This document shows positions 1 through 64,000 of a DNA stretch of 64,000 bases, piece by piece. Source of the DNA: Methanolacinia petrolearia DSM 11571. Lineage in GTDB: Archaea; Halobacteriota; Methanomicrobia; Methanomicrobiales; Methanomicrobiaceae. A program made the translations under genes and the position numbers. The notes under the pieces were generated by a model. That model worked only from the letters and a program-made list of their open reading frames with translations, ran no database searches and was not told the DNA's origin. The DNA lies in contig NC_014507.1 of the NCBI RefSeq assembly GCF_000147875.1, forward strand, positions 682,001 through 746,000, written 5' to 3'. Positions within the stretch are counted from its first letter, which is position 1; the number at the start of each line of letters is the position of its first letter.

Positions 1-722
1 AGGTAATTATTATATGACATGGCTTTGCCCTGGAGGGATTTCTGGCCCGCGATTCCGCTTTCTCCATAGACTGCCGCTTTCTGGTGAGGATTTTCACCGT
101 ACCTGAGCTCTCTTCCGTTCCTGAACTGAACTGAAAAAACCTCCGGGAACTCAGATTCGATGGAATAAAGGTAATTGCTTATTGCACCGTCATAGGCGGC
201 CATTCTTGAAAAGACCTTTCTGGCAAGATAGAGCCTTTCAGCCTCTGTCAGGCCGTTCTCCTTAACTGCGGCTTTGATGAAGTCATAGTCCTTCGGATCA
301 GTTACCACTGCAACGTCCCTGAAATTCTTGGCTGCAGCCCTTATCATTGCAGGTCCGCCGATGTCGATGTATTCAACGAGTTCATTTAAAGGCAGTCCTT
401 TGCCTGACATATCTTCGAACGGGTAGAGATTTACGACAAGGAGGTCTATCTTTTCGATACCGCGCTCTGCCATAACCGCGTCATCGATTCCTCTCCTTCC
501 CAGAAGGCCTCCGTGTATCTTCGGGTGTAGCGTCTTAACCCTGCCATCCATCATTTCGGGGGCTCCGGTATATTCCGAGACTTCGGTGATCTCAATTCCC
601 GCATTTGAGAGCTCTTTTGCAGTGCCGCCGGAACTCAAAAGCTTGAAATCATTTTCAACCAGAGTTCTCGCAAGATCTACAATTCCGGTTTTATCCCATA
701 CCGATAGAAGTGCATACTTCAT
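1..722 (-). CDS. purH: Bifunctional AICAR formyltransferase/IMP cyclohydrolase PurH, N-terminal part (runs off window)
   Basis: Last two steps of IMP synthesis: 10-formyl-THF-dependent formylation of AICAR, then cyclisation. The visible part (about 240 codons, start ATG at 722) begins MKYALLSVWDKTG and has the MGS-like cyclohydrolase motifs SSGGTAKEL, DGRVKTLHPKIHGGLL, NLYPF and IDIGGPAMIRAAAKN. It then reaches RYGENPHQ, the beginning of the formyltransferase half, so the bifunctional type is supported although the C-terminus is outside the window. Many methanogens use PurO/PurP instead. A folate-type PurH fits the folD and glyA genes found later in this window. The gene is divergent from grpE. 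Confidence 0.93.
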   Translation of the reverse strand, partial: MKYALLSVWDKTGIVDLARTLVENDFKLLSSGGTAKELSNAGIEITEVSEYTGAPEMMDGRVKTLHPKIHGGLLGRRGIDDAVMAERGIEKIDLLVVNLYPFEDMSGKGLPLNELVEYIDIGGPAMIRAAAKNFRDVAVVTDPKDYDFIKAAVKENGLTEAERLYLARKVFSRMAAYDGAISNYLYSIESEFPEVFSVQFRNGRELRYGENPHQKAAVYGESGIAGQKSLQGKAMSYNNY

Positions 723-864
723 GTCTATTAATATGGATTTGAAAAAGAAATAATGTATACCTCCGGTTTCATCCGGATCTGAAATTATATCAAAATAAGA
801 AAATCAGGCATATCTGATTTGTCGGCCTTTCTATCTGAATCGATCCTTCATATGATAAGAATCA

Positions 865-910
865 TTATATAGAACTGTTTGCAGATAGATAATTAATTTT
901 ATATAGAACT
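865..910 (+). promoter_or_regulatory. Duplicated TATA-containing element upstream of grpE
   Basis: The 12-mer TTATATAGAACT occurs twice, at 865-876 and 899-910, exactly 34 bases apart, in the divergent gap between purH and grpE. Each copy holds an archaeal TATA-like core (TTATATAG). The second lies about 60 bases before the chosen grpE ATG. The copies could be two promoters, or one promoter plus a regulator site carrying the same bases. Heat-shock control of the operon is an inference; no known HSR operator was recognised. Confidence 0.55.
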
Positions 911-966
911 ACTAACCATTTAGTATGGTATAAAGGTTAAAAATCGACTATATGGAGTATTGGACG

Positions 967-1542
967 ATGAATGATGAGGATCCAGAAAACAGAACAATCA
1001 CTGATTCGGACCAGGACTCCCTTTCAATGGAAGACTATGCCGTTGTTGGGGATTATGAAGGGGACGAAAATGGGGAGTGTAACGATTCCGGGGCGGCAAA
1101 GATAGCTGAACTTCAGGCCACGATTGATGAGCTGAACGACAGGTATCTGCGCCTTGCCGCGGATTTCGAAAATTTCAGGAAGAGAAGCTCCCGTGAAACG
1201 AACGAAAGAGTGAACCGGGCAATCGAGCAGTTTGCATCAGGAATACTTGAAGTTGCAGACAATCTTGAAAGAGCCGCCGGTTCTGACGATTCGTCCCTTC
1301 GCGAAGGCCTGGAACAGATCCAGAAGATCCTCAGAAAAGTTCTTGAACAACATTCAATACGTCCCATTGAGTCGGTAAACAAAAAATTCGATCCTGAAAA
1401 ACACGAAGCCATCGCTTATGTCCCTTCGGACTCCGAAGAGGGCACTGTAATCGATGAAGTCTCATGCGGGTACAGCATGGGGGATCGTGTAATCAGGACT
1501 GCAAAAGTCGCAGTATCTAAAGGAAAAACTGAAAAAAATTAA
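967..1542 (+). CDS. grpE: Nucleotide exchange factor GrpE
   Basis: Co-chaperone that releases ADP from DnaK. About 190 residues: an acidic N-terminal tail, a long helix (AELQATIDELNDRYLRLAAD, then FENFRKR), and the C-terminal beta domain ending in GYSMGDRVIRTAKVAVSKG, a classical GrpE signature. The frame is open from an ATG at 952, but the ATG at 967 has GGAG at 954-957, nine bases upstream, so 967 is preferred. It is followed 17 bases later by dnaK, forming a grpE-dnaK-dnaJ operon. Confidence 0.95.
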   Translation: MNDEDPENRTITDSDQDSLSMEDYAVVGDYEGDENGECNDSGAAKIAELQATIDELNDRYLRLAADFENFRKRSSRETNERVNRAIEQFASGILEVADNLERAAGSDDSSLREGLEQIQKILRKVLEQHSIRPIESVNKKFDPEKHEAIAYVPSDSEEGTVIDEVSCGYSMGDRVIRTAKVAVSKGKTEKN

Positions 1543-1559
1543 AATGAGGAGAAATAATA

Positions 1560-3404
1560 ATGGCATCAAATAAAGTTCTCGGAATTGATCTTGGAACGAC
1601 CAACTCATGTATGTCGATTATGGAAGGCGGAAAGCCTGTAGTAATTCCAAATGCAGAGGGTGCAAGAACGACACCTTCGGTAGTAGCCTTTTCAAAAGAC
1701 GGCGAACGCCTGATCGGAAGCGTTGCAAAACGCCAGGCTGTAACAAACCCTGACAGGACAATAATCTCGATAAAGAGGGATATGGGAACCGACCGGAAGA
1801 TCAAGATCGACGATAAGGTCTTTACTCCCCAGGAAATCTCCGCAATGATCCTCCAGAAGCTCAAGGTCGATGCTGAAGCATACCTTGGTGAGGAGATAAA
1901 GAAGGCAGTGATCACGGTTCCTGCATATTTCAACGATGCACAGAGGAATGCGACGAAAGACGCCGGAAAGATTGCAGGCCTCGAAGTCATGAGGATTATA
2001 AACGAGCCGACGGCCAGTGCACTTGCATACGGCATCGAGAAAGAAGGGGATGCAACCGTCCTGGTCTTTGATCTCGGCGGCGGAACTTTCGATGTCTCTA
2101 TCCTTACACTTGGAGACGGTGTCTTCGAGGTCCAGGCAACTGCCGGAGACAACCATCTCGGAGGAGACGACTTCGATCACCTGGTTGTTAAGTATCTTGT
2201 CGATGAGTTCAAGAAGCAGGAGGGCATCGATCTCAGCTCGGACAAGATGGCGATGCAGAGGCTCCGCGACGCAGCAGAGAATGCAAAGAAAGAGCTTTCG
2301 ACAGTCCAGAAGACCAATATCAACCTGCCTTACATAACGACGGACTCGAGCGGCCCGAAGTTCCTCGATATCGACCTTACAAGAGCGAAGTTCGAGCAGC
2401 TTATCGGCGACCTTGTCGACAGGACGATCGGCCCGGTCAAGCAGGCGTTAAGCGATGCAAAACTTACGGCAAAAGACATCGATCACGTCCTCCTCGTAGG
2501 CGGTTCGACGCGTGTCCCGCTTGTTCAGGAGAGGGTAAAGGCGCTTCTCGCAAAGGAGCCGGACAAGGGAATAAACCCCGATGAGTGCGTGGCAGTCGGT
2601 GCATCGATCCAGGGAGGAGTCCTTACAGGCGAGGCAAAGGATGTTGTTCTTCTTGATGTCACACCGCTGACACTCTCGATCGAGACCCTCGGCGGAATCG
2701 CGACAAAGCTTATCGAGAGAAATACGACAATTCCGACGAAGAAAAGCCAGATCTTCACGACCGCGGCAGACAACCAGACAAGTGTCGAGATCCATGTAGT
2801 TCAGGGAGAGCGTGCGATGGCATCCGACAACTTCACGCTCGGAAAGTTCCAGTTGACCGGAATTCCGCCTGCACCCCGCGGTATTCCCCAGATCGAGGTA
2901 ACATTCGATATCGATGCAAACGGAATCATAAATGTCTCCGCAAAGGATCTCGGAACAGGAAACCAGCAGGCGATCACCATCTCCGGCGACAAGAGACTCT
3001 CCAAGGATGAGATCGACGAGATGGTAAACAAGGCGAAGGACTTCGAAGATGCCGACAAGAAGAAGCGCGAAGAGATCGAGATAAAGAACAGCGCCGACAA
3101 TTCTGTCTTTGCCGCAGAAAAACTCCTCAAAGATAGTGCAGATAAGATTGAGGCGGAAGACAAGGGAAAGATCGAATCCGCCCTTGAAAAGGTCAAGAAT
3201 ACCATGGAAGGAGAGGACATCGAGGCCCTGAAAAAGGATGTCGAAGAGCTCCAGGAGGCTGTTTTCGCCGCGACAACAAAGATCTACCAGAAGGCACAGG
3301 CTGAGGCCGAGGCGGCCAAGGCCGGAGAAGCAGGTTCTGCCGGTGAGGATGAAACTGTTGTCGATGCCGATTACGAAGTAAAAGACGACGAGAAGAAGGA
3401 ATAA
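1560..3404 (+). CDS. dnaK: Chaperone DnaK (Hsp70)
   Basis: ATP-driven Hsp70 that binds unfolded polypeptides together with DnaJ and GrpE in the cytoplasm. 614 residues, the usual bacterial-type length. The actin-like ATPase domain shows GIDLGTTNS at the N-terminus, [22 protein letters not shown] and LVGGSTRVP. The substrate domain begins around [14 protein letters not shown], and a charged C-terminal lid ends in [17 protein letters not shown] precedes the ATG. Hsp70 is patchy in archaea and is generally thought to have come from bacteria, but here it sits in a normal full operon. Confidence 0.98.
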
Positions 3405-3426
3405 GTCTTGGGTTCGGGATGTAACG

Positions 3427-4575
3427 ATGGGTGCCAAAAACTACTATGACGTATTGAATGTTCCGAAGGACGCAAACGAACAGGAGATAAAAAAGGCATA
3501 CCGCACCCTTACGAAGAAATACCACCCGGATGTCTGCAAAGAAGAGGGCGCCGAGGAGAAATTCAAGGAGATAAACGAAGCCTACAGTGTCCTCTCCGAT
3601 TCCCAGAAGCGGGCCCAGTATGATCATATGGGCCATGAGACCTTTACAAACGCCTCCAAAGGCCAGTACACAGGCGGAGGCTTTGGCGGTGCGGGTTTCA
3701 ACGCCGATTTCGGTGGATTCGGGGATATATTCGATGCATTCTTCGGCGGCGGTGCGGGCCAGCGGAGAGGGCCACGCGGCCCCCAGCCGGGCGCCGATCT
3801 CCTTATGCGGGTTCAGGTCACCCTGAAAGATGCGGTCCTGGGAACATCCAAGGACATCGATGTGATGCACACCGAGGCCTGTGAGGAATGCGAAGGCACT
3901 GGAAGTTCTACTAAAAAGACCCGGGTATGCCCCCGCTGTGGGGGTTCGGGTCAGGAGAGGCGCGAGAACAGGACTCCGTTCGGCAGTTTCGTGAGCATGA
4001 CCACATGTTCGCAGTGCAGGGGCCGCGGGAAGATTCCCGAGCAAACCTGTTCAAAGTGCGGTGGATCAGGGCATAAAAAGGTAAAGAGGACAATCACCGT
4101 CAATATACCAGCCGGAATTGAATCCGGTATGCGGCTTCGCATGGAAGGATACGGCGAAGCGGGAGACCCGGGTGCGTCGAACGGTGATCTCTTCATAGAG
4201 GTCGATGTACTTGCGGACTCCAAATTCAAACGCCTGGGCGACAACCTTGAGACCAGTGTAAGCGTATCTGCGGCAGGTGCTGCGGTGGGTACAAAAGTCG
4301 ATATAACCACCATAGACGATCGCGAAGTCGAACTCAAGGTCCCTGCAGGAATTCAGCACGGAACTGCGCTAAAGATCCCCGGAGAAGGTGTAAGACGGCG
4401 CGGAAGGCCGGGAGACCTTTTGGTACGCGTCAATATTTCAATACCAAAAGACCTCGGCGACGAGGAGAAGGAGCTCTATAAACGTCTCCTTGAGATAGAA
4501 TCCGAGAAAAAGGACTCTAAAAAGGGCGGATTCTTCCAGGGTATGATGGGAAAGAAGAAAGGTTCGAAGAAGTAA
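3427..4575 (+). CDS. dnaJ: Chaperone DnaJ (Hsp40, type I)
   Basis: Stimulates DnaK ATPase and delivers substrates. 382 residues: J domain at 1-70 with the HPD tripeptide at 33-35, a Gly/Phe-rich linker at about 78-118, and four zinc-binding CxxCxGxG-type repeats (CEECEGTG, CPRCGGSG, CSQCRGRG, CSKCGGSG) around residues 150-215. The C-terminal substrate-binding domains follow, then a Lys-rich tail. It starts 22 bases after dnaK and closes the operon; oligo-T tracts follow the stop. Confidence 0.97.
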   Translation: MGAKNYYDVLNVPKDANEQEIKKAYRTLTKKYHPDVCKEEGAEEKFKEINEAYSVLSDSQKRAQYDHMGHETFTNASKGQYTGGGFGGAGFNADFGGFGDIFDAFFGGGAGQRRGPRGPQPGADLLMRVQVTLKDAVLGTSKDIDVMHTEACEECEGTGSSTKKTRVCPRCGGSGQERRENRTPFGSFVSMTTCSQCRGRGKIPEQTCSKCGGSGHKKVKRTITVNIPAGIESGMRLRMEGYGEAGDPGASNGDLFIEVDVLADSKFKRLGDNLETSVSVSAAGAAVGTKVDITTIDDREVELKVPAGIQHGTALKIPGEGVRRRGRPGDLLVRVNISIPKDLGDEEKELYKRLLEIESEKKDSKKGGFFQGMMGKKKGSKK

Positions 4576-4592
4576 TTCTTCCGAAATTCATC

Positions 4593-4614
4593 TTTTTTGT
4601 ATGAACATTTTTTT
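4593..4614 (+). terminator. Oligo-T terminator after dnaJ
   Basis: Two T runs (T6 at 4593-4598 and T7 at 4608-4614) follow the dnaJ stop in the short gap before the next gene. Archaeal RNA polymerase commonly stops at such U-rich tracts without a hairpin. Confidence 0.45.
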
Positions 4615-4645
4615 CACCTGCAATCTAATAGTTCAGGGCTGATCT

Positions 4646-5599
4646 ATGAAACTGATCTTTGAATTGTCCGGTGAGCATCCCAGGATCCCGTTTTGCGAGA
4701 TTGAATGCGTCGGAAAACTGCTTGAATGCGCTGAGCAGGTCGCGGTTGCGGAATGTCCCAATCCGGCTGAGACTGAGCGCCTTGCAATGACCCACGTCAT
4801 TATGGAGTATCTCGGGGAATGTAGTGCGGATCGATCTTCATTTGAAGATCTTTTAAAGAGCCTGAATATAAAATCCGGGAAGAGTTTTGCAGGACGCGTT
4901 AAGAAGATCTCGGGAACAGCTATCGGCGACTCCCAGCTCGATCTCGAACGGTGTATCGGTTCTCATATATCCGGGCAGGTCTCCCTCAATTCGCCTGATG
5001 AGGAATACAGGGCGGTTTTCTCAGGTGAACGGTGCTTCTTTGGGCGGGTATTATACAGGATAGATCGCGGAGGATTTGCATACCGCAATCCCATGAGAAG
5101 GGCATTCTTTCACCCTGGTGTCATGATGCCTATTATGGCAAGGACGCTTGTGAACCTCTCTTTTGCAGGTGAAGGTGATCTGCTCCTGGATCCGTTCTGC
5201 GGGACAGGCGGTATTCTGCTTGAAGGGCAGCTCCTCGGGTGCAGGGTAATCGGGTCGGATATGGACAGGTTCATGCTTGAAGGATGCAGGGAAAACCTTC
5301 CTTCTGCAGAGGTTCTCTGTGCCGATGCGACCTGTCTCCCCCTTCCGGACGGATCGGTGGATGCGGTTGCCACCGATCTTCCGTACGGCCAGTCGGTCTG
5401 CATAAGAGCAGAATCCATGAATAAACTTTATAATGATTCGCTTGCAGAGATAAGGCGTGTGCTAAAACCCGGAGGGCGGGCTGTAGTTGTAACTCACGTG
5501 GACATCCGCGAAATTGCCGGGAGGCATTTCGATATAATTCAGTATCATGAGCAGAGAGTTCATAAGAGTCTGACGAGAAAGATAATGGTGATGAAATAA
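4646..5599 (+). CDS. tRNA (guanine(10)-N2)-dimethyltransferase (Trm-G10/Trm11 family)
   Basis: SAM-dependent methylation of G10 in tRNA. 317 residues, with a THUMP-type RNA-binding region in the N-terminal half and a Rossmann methylase in the C-terminal half. The methylase shows the SAM loop LLDPFCGTGGILLEG, an acidic residue in GSDMD and the catalytic DLPYGQS (N/D-PPY class), followed by VLKPGGRAVVV. The length and the D-L-P-Y motif match archaeal Trm-G10. It is probably its own transcription unit. Confidence 0.85.
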   Translation: MKLIFELSGEHPRIPFCEIECVGKLLECAEQVAVAECPNPAETERLAMTHVIMEYLGECSADRSSFEDLLKSLNIKSGKSFAGRVKKISGTAIGDSQLDLERCIGSHISGQVSLNSPDEEYRAVFSGERCFFGRVLYRIDRGGFAYRNPMRRAFFHPGVMMPIMARTLVNLSFAGEGDLLLDPFCGTGGILLEGQLLGCRVIGSDMDRFMLEGCRENLPSAEVLCADATCLPLPDGSVDAVATDLPYGQSVCIRAESMNKLYNDSLAEIRRVLKPGGRAVVVTHVDIREIAGRHFDIIQYHEQRVHKSLTRKIMVMK

Positions 5600-5685
5600 A
5601 CGGCAGGCCGTATTTTTCTGCTTATGTCGTAAAATAATAAAATAAAAGCCCCCTCTGGAGCTTCATATACCGGATTTGACAATTG

Positions 5686-6828
5686 ATGAATACACTTGAA
5701 TGGATAAAGGCGAATTTTGCGCGGAAAAAGCCTGACCGGAAACTTGCCCGGAAGTCTATAAGACATTTAAAGAAGATTGAGAAGAAGCAGCTTTTCTCTG
5801 AAGATATGTCCCAGATGAGGGCGTCTGAAGGGAGATGGTATGAGTCCCTTATATACGAAATGCTCCTTGAAATATCGGGGAGATCCGATATGGTCAAATA
5901 TATCGTGCGCAAAGGAGCGGACGCTCCGTTTCCGCCCCCTGAGATCGAAATGGGACAGAACGGACTTTTCTACTCCAACCGCGGGGATATAAACATAAGA
6001 GGCAACGGGCAGGATATTGCTGAAGTTGACATTCTCTGGGTTGATAATGAAAATCGGATCTCGTTTGCCGAGATTGTTACATCCGCCTCCGATCTGAAAG
6101 ATCTTGAGGTAGAGGTTCATTATAAGAAGAGGCTGCTCGGTTATCTCTACGGACAGGTAATTGTTCCTTTTGTCCTTTTTTCATCTGTGGACATATCGAG
6201 ATCATCGATCATCCGCCGGCTTGTAAAGGAGACGGAGAGCGTTGTGATAATCACGCCGACATGCGAGGAGATAAAGACCCTCCTGACCCCTTCTTCTATA
6301 AGAGGGGTGCCGAGGAAACCTGTAAATCATCCGAAACTAATCGATATTGCCGATATTCCGTTAAAAAGACCGTTCGATTACCTTTCCCTGCATAATAAAA
6401 AGAGGGACAAGCTTATCGGGATGATGCTTGCGGGAAAAGGAAAGGAAGAGATGATGAAGAGAGACGAGATTCCTCCAGTATCCAAAAAGATCATTATCGG
6501 CGCCCTTTATCCCTCTGGCATCAAGGCTTTGATGCAGAACCGGACATTTACGATGAGGGGGAAGATTCATTCGATAGATTCTATCGAGAGGGACTACTCG
6601 AAGATTGTTCTTGCGATCGATATACCTGAGTATGAGCCGGTGATCTATATGAAGTCCAGGATGAAGGAGGAGTACGTAAAGATCGTCAGGAAAAAATCGG
6701 GGGAGCTGAAGGTTGAGAGCAAGCGGACTCCCCAGATGACAGGTTTTTATCTCTGGCTGGAGAGTCTGAAGCCGACAATCGGTGCAAAGATAGCCGTAAA
6801 ATACGGCAATGTATTCCTGAGGAAGTAA
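5686..6828 (+). CDS. Conserved-looking hypothetical protein, possible nuclease-like core
   Basis: About 380 residues, soluble and basic; I do not recognise the family. The middle region has a helix with WYESLIYEML, then beta-rich EVDILWVD and ISFAEIVTSA. This order (Glu, Asp, then E-x-hydrophobic) loosely resembles PD-(D/E)xK nuclease folds, but the expected Lys is not evident and the likeness may be superficial. The C-terminus (RGKIHSIDSIERDYSKIVLAI) could be a small OB-like fold. The frame opens at TTG 5683; ATG 5686 is preferred. No ribosome site is obvious, so the mRNA may be leaderless. Confidence 0.7.
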   Translation: MNTLEWIKANFARKKPDRKLARKSIRHLKKIEKKQLFSEDMSQMRASEGRWYESLIYEMLLEISGRSDMVKYIVRKGADAPFPPPEIEMGQNGLFYSNRGDINIRGNGQDIAEVDILWVDNENRISFAEIVTSASDLKDLEVEVHYKKRLLGYLYGQVIVPFVLFSSVDISRSSIIRRLVKETESVVIITPTCEEIKTLLTPSSIRGVPRKPVNHPKLIDIADIPLKRPFDYLSLHNKKRDKLIGMMLAGKGKEEMMKRDEIPPVSKKIIIGALYPSGIKALMQNRTFTMRGKIHSIDSIERDYSKIVLAIDIPEYEPVIYMKSRMKEEYVKIVRKKSGELKVESKRTPQMTGFYLWLESLKPTIGAKIAVKYGNVFLRK

Positions 6829-6839
6829 TTGCTTAAATG

Positions 6840-6880
6840 CGGAGATTCTCCGTTAGATTATTTTCATTGATATTTTATTT
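6840..6880 (+). terminator. Hairpin plus T-rich tract
   Basis: CGGAG (6840-6844) pairs with CTCCG (6848-6852) across ATT, followed by a strongly T-rich stretch. It lies 12 bases after the stop of the unknown gene and just before the end of the convergent lipoprotein gene, so it may serve both strands. Confidence 0.5.
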
Positions 6881-7405
6881 TTAACATCCCCCGGAAAACC
6901 TGAACTCTTCGGTATCATATATCGTCTCGTTGTCTGTATTGGTCTCCGCACGGATGAAATATGATTCGCGGCAGCACCATTCTGTAGTGTTGACAAGACA
7001 GTTCCATGTGTTATTTCCATCAAAACCCTGTACTGCGTATACAACAGATTCTGTGATCTCAGTGCTGCAGTTGCCGTTGCAGAGGGATCTGACTCCTCTG
7101 GTATCCACAGTCACCTCCGGCGGGCTTATGGGACAGGGATGCGCAAGTATCCCGGATAATATCGTGATCGCGGTCCCTGCAGGTAGATTGGTCGTTCCCG
7201 TGACATTCAGGACCTGATCCTCCTTTGACCATATAACAGGATTTATTGAGATAAAAGGCTCTTTTCCGCCGGAATCTTTTGTCGTACTTCCGTTTTCCTG
7301 GGAATATTTGTCACTGCCATCAGTTGAGGTGCAGGCAGAAGAAAAGATTAGTGCAATGAATATTAACTGGATTATTAAGAGCATAAAGATTTTTTTAATA
7401 TTCAT
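6881..7405 (-). CDS. Secreted lipoprotein of unknown function
   Basis: 174 residues. The N-terminus is a signal peptide (MNIKK, then a 20-residue hydrophobic stretch) ending in the lipobox-like SSAC, so the Cys at about 27 is probably lipid-modified and the protein is anchored outside the cytoplasmic membrane. A Ser/Thr/Asp-rich linker follows, then a beta-rich domain with VTGTTNLPAGT, a pattern seen in extracellular repeats of Methanomicrobiales. It has several Cys (HPCP, SLCNGNCS, WNC, WCC) that may form disulphides. No enzymatic motif was seen. Function unknown. Confidence 0.75.
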   Translation of the reverse strand: MNIKKIFMLLIIQLIFIALIFSSACTSTDGSDKYSQENGSTTKDSGGKEPFISINPVIWSKEDQVLNVTGTTNLPAGTAITILSGILAHPCPISPPEVTVDTRGVRSLCNGNCSTEITESVVYAVQGFDGNNTWNCLVNTTEWCCRESYFIRAETNTDNETIYDTEEFRFSGGC

Positions 7406-7592
7406 ATGTGTTCCTTCTTTTTACAGGATATCAATTTTTTTGAGGAATTATTTTAAGTCCTTCATGGATGTTCAGCTGCTTTTCGTTGAATTGCTGCATG
7501 AACTTATAAAAAAAATCTGCCGATCGGTCTTTAAAGTAACAGTTATCGGTAGAATTAATCTGGAAAAAATTGTGTGAGGTTATGGATCCTAC

Positions 7593-8021
7593 TCAGATCC
7601 TCGATCCAACAGCACCGACACTGTCCTGGTAGCGTCCGTTGTATGTAGACGACCCCTCGGTCACCTCATGCATGATAATCTGGACGCACCTTTCGCCGGC
7701 CGGGAGCGGAACATCCTCAGGGCCCATATTGACAAGGCATAATGTAAGATTTCCGCGGAAACCCGGATCTACATATCCCCCACCGATGAGGACTCCTTTT
7801 CTCCCGAATGAAGACCTGCACATGAGGGTGGCCGCAACACCTGCAGGAAGTTCCACACGCTCCATGGAGTGAACGAGTGTGCATTCGCCTTTCTTCAGGA
7901 CATAGTCCTCTCCTGCTCTCAGATCGTATGATGCGGGCTGCTGCGAGCCTTCACTATAGGGATCAAGAACAAGGTCGCCAGATTCGATCAGTTTCAAAAT
8001 ATTTTCTCTGGAAAGAATCAT
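7593..8021 (-). CDS. dUTPase/dCTP deaminase superfamily protein (probably dUTP diphosphatase)
   Basis: Deoxynucleotide trimmer. 142 residues from MILSRENILKLIESGDL, the standard Dcd N-terminus; an in-frame ATG at 8066 would add 15 unconvincing residues. Motifs present: QQPASYDLRAG, RSSFGRKGV and GYVDPGFRGNLTL. Dcd proteins have Glu after the TL of ITLEL as catalytic base; here it is Cys (NLTLCLVN). Deamination may therefore be lost, leaving phosphohydrolase activity, which would suit a shorter dUTPase. Both members share the same fold, so the exact activity is uncertain. Confidence 0.8.
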   Translation of the reverse strand: MILSRENILKLIESGDLVLDPYSEGSQQPASYDLRAGEDYVLKKGECTLVHSMERVELPAGVAATLMCRSSFGRKGVLIGGGYVDPGFRGNLTLCLVNMGPEDVPLPAGERCVQIIMHEVTEGSSTYNGRYQDSVGAVGSRI

Positions 8022-8242
8022 TAATTCTGGTTGGAATAATTCGGGTAAAAAATGTGCGGTTTGCATATGACCTTTAGCAAAGACAATCGATTAAATCCGG
8101 ATGTAAAAATATACTTATTCCGTCCTGGTCAGATTTCTGTTGTAATAATCTATCGCCTGTGGTTTCTTTTGTCCCGTGTCCGGGCGTTTTGATCTCGTAA
8201 ATTGCCTGTACTTTTCAAACATACATCGTATAAAATAGAAAC

Positions 8243-10594
8243 TTAATTACCGTTATTGAAGCGGTACTTTCCCTCCGGCACAGAGATCTCAAATCTTGCA
8301 CCTTCTTCGAATTGTCCGGTTTCCCTGATTTTAAGTCCTGTCATCGCAAGAATTCCTTTTGACAGAAACAGCCCGAGTCCTGAATTTTTATAATATTCTC
8401 TCTTGAAGATCTTCTCCTTTGCATCATCCGGAATTCCGATTCCGTCGTCTTCGCATGTAATTAAAAGTCCGTTTTTAGTCTCTTCCGCATCGAATGTAAT
8501 ATGAGAGATTTTTTCACCATGCACCGATGCATTGTCAAAGAGCGTATATATGACCTTTCCAAAAAGGGGATCTGCGAGCACCTCAACCCTTTTTACATTG
8601 TTTTTGAGTTTTATGTGCTCAAAGGCGTTATTTCTGTAGGTTTCTGCAACAATCCTGCCGATATTGAACCAGTCCGGTCTCTGCTCTCCGAGATTTTTGT
8701 AATATGCGGTAAATTGGATCTGCTGCTTTATGGTTTCGATTATTCCCGAGACCTTCTCAAGATATTTATCAGCGGTTGTACCCGGAGGGATTGCTTTATC
8801 AAGTTCCATTAACTCCAGATACCCGGCTGCAGCTGTGATCTGGTTCAGGATATCGTGGCGTGTAATGTTTGATAAAAGATTGAGTTTTTTATTGACCTCT
8901 TCCAAAGATTTTTCTGCAAGATGCCTCTCCGTGATATCGTTTATGAGAGCCAGAACTCCTGTAAATTTTCCTTTTGAATCGATAAGTGGTGATGTTGCAA
9001 TAATCGTATAGATCTTCCTGCCGTCACTGCGTACAAACTCAAAATCATATTTTTTTATCTCTCCCTTCCTGTCGTTTTTGAATAGCAGCTTTGCTTTTTC
9101 GAGGCCTTCTTCATCCATGAAATTAAAAAATGAGCTTCCTACCACCTCTTCTACAGTATAACCAAGCATTTTTGCCATGCTTGGATTGACGAATGTCGCT
9201 ATACCGGCTGAGTCCACGGTCCAGATCCCTTCTCCTGCAAGTTCAACGAGTGTGCGGTATTTTTTTTCGCTTTCTTTTAGCGCCTCCTCCGCATTTTTAC
9301 GATCCGTTATATCATGCGACAATCCGAGTATTGCATATACCTTCCCTGTTTTATCCTTTAACGGTATAAGGGAATGGTCCTGCCAAAGATAGTTTTCATT
9401 ATATCTTGTTTTTGTCTCGATGAGAAGCGGCTCCCCTGTTTCTGCCACCATACGCAGGCTGTTTATCTGACTTTCTGCAATATCGGTTGTGAAGAGGTCC
9501 TTTCTTGATCTCCCGATGATTTTCTCAGGGGTGGTGTTCAGAAGCCCTGCAGCTCTTTTGTTTGCATATAGAACAGTATCTTCAAGATCAACGATGAAGA
9601 TCGGATCAAGGGATGCTTCGGCAAGTATCCGGTATTTTTCCTCACTCTCCTTTAGGGCCGTCTCGATTTTTTTGCGATCTGTTATATCTCGTGCAATCGA
9701 ACAGGAATATTCCTCGCCATTATAGGTGAGGTGATACTGGCTGATTTCAACAGGGTGAAGACTTCCGTCTTCAAACCTGTGAAGAGATTCGAATTTATAA
9801 AAGTCATCTTTTACAATTATTTTCCAGATCTCTTCCCACCTTTCAGGATCTATATCAGGATTGATGCCGAATACTGTTTTTCCATCTGTATTATTCTCTT
9901 TATTTATCCCGAATGATTCCCTGGCGCTTATGTTGGCATAAACTACCGCACCTTTCCTGTTGGTAAAATAGATGTCATCCGGGGAATGTTCGAATGCGAA
10001 TTGTGTTCTTTGGAACATTTCTGCAGATTTAATCCTGCTCAGATCGGTTATTGTTGCGATATATCCTGTTATATTGCCTTTTTCATCCTTCTCTGGACCT
10101 GCCTGGAATAGGACCCATGCGTTTGTCCCGTCGGGTTTCATGAACCTGTATTCGTGGTTTATCCTTGTGCCGTTCTGCGTGCAGGCGGACCAGTCGCCAA
10201 AAAATTTCTCTTTATCCCCTGTATAAATAAGTCCGCAGACTTCTTCACCCAACACCTGTTCTTTTGTGATCCCTGTTATCTCGGTAAATCTCCTGTTGGC
10301 ATATGAACAGATTCCTTCTGTATTCGTTCTGATGATCCCTGCAGGGGATATTTCAGAGAGTGTTTTAAAAAAGATCCTGCTTCTCTCAAGTTTATCGGAA
10401 AGCCAGGCGATCACAGCTGCAGCGAAGATGAATATTACTACCCGTTCAAAAGCCAGGAGTACCTGTTCAATGTCGGGCCACAGGAAGTAAATGACCATTG
10501 ACACATACATCAGACCGAGGAGAGCGGAAAGGAATATGCCTTTTTTCCTGTAATGATATGCAATCAGGACTATCGGGATATAATACAGGTGCAT
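8243..10594 (-). CDS. Membrane-linked PAS-domain sensor histidine kinase
   Basis: 783 residues as read. Two hydrophobic segments at the N-terminus are followed by four PAS domains, starting near SRIFFKTLSEISPAG, FAFEHSPDDIYFT, RILAEASLDPIFIV and RTLVELAGEGIWTV. Then come the H-box LSNITRHDILNQ with the phospho-acceptor His, and an ATPase domain with DDGIGIP and the short G-box SGLGLFLSKGIL. No receiver domain or response regulator is nearby, so partner and ligand are unknown. The ATG at 10594 lies inside a conserved-looking transmembrane region; see the upstream extension. Confidence 0.88.
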   Translation of the reverse strand: MHLYYIPIVLIAYHYRKKGIFLSALLGLMYVSMVIYFLWPDIEQVLLAFERVVIFIFAAAVIAWLSDKLERSRIFFKTLSEISPAGIIRTNTEGICSYANRRFTEITGITKEQVLGEEVCGLIYTGDKEKFFGDWSACTQNGTRINHEYRFMKPDGTNAWVLFQAGPEKDEKGNITGYIATITDLSRIKSAEMFQRTQFAFEHSPDDIYFTNRKGAVVYANISARESFGINKENNTDGKTVFGINPDIDPERWEEIWKIIVKDDFYKFESLHRFEDGSLHPVEISQYHLTYNGEEYSCSIARDITDRKKIETALKESEEKYRILAEASLDPIFIVDLEDTVLYANKRAAGLLNTTPEKIIGRSRKDLFTTDIAESQINSLRMVAETGEPLLIETKTRYNENYLWQDHSLIPLKDKTGKVYAILGLSHDITDRKNAEEALKESEKKYRTLVELAGEGIWTVDSAGIATFVNPSMAKMLGYTVEEVVGSSFFNFMDEEGLEKAKLLFKNDRKGEIKKYDFEFVRSDGRKIYTIIATSPLIDSKGKFTGVLALINDITERHLAEKSLEEVNKKLNLLSNITRHDILNQITAAAGYLELMELDKAIPPGTTADKYLEKVSGIIETIKQQIQFTAYYKNLGEQRPDWFNIGRIVAETYRNNAFEHIKLKNNVKRVEVLADPLFGKVIYTLFDNASVHGEKISHITFDAEETKNGLLITCEDDGIGIPDDAKEKIFKREYYKNSGLGLFLSKGILAMTGLKIRETGQFEEGARFEISVPEGKYRFNNGN

Positions 10595-10796
10595 AAAAAC
10601 CGTCGTAATCCCGTTTGCCAGGCAAAAAAATGAAAATGCCAGTGAATATCCTGAGATGAGGAGAATAATCAGAACCCATAATCTTTCGCCGGGTGTGGAG
10701 AGCGCTTTTATGAAATGCCTTTTGCCTTGTTTTATCTCCTGTGTCGTATAAAGCCCCCTTTAATTGATTCTGTTCACTCCTTCGTGATACTGGCAT
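10595..10796 (-). pseudogene. Frameshifted N-terminal extension of the PAS kinase
   Basis: Reading upstream of 10594 in the kinase frame gives 55 more codons without a stop. They include LYTTQEIKQGKRHF and a clear membrane helix (LWVLIILLISGYSLAF), but no ATG, GTG or TTG. A different frame starts with ATG at 10796 (MPVSRRSEQNQLKG) and would join the kinase frame if the run of five G at 10754-10758 (C on the + strand) were four. The remaining bases, 10797-11012, are AT-rich and show no gene. Confidence 0.55.
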
Positions 10797-11012
10797 CCCG
10801 GAATCCTGTGCATCAATATTAAAAATTGTGGAATCTTTTTTCGGCTGGGCTGTCAGTATGTTTTTTGAATGGTATGATGAGATATAAATTTATTTATTTT
10901 GAAATTTTCAACTCATGAAAAAAATAGTTTTGATCTTTGTTTTAAATTTAAAGCCGTAATGAAGCTTTGTTCCCAATTGTCAGCTATGATTGTGAACTCA
11001 GGCGGACGGGCT

Positions 11013-12299
11013 TTATCTTTTCTCCCACCTGAGAAGATCAACCACACTTGAAAGAGTGTCGCCTCTCCGGATCTCCTCTCTGATGCGGGTCTCGTGCTTC
11101 TTTACTTCAAGAGCACGCCTTGCAATCTCATACGCCCTCTCCTTTGGCACTACGACAACCCCGGATTCGTCGCCGATTATCCAGTCGCCGTTCCTGACAC
11201 GCTGTCCGCAGCACATGATCTCGGCGCCGATCTCGCCGAAACCTTTGGGTTCTCCTGCATTGGGAACGAGTGCAGTTGCAAAGACCGGGAATTTGTATTT
11301 GCGGATATCGTCCACGTCCCTTGCTGCACCGTCGATCACGATGCCGGCCAGTTTCTTATTCATGGCGCTTAACGTCGCAAGCTCTCCCCACGGGGAGATA
11401 TATTTCGCCCGCTCATTGTTGATGACGATCACGTCACCCGGCCCTGCAAGGTCGATCGCCTCAACCGGCTTTGCCCAGTCTCCTGCCATCGTCCTTACAG
11501 TTAACGCCTTCCCTGCCATCTTTACATCCCCACAGACCGAAAAGATTTCGCTCATCGCACCCTTCCTGTGCATGGCGTCGCTAATGTTCGGAGTGGATAC
11601 CGATTCAAATATCTCTCTTATTTCATCGTCGGGGTTCTTTCTCTCGATCCTGACGAGGCCGGGATCGTCTATCGCCTTTCTTACGGCGGCAGCGGCGGCC
11701 CTGACATCCGCAGCCTTCGTTATACTGCTCCCTACAAGGAGAATATCTGCCCCGGCCATAACCGCCTCTGCGGCACCTGCCGCATCAAGTCCTCCCGCAG
11801 CGCCTATGGGAAGGGATACCTTTCCTGCGATTTCGCTAAGGATATCTACGGATTTCTTCCCCTTCATCTGCTGGTCGATTCCTACATGTGCGTTGAGCAG
11901 GTGAACCCCGAGCTCTTCAAGCTCTACTGCTCTTTTTACCGGGTCGGGCGTGTTGATGAAGTCCGCCATTATCCTGACCCCGTATTTGTCGGCGGCACGT
12001 ACGGCTTCTGTAATCACGGTGTCGTCGGCATCGGCAAGGACGCAGACGACGGAAGCTCCTGCCTTGGCAGCCATCTCAACCTCGAGGGCGCCTGTATCTG
12101 CGACTTTCATGTCCGCGACTATCTCGTGGTCCGGGAATTCTGCCTTCAGGGCTCTTACGGCATTCATTCCTTCGCTTTTTATAAGCGGTGTTCCGGCCTC
12201 AATCCAGTCGGCACCGCCTTCAACGGCCTCTCTTCCTATCTGAAGCGCTCTCTTGATCTCAGTCAGATCGAGGGCAACCTGAAGGACGGGTTTACTCAT
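11013..12299 (-). CDS. Bifunctional 3-hexulose-6-phosphate synthase / RraA-like protein
   Basis: 428 residues from MSKPVLQVALD (ATG 12299); an upstream in-frame start at 12338 adds 13 residues unlike the family. N-terminal half: HPS of the OMP-decarboxylase fold (DWIEAGTPLIKSEG, VADMKVADTG, LNAHVGIDQQ), which handles hexulose-6-phosphate, ribulose-5-phosphate and formaldehyde. In methanogens it makes ribulose phosphate by the reversed RuMP route. C-terminal half (about 230-428): RraA family with DGAARDVDDI and GDWIIGDESGVVVVP. The RraA half could be an aldolase-type enzyme rather than an RNase regulator. No PHI isomerase gene lies beside it. Confidence 0.88.
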   Translation of the reverse strand: MSKPVLQVALDLTEIKRALQIGREAVEGGADWIEAGTPLIKSEGMNAVRALKAEFPDHEIVADMKVADTGALEVEMAAKAGASVVCVLADADDTVITEAVRAADKYGVRIMADFINTPDPVKRAVELEELGVHLLNAHVGIDQQMKGKKSVDILSEIAGKVSLPIGAAGGLDAAGAAEAVMAGADILLVGSSITKAADVRAAAAAVRKAIDDPGLVRIERKNPDDEIREIFESVSTPNISDAMHRKGAMSEIFSVCGDVKMAGKALTVRTMAGDWAKPVEAIDLAGPGDVIVINNERAKYISPWGELATLSAMNKKLAGIVIDGAARDVDDIRKYKFPVFATALVPNAGEPKGFGEIGAEIMCCGQRVRNGDWIIGDESGVVVVPKERAYEIARRALEVKKHETRIREEIRRGDTLSSVVDLLRWEKR

Positions 12300-12343
12300 A
12301 TCAGATAATTCCTGCTCCATCGGGAAAAAAGTTTGCAAAAAAA

Positions 12344-12554
12344 GTTCATGAAATAAAGGTTTTATTTAAATCACAACGTGATTTTCATAGCAAACCTTCA
12401 TGACGGGCGATTTCATCACACAAAGCCGATAAAAATCTACAAAATTTATTGTAACCAGGACAGGAGATCTAAAGGTTCTCAATTTGGATTTTCGAACAAT
12501 ACGTTCATGAAACAAAGGTTTCATGCACTGTTTCATGAAATCACAACGTGATTT
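12344..12554. repeat. Duplicated palindromic element upstream of hps-rraA
   Basis: AAATCACAACGTGATTT (7-base arms, 3-base centre) occurs twice without a change, at 12368-12384 and 12538-12554. Each is preceded by a GTTCATGAAA-Y-AAAGGTTT block (12344 and 12503). TTCATGAA itself is a palindrome and occurs again at 12532-12539. The elements lie between the nitroreductase stop and the hps-rraA start, both on the minus strand, in a 275-base gap with no gene. They look like regulator binding sites or paired hairpins. Confidence 0.7.
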
Positions 12555-12574
12555 GCATGCAAATTCAAAAGAGG

Positions 12575-13081
12575 TTAATTTTCAGTATAGGTCTCGTAAA
12601 ATACGAGATCTTCCAGGTCTTTCTTCGATGGAATGTTGATCTCCTCTGGGTAGCCGGCGGGGATAAGCGAGACAAGGGTATATTTTTCCGGGACGCCCAT
12701 CATCTTCCTGATCTCGTTGGCATAGTCCTTCTTGTCTCCTGCAACCCAGCATGATCCTACTCCGAACGACCAGAGTGCAAGAATGATCTGCATTGTCGCT
12801 GCACTGCAGTCTTCAAGGTAATAAGTCTGGTCCTTCTCGCCGAAGATCGCGAAACAGGCATTTGCATCCTTTATGAATGCCCCGTTCGGTGCAGTTTCTG
12901 CTATCTTTTTGAGCGTTTCCTTCTCTTTTATGACGCCGAAAAGCCATGGCTGAAGGTTTCTTGCCGTCGGGGCGAGATGTGCAGCTTCAAGAGCCGCTTT
13001 AATGATCTCCCCGGGTATCTCCTCGTCCTTGTACTTCCTGACACTTCTTCTTCCCTTGAGGATGGTAAGTCCAAGATTCAT
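12575..13081 (-). CDS. Nitroreductase family protein (FMN-dependent)
   Basis: 168 residues. Typical features are GRRSVRKYKDEEIP at the N-terminus (FMN phosphate-binding Arg-Ser-x-Arg), APTARNLQPWLFGVI, and the C-terminal VPEKYTLVSLIPAGYP. Such proteins reduce nitro compounds, quinones or flavins with NAD(P)H; in methanogens F420H2-linked roles are possible but not shown here. It is short, as usual for the archaeal subgroup. The gene is separate from TraB by 46 bases and from hps-rraA by the palindrome region. The substrate cannot be assigned. Confidence 0.87.
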   Translation of the reverse strand: MNLGLTILKGRRSVRKYKDEEIPGEIIKAALEAAHLAPTARNLQPWLFGVIKEKETLKKIAETAPNGAFIKDANACFAIFGEKDQTYYLEDCSAATMQIILALWSFGVGSCWVAGDKKDYANEIRKMMGVPEKYTLVSLIPAGYPEEINIPSKKDLEDLVFYETYTEN

Positions 13082-13127
13082 GAGGCATAATATGGTATTG
13101 CAGACAAAAAAGGTTTGTTTTTAGGTA

Positions 13128-14336
13128 TCAGAACGGCAGAATACCTTCGATGAAAGAGATGAGATTCGAGAAACCGTCGGCAAGGATTACCGTGGGATCG
13201 ATCCCGAGTATCGGGAATATGAATATGAAGTATGCAAAGGTCCCTATCGTGCTGCCCACATTTGCAAGTGCCGCTACAAGGACGACCCTGAATATCGGAA
13301 CCTTTCTCATTTCATTGAACGATTCCGCGTCAAGGATCTCCTGGAAGTCGGATGCCTGCGGTTTTCTGACTTTCGCTTCTGTTATGGCGGCAAACCAGCC
13401 AGCCGCAAGGAAGGGATTCAGCGATGTCAGCCATGATACCCCGAATGCGGTAAGGGCGGATAAGGGGTGTCCTCCTGCAAGAAGCGTAAAACCTGCGGCA
13501 AGAACACCGTTGATGATAATCCAGTAAAATATCGCTTCGAGAAGGACATCAAGTCCTACACCCGAGAAGCCTATCAGGAGTATGAGGAATGCGAAAAGTG
13601 CAACGAAGAAGACCCCGAATGCAAGTTTCCACGGGAAGCCTTTCGGCTGTTCGACGAGTGAGCTGAAAGGAGGGAGCGTTTCGGGTTTCGCCATGTACTC
13701 TTTTATTCCCTTTACATGTCCTGCACCGACGATACCGAGAACCTTTTCGTTCTTTGATGCGAGCCTCAGAAGCGAATGTGTTAGATAGGCATCCCTCTCC
13801 CCTATAAGCGCCGCCGCACCCTTCGGCGAGAACTTCCTGAACTCTTCGATCGAGGCCTCGATCAGGTCCTGGTTCTTAGTGAGCTCCTCTATATCGAGCT
13901 CTTCTTCGTCCCCGCCGCCGGCTACGGCGCCAACTACCGCAAAGAGAAGTTTGAGCTTTTCTATAATGCCCATCCCTCCCCAGAAACGCGAGAGGGTCAG
14001 GCGGATGTCCCTGTCGGCAAGGGCAATCGGGATATTATTCTTCTCGGCCTCTTCAATTGCGGCAAGCATCTCGGCGCCAGGCTCGACACCTACATCCATC
14101 CCGATCTTTCTCTGGATATATGCAAGCGACCACTGGACAAGGAGTTCTGAAAAATTTCCTCCTTTCAGGATCTCGTTTACCGTGGGCTTTTCACCCTGGT
14201 TTCTTATGGCGGCAAACCTTGCTTTATCAAGTTCAATAGCCACTACATCCGGCTGGTATTCTTCTATCGTGCTTCTGACTTCGTCGACGCTAGCCTGAGA
14301 CACATGGGCGGTGCCTACAAGTCTTATCTCACCCAA
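13128..14336 (-). CDS. TraB family membrane protein
   Basis: 402 residues. The N-terminal TraB/TIKI-like domain has the metal-site motifs GTAHVS (residues 8-13) and VAIELDKARF, a further GAGHVKGI near residue 205, and several conserved acidic residues. The C-terminal third has about four membrane helices (LAFGVFFVALFAFLILLIGF onward). TraB in enterococci shuts down pheromone, and related TIKI proteins are metalloproteases; the archaeal role is unknown. Its start overlaps the end of the cysteine-cluster gene by 8 bases, so the two are probably co-translated. Confidence 0.88.
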   Translation of the reverse strand: MGEIRLVGTAHVSQASVDEVRSTIEEYQPDVVAIELDKARFAAIRNQGEKPTVNEILKGGNFSELLVQWSLAYIQRKIGMDVGVEPGAEMLAAIEEAEKNNIPIALADRDIRLTLSRFWGGMGIIEKLKLLFAVVGAVAGGGDEEELDIEELTKNQDLIEASIEEFRKFSPKGAAALIGERDAYLTHSLLRLASKNEKVLGIVGAGHVKGIKEYMAKPETLPPFSSLVEQPKGFPWKLAFGVFFVALFAFLILLIGFSGVGLDVLLEAIFYWIIINGVLAAGFTLLAGGHPLSALTAFGVSWLTSLNPFLAAGWFAAITEAKVRKPQASDFQEILDAESFNEMRKVPIFRVVLVAALANVGSTIGTFAYFIFIFPILGIDPTVILADGFSNLISFIEGILPF

Positions 14337-14871
14337 TTGTCTTTACCCCCTCGCTGTCAATTATGTTCATCTTATCACTTTTTAATTCGGCCGAACTGAA
14401 GATCTTCTCGATCTTCTCTAATTCTTCCCGCTCGAATCGCGCTCTTTCTATTAGCTCTTCGGCGATCCTGCCTGCTGCCTCTTCTGAGACCTTATCTCCT
14501 GTTCCGGGGCATTCGAATGTCAAAAGCCCCGATTCATCAAGCATGAACGGATATGTTCTGCATATTTGCGGCCTGTATCCATATATACTGCACCGGGAGT
14601 CCTCATTAAGAAAACGGCATTTCTTTTCCGTTCTATTCAGGCACCATGCGAACGTATACTCCTCCCCCTTGTCTCCAATGAGAGTCTCGGGATAGGGCTC
14701 TGCGATCTCGCCCCATGTAAGGCCGGTACCGTCCATGATCCTCCTAATCTCGGGTGCACTCACCAGAACCAGATTCGAGTTGTCGGATATAAGCGAACAG
14801 CATTGTCCGCACATCCTACAGGAAAATCCGGTTTCTTTTATTTTAGCTTTCAGTTCTTCGTGTTTAATCAT
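14329..14871 (-). CDS. YkgJ family cysteine cluster protein
   Basis: 180 residues. FSCRMCGQCCSL near the N-terminus, then KKCRFLNEDSRCSIYGYRPQICRTYPF, form the eight-cysteine pattern of the YkgJ/UPF0153 family, believed to bind zinc or an iron-sulphur cluster. The exact function is unknown. The C-terminus is a charged helix. It overlaps TraB by 8 bases downstream, and its start lies 7 bases after the end of the GMP synthase subunit, so the three genes are likely one transcript. Confidence 0.85.
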   Translation of the reverse strand: MIKHEELKAKIKETGFSCRMCGQCCSLISDNSNLVLVSAPEIRRIMDGTGLTWGEIAEPYPETLIGDKGEEYTFAWCLNRTEKKCRFLNEDSRCSIYGYRPQICRTYPFMLDESGLLTFECPGTGDKVSEEAAGRIAEELIERARFEREELEKIEKIFSSAELKSDKMNIIDSEGVKTIG

Positions 14872-14878
14872 AAAAAAA

Positions 14879-15439
14879 TCAGAGATTGTCCTGTGTTATC
14901 CTGTCAAAGTTCTCAAAGACCCTGTAGCCTTCTGTCGTATGGCTGACTTCAGGATGCCACTGGACGCCGTAAATATTCTTTTCAAAGTTTCCAATTGCTT
15001 CGTTTCCGCAGATATTGGATCTCGCAAGGAGCGTGAATCCTTCTGGCATCACCTTCACTTCATCTGCATGTGATGCCCAGACAGAGATCCTGTCCGGGTA
15101 GCCTTCGAGGATTCCCGTATGATCCACGATCTCAACTTCAACGCCGCCGAATCCTCCCATCTTCCCCGGGTTTACAGTTCCGCCATATCTGGTGGCGATA
15201 ATATGCAGGCCGAGGCATATCCCGAGTACAGGCACTCCGAGGTCGAGGTAATCGGGGGCATGGTTCGCCCTCTCAAGGCTCGGGCCTCCGCCGAGGATTA
15301 TTCCCCTGTATGAGCCTTCGACCTCTTCAGGCGGAACATCGTTTTTTATCATCACTGCATCGATTTCGATGTCCCTGAGCATCCTTTTGATCAGGTGATT
15401 GAACTGACCGAAATTATTTACAAGGCAGATTGGAAGCAT
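14879..15439 (-). CDS. guaA: GMP synthase, glutamine amidotransferase subunit A
   Basis: Supplies ammonia from glutamine to the separate PP-ATPase subunit that converts XMP to GMP. 186 residues, the size of the archaeal split GuaA glutaminase. The class I amidotransferase triad is visible: the Cys in GICLGLHIIA, and the His and Glu in VQWHPEVSHT. GGGPSLERA is the oxyanion region. The PP-ATPase subunit is not in this window. First of a minus-strand run with the YkgJ and TraB genes. Confidence 0.95.
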   Translation of the reverse strand: MLPICLVNNFGQFNHLIKRMLRDIEIDAVMIKNDVPPEEVEGSYRGIILGGGPSLERANHAPDYLDLGVPVLGICLGLHIIATRYGGTVNPGKMGGFGGVEVEIVDHTGILEGYPDRISVWASHADEVKVMPEGFTLLARSNICGNEAIGNFEKNIYGVQWHPEVSHTTEGYRVFENFDRITQDNL

Positions 15440-15546
15440 TTGTTAATATTTGTGGTTTATTAATGTATATTACTTTCACAGGAGACATTGGCGCCTGTGT
15501 CCTGAATAAAAACTCCTGAAAAAAATATCCTGTTTTGGATGTATCT

Positions 15547-16554
15547 TCACCCGTATTTCTCGAAGAAAGAATTGATCGCTTTCCAGATCTCCTCTTTCGA
15601 GTAACCCATCATATATGCAAGCCAGAGGGAGCCCGAGATTAACGCGCCTTCCTTTACCTCGCCGTTGCAGTACCTTGCAAGGGCTGCGTTCCCGATATTT
15701 CCGAAATCGGGGTCCACGAACCATGCGGTAGCCCCGACAAGATCGGACGCCTTCTCGATATTTGCCGAACTGTCGACTCTCACGTATTCGGTTGTTACAA
15801 AGGGAGGCATTTCATTCCCGAGCGCCTTGATTAAAGCTTCCACAGCAAGCATCTGGGTTCCGCCGGAGAGGACCAGGTTTTTGTCATAACCCTTTGCAAT
15901 TCCGGCAACCACCGGCATCATCGGGTCTCCGCAGTAGCTTACGATGTCAAGGGGATTTTTAATGCCATCCTTGACCATCCTTCTGGCAGCCTCAGTGCAG
16001 ATCTCCTCTTTGATTGATGACGGATTGCTGCTGTAGCTGCTGGAGACACCTACATCATAACCGAGTGCACGGAGGACGCAGAGTGCTGTCGTGGTTCCCC
16101 CCGGAACGCTCTCCCCGAGGACAAGCAGGTCGCTGTAATCCGAAAGCTGTCTGCCTATTGTAATTCCCTTTTCATACAGGGCACGTGCCTCGGGAACCGC
16201 CGGACCTTCCCTCGGGTCCTTTCCCGGACTTCCGTATGCGTCAATGCACGGTACTGCAGGCGGTGTCGTAAGGCCTGCATTGATTATTACCGGGTTGATC
16301 CTGCAGAGTTCAAACATTGCTCTTGTGACTGTTGCAGGTGTTGCACAGCCTGTCGGGCTGAGCGGGATTGCGATGTCTTTCGGCATCCCGTTCAGGATAA
16401 GGCCTGCATCAAGTGCCGGTGTTATCAGAGTCGCTTCAGGGTTGAATCCTGCGGCCGAGACTCCGGGAATTGTGGAAAGCATCGTGTTTGCGATGACCAT
16501 TCCTGCCATCGGCCTTTCAAATTTGATATCCGGTTTATATGATAGAAAAGGCAT
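15547..16554 (-). CDS. cobT: CobT-like (UPF0284) nicotinate-nucleotide phosphoribosyltransferase homologue
   Basis: Expected to activate the lower-ligand base of cobamides by transfer of ribose phosphate from nicotinate mononucleotide. 335 residues from MPFLSYKPD (ATG 16554); the open frame extends to a TTG at 16587 with no better signal. Family features include AIPLSPTGCATPATVTRA, NAGLTTPP, LVLGESVPGGTTTALCVL and VLSGGTQMLAVEAL. The archaeal UPF0284 group is only distantly similar to bacterial CobT. cobS lies 3.7 kb away on the other strand. Confidence 0.85.
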   Translation of the reverse strand: MPFLSYKPDIKFERPMAGMVIANTMLSTIPGVSAAGFNPEATLITPALDAGLILNGMPKDIAIPLSPTGCATPATVTRAMFELCRINPVIINAGLTTPPAVPCIDAYGSPGKDPREGPAVPEARALYEKGITIGRQLSDYSDLLVLGESVPGGTTTALCVLRALGYDVGVSSSYSSNPSSIKEEICTEAARRMVKDGIKNPLDIVSYCGDPMMPVVAGIAKGYDKNLVLSGGTQMLAVEALIKALGNEMPPFVTTEYVRVDSSANIEKASDLVGATAWFVDPDFGNIGNAALARYCNGEVKEGALISGSLWLAYMMGYSKEEIWKAINSFFEKYG

Positions 16555-16673
16555 GGAATAATTTTTACTGGTGAATGTATATGACAATTTGTTTTTCTTA
16601 ATTCAAAAAAAATGGAAGAAACGATTATTTATACATGCCTTATATTCGGGAGATCTCTGTGAACGAAACGGGT

Positions 16674-17027
16674 TCAGTCGGATTCATCTTCCTTTCCCCT
16701 ATATGCCCATACTTCCACTTCCTGTTCTATGATGAGCCCTCCTTTTATTATCTCATCCAGTACCGGTTTGATCTCGTCGATCTTCTCACGCGAATCGACG
16801 ACTTCGATCACGATAGGAAGATCTGTTGACAGGCGGAGTATCGAGGTTGTATGGACATTGCTTGTCTGCCCGAACCCTGTAATGCCCCTTAAAACTGTCG
16901 CTCCATAGAATCCCTCCTTTTTAAAGAGTTCTACAAGGTAGCGGTACAGGGGTTTTCCTTTATACCGGTCGGATTCGCCTATGTATATCCTAAGCAGGAC
17001 CGCCTTTGAATTTCTTTCAAGTTTCAT
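16674..17027 (-). CDS. DUF190 domain protein (CrcB-associated)
   Basis: 117 residues from MKLERNSKAVLLRIYIGE (ATG 17027). Small alpha/beta, PII-like DUF190 protein with YLVELFKKEGFYGATVLRGITGFG and ILRLSTDLPIVIEVVD. Its ATG overlaps the crcB stop (ATGA), so translation is coupled. DUF190 genes are commonly found beside crcB. A regulatory role in fluoride export is inferred from that linkage and the PII-like fold. A longer frame to 17078 lies inside crcB and is not favoured. Confidence 0.88.
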   Translation of the reverse strand: MKLERNSKAVLLRIYIGESDRYKGKPLYRYLVELFKKEGFYGATVLRGITGFGQTSNVHTTSILRLSTDLPIVIEVVDSREKIDEIKPVLDEIIKGGLIIEQEVEVWAYRGKEDESD

Positions 17028-17407
17028 GTAAACACCTCGGCAAAACCTGCCATTATCTTTCCCAGGTAAATTCCGCAAAGCGTAAGCAGAACTGTACCGA
17101 GTATATTTACCGACAGCTTAATGAATTCGTTGTGTTCGAGCATCCTGAAGGATTCATAGCTGAATGTCGACATCGTGGTGAACGCCCCGAGGACGCCGAT
17201 GGTAATGAATATGCGTGTCTCATCGCTGAAAACTCCGGTATATTCTGAAAAATACATAATAAACCCGAGGAGAAAGCTGCCGATTATATTTACCGACATC
17301 GTTCCGACGGGGAATGTAGAATTTCCGCTCTGGAACCACCCGCCGATGATATACCTGGCGAGTGCACCGATTGCTCCTCCTACAGCTACGAGCAGCCAGA
17401 TCTTCAT
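17024..17407 (-). CDS. crcB: Fluoride channel CrcB/Fluc
   Basis: Membrane channel that lets fluoride leave the cell. 127 residues with four hydrophobic segments, the N-terminal GGAIGALARYIIG, the pore-lining Asn in VGTMSVNIIGSFLLG, and GVLGAFTTMSTFSYE, which carries the conserved TT-STF signature. Fluc proteins work as antiparallel dimers. Only one crcB is seen here, so a homodimer is likely unless a second copy lies elsewhere. I found no fluoride riboswitch in the leader. Confidence 0.95.
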   Translation of the reverse strand: MKIWLLVAVGGAIGALARYIIGGWFQSGNSTFPVGTMSVNIIGSFLLGFIMYFSEYTGVFSDETRIFITIGVLGAFTTMSTFSYESFRMLEHNEFIKLSVNILGTVLLTLCGIYLGKIMAGFAEVFT

Positions 17408-17692
17408 ATATTCGCCCCGGCTATAATCGTCATATGTCCCCAGTATTTTCCGGGAATATTATTAAATGCTCGTGATAAAATGAATTGAAGAAAACTAAAA
17501 AATGCCTTTTTGGGGGGAAATCCCTTCCTGTCCATGGCAATTTGGGCGGATTTGGATTATTTTATCAGATACAGGATCATTTTTCATGGTTGAACCGGTA
17601 AGGGATCCCAAAGGCATGTGTGTCATTTATTTTCTGGTAACGTGTGAAATTCGGTTTGTTTTTCCTCTTTATCACCTCGCTTCCGTGCCGGA

Positions 17693-17741
17693 CTGTTATA
17701 ACAGCCCTTGTAAAATATATTTTACATTTTAACATATATAC
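17693..17741 (+). promoter_or_regulatory. Two perfect palindromes and TATA region upstream of the MNT-HEPN genes
   Basis: The 458-base gap 17408-17865 has no convincing gene. It contains CTGTTATAACAG (17693-17704) and, five bases on, TGTAAAATATATTTTACA (17709-17726), both perfectly self-complementary. An AT-rich TATA-like block, ACATATATAC, follows at about 17732-17741. The dyads sit where a winged-helix protein such as the next gene product could bind and repress its own promoter. Autoregulation is inferred. Confidence 0.6.
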
Positions 17742-17865
17742 TTTACCTTTACTATGTGATGAATCTCAATAATTGTTTTTCGGGTGCTCCATCCAAAGAT
17801 CTCCCCTCAAAAATTTCATAGAGTATTTTTTCTCTGGCAAAAGGATATTATGGGATGGAACAATA

Positions 17866-18420
17866 ATGTTCCATGTGGAACGAAATATCGGATATGAGAT
17901 TGTCATACATCTGCTTGAGTCCGACAGCCACCCGAGGAGGATAGCAAAGGATCTCGAAGTCCCGCATACAACAGTTATCCGTCGGCTGAAAGGTCTTTAT
18001 GACATGAATATTGTTGATTTCAGGGAGGAGGGGAAGAACAAGGTATTCTATCTTGAAGAAAGTCTTGAGGCAAGATCCTTCATCATCTCCGCGGAGATCT
18101 ACAAATTTACAAAAACCCTGGACTTATATCCCCGTTTAAGACCGCTTTTCAGTGCAATAATCAGGGATGACAGGATACATATGGCAATACTCTTCGGGAG
18201 TTATGCCCGGTGGGCCCCGACCTACAAGAGCGATATCGATATCTTTGTTGAAACAAAGGACAGGGAGATTAAAACCGGGGTGGAGAAACTCCAGTCGCGG
18301 GTTAGCGTCAAGATCGGTGATTTCGACCGGAACAGCGATCTTGTGAGGGAGATCGAGAGCAATCACGTAATAATCAAGGGTTTTGAGGATTATGTCGGAA
18401 AGACGCGAGTTTTACAGTAG
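17866..18420 (+). CDS. Winged-helix plus MNT nucleotidyltransferase (antitoxin-like)
   Basis: 184 residues from MFHVERNIGYEIV (ATG 17866). The frame is open from a TTG at 17773, but that extension is unlike a domain start. Residues 1-75: a winged helix (SHPRRIAKDLEVPHTTVIRRLKGLYDMNIVDF). Residues about 100-184: a minimal nucleotidyltransferase with the complete GSX10DXD motif (GSYARWAPTYKSDID). MNT proteins paired with HEPN partners can act as antitoxins, some by AMPylating the HEPN protein. The DNA-binding half suggests it also represses the operon. It overlaps the HEPN gene by 29 bases. Confidence 0.85.
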   Translation: MFHVERNIGYEIVIHLLESDSHPRRIAKDLEVPHTTVIRRLKGLYDMNIVDFREEGKNKVFYLEESLEARSFIISAEIYKFTKTLDLYPRLRPLFSAIIRDDRIHMAILFGSYARWAPTYKSDIDIFVETKDREIKTGVEKLQSRVSVKIGDFDRNSDLVREIESNHVIIKGFEDYVGKTRVLQ

Positions 18421-18868
18421 GATCTACAGGCAGGGGCACCTGAGGCCGGTTCCGCCGAGCATAGATATGAAGCGTGCCTACCAGAAAAAATCCGAGAGTT
18501 ATATCGTATCGGCAAGGATACTGTTCGAGAACGGGAAACTCGAAGAGGCTGTTTCGATGATCTACTACAGCATGTTCTATATGGTGCTCGCTCTTTTTTT
18601 CAGAACCGGCATAAAATGCGAGAATCATTCTGCCGCAATATATCTCCTCGAAGATCTGTACGGACTTGACAACAGTGCAATAATCCATGCCAAAAGCGAG
18701 AGGATAGACAAACAATATTATATCGATTTCAATCTAAACCGCGAGGATGTCGATGAGATGATGGGAGAGGCATATGATTTCAATGCATACATCATGGACT
18801 TTACCGAGAAGATGAAAGGCAGGGAGATTGAGAATTTCAGGAACATGTTCTTAGACCTTGTCAGGTGA
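18392..18868 (+). CDS. HEPN domain protein (toxin-like partner of MNT)
   Basis: 158 residues from MSERREFYSRIYR (ATG 18392); a TTG at 18383 is an alternative. All-helical HEPN fold: AYQKKSESYIVSARILFENGKLEEAVSMIYYSMFYMVLALF, then FRTGIKCENHSAAIYLL. The Arg-to-His spacing (seven residues) is longer than the classical R-x(4-6)-H ribonuclease motif, so toxicity is uncertain. Gene overlap with the MNT protein and a following T8 tract indicate a two-gene unit. It may instead be a regulatory pair linked to nucleotide sensing. Confidence 0.82.
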   Translation: MSERREFYSRIYRQGHLRPVPPSIDMKRAYQKKSESYIVSARILFENGKLEEAVSMIYYSMFYMVLALFFRTGIKCENHSAAIYLLEDLYGLDNSAIIHAKSERIDKQYYIDFNLNREDVDEMMGEAYDFNAYIMDFTEKMKGREIENFRNMFLDLVR

Positions 18869-18871
18869 ATC

Positions 18872-18879
18872 TTTTTTTT
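18872..18879 (+). terminator. T8 tract after the HEPN gene
   Basis: Eight consecutive T begin four bases after the HEPN stop codon and separate the MNT-HEPN pair from the next promoter. Confidence 0.45.
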
Positions 18880-18894
18880 AGTATCTATAATATT

Positions 18895-18936
18895 ACGGAT
18901 ATCCGAAATATATTTATGTGCTACGGACAACCGTAG
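18895..18936 (+). promoter_or_regulatory. Twin operator-like sites around the TATA box of the MarR-methyltransferase gene
   Basis: Two sites fit ACGGA-NNN-CCG: ACGGATATCCG (18895-18905, containing the palindrome CGGATATCCG) and ACGGACAACCG (18923-18933, inside the dyad CTACGG-ACAA-CCGTAG, 18921-18936). They start 28 bases apart and flank a TATA-like AATATATTTATG. The start codon is only 4 bases beyond the second site, so the transcript is probably leaderless. The spacing suits a dimeric MarR-type repressor binding its own promoter. Confidence 0.7.
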
Positions 18937-18939
18937 TAT

Positions 18940-20190
18940 ATGCAGTTACACCCTGTAATCCGGCTTCGGCTTTCGCTTGGTTTCATTCAGTATGCATTGA
19001 ACCTGTTGTGGGAGGTTGACAGGGGGAAGAAGAGCCCTCTTTCTCCTGCAGCGATTGAAATCATATACACGGCCTACTTTCATCCCCTCTATATGGGAGA
19101 TGTGGCGGAGATGCTCGGGATAACCAGGAGTACTGCCACGGATCATATCAATTATCTTGAACGTGAGGGATATGTCCGCCGGGAATCCGACGGAAACGAC
19201 AAACGAAGGATCAGGGTGTTTGTGACAGAGAAGGCCGAAGAATGGGTTCTGTCGGTTGAAGAAAGATTGTTCGGCTATTTGGAAAAATGCCTTTCCCGTA
19301 TGACGAAGGAGGAGCAGGAGCAGTTTGCCTTATTGTCCACCCGGTTTACAGGAGTGTCCGATGACAGGACATTTGATGAAGCTATCAGGGGGATGAAAAA
19401 AAGCAGGGACGATTTCAGCGTACCGCTGCTCGAAAGGCGTGATGGGAGACTTCTGCGGCTTGAAGAAATGGCTGATGAGCGCTATCATGCGTTTGATGAT
19501 GAAGATACTAAAAAAAGTGATGAAATTATGTTTGAAAAAAGAATTCCGGAGACTGATGAAGGTATTCAGGATGAGTTTACGGTTGAGATCTATGATCAGA
19601 TGCAGAGAAATCTCCGTGATGCGGGACATCTCCCTTCGGAAGATTACATAAAAACCGGCATTGACTCGGGAGAGGTTCTTGAAATCGGTCCCGGGCCCGG
19701 TTATACAGGGCTTGAATGGCTTAAAGCTACAAAAGATACGAAGCTCACTGGCGTTGAAATCAGCCCGGAGATGATCTGCATGGCAGAAAAGAATGCATCG
19801 GATTATGGGATGTCCGGCCGGACCAAGTACGTGGAAGGAAATGCCATGAATATCCCTCTTGGCAATAACATGTTTGACGGAGTATTTTCCAACGGCTCCA
19901 TGCATGAGTGGGAGAATCCTGTTTCGGTATTCAACGAAATCGCAAGAGTGCTGAAACCCGGCGGAATTTTCTGCATAACCGATCTGAGAAGAGATCTCTC
20001 GGAAGAGATATACGAATACATGTATAATGCCTGTAGTCCTGAGGAGATTAGGCCGGGATTTAAGACATCGGTTATGGCTGCATATACCCCCGTTGAACTG
20101 GAGGAAATCCTTGCAGAGTCGGATCTTTCCGGGAAAGTAATCGGCCATCCATACGGGCTTGTAATCACAGGCCGGGCTGCAAAAAAGTAG
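18940..20190 (+). CDS. MarR-type regulator fused to a SAM-dependent methyltransferase
   Basis: 416 residues. Residues 1-145: MarR winged helix (YMGDVAEMLGITRSTATDHINYLEREGYVRRESDGNDKRRIRVFVTEKA). Residues about 145-210: charged linker. Residues 210-416: class I methyltransferase with LEIGPGPGYTGLEWL (SAM loop), GVEISPEMICMA, NAMNIPLGNNMFDGVFSNGSMHEWENP, and VLKPGGIFCITD. Transcription control and a methylation or SAM-sensing function seem combined in one chain. The substrate is unknown. Operator-like dyads lie immediately upstream. The gene stands alone; cobS follows 74 bases later. Confidence 0.87.
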   Translation: MQLHPVIRLRLSLGFIQYALNLLWEVDRGKKSPLSPAAIEIIYTAYFHPLYMGDVAEMLGITRSTATDHINYLEREGYVRRESDGNDKRRIRVFVTEKAEEWVLSVEERLFGYLEKCLSRMTKEEQEQFALLSTRFTGVSDDRTFDEAIRGMKKSRDDFSVPLLERRDGRLLRLEEMADERYHAFDDEDTKKSDEIMFEKRIPETDEGIQDEFTVEIYDQMQRNLRDAGHLPSEDYIKTGIDSGEVLEIGPGPGYTGLEWLKATKDTKLTGVEISPEMICMAEKNASDYGMSGRTKYVEGNAMNIPLGNNMFDGVFSNGSMHEWENPVSVFNEIARVLKPGGIFCITDLRRDLSEEIYEYMYNACSPEEIRPGFKTSVMAAYTPVELEEILAESDLSGKVIGHPYGLVITGRAAKK

Positions 20191-20264
20191 GAGAATTTTC
20201 AATCTCTTTTTTCGACCGGACAGAAGCCCTTTTTTACACCGCCCTTCCAATAAATAATATTCAG

Positions 20265-20990
20265 ATGAAGGGTTTTTTCAGATCGATAGCGGCAACGTTC
20301 GGTTTCTGTACAATCCTGCCTGTCGGCAATAACGTGGACTTCGACTATTATGCGAGACGTTATTACCTGATGCCGCTCGTAGGCTATCTTACCGGGTGTA
20401 TAGCTGCGGGGGTCGCGATCCTTCTCGGCAGCACATCTTTTGCCGCCGCTGCTTCGATTGCTGTTCTGCTGATCCTCTACGGTTTCAATCATCTTGACGG
20501 CCTCCTGGATTTCGGCGACGGTCTCATGGCACACGGAAGCCGCGAAAAGCGAATGAAAGCCCTTACAGATCAGAACGTGGGTGCGGGAGGTGTCGGTCTC
20601 GCCATGGTCGTGATATTAATGACCTACAGCGGTCTTTCCGCGTTGCCCGCAATGCCTGCGGCACTGATTGTTGCCGAGGTCTGCGCAAAATTCTCACAGG
20701 TTGCAATGATTGCATTTGGAGAGCCCCTGCGGGAAGGCATACATTCGTATGTCCGCTCGTTCGGGAAGAAATACTATGTCATTCCGGCGTTTCTGATATG
20801 CATTCCGGTAATCCTGATGCCCTTTTCAGTCAGGGAGTTTTCAGCTGCGATAATTGCCACTGCGATCTCTATTGCTTTCGTTTATTTTGCCGCAACAAGG
20901 CTTTTCGGCGGTGTTAACGGCGATGTCGACGGTGCTTCCGGAGAGATTACCCGGATGGCGGTTATTGCTGCACTGGCACTCGCTGTCTGA
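20265..20990 (+). CDS. cobS: Adenosylcobinamide-GDP ribazoletransferase CobS
   Basis: Membrane enzyme joining alpha-ribazole to AdoCbi-GDP, the last assembly step of adenosylcobalamin. 241 residues, mostly hydrophobic with several membrane helices. The motif NHLDGLLDFGDGLMAHGSREKRMKALTD carries the conserved acidic metal-binding residues, and GGVNGDVDGASGEITR near the C-terminus is a family hallmark. Together with the cobT-like gene at 15.5 kb it forms part of cobamide synthesis. A promoter just upstream is likely but not sharply defined. Confidence 0.94.
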   Translation: MKGFFRSIAATFGFCTILPVGNNVDFDYYARRYYLMPLVGYLTGCIAAGVAILLGSTSFAAAASIAVLLILYGFNHLDGLLDFGDGLMAHGSREKRMKALTDQNVGAGGVGLAMVVILMTYSGLSALPAMPAALIVAEVCAKFSQVAMIAFGEPLREGIHSYVRSFGKKYYVIPAFLICIPVILMPFSVREFSAAIIATAISIAFVYFAATRLFGGVNGDVDGASGEITRMAVIAALALAV

Positions 20991-21031
20991 ATCATTTTCT
21001 TAATAAACTGCAAAGTCCCTCTATTATACTC

Positions 21032-21901
21032 ATGAGTGAACTGTATTACGGGGTTCATACATTAGGCGGTGTAATCACCGAAAGAAATGGTGATCTCTGT
21101 ACAATACGGCTGCGGATGCCTGCTGGGATATTGTCTGTTGAAAAAATGCGTGGCATCGCAGAGATTGCAGAAAGATTCGGTCAGAATGAAGTACACCTTA
21201 CGACACGGCAGACCGTGGAGATCCCTCATATCCACCACACAAGACTGGAGGAGATAAAGGAGGCGCTTGCGGAGAACGGGACGCCTCTCGGATCGGAAAA
21301 GGACGAGGTTGTAAATATCGTGGCATGTCCCGGGACCGAGAGGTGCAAGTTTGCAAATTCCGATTCAATAGGCCTTGCAAAAAGGCTCGATGAGAAGCTC
21401 TTCGGAAAAGAGATGCCGGTGAAGATCAGGATCTCGATCTCCGCCTGCTCTTATGCATGCACCAGTCCGGTCTTAAACGAGATCGGAATAACTACGAGGG
21501 TCTCGCCGCACCGGACACCAGGCCTTTGTACAGGGTGCGGCCAGTGCAGCGAATACTGCAAGGAGGAAGCTATCAGTGTAATCGGCGGAGAAGCCAGAGT
21601 CGACAAGGAAAAATGTCTCGAATGCGGCGTATGCGTCACCTCCTGCCCGTTCCAGCTTGTGGATATCCAGAAGAAATATTATATCATCACGGTCGGCGGA
21701 CGAAGAGGGAGACACCCTCAGATGGGGCGCGTCCTTGCAGAGGTCGATAACGAGGACGATGTCGTAAACATCATTGACAGGCTGGTCTACTGGGTATACA
21801 GGCGTGCATGGTCCGGCAGACTTCTCTCGGATCAGCTTGAAGACATTAAGTTCGATTCATTCAAAAACGATGTGCTTCCCGAACTTCTGAAAAAGGAGTA
21901 A
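21032..21901 (+). CDS. Siroheme sulphite/nitrite reductase-like protein with two ferredoxin clusters
   Basis: 289 residues. The N-terminal domain has the ferredoxin-like half of sulphite/nitrite reductases (HLTTRQTVEIPHI). CPGTERCKF and CSYACTSP are the C-x5-C...C-x3-C ligands for the siroheme-coupled 4Fe-4S cluster. An inserted ferredoxin module has two CxxCxxCxxxC motifs (CTGCGQCSEYC, CLECGVCVTSC). This is the small single-subunit Dsr-like type found in methanogens. Its true substrate (sulphite, nitrite or other) is not established. Confidence 0.85.
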   Translation: MSELYYGVHTLGGVITERNGDLCTIRLRMPAGILSVEKMRGIAEIAERFGQNEVHLTTRQTVEIPHIHHTRLEEIKEALAENGTPLGSEKDEVVNIVACPGTERCKFANSDSIGLAKRLDEKLFGKEMPVKIRISISACSYACTSPVLNEIGITTRVSPHRTPGLCTGCGQCSEYCKEEAISVIGGEARVDKEKCLECGVCVTSCPFQLVDIQKKYYIITVGGRRGRHPQMGRVLAEVDNEDDVVNIIDRLVYWVYRRAWSGRLLSDQLEDIKFDSFKNDVLPELLKKE

Positions 21902-21910
21902 TATCTTATT

Positions 21911-22213
21911 TTAGTATGAATAGAGGGATGTAAATCCTTCATTGTTTTCATCTGCGCATACGATTGCGGTGCCGTCCCTGATTAAAGTCATGAACATCAT
22001 ATGCGCTGCCATGAGTTCCTCGTCTGGAGTCAGCCCTTTCTGGATCCCGTCCATCTTGGACTTCTGCGGTGCTTTGACTTTTCTCTTGTTCACAATCACA
22101 CCTTCGCAGAATTTGCAGTAGGCGCAGTGGCTATAGACGGAAACATCCTCATTTTGGCATTTTACGAACGCCTGACTCCCCTTCTCGTCTTTTTTTATCT
22201 CAAGCGATTTCAT
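21911..22213 (-). CDS. Small cysteine-containing hypothetical protein
   Basis: 100 residues; not recognised. Cys at 19, 30, 33 and 36 (the last three as C-x2-C-x2-C in SHCAYCKFC) could hold a metal ion or cluster. The rest is helical and charged (DEELMAAHMMFMTLIRDGTAIVCADENNEG). It converges on the siroheme reductase, leaving 9 bases between the stops. It has no repeat or signal peptide. It could be a redox partner, but convergence gives little support. Confidence 0.65.
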   Translation of the reverse strand: MKSLEIKKDEKGSQAFVKCQNEDVSVYSHCAYCKFCEGVIVNKRKVKAPQKSKMDGIQKGLTPDEELMAAHMMFMTLIRDGTAIVCADENNEGFTSLYSY

Positions 22214-22303
22214 CTCTTACAAACCTCTTACTTAAATCAAGATAAATATCTCTTTTTTACGTCGTTTTGATCAATTATCCGCTCAGGTAGTACACAACGA
22301 AAT

Positions 22304-22332
22304 CTTTTATATGGCTGGTTTCCATATATAAG
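22304..22332 (+). promoter_or_regulatory. Promoter region of EF-1alpha
   Basis: CTTTTATATG (22304-22313) preceded by purine-rich ACGAAAT resembles a strong archaeal BRE/TATA. CCATATATAAG follows at 22322-22332. A start about 25 bases after the first TATA gives a leader of roughly 55 bases before the preferred ATG at 22392. Confidence 0.55.
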
Positions 22333-22391
22333 ATACTCGTACCCAAGCGATTGGACGAATTTGAGTAATCAATAAATTTGAGGTTATGATT

Positions 22392-23669
22392 ATGGCATCA
22401 GAGAAGCCACACATGAATCTGGCCGTGGTCGGGCACATCGATCACGGAAAATCCACAACAGTGGGTCGTTTACTGTTTGAGACCGGTGCTGTGCCTGCGC
22501 ACATCATTGAGAACTACCGTAAGGAAGCGGAATCAAAAGGAAAGGGGTCCTTTGAGTTTGCATGGGTTATGGACAACCTCAAGGAAGAGCGTGAGCGTGG
22601 TATTACAATTGATATCGCTCACAAGAGGTTCGACACCGACAAGTACTATTTTACAATCGTAGACTGCCCCGGTCACCGTGACTTCATCAAGAACATGATC
22701 ACAGGTGCTTCTCAGGCAGATGCAGCTCTCCTTATTGTAGCAGCACCTGACGGTGCAATGGAGCAGACAAAGGAGCACGTTTTCCTTTCCAAGACACTTG
22801 GTATCAACCAGCTTATCGTTGGTATCAATAAGATGGATGCAGTAAAATACGACGAAAAGCGCTATGAGGAAGTCAAGAAGCAGATCAGCGATCTCATTAA
22901 GATGGTCGGATTCAACCCCGCAAACGTTCCGTTCATCCCCATGTCCTCGTTCGTAGGCGACAACATTGCAACAAAGTCTGCAAACACACCATGGTACAGC
23001 GGTCCCGATCTTCTTGAGGCGCTCAACATGCTTCAGCCCCCGGAAATCCCCGTAGACCTTCCGTTCCGTCTTCCGATCCAGGACGTATACTCGATCTCGG
23101 GTATCGGAACAGTCCCTGTAGGACGTATTGAGACCGGTGTCATGAAGAAGGGAATGAAGGTTTCATTCATGCCTGCAAACAAAGCCGGTGAGGTAAAGTC
23201 AATCGAGATGCACCACGAGGAAATCCCCGAGGCAATGCCCGGTGACAACGTCGGTTTCAACGTCCGTGGTATCGGAAAGAACGATATCCGCCGTGGAGAT
23301 GTTTGCGGTCCCGAGGAAAAGCCCCCGTCCGTTGCAGAGGAATTCACAGCACAGATCGTTGTTCTCCAGCACCCGAGTGCAATTACAGTCGGATACACCC
23401 CTGTATTCCACTGCCACACTGCACAGGTCGCATGCACATTTGTCGAACTCCAGAAGAAGCTTGACCCGCGCACAGGTCAGGTCAAGGAAGAGAACCCCAC
23501 ATTCCTGAAGGCAGGAGATGCGGCAATCGTCAAGCTGCGCCCTGTCCAGCCTCTCGTCATCGAGAAGTTCAAGGACATCCCACAGCTCGGAAGGTTCGCA
23601 ATCCGTGATATGGGTTCGACAATTGCAGCCGGTATGTGTATAGACATTGACCTCAAAGATATGAGATAA
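22392..23669 (+). CDS. tuf: Translation elongation factor EF-1 subunit alpha
   Basis: GTPase that delivers aminoacyl-tRNA to the ribosome. 425 residues, the archaeal/eukaryal type. G-motifs [14 protein letters not shown] and NKMD are present, as is [11 protein letters not shown] of switch I. The ATG at 22392 has GAGGTT seven bases upstream; the in-frame ATG at 22386 is too close to that site. rpsJ follows 33 bases later, the common archaeal order. Codon choice looks biased, as expected for a highly expressed gene. Confidence 0.97.
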
Positions 23670-23702
23670 CCCGGTTCTCAATATTTTTTTTGGTGACCTA
23701 AA

Positions 23703-24011
23703 ATGCAAAAAGCAAGAATTCGTCTTTCCGGAACCGACTTCGAAAAAGTCGAAATGGTTTGCGACCGTATTAAAGAGATAGCTGAAAGAACAGGCGTAAA
23801 CTTAGCAGGTCCGGTACCTCTTCCCACAAAGAAGCTGGTTGTACCCATTCGCAAGAGCCCAGACGGTGAGGGAACGGCTACATGGGATCGCTGGCAGATG
23901 CGTGTTCACAAGAGACTAATTGATCTCGATGCAGACGAGCGTGCACTCAGGCAGCTGATGCGCATTCAGGTCCCCAAGGACATCGGCATTGAGATAGTTC
24001 TCGAGAACTAA
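23703..24011 (+). CDS. rpsJ: 30S ribosomal protein S10
   Basis: 102 residues. Typical archaeal S10/uS10: [44 protein letters not shown], and [24 protein letters not shown]. Component of the small-subunit head. A T8 run precedes its ribosome site GGTGA, so EF-1alpha transcripts may partly end there. The membrane protein gene follows 14 bases downstream and may be co-transcribed. Confidence 0.97.
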
Positions 24012-24025
24012 ACAGGAGGCGGCAT

Positions 24026-25762
24026 TTGACAGCCGCAGGATTAACCTCTCAATTTAAAGGATTTTTTACTTTTGAGAGGACTCTTGTTCTGATATTTTTA
24101 GTAAGCCTGCTTTTCAGGCTTGCGTTTTTGGATCTGAAGCTCCTCCATCATGATGAGGCCATTCACTCGTGGTTTTCATACAGGCTTCTTACTCTTGGGG
24201 AATACAGCTACGATCCTGTCTATCACGGGCCTTTCCTGTATTACGTCACTGCCGGTGTCTTTTCATTTTTAGGTGCCAGTGAGTTTACAGCCAGGCTGAT
24301 TCCCGCAATCCTCGGAAGCACATTATGTCTGTTCGTGTATCCTGTATACAGGCTTGGCTATCTTAATCGTATCCAGGCGACTGTTGCAGCCGTATTCTTT
24401 GCAATATCACCCGATCTTGTATATTTCTCGCGGTTCCTCAGGAATGATATTTTTGTGGTATTTTTCACTCTCGTTATTCTGGTTGCCGCATTGTATTATA
24501 TCGAGAAAGGGAAACTGCGTTATGCCCTGATAGCCGGAGCAGGCGTCGGATTTGGGATGTCATGCAAGGAGAATATGCCGATAGTGGTCCTGATATTTGC
24601 GGTATTTCTCCTTTATCTTATATACTCGGGTAAATGGAAACTCCCGCGCCTCTGGATCCGTGATCTTGCATGTACAGTTATAATAGCCGTCGGAATAATG
24701 GCAGTATTCTACTCATCGTTCGGGGCAGTCCCGGAGATGCTCATGACCTGCTGGCAGACTGCCATTGAGCACTGGCTTGCGGTGCACGAGGAGCAGAGGC
24801 TTGGCGGACCGCCTTATGTGTATATTCTGCTTTTCATTCTCTATGAACTGCCGATATTCCTGCTCGCCATTTATTCGGTTTACAGGTTCTTTATGGGCGG
24901 AAGGAGCCTGAAAAGGAAGAAAAAACAGTCCCTGTCCGAAGAAGAAGCGGAGTTTCCCGAAGATCTGCTTGAGGGAGATGCAGAAACGGCACTTCCTGAA
25001 GAGGTCACAACGACCAGTGATGAGAATCTCTGCGCAGAGAATCCGGTTCCTGTTGTTGATAGCGAAGCAGGGACTACCATTGACGAAGTGAAAGAATCAC
25101 TTGGAAAGCCGACTGGCTTCCCTCTTCCGATTGTTGATAAAAAGACAGAATTTGCAAGATTCTGCATATTCTGGATGATTGCATCGATGGCGGCATATGC
25201 ATATATCGGCGAGAAGGTTCCATGGCTGATACTTCACCAGCTTGTCCCGATGATCTTTGTTTCGGTCTTCTATATCGAGAGATGGAAGATCTGGGTTCCG
25301 GTGTTGGCATCTGTATTCCTCATCGTGATGATGCTCCATGTCGCCTTTACTCCGGCGGATATCAACGAACCTATAGTTCAGGTTCAGAATTCGGAGGAGC
25401 TAAAGGAGCTCTTTACAATGATCGACGCCTCGGATAAAGTCGCAGTCGATTTTGACGAGAGATGGCCGATCGCATGGTACTACTACAGCGAAGAAGGCAA
25501 AAAGGTCAGTTACGTCACCAATATGAATGAAAATATAGATTATCTCAAAAACGGTGATTTCGATCTGATAATCGTCCATGATGACAAAAATCTCTCAGTG
25601 CCGGGCTATGAGAAGTATACGACTCTTAAGAAGAGTTACTGGTTCTCATATTATGATAATAAGGATCGACTCATTCCATATTATTTCCTGAGAGACGGCA
25701 AAGTTGGCAGCCTTAATTACGATGTTTTAGTCCGGACGAATAGCAGTTGGGAAACTGTATAA
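24026..25762 (+). CDS. Agl23-like (TIGR03663) membrane protein, GT-C glycosyltransferase fold
   Basis: 578 residues starting at TTG 24026, supported by AGGAGG seven bases upstream. There are around ten membrane helices. The first extracytoplasmic loop has the acidic motif LHHDEAIHSWFSYRLL typical of PMT-like GT-C enzymes, and VYFSRFLRNDIFVVFFTL follows. A long acidic insert (about residues 295-355) interrupts the helices. A soluble domain ends the protein. The group is linked to protein N-glycosylation or lipid-sugar flipping in archaea; the precise role is unproven. Confidence 0.82.
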   Translation: MTAAGLTSQFKGFFTFERTLVLIFLVSLLFRLAFLDLKLLHHDEAIHSWFSYRLLTLGEYSYDPVYHGPFLYYVTAGVFSFLGASEFTARLIPAILGSTLCLFVYPVYRLGYLNRIQATVAAVFFAISPDLVYFSRFLRNDIFVVFFTLVILVAALYYIEKGKLRYALIAGAGVGFGMSCKENMPIVVLIFAVFLLYLIYSGKWKLPRLWIRDLACTVIIAVGIMAVFYSSFGAVPEMLMTCWQTAIEHWLAVHEEQRLGGPPYVYILLFILYELPIFLLAIYSVYRFFMGGRSLKRKKKQSLSEEEAEFPEDLLEGDAETALPEEVTTTSDENLCAENPVPVVDSEAGTTIDEVKESLGKPTGFPLPIVDKKTEFARFCIFWMIASMAAYAYIGEKVPWLILHQLVPMIFVSVFYIERWKIWVPVLASVFLIVMMLHVAFTPADINEPIVQVQNSEELKELFTMIDASDKVAVDFDERWPIAWYYYSEEGKKVSYVTNMNENIDYLKNGDFDLIIVHDDKNLSVPGYEKYTTLKKSYWFSYYDNKDRLIPYYFLRDGKVGSLNYDVLVRTNSSWETV

Positions 25763-25833
25763 TAATCTATTTTTTCTTTTCCGAAAGAAGCGGCACCTTT
25801 TCTGAATATGTCGCTGATACAACGGTCACTTAA

Positions 25834-26006
25834 GGTCGTTTGGGGGTTTCGAAAGGAGCGAAGTCTTCCTATATTGCATAGCTAATGTATCAGTGATTAA
25901 GTTCGTTTGAGGGTTTCGAAAGGGGCTGAGCCTTCCACATTTTCATCTCTAATGTACCAGTGACTTATGTTCGTTTAGGGGTTTCGAAAGGGGCGAAGCC
26001 CCTTCG
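25834..26006. repeat. Three degenerate tandem repeats, period about 67 bases
   Basis: Three copies of a unit with core GTTCGTTTRRGGGTTTCGAAAGG start near 25834, 25901 and 25969. Flanking text CTAATGTAYCAGTGA also recurs (25882, 25949). The third copy ends in a strong hairpin (25985-26006), where GGGGC and GCCCC pair around GAA. Part of a 600-base gap (25763-26362) without a gene. Copies have diverged, so this is not a CRISPR array. Confidence 0.75.
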
Positions 26007-26025
26007 GTAGGCAACCCTTGCGCAA

Positions 26026-26245
26026 GTTCGCTTCGCAGGCTCAGCGAACACGCCCTGACCCCAGGGGCGCCTGCGATAATGCTGCCCTTGCGGGCAGCCT
26101 CTATAGTGAATCATAATAATAGCCTTGATAATTGTATTGTGATATTGGAAACAACAGGAGAAAAGGGGATGCTTGCCCATCCCCTTTGCGACTTATCGCA
26201 ATCCGGGGAGGGTCATAGGGAGGGGGAATCTTCCCCCTCCCTTTT
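26026..26245. repeat. Cluster of perfect hairpins in the intergenic gap
   Basis: GTTCGCT (26026-26032) pairs with AGCGAAC (26043-26049). AAAGGGGATG (26162-26171) pairs with CATCCCCTTT (26178-26187). GGGAGGGGGAA (26218-26228) pairs with TTCCCCCTCCC (26231-26241) over two bases and is followed by TTTT. No gene fits. Similar stems recur after the rRNA operon at 63.2-63.5 kb. Confidence 0.7.
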
Positions 26246-26362
26246 GGTGTCTTACAAGGTTATTCCCTTCCCCCTCCGGAAATCCTAACTTGTCAAATCT
26301 TATTTCACATTACATTCATATTTTTATATGTCAGAATCAATCTTTCATCAGGATAAGGTAGC

Positions 26363-27202
26363 ATGGATACGCAAAAGGCAGAATGGCTTTGGCAGTGTAC
26401 TATACCCGACAATACGGAACTCCAGGAGCATACACTTAAAACAAGCCGCTGCATCATAGTCGGAGAGCGATGCACCATAGATTACGGGCTGAAGGGCGAG
26501 GACATCCTTGTCGGTGAGTTCTGTCGAATCAATGGCAATATCAAATCGGATGGCGATTTCCGTCTTGACAACTGGTCTGAAATAACCGGCGACATATATG
26601 TTAACGGAGATGCCTTTCTTGGCGAAGGAGTGAAAGTCAGCGGAAAACTGGTTGTTGAGGGAGATCTGGATCTCGGTGATAATGTCCAGATAGCGCAGGG
26701 ATTTGAAGCACACGGATGGATATCGATTCGTAACCCCATGCCTGTCATCACCTATATTCTTCTTTACCTGATAACGCTTCTCGGTCTTGAAAAAGAGGAG
26801 GATATCTCTAATTTTTTCAAAAACCTTGTTGAAGAGGATGAAGATGAAAAATCCGTTCCTCTTGTAATTTCCCCGAATTCCGTTCTTGATATGGAGAGGT
26901 TTTCGTCACCAGGAAAGATGACGATTGGAAAGGACTGCCGTCTTCACGGAAATATCAGGGCTAAATCGATAACCGTTCATGAAAAATGCACGATCTTCGG
27001 CAGTCTCAGCGCAGAGCAGGATGTCGTTATAATGGAGTCTAATATCGTACACGGGGCCGTGAATTCTTCATCCGGCAATGTGGAGATAATGAATGATTCT
27101 CATGTCCTCGGCGATGTTAAATGTAAAAGTCTTGTTATCGATGAGAGATCGCATATCGACGGCATGATTGTCGCACCAGGCGGTGTAAAAATTCAGAGGT
27201 GA
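26363..27202 (+). CDS. Bactofilin-like polymer-forming protein
   Basis: 279 residues. Two beta-helix-like blocks with repeating hydrophobic-Gly-Asn/Asp patterns (RINGNIKSDGDFRLDNWSEI and VNGDAFLGEGVKVSGKLVV; then LHGNIRAKSITVHEKCTIFG and VLGDVKCKSLVIDERSHIDG) flank a hydrophobic segment PVITYILLYLITLLGL and an acidic linker. The pattern fits bactofilin/polymer-forming cytoskeletal proteins. The central hydrophobic stretch could anchor it to the membrane. It is followed directly by a putative methyltransferase gene. Family placement is moderately sure; function in archaea is unknown. Confidence 0.75.
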   Translation: MDTQKAEWLWQCTIPDNTELQEHTLKTSRCIIVGERCTIDYGLKGEDILVGEFCRINGNIKSDGDFRLDNWSEITGDIYVNGDAFLGEGVKVSGKLVVEGDLDLGDNVQIAQGFEAHGWISIRNPMPVITYILLYLITLLGLEKEEDISNFFKNLVEEDEDEKSVPLVISPNSVLDMERFSSPGKMTIGKDCRLHGNIRAKSITVHEKCTIFGSLSAEQDVVIMESNIVHGAVNSSSGNVEIMNDSHVLGDVKCKSLVIDERSHIDGMIVAPGGVKIQR

Positions 27203-27204
27203 AA

Positions 27205-28041
27205 ATGAAAATTCTTGAGACTTTTGAAATAGAAGATTGCAGCTGTATTGAGCCGACACTTATGGATCATCTTGAAGACAGATACACCGATATGGCTGTA
27301 ATGATGGCCGCCGACGAAGCAAGGCTTCTGATCGACGAGAAAGAGGATCCCGTGGCCCTGGCGCTCCATGATTCGAAGAATTGGTTTGTATCGTCATATA
27401 TCTTCAGGGAACCCGAACTTGGTGTCATCGAGAAGTTCGAAGAGTGCGGCGGGGATATCTACCAGGAGAACCGGGATGACTATACGGATTCAATAAGGGA
27501 ATACTACTGCTATGAGATGGTAAAGGAATTCCCCGGTGTTCTCGAAGACAACAGGCCCGGAAGGGATATACTCGTCAGGGAGCTCCTGGAGGAGGTCTTC
27601 GGAAGCGGCTGCATGGGTATGAAGACCGCCACAGATTTCTGCTGCGGTTCCGGAGTCGCCACATCGGTCCTGAATGATATGGGTAAGGATACGCTCTCCT
27701 TTGATCTCGATGCCTCCCTTATCTCGCTGGGGGTTCAGAAGAAAAGACTTGATCCAAAAAGGGCAATGTGCATCGACGGGAGAGCGGCCTCCGTTTTTTG
27801 CCCGGAATCCGATCTATGCCTTGCTCTTATGCTCGGGGATATAAACAAAATGAATTATGAAATCTGGGAAAGCATGATCGGCGAGATACTTGCAATAGGT
27901 AAGAAGTCCCTGATCTCCGTGGCAACGGAACGCGAATCGAAAATGGTAGAGAAATGGCTCGAAGAAGAGGACGCCTCAGTTACATCGTTTGAAAATACAC
28001 GCGATCCGATTTATGACAGGTTTGTTCTGGTAGCGGAATAA
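27205..28041 (+). CDS. Putative SAM-dependent methyltransferase-like protein
   Basis: 278 residues. The C-terminal half shows a Rossmann-type loop TATDFCCGSGVATSVLNDMG followed by SFDLDASLISLG and later DLCLALMLGDINKMN. These fit motif I, the acidic ribose-binding residue and motif IV of class I methyltransferases. The N-terminal 130 residues are acidic and unrecognised. ATG 27205 follows GAGGTG closely; a GTG at 27199 overlapping the upstream stop is possible. Co-transcription with the bactofilin-like gene is nearly certain from the 2-base gap. Confidence 0.68.
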   Translation: MKILETFEIEDCSCIEPTLMDHLEDRYTDMAVMMAADEARLLIDEKEDPVALALHDSKNWFVSSYIFREPELGVIEKFEECGGDIYQENRDDYTDSIREYYCYEMVKEFPGVLEDNRPGRDILVRELLEEVFGSGCMGMKTATDFCCGSGVATSVLNDMGKDTLSFDLDASLISLGVQKKRLDPKRAMCIDGRAASVFCPESDLCLALMLGDINKMNYEIWESMIGEILAIGKKSLISVATERESKMVEKWLEEEDASVTSFENTRDPIYDRFVLVAE

Positions 28042-28056
28042 CTTCTTTCCAGTGTT

Positions 28057-31000
28057 CTAACTTTCTAATTTTTTCAGGATTTTCATTGCAAATGTCCTGA
28101 TATTTGGGGCTTCCGTGTCTGCAACAGCTTGTTCCAGGTACGGAACCACAGTTTTTCCTCTTTCAAGAAGGGCATTTTCGGCTCTTATTCGTATTGGTGC
28201 ACTGTTGTCTCCAAGGGCAAGAATAAGCGGCTGTACAGATGCATCCCCGCCGATCCTTTCTATCATCTCAAGCGCACTTGCCCTGAATTCGGGATCTTTG
28301 TCATTTTGTAGTTCTGCAAGGACTTCAATGGCCTGTTCGCCGATCCTTTCGATCTCGTCCCAGTTGTCTCTTGCTGCAAGGTAAAAGATGATGTCCCTCT
28401 CGGTCTCCGGCACCCATGAGAGTGCTTCAAGAGCATGGGCGATATGCGACCTGTTGTGCGTTCCGGAACTCATGGCATCAAGCAGATATGGTATTGCTTC
28501 GTTCCCCGAATTTTTAAGCGAATCCGACGCTTTTTTGCACATGAAATGATCCTTTGAATCCAGAACGGTGATCAGGGTGTTAATAGCTTTTGGATCCTTG
28601 AAGTAGCCAAGTGAAATTATTGCAGCATTTTTAACCCTTGAGTCTTCATCGTTATTTACAGTATATATGAGAGCTTCCAGTCCCTGCTGATCTCCGATAA
28701 AGCCCAGGGATTCTGCTGCCACCATCCTTACCATAGGATCTTTCTCCTCGTATAATACCTCGCAAAGTGCCTTGATGGTCCGTTTTTCCGGAATTTTTGC
28801 AAGATTTTGTGCCAGTATGATCTTGACCGGGGGTCTGCCTGTTTTCAGTTCCCTTATCATGCTTTTTACCGCAGGATCTCCCATGCCTGTCAGTATTTCG
28901 GCGATAAGATTCTGGAATTCCGGGTTTTTATCATCTATCGAATTGATAAGCGGCTTTATCGCTTTATCCCCAAGCACGGATATCTTTTCGACTGCTCCCA
29001 TCTGGACCATTACATCGCCTGATTTGAGTTCACTGATGAGTTTATCGATATCGTCACCGGCTTTTCCGGGTGCAGTTCCGGCAGGAGTCTTTACCGTAGC
29101 AGTTACTGCCTCTCCGCCAAGGAGTTCCAGTGCCTTGTTTCTGACTTTTTCATTGCTGTCTGCCGTAAATTCTGCAAGGACTTCCCTGGCTCTCAGATCC
29201 TCTATACCGGCAAGAACAACGATAATTCCGTTCTTTTCGATTACATTTCCCTGTACCCGCAATCGCCGGGCTTCATCCATCAGGGCGTTAAACATCTGAT
29301 CGCTCATGCTGCGTAATGTAATAACGGCAGAGCTCCTGACATCGTACTCGCTGTCGTTGAGCATCCTTACGGCGAGTGATATCGCAAGAGGATCGGCAAT
29401 CTTTCCAAGGGATTCGAGTGCGGTGATTCTTGCGTCCAGATCGCTGCTTTCGAGAGACTTTTTGATGTAGGGCAGGGAGCTGTTTCCCATCTTCGATACT
29501 GCCGATGCAGCTTCCTTTCGAAGTTCCCTGTTGGGATCTGAGAAGCACCTGATAAGAGATGGTATCGATTTGGGCTCCTGTATCAGCCCCAGTGAATGAG
29601 CGGAGGCCATGCGGACATTGAGGTTTTTGTCGGTGAGGGTTTTTGCAATGTAGGGGGCGGCTTTGGTGCTTTTCAGGTCCCCGAGAGACTCGATGGCAGC
29701 GACCCTGACATTGTCTTTTTTATCGAGCAGAAGATAGAGAAGACAGTCAGTTGTTATGATACCGCTCTGTTTCAGGTTTTCAATCGCTGCCGACCTGACG
29801 ACTTCGTTTTTATCGGAGAGGGCTTTTGCAAGTTTGATTTTTCTCTCTCCTTCAATGCCGCAAGCCTGAAGTCTCCTCATCCAGCCTTCCTCGGTTTTGG
29901 TATCCTTCGGGGCCATGGAAGCTTTCTGCCTTTTAAGCTGCTCTTCGAGGGACTCGTCTTTGCTTTCTTTTTCTTCTTTCTGCGAAGTTTTTTTCTTTTC
30001 AGCGCTTAAAGAGTCTTTTTCCTTAATCCTTGAGGCAGCTTCAATTGCAGCTTTTTTCAGCACGGGATCGCTGCTCTTCATCGCATCGTTTATTGCAGCA
30101 TATCCTATGCTCCCCATTGCCCTGAGAACCTCTGTGCACTTTATCCTGATCGCCGGATTCTGGTTGCATAGTCCGGTTACCAGGGTCGGGACTGCGTTTT
30201 CACGCATCTGGACAAGATCGGCCCATCTCTCTTTTACCATCAGGAACCTGGCTTTTTCATTATTGTTGGACGGCTTCCACCCGCTCTTTTCAAGGGACCA
30301 TGAAGCCTCGACTCTCACTGAAGGGTCTTCATCATCCAGGGCCTTCACAAGATATGGCAGAAGTCTCGGGTCTTTGATCTCTCCTATAGCTTCTATCGCC
30401 GCATGCCTGACTCCTGCATCACTGTCATTTGCAAGAACCGTGAGAGGCTTTGCCGCATCATCGGAGTTGATCTTTTTAAGAGTCTGGGCGACTTTCTTCC
30501 TGGTTTTAGGATCGGGATTCTTCAGGTCCGCCGAAAGCACGATAACCCCGTCTTTTCCGGTTTTTGAGAGCTTTTCATAGTCCTCAAGGCCATAAAAGAA
30601 CAATGCGGCCTGCCTGTTGTTTGCAGGCACCCATTTCATATTGGAGAGCGAGAGTGCAGCCTGCCTGCTTACTTCCTGGTTCTTGTCTAAAAGAGCCTGG
30701 ACAAGGAGTTGTGTGATCTCATTGCCAAGGTAATCCAGGTATCCCAGTGCAAGGGCGGCACCGCGCCTTGATTTGTAATTATCACTCTCTAAAGCTTCTT
30801 TGAGCGGGTTGATCGCTTTTTCCCCGTTTTGCCCTATGGCGCGTGCAGCTCCGTCGCGGACTCTTTCCTTGCCTGTTACAAGCAGTTTCATGAGGGTAGG
30901 GATTGCGGGCTCCCCGTATGTACCGAGAATCTCGGCTGCACCGGTCCGGATTAGGGCATTGTCATCATTTAATGCCTTCAGAAGGTGGACGATGGCGGGT

Positions 31001-31140
31001 TTTCCTGCCCCACTCAGCCGGATTGCCGCCTCCTGTCTTTTTTCCCAGTCTTTTGATCCAAGGGCCCGGATAGATCTTTCGATCTCCGTTTCCTTTGCAG
31101 ATTCATCTTCTTCCCTGTCCTTACGATCAAAAAGTGCCAT
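28057..31140 (-). CDS. Large HEAT-repeat protein
   Basis: 1027 residues built almost wholly from about 31-residue HEAT/PBS-lyase-like repeats with patterns such as VRDGAARAIGQNGEKAINPLKEAL and VRVAAIESLGDLKSTKAAPYIAKTL. A charged, Lys/Glu-rich linker lies at about residues 385-425. Such solenoids are protein-binding scaffolds; no catalytic residues were seen. No signal peptide. It is monocistronic on the minus strand, convergent with the putative methyltransferase (15-base gap) and divergent from the U32 peptidase. A role cannot be assigned. Confidence 0.88.
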   Translation of the reverse strand: MALFDRKDREEDESAKETEIERSIRALGSKDWEKRQEAAIRLSGAGKPAIVHLLKALNDDNALIRTGAAEILGTYGEPAIPTLMKLLVTGKERVRDGAARAIGQNGEKAINPLKEALESDNYKSRRGAALALGYLDYLGNEITQLLVQALLDKNQEVSRQAALSLSNMKWVPANNRQAALFFYGLEDYEKLSKTGKDGVIVLSADLKNPDPKTRKKVAQTLKKINSDDAAKPLTVLANDSDAGVRHAAIEAIGEIKDPRLLPYLVKALDDEDPSVRVEASWSLEKSGWKPSNNNEKARFLMVKERWADLVQMRENAVPTLVTGLCNQNPAIRIKCTEVLRAMGSIGYAAINDAMKSSDPVLKKAAIEAASRIKEKDSLSAEKKKTSQKEEKESKDESLEEQLKRQKASMAPKDTKTEEGWMRRLQACGIEGERKIKLAKALSDKNEVVRSAAIENLKQSGIITTDCLLYLLLDKKDNVRVAAIESLGDLKSTKAAPYIAKTLTDKNLNVRMASAHSLGLIQEPKSIPSLIRCFSDPNRELRKEAASAVSKMGNSSLPYIKKSLESSDLDARITALESLGKIADPLAISLAVRMLNDSEYDVRSSAVITLRSMSDQMFNALMDEARRLRVQGNVIEKNGIIVVLAGIEDLRAREVLAEFTADSNEKVRNKALELLGGEAVTATVKTPAGTAPGKAGDDIDKLISELKSGDVMVQMGAVEKISVLGDKAIKPLINSIDDKNPEFQNLIAEILTGMGDPAVKSMIRELKTGRPPVKIILAQNLAKIPEKRTIKALCEVLYEEKDPMVRMVAAESLGFIGDQQGLEALIYTVNNDEDSRVKNAAIISLGYFKDPKAINTLITVLDSKDHFMCKKASDSLKNSGNEAIPYLLDAMSSGTHNRSHIAHALEALSWVPETERDIIFYLAARDNWDEIERIGEQAIEVLAELQNDKDPEFRASALEMIERIGGDASVQPLILALGDNSAPIRIRAENALLERGKTVVPYLEQAVADTEAPNIRTFAMKILKKLES

Positions 31141-31300
31141 AGGATTGTTGAAACTCCGCTCAGGTTATAGGAATGTTGTACATAATGATCTGAATTTCCT
31201 TTGATATTAAAGTGGTCTTTAGATCCGATTGCGTTTGTATTATATTTTATTTCGTATAACAGGGTAAGCAGGAAAGTTTTTTTCATTCGACGGTGTGTTC

Positions 31301-33868
31301 ATGGGAGAGAAGAAAATACCCGAACTTTTAGCCCCTGCAGGGTCCTTTGAATCGATGAAGGCAGCGGTCTCCGCCGGAGCCGATGCCGTATATCTTGGAG
31401 GAAGAAAATTCGGGGCAAGAAATCTTGCTTCCAATTTTACAGGTGAGGAGCTGAAGGCTGCTGTCGATTACTGTCACTCCCGGAATGTAAGGGTATATGT
31501 TACGCATAACATACTTGTCCATGACGATGAGATCGCCGATTCTATAAACGAACTGCACTTCCTCTTCAGTATCGGAGTGGATGCGGTTCTCCTCCAGGAC
31601 TTCGGGATATTGCATGAAGCGTCGAAGCTTTTTCCAGATCTCGAACTGCATGCCTCGACACAGATGACCATCCACAACCCTGAAGGTGTCCTGTGGGCTG
31701 AAGCGAATGGAGTTTCAAGAGTTGTCCTTTCACGTGAGATGAGCCTGGAAGATATCTCCGCAGTCAGGAACTTTCCGGGAACGGAAAAGACCGGTCTTGA
31801 GGTATTCGTTCACGGGGCTCTCTGCTGTTCGTATTCGGGGCAGTGCCTCCTTTCGTCTATGATCGGGGGGAGGAGCGGGAACAGGGGCCTGTGCGCCCAG
31901 CCATGCAGAAAGGAGTACGGGATCTTGTCCCTGAAATACGACGAATGTGGAAATCCCGCCATAAAGAAGAAAAAGGGATCGTGCTACATGATGTCTCCCG
32001 CAGATCTCTGCACATACCTGAATCTCGATTCGCTCGGTGCATCCGGAGTGGATTCGCTGAAGATCGAAGGGAGGATGAAATCGCCGGAGTATGTTGCGAT
32101 CGTAGTTTCGGTCTACAGGAGGGCTCTCGATCTGATTGCGGAAGGCACCTGGTCTCCATCCGATGAGGATGAAACATTGCTCCTCCTTGCTTTCAACAGA
32201 AATTTTACCGGCGGATACATATCCGGAGAGTCGGGGGTGTCGATAATGTCTGTCGACCATCCAGGGAACAGGGGGGTATACGCCGGCAGGGTTGTCGGTT
32301 ATGATCGTGAGAAAAAGAAAGTCACCGTCAGGGGGGATGGGCGAATAATTCCGGAGGCGGGGGACGGGATTTTAATTCGTCAGAACGGAGCACAGGATGA
32401 TTTCGGCCTTACAATACCCGGCAATGCAGAAAAAAAAGGCCACGAGATATCTTTTCATGTTAAGAATCCGGCATTTCCCGGCAGCAGTGTATATATAACC
32501 AAAAGTGTTCTGCTTTCGAAGATGGCAAAGGAGGTATCATCCTCTCCCGCCGGTGTTGCTAAAAAGATCCAGGTTCGTTTAAGAATCGGTTTTGACGGAA
32601 GAGTCCCGGTCGTATCGGCAGTATTCCCGTCACTTCACGGAGAACTTTCATACGAGATAAGGGCTGGATTTGAGATGCAGGAGGCGAAGAGCAGGCCGGT
32701 TGACCCTGATGACCTGAGGAATATATTTTGTAAAACGGGAAACCTGCAGTTTGAAGTGGCTGATTATGAATCGGATTACCCCGGCGGGCTGTTTGCTCCG
32801 GTCTCCCTGCTGAACGAATTCAGGCGGGATCTTTTTGCAGGTATTGAAAAATGTTTGATCGATGTCTGCCTGCCATCGGATGACATAATTGCCGGGTCGG
32901 CAGAAAGAAAAGATCTTTTCTTATCAACCCTGACGAACAAGAAAGCTGTCATGCCTCCCCGGCAGGCCGGTCGGACGATCTCCGTTTATGTCTCCTCCTC
33001 TGCCGGTGCGAAGGCGGCGCTTGATGCAGGATGTACCAGGATTTATTATGAGATGAAGACTGCTCCCGGGATCGACAGCAGTGTCTATGCCCGCGAACTA
33101 GAGGAAGGCATCTCTGCTGCATCAGAATACGGAGCGGAGTTCGTGTGGAAATGGCCGCGTATAACCGACAGGTCATTTTTCATGACTGCCGAAGAGATCC
33201 TTGAGTTGTTGGGAAATTCAAAGCCGGACGGCATAATGGTCGAAAATGTCGGCGACGGTATTGCAGCAAAACGGATTGCGAAAGATATCCCGCTCTACGG
33301 CGGCCAGGGGCTTAACATATTCAATTATCTTGCAGTCGAAATGTTCTCCGGGGATTACCGCCTCCTTACGCTTTCGTGCGAACTCAACAGGTCCCAGCTG
33401 AAGAAGCTATGCGGGCTTGCAGCCGGGAGACTTCCCTCCCGACCTTCGCTTGAATATGTCGTCTTCGGTCCGTCCGAGATCCTGATATCGGAGAACAACC
33501 TGCCTGCCGTGTCATTGGGGGATAATTATTCGCCGTCGGAAGAATACGGGATCGCAGACACTACGGGACGAATCTTTCCCTTACAGGTTGATGCCTATGG
33601 TCGGACACATGTATACAATTCTGCGGTGACCTGCCTGATCGACAGTCTGCCGGAGATCTTTGCCGCAGGCGTTGACGGTATTTCACTGGATTTGAGGCTT
33701 TATTCACCTGAGTTCGCCGGGAAGATCACGGAACTATATGTGAAGGCTCCCGCTCGGTCGTATGATGCCGGAAAGAAATTATCAGGGTCTTTGAATCTGC
33801 TGAAAAAAGAGATCACATCTTTGTATCGCGGGGAGATCACCGCCGGACATTTCAACAGGGGAGTCTGA
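31301..33868 (+). CDS. U32 family peptidase/rRNA hydroxylation-type protein
   Basis: 855 residues from ATG 31301 (MGEKKIPELLAPAGSFESMKAA). The U32 signature EVFVHGALCCSYSGQCLLSS...GGRSGNRGLCAQPCRKEYG carries the Cys residues thought to bind an Fe-S cluster. A long C-terminal region, probably the DUF3656-type extension, follows. Relatives such as RlhA and TrhP install hydroxyl groups on rRNA or tRNA rather than acting as proteases, so RNA modification is the better guess. A GTG at 31295 is an alternative start. The gene ends at 33868, directly against fdhD on the other strand. Confidence 0.87.
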   Translation: MGEKKIPELLAPAGSFESMKAAVSAGADAVYLGGRKFGARNLASNFTGEELKAAVDYCHSRNVRVYVTHNILVHDDEIADSINELHFLFSIGVDAVLLQDFGILHEASKLFPDLELHASTQMTIHNPEGVLWAEANGVSRVVLSREMSLEDISAVRNFPGTEKTGLEVFVHGALCCSYSGQCLLSSMIGGRSGNRGLCAQPCRKEYGILSLKYDECGNPAIKKKKGSCYMMSPADLCTYLNLDSLGASGVDSLKIEGRMKSPEYVAIVVSVYRRALDLIAEGTWSPSDEDETLLLLAFNRNFTGGYISGESGVSIMSVDHPGNRGVYAGRVVGYDREKKKVTVRGDGRIIPEAGDGILIRQNGAQDDFGLTIPGNAEKKGHEISFHVKNPAFPGSSVYITKSVLLSKMAKEVSSSPAGVAKKIQVRLRIGFDGRVPVVSAVFPSLHGELSYEIRAGFEMQEAKSRPVDPDDLRNIFCKTGNLQFEVADYESDYPGGLFAPVSLLNEFRRDLFAGIEKCLIDVCLPSDDIIAGSAERKDLFLSTLTNKKAVMPPRQAGRTISVYVSSSAGAKAALDAGCTRIYYEMKTAPGIDSSVYARELEEGISAASEYGAEFVWKWPRITDRSFFMTAEEILELLGNSKPDGIMVENVGDGIAAKRIAKDIPLYGGQGLNIFNYLAVEMFSGDYRLLTLSCELNRSQLKKLCGLAAGRLPSRPSLEYVVFGPSEILISENNLPAVSLGDNYSPSEEYGIADTTGRIFPLQVDAYGRTHVYNSAVTCLIDSLPEIFAAGVDGISLDLRLYSPEFAGKITELYVKAPARSYDAGKKLSGSLNLLKKEITSLYRGEITAGHFNRGV

Positions 33869-34603
33869 TCAGATCTTTTTCAGATCGGAGATTCTCCATT
33901 CGTTCGAGTATACCGTGAACCTCTCGTCCCTTGCGAAGCATATGAGAGTTATGCCGGTCTTTCTCGCGGTTTGGATTCCTCCTGTGGTCGATGCCGCCTT
34001 TGAAATAATTATAGGAATCCCTGCATTCGCACATTTTGAAACCATGCCCGACGGCTGTCTACCGGTGCATCCCACGTAGCATTCGGAGAGGTCTATCCCA
34101 TTGAGCACTGCAAAACCGATGATCTTGTCGATGGTATTGTGCCGCCCGATATCCGACATCTTCGCAAGAACGTTGCCGTCTTTGAAAAGGACTGAGCAGT
34201 GCATGCCGCCAGTCTGCCTCCATTCCTCGGAAACGATCATGTGGCTGATCCTGAATATCATCTCCCCGGAGATACTGGTTTTTGATTCGACTTTCTTCGG
34301 GGCCTTTACAACATCGGCGCTTCCCGAGGTGGAGCACTCGATCGTGATCTTGCCTGGGTCTGCGCCATAGACATAGACCTTGTTCTCCCGGACCTCTACC
34401 TTATCCACATAACCGGAGAGACTCTCTGATATCACGTATCCCGCTCCAAGTTCTGCAATATTGTCGGTATTTGCAACCTGAGTGGTGATGTATGAGTCGT
34501 TAAGAAATATCTCCACTCTTTCTTCAGGAGCGATGCAGTCGGATATTTTTGAAATATTCTTTCCTGTAACCTTCAGGGCATCTATTGTGCCGAGTTTCAT
34601 CAT
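33869..34603 (-). CDS. fdhD: FdhD family sulphurtransferase-like protein, CxxC absent
   Basis: 244 residues. FdhD passes sulphur to the Mo/W cofactor of formate dehydrogenase. Family motifs: ANTDNIAELGAGYVISES, HCSVLFKDGNVLAKMSDIGRHNTIDKIIGFAV, and GRQPSGMVSKCANAGIPIIISKAAST. Where bacterial FdhD has the persulphide CxxC (a GSCGVCG-like site), this protein reads TSGSADVVK with no Cys; one Cys lies six residues earlier (ECS). Start ATG 34603 overlaps the stop of the upstream small gene (ATGA). No formate dehydrogenase genes lie in the window. Confidence 0.87.
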   Translation of the reverse strand: MMKLGTIDALKVTGKNISKISDCIAPEERVEIFLNDSYITTQVANTDNIAELGAGYVISESLSGYVDKVEVRENKVYVYGADPGKITIECSTSGSADVVKAPKKVESKTSISGEMIFRISHMIVSEEWRQTGGMHCSVLFKDGNVLAKMSDIGRHNTIDKIIGFAVLNGIDLSECYVGCTGRQPSGMVSKCANAGIPIIISKAASTTGGIQTARKTGITLICFARDERFTVYSNEWRISDLKKI

Positions 34604-34911
34604 TTTTTCCCTGCCTCCGGTACAAGCTTCCCCTGCTCCCGGATCTTTTCAAACTCCTCATCGGATCCTTTTGTCTTAAGCAGCATCGTTCCGAAGCAGG
34701 GTTTTTTGAAATAAAAGAGAATTTCCTTCTTCTTTTTCAGGAGTCCTACATACAGCGGGGCTTCGCCAAGGATATTAACTCCTTTGATGGTGTAATGCTC
34801 GGGCATTTCGTAAACCTCAGATGATTTTTTGAAAATATATTCTACGGCATCTTCGGCTTTTATCTCGGGGTCGATGATATCCGGACAGAGTTTATTGACG
34901 CATCGGTTCAT
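34600..34911 (-). CDS. Small hypothetical protein coupled to fdhD
   Basis: 103 residues; not recognised. It has Cys in MNRCVNKLCPDI near the start and one in FKKPCFGTMLL, with many Lys in the middle. Its stop overlaps the fdhD start by four bases, so the two proteins are made together and may work together. A ribosome site for fdhD (CAGGGAAAAA) lies inside its 3' end. No membrane segment. Confidence 0.7.
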   Translation of the reverse strand: MNRCVNKLCPDIIDPEIKAEDAVEYIFKKSSEVYEMPEHYTIKGVNILGEAPLYVGLLKKKKEILFYFKKPCFGTMLLKTKGSDEEFEKIREQGKLVPEAGKK

Positions 34912-35009
34912 TTGATAACCAAATCATGCGATCGGAGAAATAAAATGCTTTTTGGATTGAACAAAACCGCCAGTGATATTAATAGATATAAAAGCCAACT
35001 TTTCTCGCA

Positions 35010-36158
35010 ATGTACGCAAAACGTCTTGATAATCTCCCCCCGTATCTGTTTGCACAAATAGATAAGCTGAAGACTGAAAAGAGAGCAGAAGGCGTAGATA
35101 TCATAGATCTTGGTGTCGGTGACCCGGACCTCCCTACACCGCCTCATATTGTTGAGGCTCTCTGCGAAGCGGTAAGGGACCCGTCCACTCACCACTACCC
35201 GGATTATACCGGGATGATCCAGTACCGCGAGGCAGTCGCATCATGGTATAAGTCCCGTTTTGATGTCGATCTCGACCCCAAAACCGAAGTGCTTGCACTT
35301 ATAGGATCGAAGGAGGGCATCGCCCATGTGCCCGAGGCATTCGTCAATCCCGGCGAATACGTTCTTGTCCCGGACCCGGGATATCCGGTATACAAAACAT
35401 CCACCCTCTTTGCAGAGGGTAAGGTCTGGGAGATGCCGCTTTCCGAGGAGAACAAGTTTCTCCCCGATCTCGATGCAATACCTGCGGATGTCCTGAAGAA
35501 CGCGTCTTTGATGTTTATCGGCTACCCCAACAACCCGACGGCTGCAATCGCACCGCTGTCGTTCTTCAACGAGGTTGTCGAGTTCGCCAGGGAAAATGGT
35601 ATCGTAGTAGTCCATGACAACGCCTACTCGGAGATAACATTCGACGGTTATAAGGCCCCTTCCTTCCTCCAGGCCGACGGTGCAAAAGAGGTCGGAATGG
35701 AGATGCATTCGCTCTCCAAGACCTACAATATGACCGGCTGGAGGCTCGGTATGGCTGCAGGCGGTGAAGAATTCATCTCCGGCCTCGGAAGAGTAAAGAC
35801 GAATATCGATTCGGGTGCCTTCGATGCAATCCAGAGGGCGGGAATCACTGCACTTACTTCTTCGCAGCAGAGCGTGGCCGATGCCTGTAAGGTATATCAG
35901 GAAAGACGCGATATTTTAATATCAGGACTAAAGGGTCTCGGGTTTGATGTCGCTGCGCCCAAAGCTACCTTTTATGTCTGGATGAAAGTTCCCGACTCCA
36001 TGAGCTTCGCCCGTAAGATGCTCGATGAGGCGGGAATTGTAGTTACTCCGGGCACAGGATTCGGAAGGAACGGCGAGGGTTACGTGAGATTCGCCATAAC
36101 CCGTGACACAAACAGAATAAGCGAGGCCCTGGAAAGAATGAGGAGGATTGACTTTTGA
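35010..36158 (+). CDS. dapL: LL-diaminopimelate aminotransferase
   Basis: Converts tetrahydrodipicolinate directly to LL-diaminopimelate with glutamate, a shortcut in lysine synthesis used by many methanogens. 382 residues, fold-type I PLP enzyme: [58 protein letters not shown], and the PLP Lys in [14 protein letters not shown]. Expected in the cytoplasm as a dimer. The next gene, lysA, overlaps its stop (TTGA), which strongly supports the assignment. Confidence 0.93.
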
Positions 36159-37450
36159 AGCTGCCTGATCACCTAAGCATAAGAAACGGACACCTGTATA
36201 TTGGACAACACGATACTGTGGATCTTGCCGAACAGTACGGCACTCCCTGTTATGTATCGGATGAAGAGCGTATTAGACAGAATTTTCTCCGCTACAACAG
36301 TGCATTGAGAGAGTATTACAACGATGTCCAGCTCCTCTATGCAGCAAAGGCGAACGGAAATCTCTCCGTCATGAGGGTTCTTGCGAAGATGGGTGCCGGT
36401 GCGGATGTATTTTCATCCGGAGAACTCCATCTTGCACTTCTTGCAGGGATGCCCCCGGAGAAACTCCTCTTCAACGGGAGTTCGAAGACAACAGAGGATC
36501 TTGAACTTGCCGTGGACAAAGGCGTCCGGGTATCGCTCGACTCTTTCGATGAACTGAGACAGCTCTCAGAGGTTGCAAAGAGAAAAGGAAAGGAGGTCGA
36601 GGTTTCGTTCAGGATCAATCCCGCACTTGAGGTTCCGACTCACCCCAAGATTGCCACCGGCCTTGCGACGAGCAAATTCGGGATTCCTGCGGGCCAGATT
36701 CTTGACGCATACAAGGCGGCCATGGAAGCCGATAACGTGACGCCTGTCGGAATGCACTGCCATATCGGTTCTCAGATCCTTGATGTGGCTCCGTTCGGAA
36801 AGGCCGCCGAGGTTATGGTCGATCTTGCGGGAAAGATAACCGATCTCGGTGTTCGTCTTGCATTCATAGACATAGGCGGCGGGCTCGGTATTCCCTATAA
36901 CCGGGAGACCGACAAGATGCCCACACCTGAAGAATATGCAAAGGCAGTGATGCCTGTATTCCTCAAAGGAATTGAAAAGCTAGGGATTAAGGCGCAGCTA
37001 TGGGTTGAGCCGGGCAGGTACCTTGTCGGTGATTCCACAATACTTCTTACGAAGGTCAACTCGGTCAAAAAGGCGCACAAGAACTTTGTCAATGTCGATG
37101 CCGGATTCAATCTCCTAATCAGGCCTGCAATGTACGATGCATATCATGAAGTCGTTGTTGCAAACAGGGCAGATGAGGCTCCTGTCGAGACCTATACGGT
37201 TACAGGTCCGATATGCGAGACCGGAGACATTCTTGCAGCGGACAGGAAGCTTCCCGTGGTAGCTGACAGTGATATCATGGCAGTCCTTGATGCCGGTGCT
37301 TATGGCTATTCGATGGCTTCGCAGTATAACAGCCGTCCCAGGTGCATGGAGGTCATGGTGAAGGGCGAAAAGTCGGCACCTATGCGCAGGAGAGAGAGCA
37401 TAATCGATATCATCAATACGATGCAGAAGCTCCCCTGGCACGAAGAGTAG
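36155..37450 (+). CDS. lysA: Diaminopimelate decarboxylase
   Basis: Final step of lysine synthesis, meso-diaminopimelate to lysine. 431 residues beginning at TTG 36155, overlapping the dapL stop by four bases. Fold-type III PLP enzyme: [17 protein letters not shown] holds the PLP Lys, MHCHIGSQI and [12 protein letters not shown] bind phosphate, and [27 protein letters not shown] and [18 protein letters not shown] complete the active site. No diaminopimelate epimerase gene is seen next to it. Confidence 0.96.
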
Positions 37451-37472
37451 GGGTTACAGGGGTTAAAGTCAG

Positions 37473-38807
37473 GTGAGAATCCATTACGCCCTGATGGATG
37501 ACCTCTGCTCGTGGGAAGAGTTCGAAAGGCTTGTCGAAGACAGGGTTGGGGTCTCCGCTGATGAACAGGAGGAGAGGTCTGCCGCAAGAGATGTGGTCTC
37601 GGACGCCGGGAGGCTCCATACGCACCTGTCGGCACTAAAGGCAGGCCCGTCCCTGGTCTCTTTTTTTTGTCGCGTAATTGAAGTTAAGAAAGCTGAAAGG
37701 TTCGAACGTCAGGAAGGCGGTTACGGCTTCGTATCCCGTGTATTGTGCGGTGACGAGACCGGTGAAGTCGTGCTTACTCTCTGGGATGAAAAGGCCTTTG
37801 CGGCGGGTGAGATCTCCGAAGGTGAGATCCTTGAGGTGGTGGGCAGGTTCAGGAGGAAAGGTGCCGTCGATGTCGCCGATCTCAGAAAACCTGAAAAACC
37901 TCCTGGGATTACGCTTCGAAAGAACGGTATGAAGACCTTCAGTCCTGTATCTCTCGATTGTGTTATTCTCGCCTTTGCCGGAGAGGGATTTTTTCAGGCT
38001 CCGGGCGGGAAGGAGTCGCGTTATATACGCCTCATAACCGGCGATCTATCTGGGGAGGCTGAGATTATGTTCTGGAATAACGAATCGGCAAAAGCGTTTA
38101 TGGGCGGCGATTTTGTCCGGATATCAGGCATATACGAGAGGCCCTCTTCAGGCCCGAAGAGGAGCTATACTGCCGATGAAAAATGCCAGATAACATCTGT
38201 TCCTGTTGAAGAAGAGAAAATCATTCATGAGTTCTCATCCCGGATTTCCGGGATCCGTGAAGACTGGTGGGGATCGATCCAGGTCAGTATCGATGATCCG
38301 GGTAGGGTGCGTGATTTCGTTACCAGGAAGGGAGCTGCATCTCATGTCAGGAACCTGCATGTATCTGATGATACAGGGACCGCTGTTCTTGTCATCTGGG
38401 GAGAACAGGCGTGTCTGCCTTTTGTGAAAGGCGACAAAATCGAGATCTTCTTCGCGGAGGCAAGGGAGGGATCGAGAAGACCCGGGTTCAATGAAATACC
38501 GTCATCGCCGGAGATCCATGCCGGTTACGGCTCTTTTGTATCTCTTAATGAGAACGGCGGGGAGCCGGTCCGTATAAAGGGAATCATTACTCCGCGAAGC
38601 GGTGGCTGCTACAGCGTTGACGGCAGGGACTGCTGTTACCTGTTAAAAGAACTGAAAGACGGGATGCTTCCCTGCTCCGAAGTTCTGGTATGGGGCATCT
38701 TATATGATTCAGGAAGAATTGAGGTGAGCTGGTTTGAGATCTGCGGAAAAGATATCGATCTGATGAAGTCAGGGCTTGATGAAGTGAAAAAGCGATGCGG
38801 GTGCTGA
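37473..38807 (+). CDS. RPA-like single-stranded DNA-binding OB-fold protein
   Basis: 444 residues starting at GTG 37473 (MRIHYALMDDLCSWEEFERLV, a usual archaeal RPA N-terminus); ATG 37494 is possible. At least three OB-like units around residues 60-155, 170-250 and 265-345, each ending in a TLWDE-, IMFWNN- or VIWGEQ-type strand after a D-x-T/S-G-turn. A further region follows, without a zinc-finger. It likely coats ssDNA in replication and repair, fitting radA immediately downstream. It is 22 bases after lysA. Confidence 0.88.
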   Translation: MRIHYALMDDLCSWEEFERLVEDRVGVSADEQEERSAARDVVSDAGRLHTHLSALKAGPSLVSFFCRVIEVKKAERFERQEGGYGFVSRVLCGDETGEVVLTLWDEKAFAAGEISEGEILEVVGRFRRKGAVDVADLRKPEKPPGITLRKNGMKTFSPVSLDCVILAFAGEGFFQAPGGKESRYIRLITGDLSGEAEIMFWNNESAKAFMGGDFVRISGIYERPSSGPKRSYTADEKCQITSVPVEEEKIIHEFSSRISGIREDWWGSIQVSIDDPGRVRDFVTRKGAASHVRNLHVSDDTGTAVLVIWGEQACLPFVKGDKIEIFFAEAREGSRRPGFNEIPSSPEIHAGYGSFVSLNENGGEPVRIKGIITPRSGGCYSVDGRDCCYLLKELKDGMLPCSEVLVWGILYDSGRIEVSWFEICGKDIDLMKSGLDEVKKRCGC

Positions 38808-38934
38808 GCCTGCGATTACTTTCGCACCGCATGGCGTGCTATCTTTATTATCAATCTGGCTATTGATTAGTATGAAAAGTTGCCTGGAGCTTCTTCTACA
38901 GGCGCATTTTAAGAAAGTTCGAGAGGTATAAAAA

Positions 38935-39906
38935 ATGACAGAACTTGAGATTGAAGATCTGCCCGGTGTCGGGCCTACAACTGCAGACAAACTCCGTGAG
39001 GCTGGTTACAGCACCATAGAGGGTATAGCGACCGCCTCATATGCCGACCTTGCCGAGGCTGCCGAGATCGGTGAATCGACGGCAAAGAAGATGATCCGCG
39101 AGGCCAGGAAGATGGCCGATATCGGAGGGTTCCGGAAGGGTACCGATGTCCTTGAAGAGAGAAAGAAGGTCCGTAAGCTGACTACTTTCGTTCCCGAATT
39201 TGACGCACTCATGGGCGGAGGGCTTGAGACCATGTCGATTATTGAATTCTACGGTGAGTTTGGTTCGGGTAAAAGCCAGATCGCGCACCAGATGGCTGTA
39301 AACGCCCAGCTCCCCGAGGATGTCGGCGGGCTCAACGGATCGGTCATATACATAGATACGGAGAATACATTCCGCCCCGAGAGGATCCGCCAGATGGTCG
39401 AAGGGCTTGATCTCGAAGATGTTCCCTCGCCCGAGGAGTTCCTCGAGCATATCCATGTAGCCGAGGCATTCACATCGGATCACCAGATGCTCCTCCTGGA
39501 TAATGTCCGTGAACTTGCCGCAGAATTAAAAGAGACCGATAAACCCTTAAAACTCATTGTGGTCGACTCTCTCATGGCCCATTTCCGTGCAGAGTATGCC
39601 GGACGCGGAACCCTGTCCCTAAGGCAGCAGAAGCTCAACAAGCACATGTATGATCTCGCAAAGCTTGCGAAAGAGTTCAATGCAGTCGTAATTGTCACAA
39701 ATCAGGTCCAGTCAAACCCTGCCGTATTCTTCGGAGACCCGACAAAACCGACCGGGGGAAACATCGTCGGTCACGCCTCAAAGTTCAGGGTTTACCTTCG
39801 CAAGAGCAAAGGCGGGAAACGCGTTGCAAAACTTGTCGACAGTCCCGACCAGCCTGAAGGCGAGGCCGCTTTCTCGGTCGAGATGGCAGGTCTTAAACCT
39901 GTATGA
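38935..39906 (+). CDS. radA: DNA repair and recombination protein RadA
   Basis: Archaeal RecA/Rad51 recombinase that forms filaments on ssDNA and drives strand exchange. 323 residues: N-terminal helix-hairpin-helix ([24 protein letters not shown]), polymerisation linker, Walker [10 protein letters not shown], Walker [10 protein letters not shown], and the DNA-binding L2 region [20 protein letters not shown]. Preceded by a 127-base gap with a TATA-like TTTATTAT. The phosphatase gene follows after 17 bases. Confidence 0.97.
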
Positions 39907-39923
39907 TTGATAATATCATATAG

Positions 39924-40637
39924 ATGAACAATAAATCCTCTTTTCATCCCCGTGCAGTTATAACGGATATCGACGGGACAATAACAAATAAAGAGCGCCG
40001 CCTGAACCTGGATTCCGTTTCAGTAATCAGGACCCTTGTGGATAACGGAATACCCGTCGTTCTTGCAAGCGGGAATACCGAATGTTCGCTCACATTTCTC
40101 TGTAAGATGATCGGAACGGACGGCACGATTATCGCCGAGAACGGCGGTCTTTACAAGATCACTTATGCAGGGGAGAGAAAGATCTGTTCGGACAGGGCGG
40201 CATGTCTTGAGGCTTACGAGAAGATCCGCGAATACTATGATAAAAGAGGAATAGACCTTCAGCTCTACAGCCCTGAATATCGTTTTGCAGACGTTGCATT
40301 TGCGAGAACAGTAGACCCCGCCGAGGTTCGCGAGATTGTATCCGGAATGCCTGTAAAGATTCTCGACTCCGGTTTTGCAATACACATCCAGTCCGGGGAT
40401 ATCAACAAAGGAACTACGCTGGCACTTGTGGCGGAAGAGATGGGCATACCATTATCGGATTTTGTCGCAGTAGGAGATTCGGATAATGACAGGGAGATGA
40501 TTCAGGCCGCAGGGCTTGGTATTGCGGTTGCAGGCGGCCAGAGCGGCGCAGTCGAGGCAGCAGACTCTGTCAGCATGAAAAAATATGGGGACGGGTTTTC
40601 GGAAAAAATCAGGGAAATCTTCAGTTCATTCTTTTGA
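39924..40637 (+). CDS. Phosphoglycolate phosphatase (archaeal HAD type)
   Basis: 237 residues. HAD hydrolase with cap of the Cof/TA0175 type: nucleophile motif VITDIDGTIT, motif II VVLASGNTE (Ser/Thr position), the Lys in DINKGTTLALV, and motif IV FVAVGDSDNDREMI. Archaeal members remove phosphate from 2-phosphoglycolate; other sugar phosphates are possible. It follows radA closely. Its last 12 bases overlap the end of the convergent PRC-barrel gene. Confidence 0.88.
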   Translation: MNNKSSFHPRAVITDIDGTITNKERRLNLDSVSVIRTLVDNGIPVVLASGNTECSLTFLCKMIGTDGTIIAENGGLYKITYAGERKICSDRAACLEAYEKIREYYDKRGIDLQLYSPEYRFADVAFARTVDPAEVREIVSGMPVKILDSGFAIHIQSGDINKGTTLALVAEEMGIPLSDFVAVGDSDNDREMIQAAGLGIAVAGGQSGAVEAADSVSMKKYGDGFSEKIREIFSSFF

Positions 40638-40877
40638 CAGGTACCTGTCAACGACTATGTAGTCTTTTATATCCCTTACAGCTTCGAAAGGAATAAAAAG
40701 ACGCTCTCCGTCAACTTTGTAACCGCCCGTGTCGAAACCCTGCTCGGGCCTGACTACAAGGCTGTCGACATTTCCTGTGTCAAGATCGATCATAATGTTC
40801 CTGATTGTCCCAATAACCATCCCGTCTGTACTCATAACCTGCTTTTTTGAAAGATTTCGGGAAAATACATTCTTCAT
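40626..40877 (-). CDS. PRC-barrel domain protein
   Basis: 83 residues making one small beta barrel: VMSTDGMVIGTIRNIMIDLDTGNVDSLVV followed by GERLFIPFEAVRDIKDYIVVD. PRC-barrels occur in RNA processing (RimM) and photosynthetic reaction-centre H subunit. Stand-alone archaeal copies are common and of unknown role, possibly RNA or division related. It converges on the phosphatase with a 12-base overlap. An AT-rich promoter is plausible upstream. Confidence 0.87.
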   Translation of the reverse strand: MKNVFSRNLSKKQVMSTDGMVIGTIRNIMIDLDTGNVDSLVVRPEQGFDTGGYKVDGERLFIPFEAVRDIKDYIVVDRYLSKE

Positions 40878-40987
40878 GTTAAAAAAAATAGTGCAATAAT
40901 ACTATTTAAATTATCTTAAAGAAATTCAGTATGAATTATTTTTCAGCCGTTTCAGCACTTTTACCGGTTTAAAGATTTCCATCCTAT

Positions 40988-41866
40988 CTATGGGGACGGG
41001 AAAACTTTAAGGATGTCTGATTGCGTAAGTATTCCGATCGGCTTTTTTCCGTCTACGATTACTATCCTTCCGATTTCCTGCTCTTTGAATCTTCCTATGA
41101 CCTCGAAAAGGTTGATATTCGGGGGAGCGATCACAACATCTTCCGTCATGATTTTGTCCATCGTCGTGTCCATGCCTTTCCCCTTATCGAGTTTATGCGC
41201 AATATCCGAAAGTGTCACTATCCCTACAAGCATATCCTTGTCCATTATAGGCGCTCCGTGTATGTGGTGCCTGCTGAAAAGCGATATTGCATCTTTTATA
41301 GTGTCGTTGATGTCCAGTTTCTGGACAGGGCTGCTCATATAGTGGCTGATCTGCTTCTTTGGGAGTGAGATCATCTCCGATATGGATATCAGGAGCGACC
41401 TGTTAACCTCATCTTTGCCATAGACCTCTCCCTTTACGAGGAGCTTGTTTACAGGTGTAGGCCCCAGGGTGATCTCGTCGCCGATATTGAAGCCCTTGAC
41501 ACTGCCTATGATTCTCACAACGGCGTGGCATAGGTCCGGGTGGCACAATGTCGTGAAGTCAAGTTCCGCGACATTTACACTTTTGAGATATTCCCCGTTG
41601 ACCTGCAGGGGCACATCGCTTCCCTTTTCGTAATCCAGAAGGTTTAGTTCGTTATAAGCCGACGAAGACGGGGTGTAGCCCCCTTTCGGTCCCGGAACAC
41701 CCTCAACAAGGCCCAGCGCCTTCAGTGCCTGCATCTGGTTTCGTACTGTTCCCGGGTTCCTTTTTAATAGTTCGGCGATCTCTTCACCTTTTATTGCCAC
41801 AGACTTCCTGTGGTAAAGCGTGATTAAAGTAATAAGGATATCCTTCTGGATAAGGGACAACTCCAT
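40988..41866 (-). CDS. HTH plus twin CBS-domain regulator
   Basis: 292 residues. The N-terminal winged helix (VAIKGEEIAELLKRNPGTVRNQMQALKALGLVEGVPGPKGGYTPS) suggests DNA binding. The middle beta-rich region (residues about 85-170) is unassigned. Two CBS motifs follow (MSSPVQKLDINDTIKDAISLFSRHHIHGAPIMD and MTEDVVIAPPNINLFEVIGRFKEQEIGRIVIVD), which often bind adenosyl ligands. It probably regulates genes in response to an adenine nucleotide or SAM. Divergent from the GTPase gene with only 48 bases between, so one shared control region is likely. Confidence 0.88.
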   Translation of the reverse strand: MELSLIQKDILITLITLYHRKSVAIKGEEIAELLKRNPGTVRNQMQALKALGLVEGVPGPKGGYTPSSSAYNELNLLDYEKGSDVPLQVNGEYLKSVNVAELDFTTLCHPDLCHAVVRIIGSVKGFNIGDEITLGPTPVNKLLVKGEVYGKDEVNRSLLISISEMISLPKKQISHYMSSPVQKLDINDTIKDAISLFSRHHIHGAPIMDKDMLVGIVTLSDIAHKLDKGKGMDTTMDKIMTEDVVIAPPNINLFEVIGRFKEQEIGRIVIVDGKKPIGILTQSDILKVFPSP

Positions 41867-41914
41867 AATAAATTAATCATATAGGTTTACATAAATAGAT
41901 TCGGGTTATTATCA

Positions 41915-42877
41915 GTGGAATTCGAAAAGATACCAACAATCCCCACGGCCGAGGAGATACTTGACAGGTCGCTGGGGCGGGCTTCAGCCGTAAAAAAGGA
42001 AAAAAGGAATAAAGACCGCGCGAACGAGGAGTTCATACGTTCGGTATACAGTTCGGTCTATGACAAACTTACCGATACAGTTTCAAAATTTCCAAGTTTC
42101 GACCAGATATCCCCGTTTTATATGGATATCATAAATATCCTGCTCAGTGTAGACAATATCAAAAAGTCCCTGGGGGCAATACAGTGGGCCGCATCCCAGT
42201 CCCGCGAAATAGGGAGGATGTATGCACGGGAGATGCGCAATGCGGAGAATCCTGTCGAACTCAGGAAGAAGGCTACGGCAAGAATTGCGTCCGTTCTTTA
42301 CCAGGTGGACAGCGATCTGAAGTACCTGAACGAAACACGAAACATTCTCAGGAAACTTCCCGATATTCGCGAGGAAGAGTTCACGGTGGTGGTCGCCGGT
42401 TACCCCAACGTAGGCAAGTCCTCGTTTATTGCCCTTGTGTCATCGGCAAAACCGCAGATCGCCGGATATGCCTTTACGACGAAGAGCATCATGGTAGGTC
42501 ACCACCCTGTAGGAAGGGAGAGAATACAGATCGTCGATACTCCCGGCCTCCTGGACAGGCCCCATGAAAAGAGAAACGATGTCGAGAACCAGGCGATGAC
42601 AGCTATTAAAAATGTCTCGGACCTGATCCTCTTCATTGTCGACGCGAGCGAGACATGCGGGTATTCTGTCGGGGATCAGTTAGGTCTTCTTGAAAATGTC
42701 AAAAAAATTGTGGGAGAGACTCCCGTAGTAGTCGTCATAAACAAATGCGATGTCCGGAGGATGGACGGGTATCCGAATATGTCGACAAATACAAGAGAAG
42801 GGGTATCGGATATTATGAAGATAATTCTTAAAGAAAGGGAATCCAGCCCCAAGTCCCGGCGAGAGTGCACCCTATAA
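41915..42877 (+). CDS. NOG1-like GTP-binding protein
   Basis: 320 residues, start GTG 41915. The N-terminal helical domain (about 1-155) with a conserved SPFYMDIINIL is typical of NOG1. The G domain shows G1 VAGYPNVGKSS, G2 FTTKSI, G3 VDTPGLLDRP and G4 NKCD. NOG1 takes part in large-subunit ribosome assembly in eukaryotes; the archaeal role is presumably similar. Its last 50 bases overlap the convergent presenilin-like gene. Confidence 0.9.
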   Translation: MEFEKIPTIPTAEEILDRSLGRASAVKKEKRNKDRANEEFIRSVYSSVYDKLTDTVSKFPSFDQISPFYMDIINILLSVDNIKKSLGAIQWAASQSREIGRMYAREMRNAENPVELRKKATARIASVLYQVDSDLKYLNETRNILRKLPDIREEEFTVVVAGYPNVGKSSFIALVSSAKPQIAGYAFTTKSIMVGHHPVGRERIQIVDTPGLLDRPHEKRNDVENQAMTAIKNVSDLILFIVDASETCGYSVGDQLGLLENVKKIVGETPVVVVINKCDVRRMDGYPNMSTNTREGVSDIMKIILKERESSPKSRRECTL

Positions 42878-43736
42878 GGAATCCGATGATCGCACCGCCG
42901 TTGAGTGTCGGAAGTCCCGCCTGCGGTCTTCCCTTGACTACATACCATAACAGAACACAGAGACCGGCAAGAGATCCTATCATTGCAGCGATCGTCGGAA
43001 TGACCGACAGAGGATTGTCGGGTGTGCTGATGAACACGTAGGACGATACAACAATTATCGTTGGCATGATGAGATCTCCCATGCCCATGATAAAGGCCCC
43101 TCTCTCTTCTTTTCCCTCGCCGATATTCAGCTCGTCCTTAATGTAGGAATAATTTCGTGATTTGGGAATTACTACGAGTATGGGTGATTTTGTATTTATC
43201 ACCCCTTCCGCGAGCGAGATCATATGTTTCGTCTTGTACACCGATATCGCATCGTAAGCGGCAAGGATTACAAGCAGCACGATTGCAGGGAATACCTCGA
43301 GCGAGATGCCGAAGATGGATGCCGTACCTGCACAGATCAGGATTCCGAGAATATCGATGACATACCACTCCGGGTATTTGTAGAGAAGTGCCATCGATCC
43401 TACAGAGAGAAGCAGTACAAAAACCGCAGCCAGGAGCTCAGATTCGGTGAACAACAGGGCAATTGCACTGTAGATATACAAAAATACGAGGAATATGGAT
43501 ATTCCGATGATATACCCGAGAATGCGTTTAAATCCGTGCCTGATCAGCAGGAGCATAATCGCAGTGAAGACGAGAAGTATTATTATAAAGTATAGTATAT
43601 TCTCGACAGCCCCCGGGTCCTCAAAGGCAGCATATCCCGCTTCGTTTATTGTCGGTGTGATGAGCAGTGCACCCAGCTGTACTGCTATCATCATGACAAA
43701 CATTGCGAACAGAGGCAGATTTTCTTTAACGTTCAT
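42828..43736 (-). CDS. Presenilin/signal-peptide-peptidase family aspartyl protease
   Basis: 302 residues, about nine membrane helices. Catalytic aspartates lie in AAYDAISV (D162) and GMGDLIMP (D221), and the third motif near the C-terminus reads AGLPTLNGG in place of PAL. This is the same arrangement as the well-studied archaeal presenilin homologue from Methanoculleus. It cleaves proteins within the membrane; natural targets are unknown. GGGGG upstream of the ATG is a good ribosome site. It overlaps the GTPase 3' end by 50 bases. Confidence 0.92.
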   Translation of the reverse strand: MNVKENLPLFAMFVMMIAVQLGALLITPTINEAGYAAFEDPGAVENILYFIIILLVFTAIMLLLIRHGFKRILGYIIGISIFLVFLYIYSAIALLFTESELLAAVFVLLLSVGSMALLYKYPEWYVIDILGILICAGTASIFGISLEVFPAIVLLVILAAYDAISVYKTKHMISLAEGVINTKSPILVVIPKSRNYSYIKDELNIGEGKEERGAFIMGMGDLIMPTIIVVSSYVFISTPDNPLSVIPTIAAMIGSLAGLCVLLWYVVKGRPQAGLPTLNGGAIIGFLIGCTLAGTWGWIPFL

Positions 43737-43857
43737 ATTTTAAAACCCCCTAACCCCTTGTTTAGGGAAAAACGGTGATATTGTTTCTCCAAAGAAGTTA
43801 TCGTTTTCATAAATATCGACAGTTAGATTAATTAATTCTCTGTAATCATTTAAGAAC

Positions 43858-44172
43858 ATGGATGAAAGAGAAAGAACGAAGGATGTGATTCTTGCAGTCA
43901 TCCTTGTCATATCTACACTTGTAATGGTGATCAGGTTATGGCAGGACTGGATAGTTGCAGTATCGACAGGTCTTATGATGATCTCTCTTGCAGGTCTGAT
44001 ATTGTCCCTCTGCAGGAGGCTGGAGAGCTTTGAAAAAGCCGTATCTGCAAGAGAAATGACAATGAGAATGAACTTTGAGGAGATATCCAAAAGTATTGAC
44101 GAGAAGTGCGACAGGATGGTAGGGGATGTAGAAGCGACTGTCAGTTCACTTTCCCGCCGGGTATATCGTTAA
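43858..44172 (+). CDS. Small membrane protein with coiled-coil tail
   Basis: 104 residues; no recognised family. Two hydrophobic helices (VILAVILVISTLVMVIRLW and WIVAVSTGLMMISLAGLIL) are followed by a charged helix from about residue 62 to the end, likely coiled coil facing the cytoplasm. It lies between the presenilin-like gene (divergent) and FEN-1 (same strand, 31 bases later). It may simply be a membrane-tethered helix protein. Confidence 0.65.
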   Translation: MDERERTKDVILAVILVISTLVMVIRLWQDWIVAVSTGLMMISLAGLILSLCRRLESFEKAVSAREMTMRMNFEEISKSIDEKCDRMVGDVEATVSSLSRRVYR

Positions 44173-44203
44173 ATATCCCGAATTCTTTTTTGGTGAATAA
44201 TTA

Positions 44204-45205
44204 ATGGGCGTAGCAATAAGGGATCTGATCTCCGACTATAAAACTTCCGTAGACTGGGCCGACCTCCGGGGAACCGCGGCAGTCGACGGAAATAATGCAT
44301 TGTACCAGTTTCTGACAACAATAAGACAGCCCGACGGGACTCCGCTCATGGACCGGGAAGGTCGGGTAACTTCGCACCTGTCCGGGATTTTTTTTCGAAT
44401 AACCACCTTCCTTGAGAACAATATAAAACCGGTTTTCATCTTTGACGGTGCACCTCCAGAGTTTAAATCGGAGACTCTCGAACAGCGCAGGGAGAGAAAA
44501 GCGGTGGCCGAAACGGCCTACAGGCAGGCTGTCGAGGTAGGGGATACGGTATCCGCCTTCCGTCATGCAAGGGCTGCGACAAGAGTCGACGAGACAATAA
44601 TTGCAGGAACGAAGGAGCTTTTGGGATATATGGGAATTCCCTGTATAGACGCCATGAGCGAGGGGGAGGCACAAGCGGCGTACATGGCCATGAACGGGGA
44701 TGTGAGGTACTCTATATCCCAGGACTACGACTCTCTCCTCTTCGGGGCCCCGAGGCTTGTCAGGAACCTGACCGTAAGCCGGAAGAGAAAGGTCAGGGGG
44801 AGGGTGATCACAGTCAATCCCGAAGAGATCCTGCTCTCCGATCTGCTTGACGGGAAGGGAATCACACGTGAGGAATTAATCGAGATCGGGATACTTGTCG
44901 GCACTGACTTCAACAGCGGTGTGAAAGGTGTCGGTGCAAAGACCGCTTTAAAGATCGTAAAATCCGGGAAATTTTATGAGACCTTCGAAGAGAACGAGCC
45001 GGAATTCGATCCCGCCCCCGTGAAAGAATTCTTCTTAAACCCTCCCGTGTCGAAGGGTTATTCCCTTTCATGGTCCCACGTGGACCGCGAGGGAGTCGTT
45101 TCGTACCTCTGCGGCAGGCATGATTTTTCCGAAGATAGGGTCAACTCCGTTCTTGAAAGGATCGGGGTGAAATCCGGGCAAAAAACTCTTGACAGCTGGT
45201 TTTAA
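44204..45205 (+). CDS. fen: Flap endonuclease 1
   Basis: Removes 5' flaps in lagging-strand maturation and repair. 333 residues: N-domain MGVAIRDLI, AAVDGNNALYQFL, FIFDGAPPEFK; I-domain ISQDYDSLLFGAPRLVRNL and EIGILVGTDFNSGVKGVGAKTALKIVK (helix-two-turn-helix). The C-terminus QKTLDSWF (326-333) is a PIP box binding the PCNA clamp. GGTGA precedes the ATG at good distance. Confidence 0.97.
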   Translation: MGVAIRDLISDYKTSVDWADLRGTAAVDGNNALYQFLTTIRQPDGTPLMDREGRVTSHLSGIFFRITTFLENNIKPVFIFDGAPPEFKSETLEQRRERKAVAETAYRQAVEVGDTVSAFRHARAATRVDETIIAGTKELLGYMGIPCIDAMSEGEAQAAYMAMNGDVRYSISQDYDSLLFGAPRLVRNLTVSRKRKVRGRVITVNPEEILLSDLLDGKGITREELIEIGILVGTDFNSGVKGVGAKTALKIVKSGKFYETFEENEPEFDPAPVKEFFLNPPVSKGYSLSWSHVDREGVVSYLCGRHDFSEDRVNSVLERIGVKSGQKTLDSWF

Positions 45206-45262
45206 CCGGCGACAAATTCCATTCTCCGATTGGTTGAATAAGATTCAGGTTGAATATTGTTT

Positions 45263-46252
45263 ATGCAGCAGAGGGAGATCACCTACTCGCGCAATGTATT
45301 TTTACCCCTGACCAATGTGTGCAGGAACAGGTGCGGCTACTGCATCTTCAGGACTCCCGTAGGGCCGGACTGTGTCATGCCCCGCGAAGAGGCGGAAGGC
45401 ATAATCGGGGCCGGTGCCGCTGCGGGATGTACAGAGGCCCTTTTTACTTTCGGTGAAAAACCTGAAGAGGAGATCGGTTTTTCCGGATACATCGAAAAAA
45501 CCGGATATTCTACAATTCTCGATTACTGCTACGACATGTGTGAGTTTTCCATTTCCTCCGGGATGCTGCCGCATACCAATGCGGGGATTCTCGATTACAA
45601 TGAGCTTGATGTGCTTAAGGAAGTCAACGCTAGCATGGGCCTCATGCTCGAGACGACCGCTGAGATCCCCGCCCACAGGAACTCTCCCGGCAAGAAGCCG
45701 GAGGTGAGGATCACGATGATGGAGGATGCGGGGAAGCTCCGGATACCCTTTACGACGGGAATTCTCGTGGGAATCGGCGAGACCGCCGCGGATCGCGAGG
45801 AGTCCTTTGAAGTCATCCGTGATCTCCACAAGCGTTATGGGCATATCCAGGAGGTCATCGTCCAGAACTTTTGCCCGAAGGACGGGACCGATATGAAGGA
45901 CTATCCTACTGTGGGAAGAGAGGAGTTCTGTTCGGCGATATCATCCGCACGGGAGATCCTGCCTGCCGATATATCCGTTCAGATCCCCCCTAACCTTGCG
46001 GATGCGCAGTATTTCATCGGGTGCGGTGTCAACGATCTCGGCGGCGTTTCCCCTGTAACGATCGATTATGTCAACCCCGAGCACCCATGGCCCGCAATCG
46101 ACGAACTGAAGGCTACAGTCGGGGATCACGTGCTGAAAGAGAGGTTGTGCATATACCAGAGGTACATCGATAAAGGCTGGTTTCCGGAGAGGCTTAAGTG
46201 CCTTATTGAAAAACTTAATGATGATATCGGAAAGAGAAATGAGCAACAATAA
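45263..46252 (+). CDS. cofG: 7,8-didemethyl-8-hydroxy-5-deazariboflavin synthase subunit CofG
   Basis: Radical SAM enzyme that with CofH makes Fo, the chromophore of F420. 329 residues from ATG 45263. The cluster motif CRNRCGYC (CxxxCxxC) sits near residue 20, with later LLETTAEIPAHRNSPGKKPEVR and QEVIVQNFCPK typical of CofG. A TTG at 45257 is a weaker start. cofH is not in this window. purC follows 18 bases later, so F420 and purine genes may share one transcript. Confidence 0.94.
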   Translation: MQQREITYSRNVFLPLTNVCRNRCGYCIFRTPVGPDCVMPREEAEGIIGAGAAAGCTEALFTFGEKPEEEIGFSGYIEKTGYSTILDYCYDMCEFSISSGMLPHTNAGILDYNELDVLKEVNASMGLMLETTAEIPAHRNSPGKKPEVRITMMEDAGKLRIPFTTGILVGIGETAADREESFEVIRDLHKRYGHIQEVIVQNFCPKDGTDMKDYPTVGREEFCSAISSAREILPADISVQIPPNLADAQYFIGCGVNDLGGVSPVTIDYVNPEHPWPAIDELKATVGDHVLKERLCIYQRYIDKGWFPERLKCLIEKLNDDIGKRNEQQ

Positions 46253-46270
46253 TTCAAGGGCATAACTAAC

Positions 46271-46993
46271 ATGGCGAAAAAAGAACTGCTTTATGAAGGA
46301 AAAGCAAAATCCGTCTACGGGACCGACAATCCGGATGAACTGATTGCCGTATTCAGGGACGACATCACCGCGTTCAACGGTGAAAAGAAGGACCAGTTTT
46401 CAGGCAAAGGCGTCTATAATGCAACCGTCTCGGCATTCTTCTTTAGCATGCTCGAGGAGAAGGGAATTAAGACGCATTTTATAGGAATGATCGATGAGAG
46501 AACGATGCTGGTCTCGAAACTGAAGATGATCCCCCTTGAGGTCATCGGAAGGAACAGGGCAGCTGGCTCACTCGTGAAAAAATTCCCGTTCGAAAACGGG
46601 CAGGTCCTAAATCCGCCGCTGGTCGTTACGGATTACAAGAACGATGAACGCGGAGACCCTCCCATCTGCGACGATATCATATATGCCCTCGGTCTCCTGA
46701 CACCCGAAGAGCTGAAAGAAGTCCGCGAGATGGCACTGAAGATCAATAAGATACTCTTCGAATTCTTCGACAAACTTGGCCTTGTATTCGTCGACTTCAA
46801 GATCGAATTCGGCAGGCTCGGGGACGAGATCGTCCTCGGGGACGAGATCAGCATGGACTCGATGCGTCTCTGGGATAAGGAAACCGGCGAGTCTTTTGAC
46901 AAGGATGTCTACAGGTTCGGAAAAGGGGATGTCATGTCCGCATACGGTCGTGTCGTCGAAAAGATTGAGGAATGGAAGAGACAAAATATTTAG
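46271..46993 (+). CDS. purC: SAICAR synthetase PurC
   Basis: Joins CAIR and aspartate with ATP in purine synthesis. 240 residues, standard length. Motifs: LLYEGKAKSVYGTDNPDELIAVFRDDITAFNG, VIGRNRAAGSLVKKFPF, LVFVDFKIEFGRLGDEIVLGDEISMDSMRLWD. It starts a purC-purS-purQ run with gaps of 8 and 4 bases, the usual archaeal grouping. purL is not visible in the window. Confidence 0.97.
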   Translation: MAKKELLYEGKAKSVYGTDNPDELIAVFRDDITAFNGEKKDQFSGKGVYNATVSAFFFSMLEEKGIKTHFIGMIDERTMLVSKLKMIPLEVIGRNRAAGSLVKKFPFENGQVLNPPLVVTDYKNDERGDPPICDDIIYALGLLTPEELKEVREMALKINKILFEFFDKLGLVFVDFKIEFGRLGDEIVLGDEISMDSMRLWDKETGESFDKDVYRFGKGDVMSAYGRVVEKIEEWKRQNI

Positions 46994-47001
46994 GTGGATC
47001 C

Positions 47002-47250
47002 ATGAAGTTCAGCTTGAAGATTACAATCTCGTTAAAAAAAGGGATGCTCGATCCCGAGGCGCTTGCAATTAAACACGCACTTGACAATCTCAGCTTTAAT
47101 GTAGAGTCGCTCGGCACGGCAAGGGTGTTCTTTATCGAAGTCGACGAAAGCAGTGAGGATGCTGCAAGGCAGAAGGGGCAGGATATGTGCGATCGCCTCC
47201 TTGCAAACCCGGTAATCCACAGCTACGAGATCGAGGTATCAGGGGTTTAA
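47002..47250 (+). CDS. purS: FGAM synthase subunit PurS
   Basis: 82-residue small subunit that holds PurL and PurQ together in formylglycinamidine synthesis. Sequence FSLKITISLKKGMLDPEALAIKHALDNL, then a VFFIEVDE strand and CDRLLANPVIHSYEIEV, match PurS. The ATG at 47002 has AGGTGG just upstream; an open frame to 46972 lies inside purC and is not used. purQ starts 4 bases after. Confidence 0.95.
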   Translation: MKFSLKITISLKKGMLDPEALAIKHALDNLSFNVESLGTARVFFIEVDESSEDAARQKGQDMCDRLLANPVIHSYEIEVSGV

Positions 47251-47254
47251 AATA

Positions 47255-47950
47255 ATGAGATTTGCCGTAATCAGGTTCGGCGGAAGCAACTGCGACCTGG
47301 ATGCTGTTCATGTGCTGCAGGATGTATGCGGGATCGATACCGATCCGGTCTGGTATAAGGAAGGCCTTGCCCGCAAATACGATGCGATACTGATCCCAGG
47401 CGGCTTCAGCTATGGGGATTATCTCCGTGCAGGGGCGATCGCCACAAGGACCCCGATAATGAAGGACGTGATCAGGCACGCGGATGCGGGCGGACTGGTA
47501 ATCGGCATATGCAACGGCGCCCAGATCTCCGCCGAGAGCAGGCTGGTCCCGGGTGTTTTTACGATAAACGAGTACCCGAAGTTTATCTGTGAAAAGGCCT
47601 ATCTGAAAGTGGAGAACAATACGTCGCCTTTTACAAGCCTCTACGAGGAGGGGGAAGTCATCAGCATCCCGATCGCCCACAAGGAAGGGCGGTACGTTGC
47701 GGACGATGACACGCTCACAAGGCTCGAGAAGGAGAACAGGATTGCATTCAGGTTCTGCGATTCGAAGGGGAATGTTACTCCTGAAGCAAATCCTAACGGT
47801 GCGGCAGGGAATATCACCGGGATTCTCGGGGAGAAGGGAAACGTTCTTGCAATGATGCCTCACCCCGAGAGGGCGTCGGAGGAGATCCTCGGTTCGACTG
47901 ACGGAAAGAAGATCTTCGATTCGATGATATCCTACATAGAATCCTGTTAG
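47255..47950 (+). CDS. purQ: FGAM synthase glutaminase subunit PurQ
   Basis: Provides ammonia from glutamine for FGAM synthesis. 231 residues, class I amidotransferase: GGFSYGDYLRAGAIA, nucleophile in GICNGAQISAES, and the His/Glu pair in MMPHPERASEE near the end. Directly follows purS. A ferredoxin:thioredoxin reductase-like gene comes 21 bases later and may be read through. Confidence 0.97.
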   Translation: MRFAVIRFGGSNCDLDAVHVLQDVCGIDTDPVWYKEGLARKYDAILIPGGFSYGDYLRAGAIATRTPIMKDVIRHADAGGLVIGICNGAQISAESRLVPGVFTINEYPKFICEKAYLKVENNTSPFTSLYEEGEVISIPIAHKEGRYVADDDTLTRLEKENRIAFRFCDSKGNVTPEANPNGAAGNITGILGEKGNVLAMMPHPERASEEILGSTDGKKIFDSMISYIESC

Positions 47951-47971
47951 AGAATAATTCGGAGCAAAAGA

Positions 47972-48271
47972 ATGGCAAACGATGAAATATCACAGGAAGA
48001 GATCGAGGCGTTGTCCGGGGAGATCGAGGAGTGGGCGGAGTCTTATGCCGATGAAAGCGGCTATAAGCTGAACAAGGACGAGCAACAGAAAAAGGCGGTT
48101 CTTAAAGGACTTGCGAGGAACAAACTGAAGTTCGGTGAGAGGTACTGCCCGTGCAGGATAAGATCCGGCGATCCCGAGAAGGACAAAGAGATTATCTGCC
48201 CGTGCATATTCCATAAGGACGAGGTTGAAAAAGACGGCAACTGTCACTGCAACCTCTTCTTTGATAAATAA
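47972..48271 (+). CDS. Ferredoxin:thioredoxin reductase catalytic-chain protein
   Basis: 99 residues. The Cys pattern YCPCR...CPC...CHC is the FTR catalytic-chain signature: a 4Fe-4S cluster beside a redox disulphide. Plants and cyanobacteria use it with a variable subunit; archaea have the catalytic chain alone, reducing thioredoxin-like proteins from ferredoxin or another donor. The N-terminus is a charged helix. AGCAAAAGA precedes the ATG. It may be co-transcribed with the purine genes. Confidence 0.9.
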   Translation: MANDEISQEEIEALSGEIEEWAESYADESGYKLNKDEQQKKAVLKGLARNKLKFGERYCPCRIRSGDPEKDKEIICPCIFHKDEVEKDGNCHCNLFFDK

Positions 48272-48364
48272 TTCGGGAAATAAACGAATGGAATCGAAAG
48301 GAAATCTTTTGAAAAAAATCCTTTTGAAACAATTTTTTATCGATAACGTACAACGGTTTTCATA

Positions 48365-49003
48365 ATGGTTATTGCTGTAATTCCGTTCAGGCCGGAAAAT
48401 CCGAAGACGAGACTTTCGTGTGTCCTGGATCAGGCGGAGCGTGAGAAGTTCGCCCTGATGATGCTCAGGGACGTCGTCGAAAAGACCACACTTGCAGGCT
48501 GCAGCACAATACTGCTATCGACGGAGAAATATCATGTTGACGGAGCGTCCACAGTCGTCAAAGAGCTCGGCTTAAACGAAGCCCTGAACGAATTTCTTTC
48601 CGAAACCGATGAACCCATACTGATAATAATGTCGGACATCCCGCTCGTCACTCTTGAAAACATTGAATCAATACTTTCTGTCGAATCGGACTGCGCAATA
48701 GTCCCGGGTCGGGGAGGGGGAACGAATACGATATTCATAAAGGAGCCGTCCAGGTTCAGGGTCGATTTTTACGGTGCAAGCTTCCTCGATCACATGAATA
48801 TTGCAAAGGAGGCAGGTCTCAGCGTCGAGGTGATCGATACGTTCCGCATGTCGACGGATATAGATGAAAAAGAGGACCTTGTCGAGATTCTCCTGCACGG
48901 AAACGGGGAGAGCCGCCGGTACCTGGAATCACTCGGTTTTACGATCTCTGTCAATAAGGGCAGGGTTGGAGTTCATCGCGACTCCCATGAAGAGGCACTC
49001 TGA
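48365..49003 (+). CDS. cofC: 2-phospho-L-lactate guanylyltransferase CofC
   Basis: Makes lactyl-diphosphoguanosine (or the phosphoenolpyruvyl equivalent) for F420 assembly. 212 residues, nucleotidyltransferase fold: VIPFRPENPKTRLS near the start, IIMSDIPLVT with the metal Asp, VPGRGGGTNTIFI and YGASFLDHMNIAKEAG. Its 3' end overlaps the opposing cofE gene by 75 bases, so two F420 genes share coding DNA on both strands. Confidence 0.92.
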   Translation: MVIAVIPFRPENPKTRLSCVLDQAEREKFALMMLRDVVEKTTLAGCSTILLSTEKYHVDGASTVVKELGLNEALNEFLSETDEPILIIMSDIPLVTLENIESILSVESDCAIVPGRGGGTNTIFIKEPSRFRVDFYGASFLDHMNIAKEAGLSVEVIDTFRMSTDIDEKEDLVEILLHGNGESRRYLESLGFTISVNKGRVGVHRDSHEEAL

Positions 49004-49729
49004 AGGTTCGATCGAACCGACACCGGAGCTTCCTTTTGAGATATATTTGGAAAGGCCCCTTATTATCGCAACAGGAGTGCACTCGTCTGATTCTCCCATT
49101 ACCAGTTCAGCGGCTGACGCAAGGTTGTCGCCGACTGCAAGTCTCGTTACTTCAAGTTCGTGCCCGAAGAGATCCTTTTTTCCTCTTTCATCTGTAATTG
49201 CTGAGACACCGTAGCAGCCTATTGCGACTCCGGAGCACCCAAGGCGCATTGCGTGCGTCCTTGAATCTATTACCAGAACTCCGGTCTCTTTTCCGGTCTT
49301 TTCCAGGATCTTATCATGGATTCTCTTTGCACTTTCATCCGGATCTTTCGGGAGGGTTACCACGCAGCCCGGCGGTGCGTTCGAACCGTCGACGCCTGCA
49401 TTAGGAAGAAGAGTCCCGCTTTTAAGGCTTAACAGGAACCCGGGGATACCGCCCGCGATGCTGTCGCTTTCTGAGATTACGATCTCGGCGAGCCTTGCAT
49501 CGATCTTATACATCCGTTCATATTCGTACGCCTTTTCTGAGGGGGTCACATCTGAAAGCCTGACTATTGCATCTTCCGTCGTTGCAAGCCCGCTCTCGGC
49601 AATGGCAATAATATCTCCGTCTAAGATGCCTCCGGCCTGGCTGGATTCATCGATTATTATTTCGGCCATATCGTCGCCGGGGATCAATATCTTCGTTTTT
49701 ATACCAAAAACCTGAAAAGAACTGCCCAT
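48929..49729 (-). CDS. cofE: Coenzyme F420-0:L-glutamate ligase CofE
   Basis: GTP-dependent addition of gamma-linked glutamates to F420-0. 266 residues: FGIKTKILIPGDDMAEII at the N-terminus, GDIIAIAESGLATTE, NAGVDGSNAPPG, VLVIDSRTHAMRLGCSGVAIGCYGVSAI, and DLFGHELEVTRLAVGDNLASAAELVMGE, all typical of CofE/FbiB-N. Its ATG overlaps the stop of folP by one base (TAATG). It ends inside cofC on the other strand. Confidence 0.96.
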   Translation of the reverse strand: MGSSFQVFGIKTKILIPGDDMAEIIIDESSQAGGILDGDIIAIAESGLATTEDAIVRLSDVTPSEKAYEYERMYKIDARLAEIVISESDSIAGGIPGFLLSLKSGTLLPNAGVDGSNAPPGCVVTLPKDPDESAKRIHDKILEKTGKETGVLVIDSRTHAMRLGCSGVAIGCYGVSAITDERGKKDLFGHELEVTRLAVGDNLASAAELVMGESDECTPVAIIRGLSKYISKGSSGVGSIEPSECLFMGVAMNSNPALIDRDRKTE

Positions 49730-50538
49730 TATAACCTGTTTAACTTTTCAAATACTCTGATTAAATCTTTTGTATCGGAAACGTCGTGAGCCCTGACGAT
49801 CGCCGCTCCTGTCTCCAGGAGGCTGTAGGTTACGGCAAGAGTTCCGGGGAGTCTTCCTTCGGGAGGGGCATTTACCAGGTCTCCGATAAATGTCTTCCTC
49901 GAAACCGCTGCAAGAAGGGGGTAGCCGAATGCGTTCAGCTCGTCAAAACGCCTGACGATCTCCCAGTCGTCCTCGGATGTCCTTTCCGGTGTCCATCGTC
50001 CCACTGCCGGGTCAAGGATGATCTCGTCGATCCCGTTTTCCCTGGCCCGGTTCAATACTACATTAAGTGCGTCGCATATTGCATCAAAACCCTTCGGGTC
50101 GCCGGGCAGATCGTATGATGCCATAAGGACGGCGGGAAGGCCCGAGTCCCCGGCAACCTTTGCGAACTTCTCGTTTGCAAGCCCGTGGATGTCGTTGATG
50201 CAGCTTATATCGTATTTAAGGCATGTCTCAAGCACTTCAGGATACATCGTATCCACCGAGACGGGGATGCCGCTGCCGGAAAATTCCGAGAGTGCGGTCT
50301 TCATCCGCTCCGACTCTTCTGCCAGGGAGATCGGTGCCGAAAGAGGGGCCGTGCTTCTCGCACCGATATCGATTATGTCGGCACCTTTCTCGACGAGAAG
50401 CGCCGCCTGTTCATATACACCTTCGGGCCTTGTATAAGAACCGGAAAAAAAGGATTCGGGGCTACAGTTGACAACACCCATTATTCTTACGGGATTGTCT
50501 CCCCCAACGGTTATTTTATCTATATTACAGGTTCGCAT
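49729..50538 (-). CDS. folP: Dihydropteroate synthase-like protein
   Basis: 269 residues. TIM-barrel pterin-binding signature: [29 protein letters not shown] (first pterin/phosphate loop), [16 protein letters not shown], and [12 protein letters not shown]. In bacteria it joins pterin and p-aminobenzoate. Archaeal forms may serve folate or methanopterin synthesis and the substrate is uncertain. It overlaps folD upstream by 14 bases and cofE downstream by one. Confidence 0.88.
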
Positions 50539-51361
50539 GTCTTCTGGCCGATTCCAGAGTGTTTTCCATGAGCGTCGCGATGGTCATGGGCCCGACTCCG
50601 CCGGGAACGGGAGTTATTGCCGAAGCGATTGGTTCGACCTTCTCGAAGTCCACGTCGCCGCAGAGCTTCCCGTTTTCGTCATGGTTTGTGCCTACGTCGA
50701 TTACGACCGCACCCTTCTTAACCATCTCAGGCCCGACGAATCTCGCCCGGCCAATGGCAGATATGAGAATGTCGGCCTTTGAAGTCTCTTCTGCAAGATT
50801 TTGCGTCTTCGAATGGCATACCGTGACCGTTGCATCGGCATTGATCAGGAGTGCGGCCATAGGTCTTCCGACATCCACCGATCTTCCTATGACAACCGCC
50901 TTCTTTCCGGCCGGGTCTATCTCGTACTCCCTGAGGATGGTCATGATTCCGCCCGGAGTGCATGGCACGAAGTCCGGCCTTCCGCTGAAAAGCCTGCCGT
51001 TGTTTAACGGGTGAAAGCCGTCCACGTCCTTCTCAGGAATCACAGATTCGATGACCTTCTCGGTATCGATTCCCCTGGGAAGGGGGAGTTGGACGAGTAT
51101 CCCGTGCACCGCAGGGTCTTTGTTGAGTTTTTCAACGGCGTTTATGACATCCTCAGTCATGGAGTCCCCCGGAAGCTCGACTCCCACGGACCTGATGCCG
51201 ACTTTTCCGCAGGCGTTGTGCTTCATCCTGACGTACAGCTGCGAGGCCGGGTCTTCTCCGACGATCACGGTTGCAAGACAGGGTTTCAGGTCCGTCTTTT
51301 CGATCTCCGATTTTACGATCGCGAGTCTCTTTTCCGAGAGCTCTTTTCCGTTCAGTATCAT
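50525..51361 (-). CDS. folD: Methylene-THF dehydrogenase/methenyl-THF cyclohydrolase FolD
   Basis: Interconverts 5,10-methylene-THF and 10-formyl-THF with NAD(P). 278 residues: [14 protein letters not shown] with catalytic Lys region, [45 protein letters not shown] (dinucleotide loop), and [18 protein letters not shown]. Most methanogens rely on methanopterin, so FolD marks a working folate branch. The ATG overlaps the glyA stop (ATGA). Confidence 0.96.
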
Positions 51362-52629
51362 GAGACTTCAGGATATAACGTATATTTTGAGGCGAAGGCT
51401 TCCACTTCCTTCTTAACCTCGCTGATCTCGGCCTTGGAGTTCTTGTTCTTGCATACGTCCTTGAGAACCCTTGCAATCCAGTGCCCGATCTGCTTCATCT
51501 CGTCTTCTTTCATTCCGCGTGACGTTACTGCGGGCGTTCCGATACGAAGGCCGGATGTCACGAACGGGCTGAGCTTCTCTCTCGGGATTGTATTCTTGTT
51601 TACCGTTATGCCTGCCTCTCCGAGATATGTCTCGGCTTCGAGACCCGTGAGGTGGTCGCCGTTTGTGCTCAGGTTCGTCAGGTCGAGAAGAATCAGGTGG
51701 TTGTCGGTTCCGCCGGATACGAGGTCGAGACCTTCTTCAATGAGGACTTCGGCCATCGCCTTCGAGTTCTTGACGATCTGCTTTGCATATTCCTTAAATG
51801 AAGGCTGAAGAGCCTCGTGGAAGCAAACCGCTTTTCCTGCGATTACATGCATGAGAGGCCCTCCCTGCATTCCGGGGAATACGGACTTGTCGATTGCCTG
51901 TGCGTTCTCTTCTCCGCACATTATCGCACCTCCTCTCGGTCCGCGAAGCGTCTTGTGCGTGGTTGTTGTTGTTATATCGACTACTCCTACTGATGTAGGG
52001 TGGGCGCCTCCTGCAACAAGACCTGCGATGTGTGCGATATCGGCCATACAGTATGCACCAACTTCTTCCGCGATCTCCTTGAATGCCTTGAAATCGATAA
52101 TCCTTGGGTAGGCACTTGCACCGCAGACGATCATCTTCGGCTTCTCTTTCCTTGCCTGGTCAGCAATCTGGGCATAGTCGAGCGTTTCGGTCTCGGAGTC
52201 CACGCCGTAATGCGATACGCTGTACCATTTCCCTGTAATATTTACCGGTGAGCCGTGCGAAAGATGTCCGCCCTGCGAGAGGTCCTGGCTCATCATGAGA
52301 TCCTTATGCTGCATGAATGCGAAATAAACCGCCTGGTTCGCCTGGCTTCCCGAAACAGCCTGGACGTTCGCATGCTCTGCGCCGAAGAGTTCGCACAGCC
52401 TGTCGCGTGCGAGGTTCTCGACCATGTCGTGGAATTCACAGCCGCCGTAGTATCTTTTGCCGGGGTATCCTTCGGCATATTTGTTTGTCATTATCGAGCC
52501 TACGGCTTCCAGAACGGCTTTGCTTACAACATTTTCCGATGCGATCAGTTCAAGGCCGTTAATCTGACGCATTCTCTCTTTTTCAATCAGATTGAATATT
52601 TCCGGATCTGTATCTGACAGGTAGGACAT
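51358..52629 (-). CDS. glyA: Serine hydroxymethyltransferase
   Basis: Serine plus a reduced pterin to glycine and methylene-pterin. 423 residues from ATG 52629 ([15 protein letters not shown]); a TTG two codons earlier is less likely. PLP Lys in [17 protein letters not shown], with [10 protein letters not shown] and [15 protein letters not shown]. In methanogens GlyA may use THF or H4MPT. Adjacency to folD suggests THF here. It leads the glyA-folD-folP-cofE operon, whose genes all overlap. Confidence 0.97.
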
Positions 52630-52873
52630 ATGCAAAAGTGTTTGACCTGAAGAGATTATATTGTTTCTACACCGGATGCGGGTTATGTTTGTATTGCGGA
52701 GATGTGATTGCGTTTTTCAGGTTCCCTGATGATTAGTCTGCAGGATGCGCATATCCGGCATAAGTCTTCAGGTGGATACGCTCCGGCAACTGTTAAATAA
52801 GATGTGATTCTTTTTTTATGCCAAATATTATTAAAGTTATAAGATTACCTTTATTTAACCCGGGGAATTCCAG

Positions 52874-53437
52874 ATGTCAGATATGAATTCGGATGCAAAA
52901 GTCAGGGATCTTGAGCATGTGCTCGAGGAAAAGGAGCGGGAGATTCAGATGCTGAGAGACAGTATACATGAGTATAATGAAAGAAATCCTGTTGGCGAAG
53001 AGAGGATCAAGAGTATTGAAAAGCGGATAAATGAGATCGACGGACTTATGAAAGGCCTTATGGAAGAGATGCTTGATGTCAAGGCATGCCTCCAGAAGAT
53101 CTCGAAATCGATAGATGAAGATTCGGTTAATGTCCCCAAGAGGACTCCAAGGGAGTCCAGGAGATATCCTCCGGTCGTATCTCCTTCGGCAAACGCAGAA
53201 AGAAAGGCAGCAGTTGCAGAAGCGGCGGCCCCGCCGGCTCCTAAAGAAAAAAAGATGATCATACAGCCGGACGGGACTATGCAGCCCGAAGAACGGTCCG
53301 GGGAAGAGATGATTGTTGCCGATCACAGGAATTCGGGAAGATCTGCAGGGAGAAGGGGCGACCCGAAAGAGTCGAAGCCTCTTATATATGCAGATGACGA
53401 CGATTCGATAGAGATCAAAAGAAAGAGCAGCAGATAA
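52874..53437 (+). CDS. Coiled-coil protein upstream of smc
   Basis: 187 residues, not recognised. Residues about 7-90 form a coiled coil (VRDLEHVLEEKEREIQML and KSIEKRINEIDGLMKGLMEEMLDV). The rest is low-complexity: basic/Pro region, AAVAEAAAPPAPKEKK, and a charged C-terminus. It sits 53 bases before smc on the same strand, so it could be a chromosome-organisation accessory, but this rests on position only. A TATA-like stretch precedes it. Confidence 0.7.
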   Translation: MSDMNSDAKVRDLEHVLEEKEREIQMLRDSIHEYNERNPVGEERIKSIEKRINEIDGLMKGLMEEMLDVKACLQKISKSIDEDSVNVPKRTPRESRRYPPVVSPSANAERKAAVAEAAAPPAPKEKKMIIQPDGTMQPEERSGEEMIVADHRNSGRSAGRRGDPKESKPLIYADDDDSIEIKRKSSR

Positions 53438-53490
53438 TAGGCGTTAATTTTGGGTAAATATCCCTAACAGCCCCTGAGGAGTAGCGGTCT

Positions 53491-56400
53491 TTGTATATTA
53501 CCGAACTGGAGATTGATAATTTCAAGTCTTTTGCAAAAAAGACTAAAATACCTTTTTATGAAGGTTTCACTGTCATTTCCGGGCCAAATGGTTCCGGGAA
53601 GAGCAACATTATAGACAGTATTCTCTTTTGTCTTGCACTCTCAAGTGCCCGCGGTCTCAGGGCCGAAAAACTTACCGATTTAATCAACTTAAATTCCGGG
53701 AAAAATACTGCGGAGGTTTCAATAACTTTTTCAGACGGAACCAAGGTCCGCAGAAAGATAAAGAGAACTCCCCACGGTTATTACAGCTATAATTATCTCG
53801 ACGATCGGGGCTGTAAACAGGGCGATATAGTCGATCTTCTCTCGAGGCACGGTATAAAATCCGAGGGTTATAATGTCGTAATGCAGGGCGACATAACACG
53901 GATTACGGAGATGAGCGACGTTGAAAGGCGGAAGATCATAGACGAGATCGCCGGTGTTGCCGAATTCGACAAAAAAAGAGACCAGGCCTTATCCGAGCTT
54001 GAGATTGTCAGGGAGAGGATCGAGAGAGAAGAACTTCTCCTCGCAGAACTCGAGAGAAGGCTTAAGGATCTTGAAAAAGAGAGAGCACAGGCTGTAAAAT
54101 ATCGCGAATGGAGTGAAAAACTAGAATATTTCCGTTCCTGCCACTCATTTGCAAAACTTAAAGAGAAGAAGAACGAGCTTGGTGCGATCAGGGAGTTGAT
54201 CCTCTCGCAGAAAGAGGAGATAGAGAAGATCAACTCCAAAAAAGTTACCGAAGAGGAGAAGATCGAAGAGCTTCGCAAAAATGTGCTGGAGCTCGAGAAG
54301 GAGATCAACGAGAAGAGCGGGAAGGAGTATCTCGAGCTCCTCTCCGAGATCGAGTCCGCAAAAGGGCGGATATCGGTGTCAGAGCAGACGATCGTCCGCC
54401 TTCAGCAGAGTATAGAATCCAATAAAGAGACCGTCCAGCGTGTCTTTATGGACAAAAAGAGGGCCGAGTCAAGGGTGCAGGAATGTTCCGACAGCCTGCG
54501 GAGCATGTCCATAGACCGGTCGAATCTCTCGATGGAGGTCTCGGGCCTCAGGGCCGATCTCGAGGATGTCCAGGCAAAACTCCAGAAGGAGAGCAGTGCG
54601 CTGGAAGGGGCGAAGGAGAAGCTCTTCGAGCTGATGGACGGCCTTGAGAAGAAGAAAGGCGAGAGATCGGAATTTCTCAACCAGCAGGATGTCCTCATCG
54701 AAAAGAGCAGGATGCGTACGGATGAAAAGGAGCGCCTTTCTTCAAGAATTGCCCTGATCGACCAGGAGTTTGCCGACAAGTCCTCGCTTTGCGTGGAGTA
54801 CAGGTCTGAGCTGAAGAAACTGGAGGACCAGAAGAAAACCATCGATGCCGGCCTGTCCAAAGCAGAGGTTGAACTGTTTGAAAACCGCAGCGCCCTGGAA
54901 AAAATACGCAACGAGATCCGGGGGCTTGAAAGGGATCTCATGCGGCTTGAGGCCCAGCAGCAGGCGTCGGGAGGCCCCGGAGGAAATGCCCTCGATGCTG
55001 TCCTTGGGATGGATGGGGTTATAGGGACAGTCGCCCAGCTTGGAAAGGCGCCCGCCGAATATGCTGCCGCTCTCGACATAGCTGCAGGCGGGAGACTGCG
55101 GAATGTAGTTGTGGAAAATGACGCCGTTGCCGCGGATGCGATTCGCTTTTTGAAAGAAAGACGTCTCGGCAGAATGACGTTCCTTCCATTAAACAAGCTC
55201 CGGGCGCCGGAGAGCTATCCTTCTCTTGACAAGAATGTCATCAACTATGCAGTGAATCTCCTGGATTATGATTCCCGGTATGATGTTGTCTTCCGCCATG
55301 TCTTCGGCACTACGGTTGTCGTTGATAAGATGGACACTGCAAGGAAGATGATCGGAAGATACCGGATGGTCACCCTCGACGGAGATCTTGTCGAGAAGGC
55401 CGGCGCGATGACGGGCGGTTCTCAGCAGAAGAGGATCTCCGGGTTCGGGGTTGCTGCCGACGAGGAGATCAAAAAGCTGGTCGGCGCTATATCCGGGCTT
55501 CGTGTCCAGGAGGCCGATCTCGCATCCGCGGTTGAGAGATTCACTGCCGAAGTGGATGAAAGCCGTGCGAAGAGATCAACTTTCGACGAACAAATGTCCC
55601 GCTTCAGGATGCTCAGTGAAGAGTACGGGAGGATGATCGAGAACCTGGAGGACGAGAAGAACGGGGTCCTGAGGCGCCAGGAGGAGATCCAGGGCGAGGT
55701 CAGCGGTGCGGGAGAGAAGCTTGCCGAGATAGAGGGCCTGGTCGAGAATATCTCGAACGAGATCCAGCAGATCCAGGACGAATACAATCAGCTGAGAAAG
55801 AGGCACGACGATACGGATCTCCCTGCACTCACTGAAAGCTACGAGCAGCTGAAAAAGAGATATGAGGAGGCCGACAGGCGTCTGCGGAATAAGGACTCCG
55901 ATATCTCCGATCTGCAGAGGGAGAGGCAGCATTTCCAGAAACGCGTGGAGGAGCTGGATCTCGACAGGGAAAAGCTCGAGACCGGAATCAGTTCGTTCGA
56001 GGAGGAGATCTCTTCATGCAGGCAGGCTATAGAGGAGAACAAGGAGATTATCGAGGATCTCGAAGACAAGAGGATGAACTTTTCCGAGGAACTCAACGCC
56101 CTGCACGAGAAGAGAGACGACCTCAACGAGAAGATCCTCGGGGTCGAGAAGATCGTCATTACGTTCGAGGCGGAGGTGGAGAGAAAGGATCTCCAGATCC
56201 ACTCCCTGGGCGAGAAGGAGAAAGAGGTTCTGCAGAATATTGACGAACTCTCCGAAGCTGCAGGCGATTTTGAAACGGATCTCTCCTTAAAGGAGATCGA
56301 AGAAGGTCTGGATGAGTCGGAATCTGCCCTTAGGAAGATCGGGGCCGTCAACATGCTTGCCATTGAAGAGTACGATCGTGTTGCCGGAAGGGTTGAGGAG

Positions 56401-56931
56401 AGGTCTTCCAAGAAGGCCGTTCTCTCGAACGAAAGGACCAAGATCATAGAACGTATCGAGCATTACGAGAAACTGAAGTTTGATTCGTTTATGGAGGCCT
56501 ACAGTGCAATCGATACGAACTTCAGGAAAATATTTGCACGGCTTACCGAAGGTTCCGGCAATCTCGTCCTTGAAAATGAAGACGATCCGTTCTCCGGCGG
56601 AATGACGTTCGCGGTTCAGCCGAGGGGTAAGAAGGTCCACCTGCTTTCGGCACTATCCGGCGGAGAAAAATCCCTTACAACTCTCGCGTTTATCTTTTCG
56701 ATACAGCAGTATATGCCCGCACCTTTCTATGCGCTTGATGAGGTCGATATGATGCTTGACGGCTCGAATGTCGAGCGTGTGTCGAAGATGATCGGCGAGC
56801 TCTCTGCAAACGCCCAGACGATATGCGTTTCGCTCAGGAAACCGACTGTCGAGCGGGCCGACAGGATTATAGGGGTTACAATCCGGCCGGACAAGTCAAC
56901 ATACGTCACCGGTGTAAAGAATAATGGATGA
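53491..56931 (+). CDS. smc: Chromosome segregation protein SMC
   Basis: Condensin ATPase. 1146 residues, starting at TTG 53491 with GGAG about ten bases upstream. Head N-part: LEIDNFKSFAKKTKIPF and Walker A GPNGSGKSNIID. Two long coiled coils surround a hinge at about 490-660 (MDGVIGTVAQLGKAPAEYAAA...GGRLRNVVVE...DGDLVEKAGAMTGGS). Head C-part: signature LLSALSGGEKSLTTLAFIF and Walker B FYALDEVDMMLDG. Overlaps scpA by 8 bases, giving a condensin unit. Confidence 0.98.
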   Translation: MYITELEIDNFKSFAKKTKIPFYEGFTVISGPNGSGKSNIIDSILFCLALSSARGLRAEKLTDLINLNSGKNTAEVSITFSDGTKVRRKIKRTPHGYYSYNYLDDRGCKQGDIVDLLSRHGIKSEGYNVVMQGDITRITEMSDVERRKIIDEIAGVAEFDKKRDQALSELEIVRERIEREELLLAELERRLKDLEKERAQAVKYREWSEKLEYFRSCHSFAKLKEKKNELGAIRELILSQKEEIEKINSKKVTEEEKIEELRKNVLELEKEINEKSGKEYLELLSEIESAKGRISVSEQTIVRLQQSIESNKETVQRVFMDKKRAESRVQECSDSLRSMSIDRSNLSMEVSGLRADLEDVQAKLQKESSALEGAKEKLFELMDGLEKKKGERSEFLNQQDVLIEKSRMRTDEKERLSSRIALIDQEFADKSSLCVEYRSELKKLEDQKKTIDAGLSKAEVELFENRSALEKIRNEIRGLERDLMRLEAQQQASGGPGGNALDAVLGMDGVIGTVAQLGKAPAEYAAALDIAAGGRLRNVVVENDAVAADAIRFLKERRLGRMTFLPLNKLRAPESYPSLDKNVINYAVNLLDYDSRYDVVFRHVFGTTVVVDKMDTARKMIGRYRMVTLDGDLVEKAGAMTGGSQQKRISGFGVAADEEIKKLVGAISGLRVQEADLASAVERFTAEVDESRAKRSTFDEQMSRFRMLSEEYGRMIENLEDEKNGVLRRQEEIQGEVSGAGEKLAEIEGLVENISNEIQQIQDEYNQLRKRHDDTDLPALTESYEQLKKRYEEADRRLRNKDSDISDLQRERQHFQKRVEELDLDREKLETGISSFEEEISSCRQAIEENKEIIEDLEDKRMNFSEELNALHEKRDDLNEKILGVEKIVITFEAEVERKDLQIHSLGEKEKEVLQNIDELSEAAGDFETDLSLKEIEEGLDESESALRKIGAVNMLAIEEYDRVAGRVEERSSKKAVLSNERTKIIERIEHYEKLKFDSFMEAYSAIDTNFRKIFARLTEGSGNLVLENEDDPFSGGMTFAVQPRGKKVHLLSALSGGEKSLTTLAFIFSIQQYMPAPFYALDEVDMMLDGSNVERVSKMIGELSANAQTICVSLRKPTVERADRIIGVTIRPDKSTYVTGVKNNG

Positions 56932-57649
56932 GGAGCCTGTCGAAATTCTGGTCCGGATGGCCGAATCCGGTGAGATCGATCCCTGGAACATAGATATAGT
57001 CGAAGTCACGGATCGTTTTTTATCCGAGCTTGAACGGATGCAGAAGCTGGATCTGCGTATATCCGGCCGTACTCTCTTTTTTGCGTCGACCCTTCTCAGG
57101 ATGAAGTCGGAGTACCTGGATGAGCCCGAAGTCTCCGGGTCGGAACAGGAGGGCGATTATTACGAAGACGATTATGGGTTTGACGAGGAGGGAGAGTATT
57201 CGTTCGGGGATGTTGCAGAGCCGATAGACAGGCTTGAACGCGAGATCCAGAGGAGGATCAAGAGGAAGAAGCAGAGGAAGAGGCCGGTCACCCTCTTCGA
57301 ACTTATCAAAGAGCTGAAGACTGCCGAAAAGATGCAGCGTCGGAGGCAGAGGAGAAGGCCGTCTCCTGAGTTGGAATTCTTCTTCGAGGCCGAGGATATC
57401 GTCAGTGTCGCTCACGAGGAGGATTTTGAGGACATCGCGGATAAGATCTATTCATGTTTCGAGGATATGGAGGCGAAATCCGGCGAAGTAACGCTTTCTG
57501 CTGTCTGCGACGAACTCCGGAAAGATGTACGCACGATTTACATCCCGCTTCTGTTTCTGATGCTTGAGCAGAAGATAATCCTGAAACAAAAGGAATTTTT
57601 TGGGGAAATTTATCTTATACGGTGGCAAATCGATTTTTCTGATGATTGA
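56924..57649 (+). CDS. scpA: Segregation and condensation protein ScpA
   Basis: Kleisin that bridges the SMC heads. 241 residues: N-terminal VEILVRMAESGEIDPWNIDIVEVTDRFLSEL and FFASTLLRMKSEYL are the ScpA signature. A very acidic then very basic middle (GDYYEDDYGFDEEGEYSFG, RRIKRKKQRKRP) leads to a winged-helix C-terminus. It overlaps smc by eight bases. No scpB is seen directly after it; the rRNA promoter begins soon after. Confidence 0.92.
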   Translation: MDEEPVEILVRMAESGEIDPWNIDIVEVTDRFLSELERMQKLDLRISGRTLFFASTLLRMKSEYLDEPEVSGSEQEGDYYEDDYGFDEEGEYSFGDVAEPIDRLEREIQRRIKRKKQRKRPVTLFELIKELKTAEKMQRRRQRRRPSPELEFFFEAEDIVSVAHEEDFEDIADKIYSCFEDMEAKSGEVTLSAVCDELRKDVRTIYIPLLFLMLEQKIILKQKEFFGEIYLIRWQIDFSDD

Positions 57650-57764
57650 AGTTTTATAGTGCCGCGGATCCAATTTTTCTTTCAATAATTTCCTGTAATG
57701 TTTGGTGTTGAATTGCGCGTTTTCGATAAATGTTCTAAAAAAATCAGGGATTTTGTATTTTTCT

Positions 57765-57822
57765 CGTTGAAGGTTGTTGCAGATCCCATGCAAATCCGGT
57801 AATTTTCAACAACCTTTATATG
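57765..57822 (+). promoter_or_regulatory. rRNA operon promoter with flanking inverted repeat
   Basis: TATA element TTTATATG at 57815-57822 preceded by CAACAACC. The ten bases AAGGTTGTTG (57769-57778) are the exact reverse complement of CAACAACCTT (57807-57816), which runs into the TATA box. The same TTTATATG recurs at 57980-57987, possibly a second start. Transcription is expected about 25 bases after either box. Confidence 0.6.
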
Positions 57823-58157
57823 TTGCAACTGATAACATTGTAAGGCTGAAGTGGTGTGTAAGAAAAGGGCTCTGAGAGCTCTTTTCGAGAAACGCGACCA
57901 CTAGATAGCTTTAACGGATAACAGAGGATCGGTTTTGTATGAACCGTTCTGTTGCCTTACGGAAACAAGAAAGACATGGTTTATATGCCATGAACTCTAA
58001 TATTGTTTCCGCGATTGTTTGATGGGGAGCCGAGATGTGCGCGAGTGGGCGCATCGGTTCTGACGTTGGCACAAGTGATGCGGAAATCTGTTTAATAACC
58101 GCTAATCTCCTTTAAAAGTTACATAACCGATAGTGTGCTTAGTACTGAAAAAAAATA
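57823..58157 (+). other. rRNA operon leader with 16S processing stem
   Basis: No gene is seen here. The leader has a long stem opening with CGGAAAC and closing with GTTTCCG (about 57959-58011) around ATGG...CCAT. The segment 58087-58108 (TCTGTTTAATAACCGCTAAT region) pairs almost perfectly with 59643-59662 after 16S, the typical archaeal bulge-helix-bulge precursor in which 16S is looped out and cut. Confidence 0.7.
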
Positions 58158-59625
<1,468 letters not shown>

Positions 59626-59700
59626 AACGAAATAAGGGTTTAAGTAGCGGTTGTTAAACAGACTGTAAAATCACTTGTGTCAGCAAGCAATAATCGAGGC

Positions 59701-59773
59701 GGGCTTATAGCTCAGCTGGAAGAGCGCGGCCTTTGCAAGGCCGAGGCCGGGGGTTCAAATCCCCCTGAGTCCA
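59701..59773 (+). tRNA. tRNA-Ala (anticodon TGC)
   Basis: 73 bases in the 16S-23S spacer. Acceptor arm GGGCTTA pairs with TGAGTCC, the anticodon TGC is at 59734-59736 (loop TTTGCAA), and the T-arm GGGGGTTCAAATCCCCC is intact. The 3' CCA is not encoded. A tRNA-Ala in the spacer is usual in euryarchaea. Confidence 0.97.
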
Positions 59774-59867
59774 TCCGTTGAAGAACAACGGTTTTCGATG
59801 CACCCGGAGATGCGAGTCACCGGGGAAGGGCTGAGAGTCATGGCGACGCGTGACCCTTTGAAGCCGT

Positions 59868-59914
59868 GTATAGGTGTGCACAAAGGACGTTAAATGGATT
59901 TTAGCGGTTAAGCC
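59868..59914 (+). other. 23S processing stem, 5' strand
   Basis: Bases 59868-59914 (GTATAGGTGTGCAC..., then TGGATTTTAGCGGTTAAGCC) are largely complementary to 62841-62889 after 23S (GGCTATACCGCTGAAATCCA ... GTGCACACACTATAC). The stem loops out 23S for precursor cleavage. Confidence 0.75.
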
Positions 59915-59919
59915 GATAT

Positions 59920-62839
<2,920 letters not shown>

Positions 62840-62840
62840 T

Positions 62841-62889
62841 GGCTATACCGCTGAAATCCAGACGAAATCCTTCTGTGCACACACTATAC
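62841..62889 (+). other. 23S processing stem, 3' strand
   Basis: Complementary partner of 59868-59914; begins GGCTATACCGCTGAAATCC directly after the 23S terminal helix and ends near CACTATAC. Confidence 0.75.
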
Positions 62890-62901
62890 AGTCAGATATT
62901 T

Positions 62902-62939
62902 GCAAACGTTCCGGTTCATGACCGGAGTCTGACGTTTGC
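62902..62939 (+). other. Hairpin at the 5S 5' boundary
   Basis: GCAAACGT (62902-62909) pairs with ACGTTTGC (62932-62939), with inner CCGGT/ACCGG (62911-62915, 62921-62925). The 3' arm overlaps the presumed 5S start, so it may guide 5S processing or compete with the 5S terminal helix. Confidence 0.6.
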
Positions 62940-63053
62940 GGCCATAGCGGTGGTGTCACACCCGGACCCGTTTCGAACCCGGAAGTTAAGACCACCCACG
63001 CAGGATGCTGTACTGAGATACGCGAGTTCTCGGGAACCATCCCCCGCTGCAAT
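62936..63053 (+). rRNA. 5S ribosomal RNA
   Basis: About 118 bases. Terminal helix TTGCGGC (62936-62942) with GCTGCAA (63046-63052). Conserved CCATAGCGG, the loop C region CCCGTTTCGAACCCGGAAGTTAAG and CCACCCACGCAGGATGCTGTACTGAG fit archaeal 5S. It completes the 16S-tRNA-23S-5S order. Ends may shift by two or three bases. Confidence 0.93.
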
Positions 63054-63082
63054 CCCGGTAAGGATTGTGAACTGTTCTACGA

Positions 63083-63150
63083 GAAATTTTGAAGAAGACC
63101 GTAAGGTATGATTGTTTTAATGAAATTTTATAGAAGACCGTAAGGTATTG
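63083..63150. repeat. Direct repeat after 5S rRNA
   Basis: GAAATTTTNNAGAAGACCGTAAGGTAT-type unit of about 27 bases occurs at 63083-63109 and 63122-63148, 39 bases apart, differing at two positions. It lies immediately downstream of 5S. There is no ORF or known RNA motif. Confidence 0.7.
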
Positions 63151-63181
63151 AGTAATTTTAAATGATTAATAAGACACTCAT

Positions 63182-63231
63182 GTTTTTGATTGCTTTCGTG
63201 ATTTTTTTATTTGAGCTTGAGTTTTGTTTTA
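63182..63231 (+). terminator. T-rich terminator region of the rRNA operon
   Basis: Several T runs (T5 at 63183-63187, T7 at 63202-63208, and T4 runs at 63222-63230) after the last rRNA gene, with no other coding signal, fit archaeal oligo-T termination. Confidence 0.5.
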
Positions 63232-63243
63232 TTTAATAGCAGA

Positions 63244-63466
63244 GAAGGGAGGGGGCACATCCTCCTCCCTTCAACCCTTCCCCTGCTCGCGATAGACGCC
63301 GTCGGGACGGGCAAGCATCCCTCCGGCTCCTCGTGTTTTCCCGATGAATCTAATAATTTCACTGTTTAAGAATAATCAGAATAGTAAATCTTCCCGGCCA
63401 AGGCTACCCGGACGGGTAGGCGTCCAGGCCGGGTTATCATCATTGCGAAAGTTCGCGAAGCGAACT
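63244..63466. repeat. Hairpin cluster between rRNA operon and right-end genes
   Basis: GAAGGGAGG (63244-63252) pairs with CCTCCCTTC (63264-63272). CCCGGCC (63393-63399) pairs with GGCCGGG (63427-63433) around an inner CTACCC-GGAC-GGGTAG (63404-63419). AGTTCGC-GAA-GCGAACT forms 63450-63466. The last matches the GTTCGCT/AGCGAAC stem near 26.03 kb. No gene is seen in 63054-63522. Confidence 0.7.
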
Positions 63467-63522
63467 GAGCATGGGGCTGTCCCGAAGGGGCTTAAGCCCT
63501 TACAATAATTAAAGCAAAAATA

Positions 63523-63708
63523 ATGAGAAATCCAAAAATAGACCTCAGTCTTTTCAACAATTTTATTGTAGAAAATCATACGAACAAACATTTATTGCCG
63601 ATCAAATCGTATGGGGGCATTAAGGGAGACGTAGTAAACGCAATCTCCTGGCTTTCATTAGGGGGCAGAATAGTACAATCTGTAACCTTTTTGAAAGAAA
63701 TCCCTTAA
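63523..63708 (+). CDS. Possible small hypothetical protein
   Basis: 61 residues (MRNPKIDLSLFNNFIVENHTN...). No family recognised and no clear ribosome site before the ATG. It lies 30 bases upstream of the next, better-supported gene and could be a leader ORF or chance. A moderate hydrophobic patch (VVNAISWLSLGGRIVQSVTF) is not long enough to be a clear membrane helix. Confidence 0.3.
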   Translation: MRNPKIDLSLFNNFIVENHTNKHLLPIKSYGGIKGDVVNAISWLSLGGRIVQSVTFLKEIP

Positions 63709-63738
63709 TTTCTTTGATAAAATTAAGGGGGGCTCAAA

Positions 63739-64000
63739 ATGAAAGAAGAACATTTGAAATTGGCGGCAGCCAATCTTGGCGAAGGCGTGACCTTCAAGGG
63801 ACTGATGTCGAAAAAAGCTCAACTCAAGCATGGATATGCAAAAGAAGCAAAAGACGTTGCCGGGTGGAATTATGTGGTAAAGGAGGCAGCAAGTGGAGTC
63901 TGCTATTCATATTATGCTGCACAACCCCCGCTTATCGGGATGACCCGGCCTGTTGTCATCAAATGCCCGCTTGGCGTGAGAGCGTTCGACAGCTACAAGA
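63739..64000 (+). CDS. Unknown protein, 5' part only (runs off window)
   Basis: About 87 codons from ATG 63739, with AAGGGGGG about seven bases upstream, so the start is convincing. It reads MKEEHLKLAAANLGEGVTF, KKAQLKHGYAKEAKD, VVKEAASGVCYSYYAAQPPL and TRPVVIKCPLGVRAFDSYK. I do not recognise a family from this part. It is soluble so far. The 3' end is outside the window. Confidence 0.7.
   Translation, partial: MKEEHLKLAAANLGEGVTFKGLMSKKAQLKHGYAKEAKDVAGWNYVVKEAASGVCYSYYAAQPPLIGMTRPVVIKCPLGVRAFDSYK

Follow-up and report, generated by a model that had tools for sequence, protein, structure and literature searches.

ACG starts occur in eukaryotes and in plastids, and the plastid ones are often edited from C to U into AUG; what these genes share with the locus considered here is ACG as a start. 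Among the systems described in the literature available to us, the closest proven cases are bacterial genes. Non-standard starts have been reported for infC, which begins with ATT in E. coli and with ATC in Streptomyces, and for sigR, which begins with GTC (PMC5472188, in part). Both resemble the kinase gene described below in being functional genes that begin with a codon other than ATG, GTG or TTG and were misannotated for that reason, and in that a weak start can be regulatory. However, infC and sigR are bacterial cases that depend on IF3 and have been proven by mutation, whereas the kinase is archaeal (aIF1), likely starts at ACG and is recognised purely by comparison.

In Archaea, genes that look broken yet are functional are known from recoding, with -1 frameshifting in an alpha-L-fucosidase and read-through at Sec and Pyl as examples (PMC8211752, in part). 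According to the excerpted text of the same review, non-canonical events of archaeal translation have been demonstrated solely in elongation and termination, while the kinase case would concern initiation. For initiation, the corresponding part of another review names AUG, GUG and UUG as starts (PMC7531240), and we found no report of natural AUA, ACG or other non-canonical archaeal starts in the open-licence literature, as far as its texts were accessible.

Our analysis was based on a window of 64,000 nucleotides (positions 682,001 to 746,000 of contig NC_014507.1) from the genome of Methanolacinia petrolearia DSM 11571, which consists of one contig of 2,843,290 bases. The features considered are collected in Table 1. 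Read from its first standard start, the kinase ORF encodes 783 amino acids, begins MHLYYIP and matches PAS_9 (2.2e-52) and HATPase_c (4.1e-12) in Pfam, which identifies it as a sensor histidine kinase. Upstream of ATG 10594, the kinase frame stays open for 55 codons without a single ATG, GTG or TTG, and this open stretch encodes a hydrophobic helix with a Kyte-Doolittle mean of up to 2.38. ATG 10796 starts a separate frame, and deleting one base of the C5/G5 run at 10754-10758 would fuse this frame with that of the kinase. The initial annotation had pointed out the transmembrane helix that lacks a start codon, the ATG in another frame and the effect of the deletion, all of which agree with the frames, hydropathy and AlphaFold2.

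Table 1. Features of the kinase locus, in window coordinates.
Feature	Position	Strand	Basis
Sensor histidine kinase ORF from first standard start (rest of membrane domain, four PAS stretches, HATPase_c)	8243-10594	-	Pfam
Coding extension without ATG/GTG/TTG, proposed true N-terminus	10595-10747	-	Synonymous bias for 10595-10711; homology to L031-L034 N-termini
First transmembrane helix, missing if the start is ATG 10594	10616-10693	-	AlphaFold2, hydropathy, same helix in homologues
ACG, likeliest start codon	10745-10747	-	16S 3'-end duplex; identical in sister species; ACG starts supported in two other genes
AAAGGGGG, proposed Shine-Dalgarno, includes G5 run	10754-10761	-	16S 3'-end pairing
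ATA, second candidate start codon	10709-10711	-	Conserved; weaker duplex; N-terminal length nearest homologues
In-frame TAA stop bounding the open stretch	10760-10762	-	Sequence
Short in-frame upstream ORF, 17 codons and stop	10760-10813	-	Read from both species' sequences
Frame of ATG 10796, 109 aa, start not conserved, probably no gene	10467-10796	-	ORFs, sister comparison
TTTATATC, possible TATA-like box, spotted by eye	10881-10888	-	Identical in sister species

Evidence that the open stretch is coding comes from a sister species (G001, a separate assembly), in which the kinase orthologue has 92% protein identity. Over the 39 codons from 10711 to 10595, seven changed codons are synonymous and two non-synonymous, as compared with two synonymous versus seven non-synonymous and one versus eight in the other two frames. 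When the same substitution types were placed randomly in this stretch, a mean of 6.2 non-synonymous changes was obtained (P = 0.00125). The entire kinase differs by 88 synonymous and 60 non-synonymous changed codons and is thus under constraint. As a control, 42 window genes with a counterpart in the sister species were examined, kept from 127 frames of which 119 gave a match; the kinase shows eight synonymous changes ahead of its first standard start, as compared with at most one in each of the other 41. A further 320 kb yielded one gene out of 215 with a flag that the kinase carries as well (at least three upstream synonymous changes, not fewer than the non-synonymous ones); frames that had no match, showed no synonymous bias or overlapped a longer frame were excluded from both surveys. 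The flagged gene, at 2565040 of G000 (minus strand; 30 upstream codons, four synonymous and no non-synonymous changes), was set aside, since its Ser/Pro-rich reading makes an antisense frame probable. Judged from the two species, the stretch upstream of ATG 10594 codes, with conserved coding sequence upstream of every in-frame ATG, GTG or TTG, and the sister sequence has no frameshift that would join it to another frame. It should be noted that codons 10759-10712 show three non-synonymous changes and one synonymous change, and that substitutions do not support coding upstream of ATA 10711; this pattern would be explained by a tail that evolves fast as well as by initiation at ATA 10711.

The homologues point in the same direction. 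Our comparison considered 34 distinct rows, namely the window, its orthologue and 32 others, after duplicates and matches beginning after query residue 60 had been dropped. In 30 of the 32, an ATG, GTG or TTG lies upstream of the helix region (the other two are cut by the locus edge), and none begins at the MHLYYIP methionine without the helix. The earlier proposal of the upstream helix as part of the protein is borne out by these homologues as well as by the synonymous bias. In the sister species, no standard start codon is found upstream of the helix; the sole such codon, a TTG at 10672, falls within it. Among the named relatives, the four nearest (L031-L034; three Methanoregula and one Euryarchaeota MAG) read TERMW, TETLW, TETAW and TEGMW at the place where the window reads GERLW, and the 39 residues before M10594 align to each of them above all 2000 shuffles. 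Without the last six residues, 0, 0, 18 and 0 of 2000 shuffles reach the score.

AlphaFold2, run on five sequences, predicted four helices in the membrane part, with a pLDDT of about 83-85 for the upstream helix; in the model (mean pLDDT 78.4) this helix covers residues 7-32. DUF4118, the KdpD-type membrane domain, matches weakly in three of five members, and the window protein has no match to it at E 0.1 or 1. A search of the membrane domain against solved folds returned nothing at E <= 0.001, the best match, to a PAS domain, being at 0.49. The membrane PAS histidine kinases of methanogens (DUF4118/KdpD-like) have the same layout of a four-helix membrane domain followed by PAS and HATPase, and the window kinase, which itself lacks a DUF4118 match, would differ from them by its start codon alone.

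From these data we consider the kinase, with somewhat better than even confidence, to be an intact four-helix membrane sensor with a near-cognate start, most likely ACG 10747 placed by the Shine-Dalgarno AAAGGGGG. The ribosome would be positioned by AAAGGGGG and would initiate at this ACG, so that the N-terminus would read (M)TQEIKQGKRHFIKALSTPGERLWVLIILL..., provided that the initiator tRNA decodes ACG. The G5 run would then be part of the ribosome-binding site, neither a slippery nor a phase-variable tract, and the weak start may hold the amount of the sensor kinase low.

Which near-cognate codon is used had to be inferred from the candidates that precede the conserved W in both species, namely AGG 10759, ACG 10747, ATA 10735, AGG 10720 and ATA 10711. 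The duplex with the 3' end of 16S rRNA is -9.1 kcal/mol for ACG 10747 in both species, compared with -3.5/-4.6 for ATA 10711, -3.7 for ATG 10594 and medians for first standard starts of about -3.9 (40 genes) and -3.2 (215 genes). AAAGGGGG ends 6 nt upstream of ACG 10747, which places this codon at ribosome-binding distance, and the codon is identical in the sister species. The anti-Shine-Dalgarno GGCTGGATCACCTCCT occurs twice in the genome; the 3' end of one of the two 16S rRNA genes lies in the window at 59610-59625 (plus strand). Against ACG 10747 counts that 23 residues would precede the conserved W, as compared with 12-15 in the four closest homologues, although these lengths rest on starts that we chose ourselves. 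aIF1 has also been reported to disfavour non-standard starts (PMC6237735, in part), which counts against any near-cognate start here. ACG is enriched behind Shine-Dalgarnos (4 of 17 at <= -7, as compared with 6.9% of 2375 upstream codons), but this was not used as evidence because two of the strong ACGs adjoin in one gene beside its TTG. Taken together, ACG 10747 has about an even chance of being the start codon.

The same kind of start may be found in other genes of the lineage. Three leads, an MMPL exporter, a CitMHS transporter and an Amt ammonium transporter, emerged from those survey genes that have synonymous changes or strong Shine-Dalgarnos upstream. The MMPL gene, at 2761252 of G000 (minus strand; L127:2351-2353), reads GGAGGT-TTTTTT-ACG. 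It has matches in 27 of 28 genomes, and 16 orthologue loci (L129-L144) were examined. The putative start codon is ACG in G000 and G001 and ATA in G022; ATT stands at the start place behind GGAG-like sequences in G018, G019 and G020. Several genera thus have ACG, ATA or ATT here, and two species of another genus (G023, G024) have ATG at exactly the codon of the ACG. Six of the 16 loci (L129, L130, L137, L139, L141, L142) have no in-frame standard codon between the stop and the conserved part, eight have one at or upstream of the start place, and L140 and L144 have one only three codons after it.

For the CitMHS transporter (identified by Pfam), at 2821236 of G000 (plus strand; L128:337-339), 94 of 120 genomes of the order match, and 35 loci were examined (20 of the family, L189-L208, and 15 more of the order, from L213-L233). 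Between the stop (or codon -12) and codon +5, 19 of the 35 contain no ATG, GTG or TTG, and each of these 19 carries an ACG at -4 to +2. Among the 16 loci with a standard codon, eight also have the ACG, and the other eight have an ATG nearby and no ACG there. When the 20 family loci were aligned, the start column held 15 ACG and two ACA, as compared with a mix of ACC, ACG, ACA and ACT in other Thr-rich columns, and three of the five non-ACG rows (L196, L198, L200) have an ACG a few codons away, by indel. At least three families of the order keep the ACG, and elsewhere ATG takes its position; an orthologue's ATG falls at the place of the start codon exactly for MMPL and within a few codons for CitMHS. 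No Shine-Dalgarno precedes the CitMHS start in G000 (-0.8). As the loci of each gene share ancestry, these counts should not be considered independent events. In the Amt gene, at 2551199 of G000 (plus strand; L112:11199), a very strong Shine-Dalgarno (-16.3) precedes a CTG, and four of the six orthologues examined beyond G000 have an ATG as the next codon, at which G000 and G001 read ACA. A possible ATC start was also noticed in GGGGGTG-CGTAG-ATC, which precedes a signal-peptide-like stretch at G000:C1:2741598 (plus strand, upstream of 2741619), in a gene that by its look encodes a secreted repeat-type protein. Because of the CitMHS and MMPL patterns, natural near-cognate starts in Methanomicrobiales appear well supported by comparison.

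Turning to the leader of the kinase, it is present in two of 28 family genomes, the five other weak DNA matches covering only 21-37 bases. The comparison of start codons at the kinase locus therefore covers these two species only, neither of which has ATG at the proposed start. A structured leader or riboswitch was rejected, as the Rfam search gave no match at gathering level (the one weak match, to ssnA, scored 15.9 bits against a required 37.3) and the leader fold is no better than shuffles (z 0.93). The conserved 17-codon ORF ends with its TAA immediately ahead of the G run and could have a role in reinitiation, and TTTATATC may be a TATA-like box. Further along the window, at 12332-12558, two imperfect direct-repeat pairs of 34 nt (79%) and 28 nt (86%), spaced by 159-170 bases, sit between the ORF that ends at 12338 and the next gene.

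Several other explanations should be considered for the kinase. The initial annotation had favoured a one-base shift in the G run, by phase variation, programmed frameshifting, a recent mutation or an assembly error, since removal of a single base would join ATG 10796 to the kinase. The leader of the sister species, however, has the identical G5 run and no indel from the run to the kinase, and the codon matching ATG 10796 is ACG; the single-base length difference between the two leaders sits further upstream than the run. The layout of an ATG plus a shift is thus not conserved, and this sequence does not fit a recent mutation, an assembly error or a conserved programmed shift that starts from ATG 10796. 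The finished genome, described for Methanoplanus (now Methanolacinia) petrolearius SEBR 4847, combines 67.9x pyrosequence with 52.2x Illumina (PMC3035365, in part), and such mixed 454/Illumina coverage argues against a homopolymer error. Between the two species compared, neither a difference in run length nor a conserved two-frame layout was found, and we rejected a shift in the run as very improbable; the 109-aa frame is probably not a gene. A near-cognate start, a possibility absent from the initial annotation, accounts for the kinase without any shift. Read-through of the TAA from the in-frame upstream ORF deserves as little credence: its ATG 10813 is conserved in both species, as is the in-frame stop, but the two codons of the short ORF that differ both changed non-synonymously, and no Shine-Dalgarno precedes the ATG (duplex +2.6).

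More weight, though still little, can be given to ATG 10594 as the true start, with the upstream helix a recent relic of a lost start codon. This ATG is the sole standard start near the domain, and the first helix would be dispensable. Such a start would, however, leave the purifying pattern upstream of it in both species unexplained, cut the conserved motif GITTVFMHLYYIP common to the homologues and lack a strong Shine-Dalgarno. Among the near-cognate codons themselves, ATA 10711, guided by AAAGG 6 nt upstream and giving (M)KALSTPGERLW..., is a less likely but serious candidate: the synonymous bias begins about here, the N-terminal length fits the homologues best, the codon is conserved in both species, and the MMPL orthologue of G022 also suggests an ATA start. 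The Shine-Dalgarno of ATA 10711 is weak, though close to the standard-start median. Editing of the mRNA from C to U, by which ACG would become AUG before translation, would agree with ACG and ATG alternating in the CitMHS and MMPL genes at identical or neighbouring positions. Plastid ACG starts are often edited in this way, but ATA and ATT at the start of MMPL orthologues cannot be mended by C-to-U and argue against editing here, and we know of no C-to-U editing of archaeal mRNA; this explanation, too, is highly improbable.

Seen across the genomes compared, the lineage-wide pattern is more interesting than the kinase alone. We regard it as fairly probable that near-cognate starts, mainly ACG, are a trait that Methanomicrobiales conserve in certain membrane proteins (CitMHS, MMPL and the kinase), probably for low or regulated levels; archaeal initiation would then make natural use of codons other than ATG, GTG and TTG. 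As gene callers assume ATG, GTG and TTG, N-terminal helices of such proteins are lost from databases. If true, order-wide natural use of an ACG (or ATA) start would represent, to the extent that the accessible open-licence literature shows, an undescribed form of archaeal near-cognate initiation, and these genes would offer native test genes for start-codon choice by aIF1 and aIF2.

Follow-up and report, generated by a model that had tools for sequence, protein, structure and literature searches.

A predicted self-repressed MarR–methyltransferase fusion in Methanolacinia petrolearia and a PadR-linked counterpart in anaerobic bacteria

A regulator–enzyme fusion gene and its promoter

The window analysed here, a stretch of 64,000 nucleotides, spans positions 682001-746000 of the chromosome (single contig) of Methanolacinia petrolearia, the present-day name of Methanoplanus petrolearius SEBR 4847T (PMC3035365; PMC4149034). 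It contains an open reading frame in which a MarR-type winged-helix part is joined through a linker to a class I SAM methyltransferase (MT), preceded by two palindromes (Table 1). An earlier note on this DNA had proposed such a fusion, and Pfam bears it out, with both domains exceeding their cut-offs in one polypeptide: MarR_2 (PF12802) at residues 34-90 with 42.6 bits (cut-off 27), MarR (PF01047) with 32.6 bits (cut-off 24.6) and Methyltransf_11 at residues 247-346 with 75.4 bits (cut-off 21.2). A PadR domain was absent from the polypeptide among the 25 Pfam families listed. No NCBIfam equivalog cut-off was reached by the MT, nor that of any NCBIfam MarR equivalog by the MarR half, whose helix-wing order in the AlphaFold model is that of the MarR family. 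Just upstream, at window positions 17773-18868, a nucleotidyltransferase gene overlaps a HEPN gene, an arrangement resembling an MNT-HEPN pair.

Table 1 Features of the fusion locus, in window coordinates
Feature	Position	Strand	Basis
Operator O1, TTACGGATATCCGAAA, few mismatches to TTACGG-N4-CCGTAA	18893..18908	.	Sequence and conservation; predicted
TATA-like box, ATATATTTAT, between O1 and O2	18908..18917	+	Read from sequence; inference
Operator O2, CTACGGACAACCGTAG, 6-4-6 perfect inverted repeat	18921..18936	.	Sequence and conservation; predicted
MarR-MT fusion gene, 416 aa	18940..20190	+	ORF call, Pfam
MarR-type winged-helix part, about residues 1-155	18940..19404	+	Pfam MarR_2/MarR, AlphaFold secondary structure
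Recognition helix, residues 63-75, and wing, residues 79-95, within MarR part			AlphaFold model secondary structure
Low-confidence linker, residues 156-199	19405..19536	+	Conservation and AlphaFold model
Class I SAM MT part, residues 197-416	19528..20187	+	Pfam, conservation, AlphaFold model

Two matching sites 28 bases apart, bracketing a TATA box, had been described upstream of this gene. We recovered both matches to ACGGA-N3-CCG, at 18895 and 18923 and hence exactly 28 apart, with a TATA-like stretch of approximate bounds between them. This pattern alone is not rare, occurring three times in the window against 2.07 expected, and the weight of the twin sites therefore comes from the position of the pair and its conservation, not from the rarity of the pattern. 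Both sites are copies of a longer palindrome, TTACGGWTAWCCGTAA, of the type TTACGG-N4-CCGTAA, in which the inner 10 bp of O1 form a perfect inverted repeat and in O2 a 4-bp core is framed by six perfect pairs. O1 and the TATA-like stretch overlap where the 3' edge of the one touches the upstream edge of the other, whilst O2 lies just upstream of the ATG and of the predicted transcription start. Because the position of the TATA box predicts a start near the ATG, the leaderless transcript previously suggested is reasonable for the M. petrolearia gene, but this does not extend to all relatives, as those at loci L067 and L069 have a leader with GGAGG.

The MT half carries the signature R-x2-E-T-x2-GIQ ... 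E-x-G-x-G-P-G ... FSNGS-x-HEW ... D-x-R-R-D. In an alignment of 15 fused proteins the motif I residues E248, G250, G252 and G254 were invariant, as was E273, the acidic residue after strand 2 that is characteristic of class I MTs, and motif I was kept across 34 archaeal and bacterial MT domains; a loss of SAM-binding residues in homologues, which by the earlier note would have counted against its interpretation, was thus not observed. The whole-chain AlphaFold model was modest (pLDDT 67.6), with low confidence across the linker. When modelled alone with the 34 aligned sequences, the MT half reached a mean pLDDT of 93.4. By whole-domain TM-score its nearest folds were CouO and NovO (TM 0.80-0.83), which are methyltransferases of aromatic coumarins, and the TM of 0.83 against CouO (5m58) indicates a Rossmann-type fold; the fold search returned 1608 matches at E<=0.001, a superfamily so large that it carries little information on substrate. 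The catalytic pair of CouO is His120/Arg121 (PMC5289526). No equivalent His-Arg pair was evident among the invariant MT residues in the 34-domain sequence alignment, so that this sequence comparison lends no support to C-methylation in particular.

Within the linker, the motif GRLLRLEE-x2-D-x-RY is near-invariant in fused proteins and partially retained in split MarR proteins, and has no confident structure in the model despite this near-invariance. It may couple the MarR and MT domains.

Other functional assignments were considered and rejected. The MT matches UbiE-like small-molecule families and not DNA methyltransferases, PADLOC matches to phage-defence components (mad2, Csa3) are confined to the generic MT or HTH region, and similarity to the corrinoid-associated CpaM stayed at 43.9 bits (cut-off 180).

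Distribution of the fusion and of its operator

Intact full-length fusions were found in 19 of 199 Methanomicrobiales genomes, belonging to six genera and four families, with the homologues in the 18 genomes other than M. petrolearia sharing 52-99% identity; carriers include Methanospirillum stamsii, Methanocalculus taiwanensis and an uncultured Methanofollis. In genome contigs, an alignment query found 52 loci where a single-protein query found none. At L068, L075 and L077, and at L082 outside the order, a MarR gene is followed by a separate, adjacent MT gene, and these split neighbours suggest, by the Rosetta-stone argument, that the fusion originated by the joining of adjacent MarR and MT genes. 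Labels cluster in the MT tree, in which many forks are open, and one or several fusion events are both possible. Some methanogen relatives of the MT (L071, L072 and L076) are without an adjacent regulator or recognisable operator.

No neighbouring gene was conserved beyond close relatives and none points to a substrate; the downstream cobS and sulfite-reductase-like genes adjoin the fusion in the same genus only. Two rearranged loci were also encountered. In a Methanocorpusculaceae genome (L069:6151-9112) the fusion gene is interrupted by an insertion of ~1.7 kb, probably an insertion sequence; an inverted CAGGCTGGGACA motif is common to its two ends, and a 553-aa reverse ORF lies inside it. 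In one Methanomicrobiales genome (L062:8945-13821), a block of 431-, 175- and 199-aa ORFs beside the fusion is tandemly duplicated.

Twenty fused relatives were scanned, one of them broken by insertion, and each has the palindrome no more than ~55 bp ahead of its start. Eleven of these have both sites, the second lying 27-29 bp downstream of O1, and nine have the upstream site only; the twin arrangement seen in M. petrolearia is thus genuine there but not universal. In most relatives O1 is followed by A+T-rich sequence. The palindrome also precedes the split MarR genes of L068 and L077, two of the four two-gene MarR-MT operons, whilst at L075 the operator-like site is weak, with 4 mismatches, and L082 has none of the palindrome type. 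Finally, at L083:8067-10086 the same operator (a copy with 2 mismatches) goes with a related MarR gene whose partner is no MT but an efflux gene of the DHA2/EmrB type (TIGR00711, 270.9 bits; cut-off 230.2), with which it shares 17 bp.

We then counted the operator genome-wide. Perfect copies of TTACGG-N4-CCGTAA number 24 in the 199 Methanomicrobiales genomes, of which 15 are upstream of a MarR-MT family gene, 8 within coding sequence and 1 elsewhere between genes, the last with a different core. A phylum-wide count over 394 genomes gave 17 copies of the 14-mer TACGGWTAWCCGTA; promoters of the MarR-MT family account for 10 and gene interiors for 7. In the M. petrolearia genome, a pattern search that allowed <=2 mismatches returned no further promoter site. 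Other genes under the operator, which the earlier note had envisaged as co-regulated, were sought in the genome itself, the order and the phylum, and none was convincing. As the operator is found between genes almost only at promoters of its own family, the predicted regulon is a single gene. This points to a strictly local autoregulator as the parsimonious reading, with weak or half sites elsewhere being possible. The self-repression proposed in the earlier note is strongly supported as a prediction, given that the palindrome is conserved, placed at the promoter and without convincing further intergenic copies. No match for TTACGGWTAWCCGTAA was found in the open literature searched.

A free-standing methyltransferase and its PadR partner in bacteria

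Besides the fusion, the MT is found on its own at 42-56% identity, among further methanogens as well as Clostridia, Dehalococcoidia, Spirochaetes, Synergistetes, Acidobacteria and Thermotogae. Archaeal and bacterial MTs share ~42-57% identity, and the free protein is 42-63% identical to the MT half of the fusion and shares its conserved FSNGS-x-HEW and D-x-R-R-D. Of the bacterial loci, 30 have a recognisable MT, and in 22 of them a PadR-type gene adjoins it, mostly directly upstream (one copy, in L167, is a fragment). Eleven Bacillota PadR-MT promoters, located upstream of the PadR genes of L162-L172 (except L167) and L189, contain twin AGTCAGTRCTGACT palindromes 19-26 bp apart that flank the -10 box TATAAT. 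Among 300 shuffles, none equalled any of the eleven; the consensus was taken from the tested sequences, and the independent evidence is its conservation. As read from sequence, the Bacillota PadR-MT promoter is a parallel to the methanogen design that uses an unrelated regulator. In one Spirochaetales locus (L191:777-2075), the MT is fused to a DUF6064 domain and a PadR gene lies upstream.

A proposed circuit, its rivals and known relatives

Both domains, a conserved SAM site, a conserved operator with no other credible target, and split as well as fused forms are present. The reading that we consider best, and hold with somewhat better than even confidence, is a self-repressed, inducible small-molecule MT in one polypeptide, whose inducer and substrate would coincide. 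The MarR half, presumably dimeric, would bind the TTACGGWTAWCCGTAA palindromes O1, at the TATA box, and O2, at the start codon, and would thereby keep its own transcription low, acting by repression rather than activation. The MarR half would be released from DNA by a small molecule, in all probability a toxicant or metabolite of hydrophobic or aromatic character; more fusion protein would then be made, and the C-terminal class I MT would methylate the inducer or a close relative, lowering its level until repression is restored. Detoxification would be the presumed purpose. Regulators of the MarR and PadR families respond to ligands, and many of them sense drugs or phenolics; this, the efflux gene under the same operator at L083 and the patchy distribution give indirect support to a role against xenobiotics or toxic metabolites. 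The fold kinship of the MT with CouO and NovO also speaks for the proposed reading. Speaking against it are the weak or missing operator at L075 and L082, the methanogen MT relatives at L071, L072 and L076 that lack both regulator and operator, the want of a conserved neighbour indicative of a substrate, and the lack of an evident counterpart to the His-Arg pair of CouO. Of the two roles for the enzyme raised in the earlier note, methylation of the inducing compound is the one favoured here, as a prediction.

The other, SAM as a signal, would make the MT half purely a SAM/SAH sensor and the protein a regulator responding to methylation status, as has been proposed for the ArsR-type SahR/SamR. 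SAM/SAH-responsive winged-helix repressors of methionine metabolism do exist (PMC4239095), and the SAM-site residues of the fusion are invariant. Yet the operator is found at no other promoter, SAM-cycle genes included, and hence defines no SAM-cycle regulon, and free-standing MT proteins keep the conserved residues of the MT half, as an enzyme would; a signalling role is therefore disfavoured, and we regard it as rather unlikely. A little less doubtful, though still unlikely, is that the protein does regulate itself but that inducer and substrate differ, with the MarR half sensing stress and the MT making or modifying an endogenous metabolite, for example a lipid-soluble cofactor or a quinone-like compound. 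Here the Spirochaetales fusion to the DUF6064 membrane domain fits a membrane-associated substrate, but the patchy distribution and the efflux-pump exchange at L083 fit accessory detoxification better.

Two further explanations change the nature of the domains themselves. As in O-methyltransferase family 2, the winged helix could serve dimerisation and substrate binding instead of DNA-binding regulation, and the palindromes could belong to another regulator. The MarR domain exceeds its curated cut-off, however, a separate MarR gene occurs in operons, and the operator accompanies the MarR lineage even where its partner is an efflux pump (L083). We therefore find this improbable, even though the best matches of the whole-chain model are proteins that combine a winged helix with an MT, Rv2258c for one, at a large rmsd (14-17 Å) and a low TM (~0.34). 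An arsenic or metalloid MT of the ArsM type, coupled to a metal-sensing MarR, appears very improbable: the similarity to arsenite methyltransferase models, at 51.0 bits, is weak and far under the curated cut-off of 263, and the one cysteine that never varies among the fused proteins (C365) is not kept in bacterial MTs, leaving no conserved cysteine set.

Returning to the self-repressed MT with a shared inducer and substrate, we tentatively extend it, with somewhat less than even confidence, to a single-gene feedback circuit in which the repressor would carry the enzyme that destroys its own inducer and would have its own promoter as sole target. Methanogens (MarR, TTACGGWTAWCCGTAA) and bacteria (PadR, AGTCAGTRCTGACT) would then have arrived at parallel solutions around one anaerobe MT family, perhaps with a common anaerobic substrate. 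For methanogens, this offers a defined and testable one-gene regulatory circuit, with protein, operator and prediction all within 1.3 kb. The MT family sits beside its own regulator in many anaerobes, the regulators coming from two unrelated families, and this coupling suggests a small-molecule challenge shared in anaerobic habitats. Because regulator and enzyme are joined, the identity of the inducer would probably reveal the substrate.

The earlier note had called this the best candidate for an undescribed system. Neither the MarR-MT fusion nor the PadR-MT operon is described in the open literature searched, but the fusion joins two known kinds of domain, and regulator-enzyme fusions are already a known kind, so that it represents no new class of system. 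Many fusions in Methanomicrobiales are reported by a screen of archaeal gene-fusion families (PMC11237513), which MarR-MT resembles in joining neighbouring genes; MarR-MT itself is not named in the main text of the study. With MarR autorepressors (MarR, MprA/EmrR, HpaR and OhrR types; PF12802/PF01047), the fusion shares the MarR domain, a palindromic operator over the core promoter and implied autoregulation, and their link to drug and phenolic response is echoed by its relative beside the EmrB-type pump at L083, but the fusion carries its own enzyme at the C-terminus. SahR and SamR are likewise winged-helix regulators tied to SAM chemistry; they are of the ArsR and not the MarR type, and as regulators of the SAM cycle they control many methionine genes (PMC4239095), whereas the operator of the fusion is restricted to its own promoter. 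The MT half has the class I Rossmann fold and conserved SAM site of the UbiE/Methyltransf_11-type small-molecule MTs (3dlc MMP1179, CouO 5m58, NovO 5mgz and RebM 3bus), yet is only 17-25% identical to these solved relatives and bears the distinctive N-terminal R-x2-E-T-x2-GIQ signature. The PadR-MT operons of anaerobic bacteria have in common with the fusion an orthologous MT, an adjacent regulator and, in Bacillota, twin palindromes around the core promoter, and differ in using PadR in place of MarR, another operator, and two genes rather than one.
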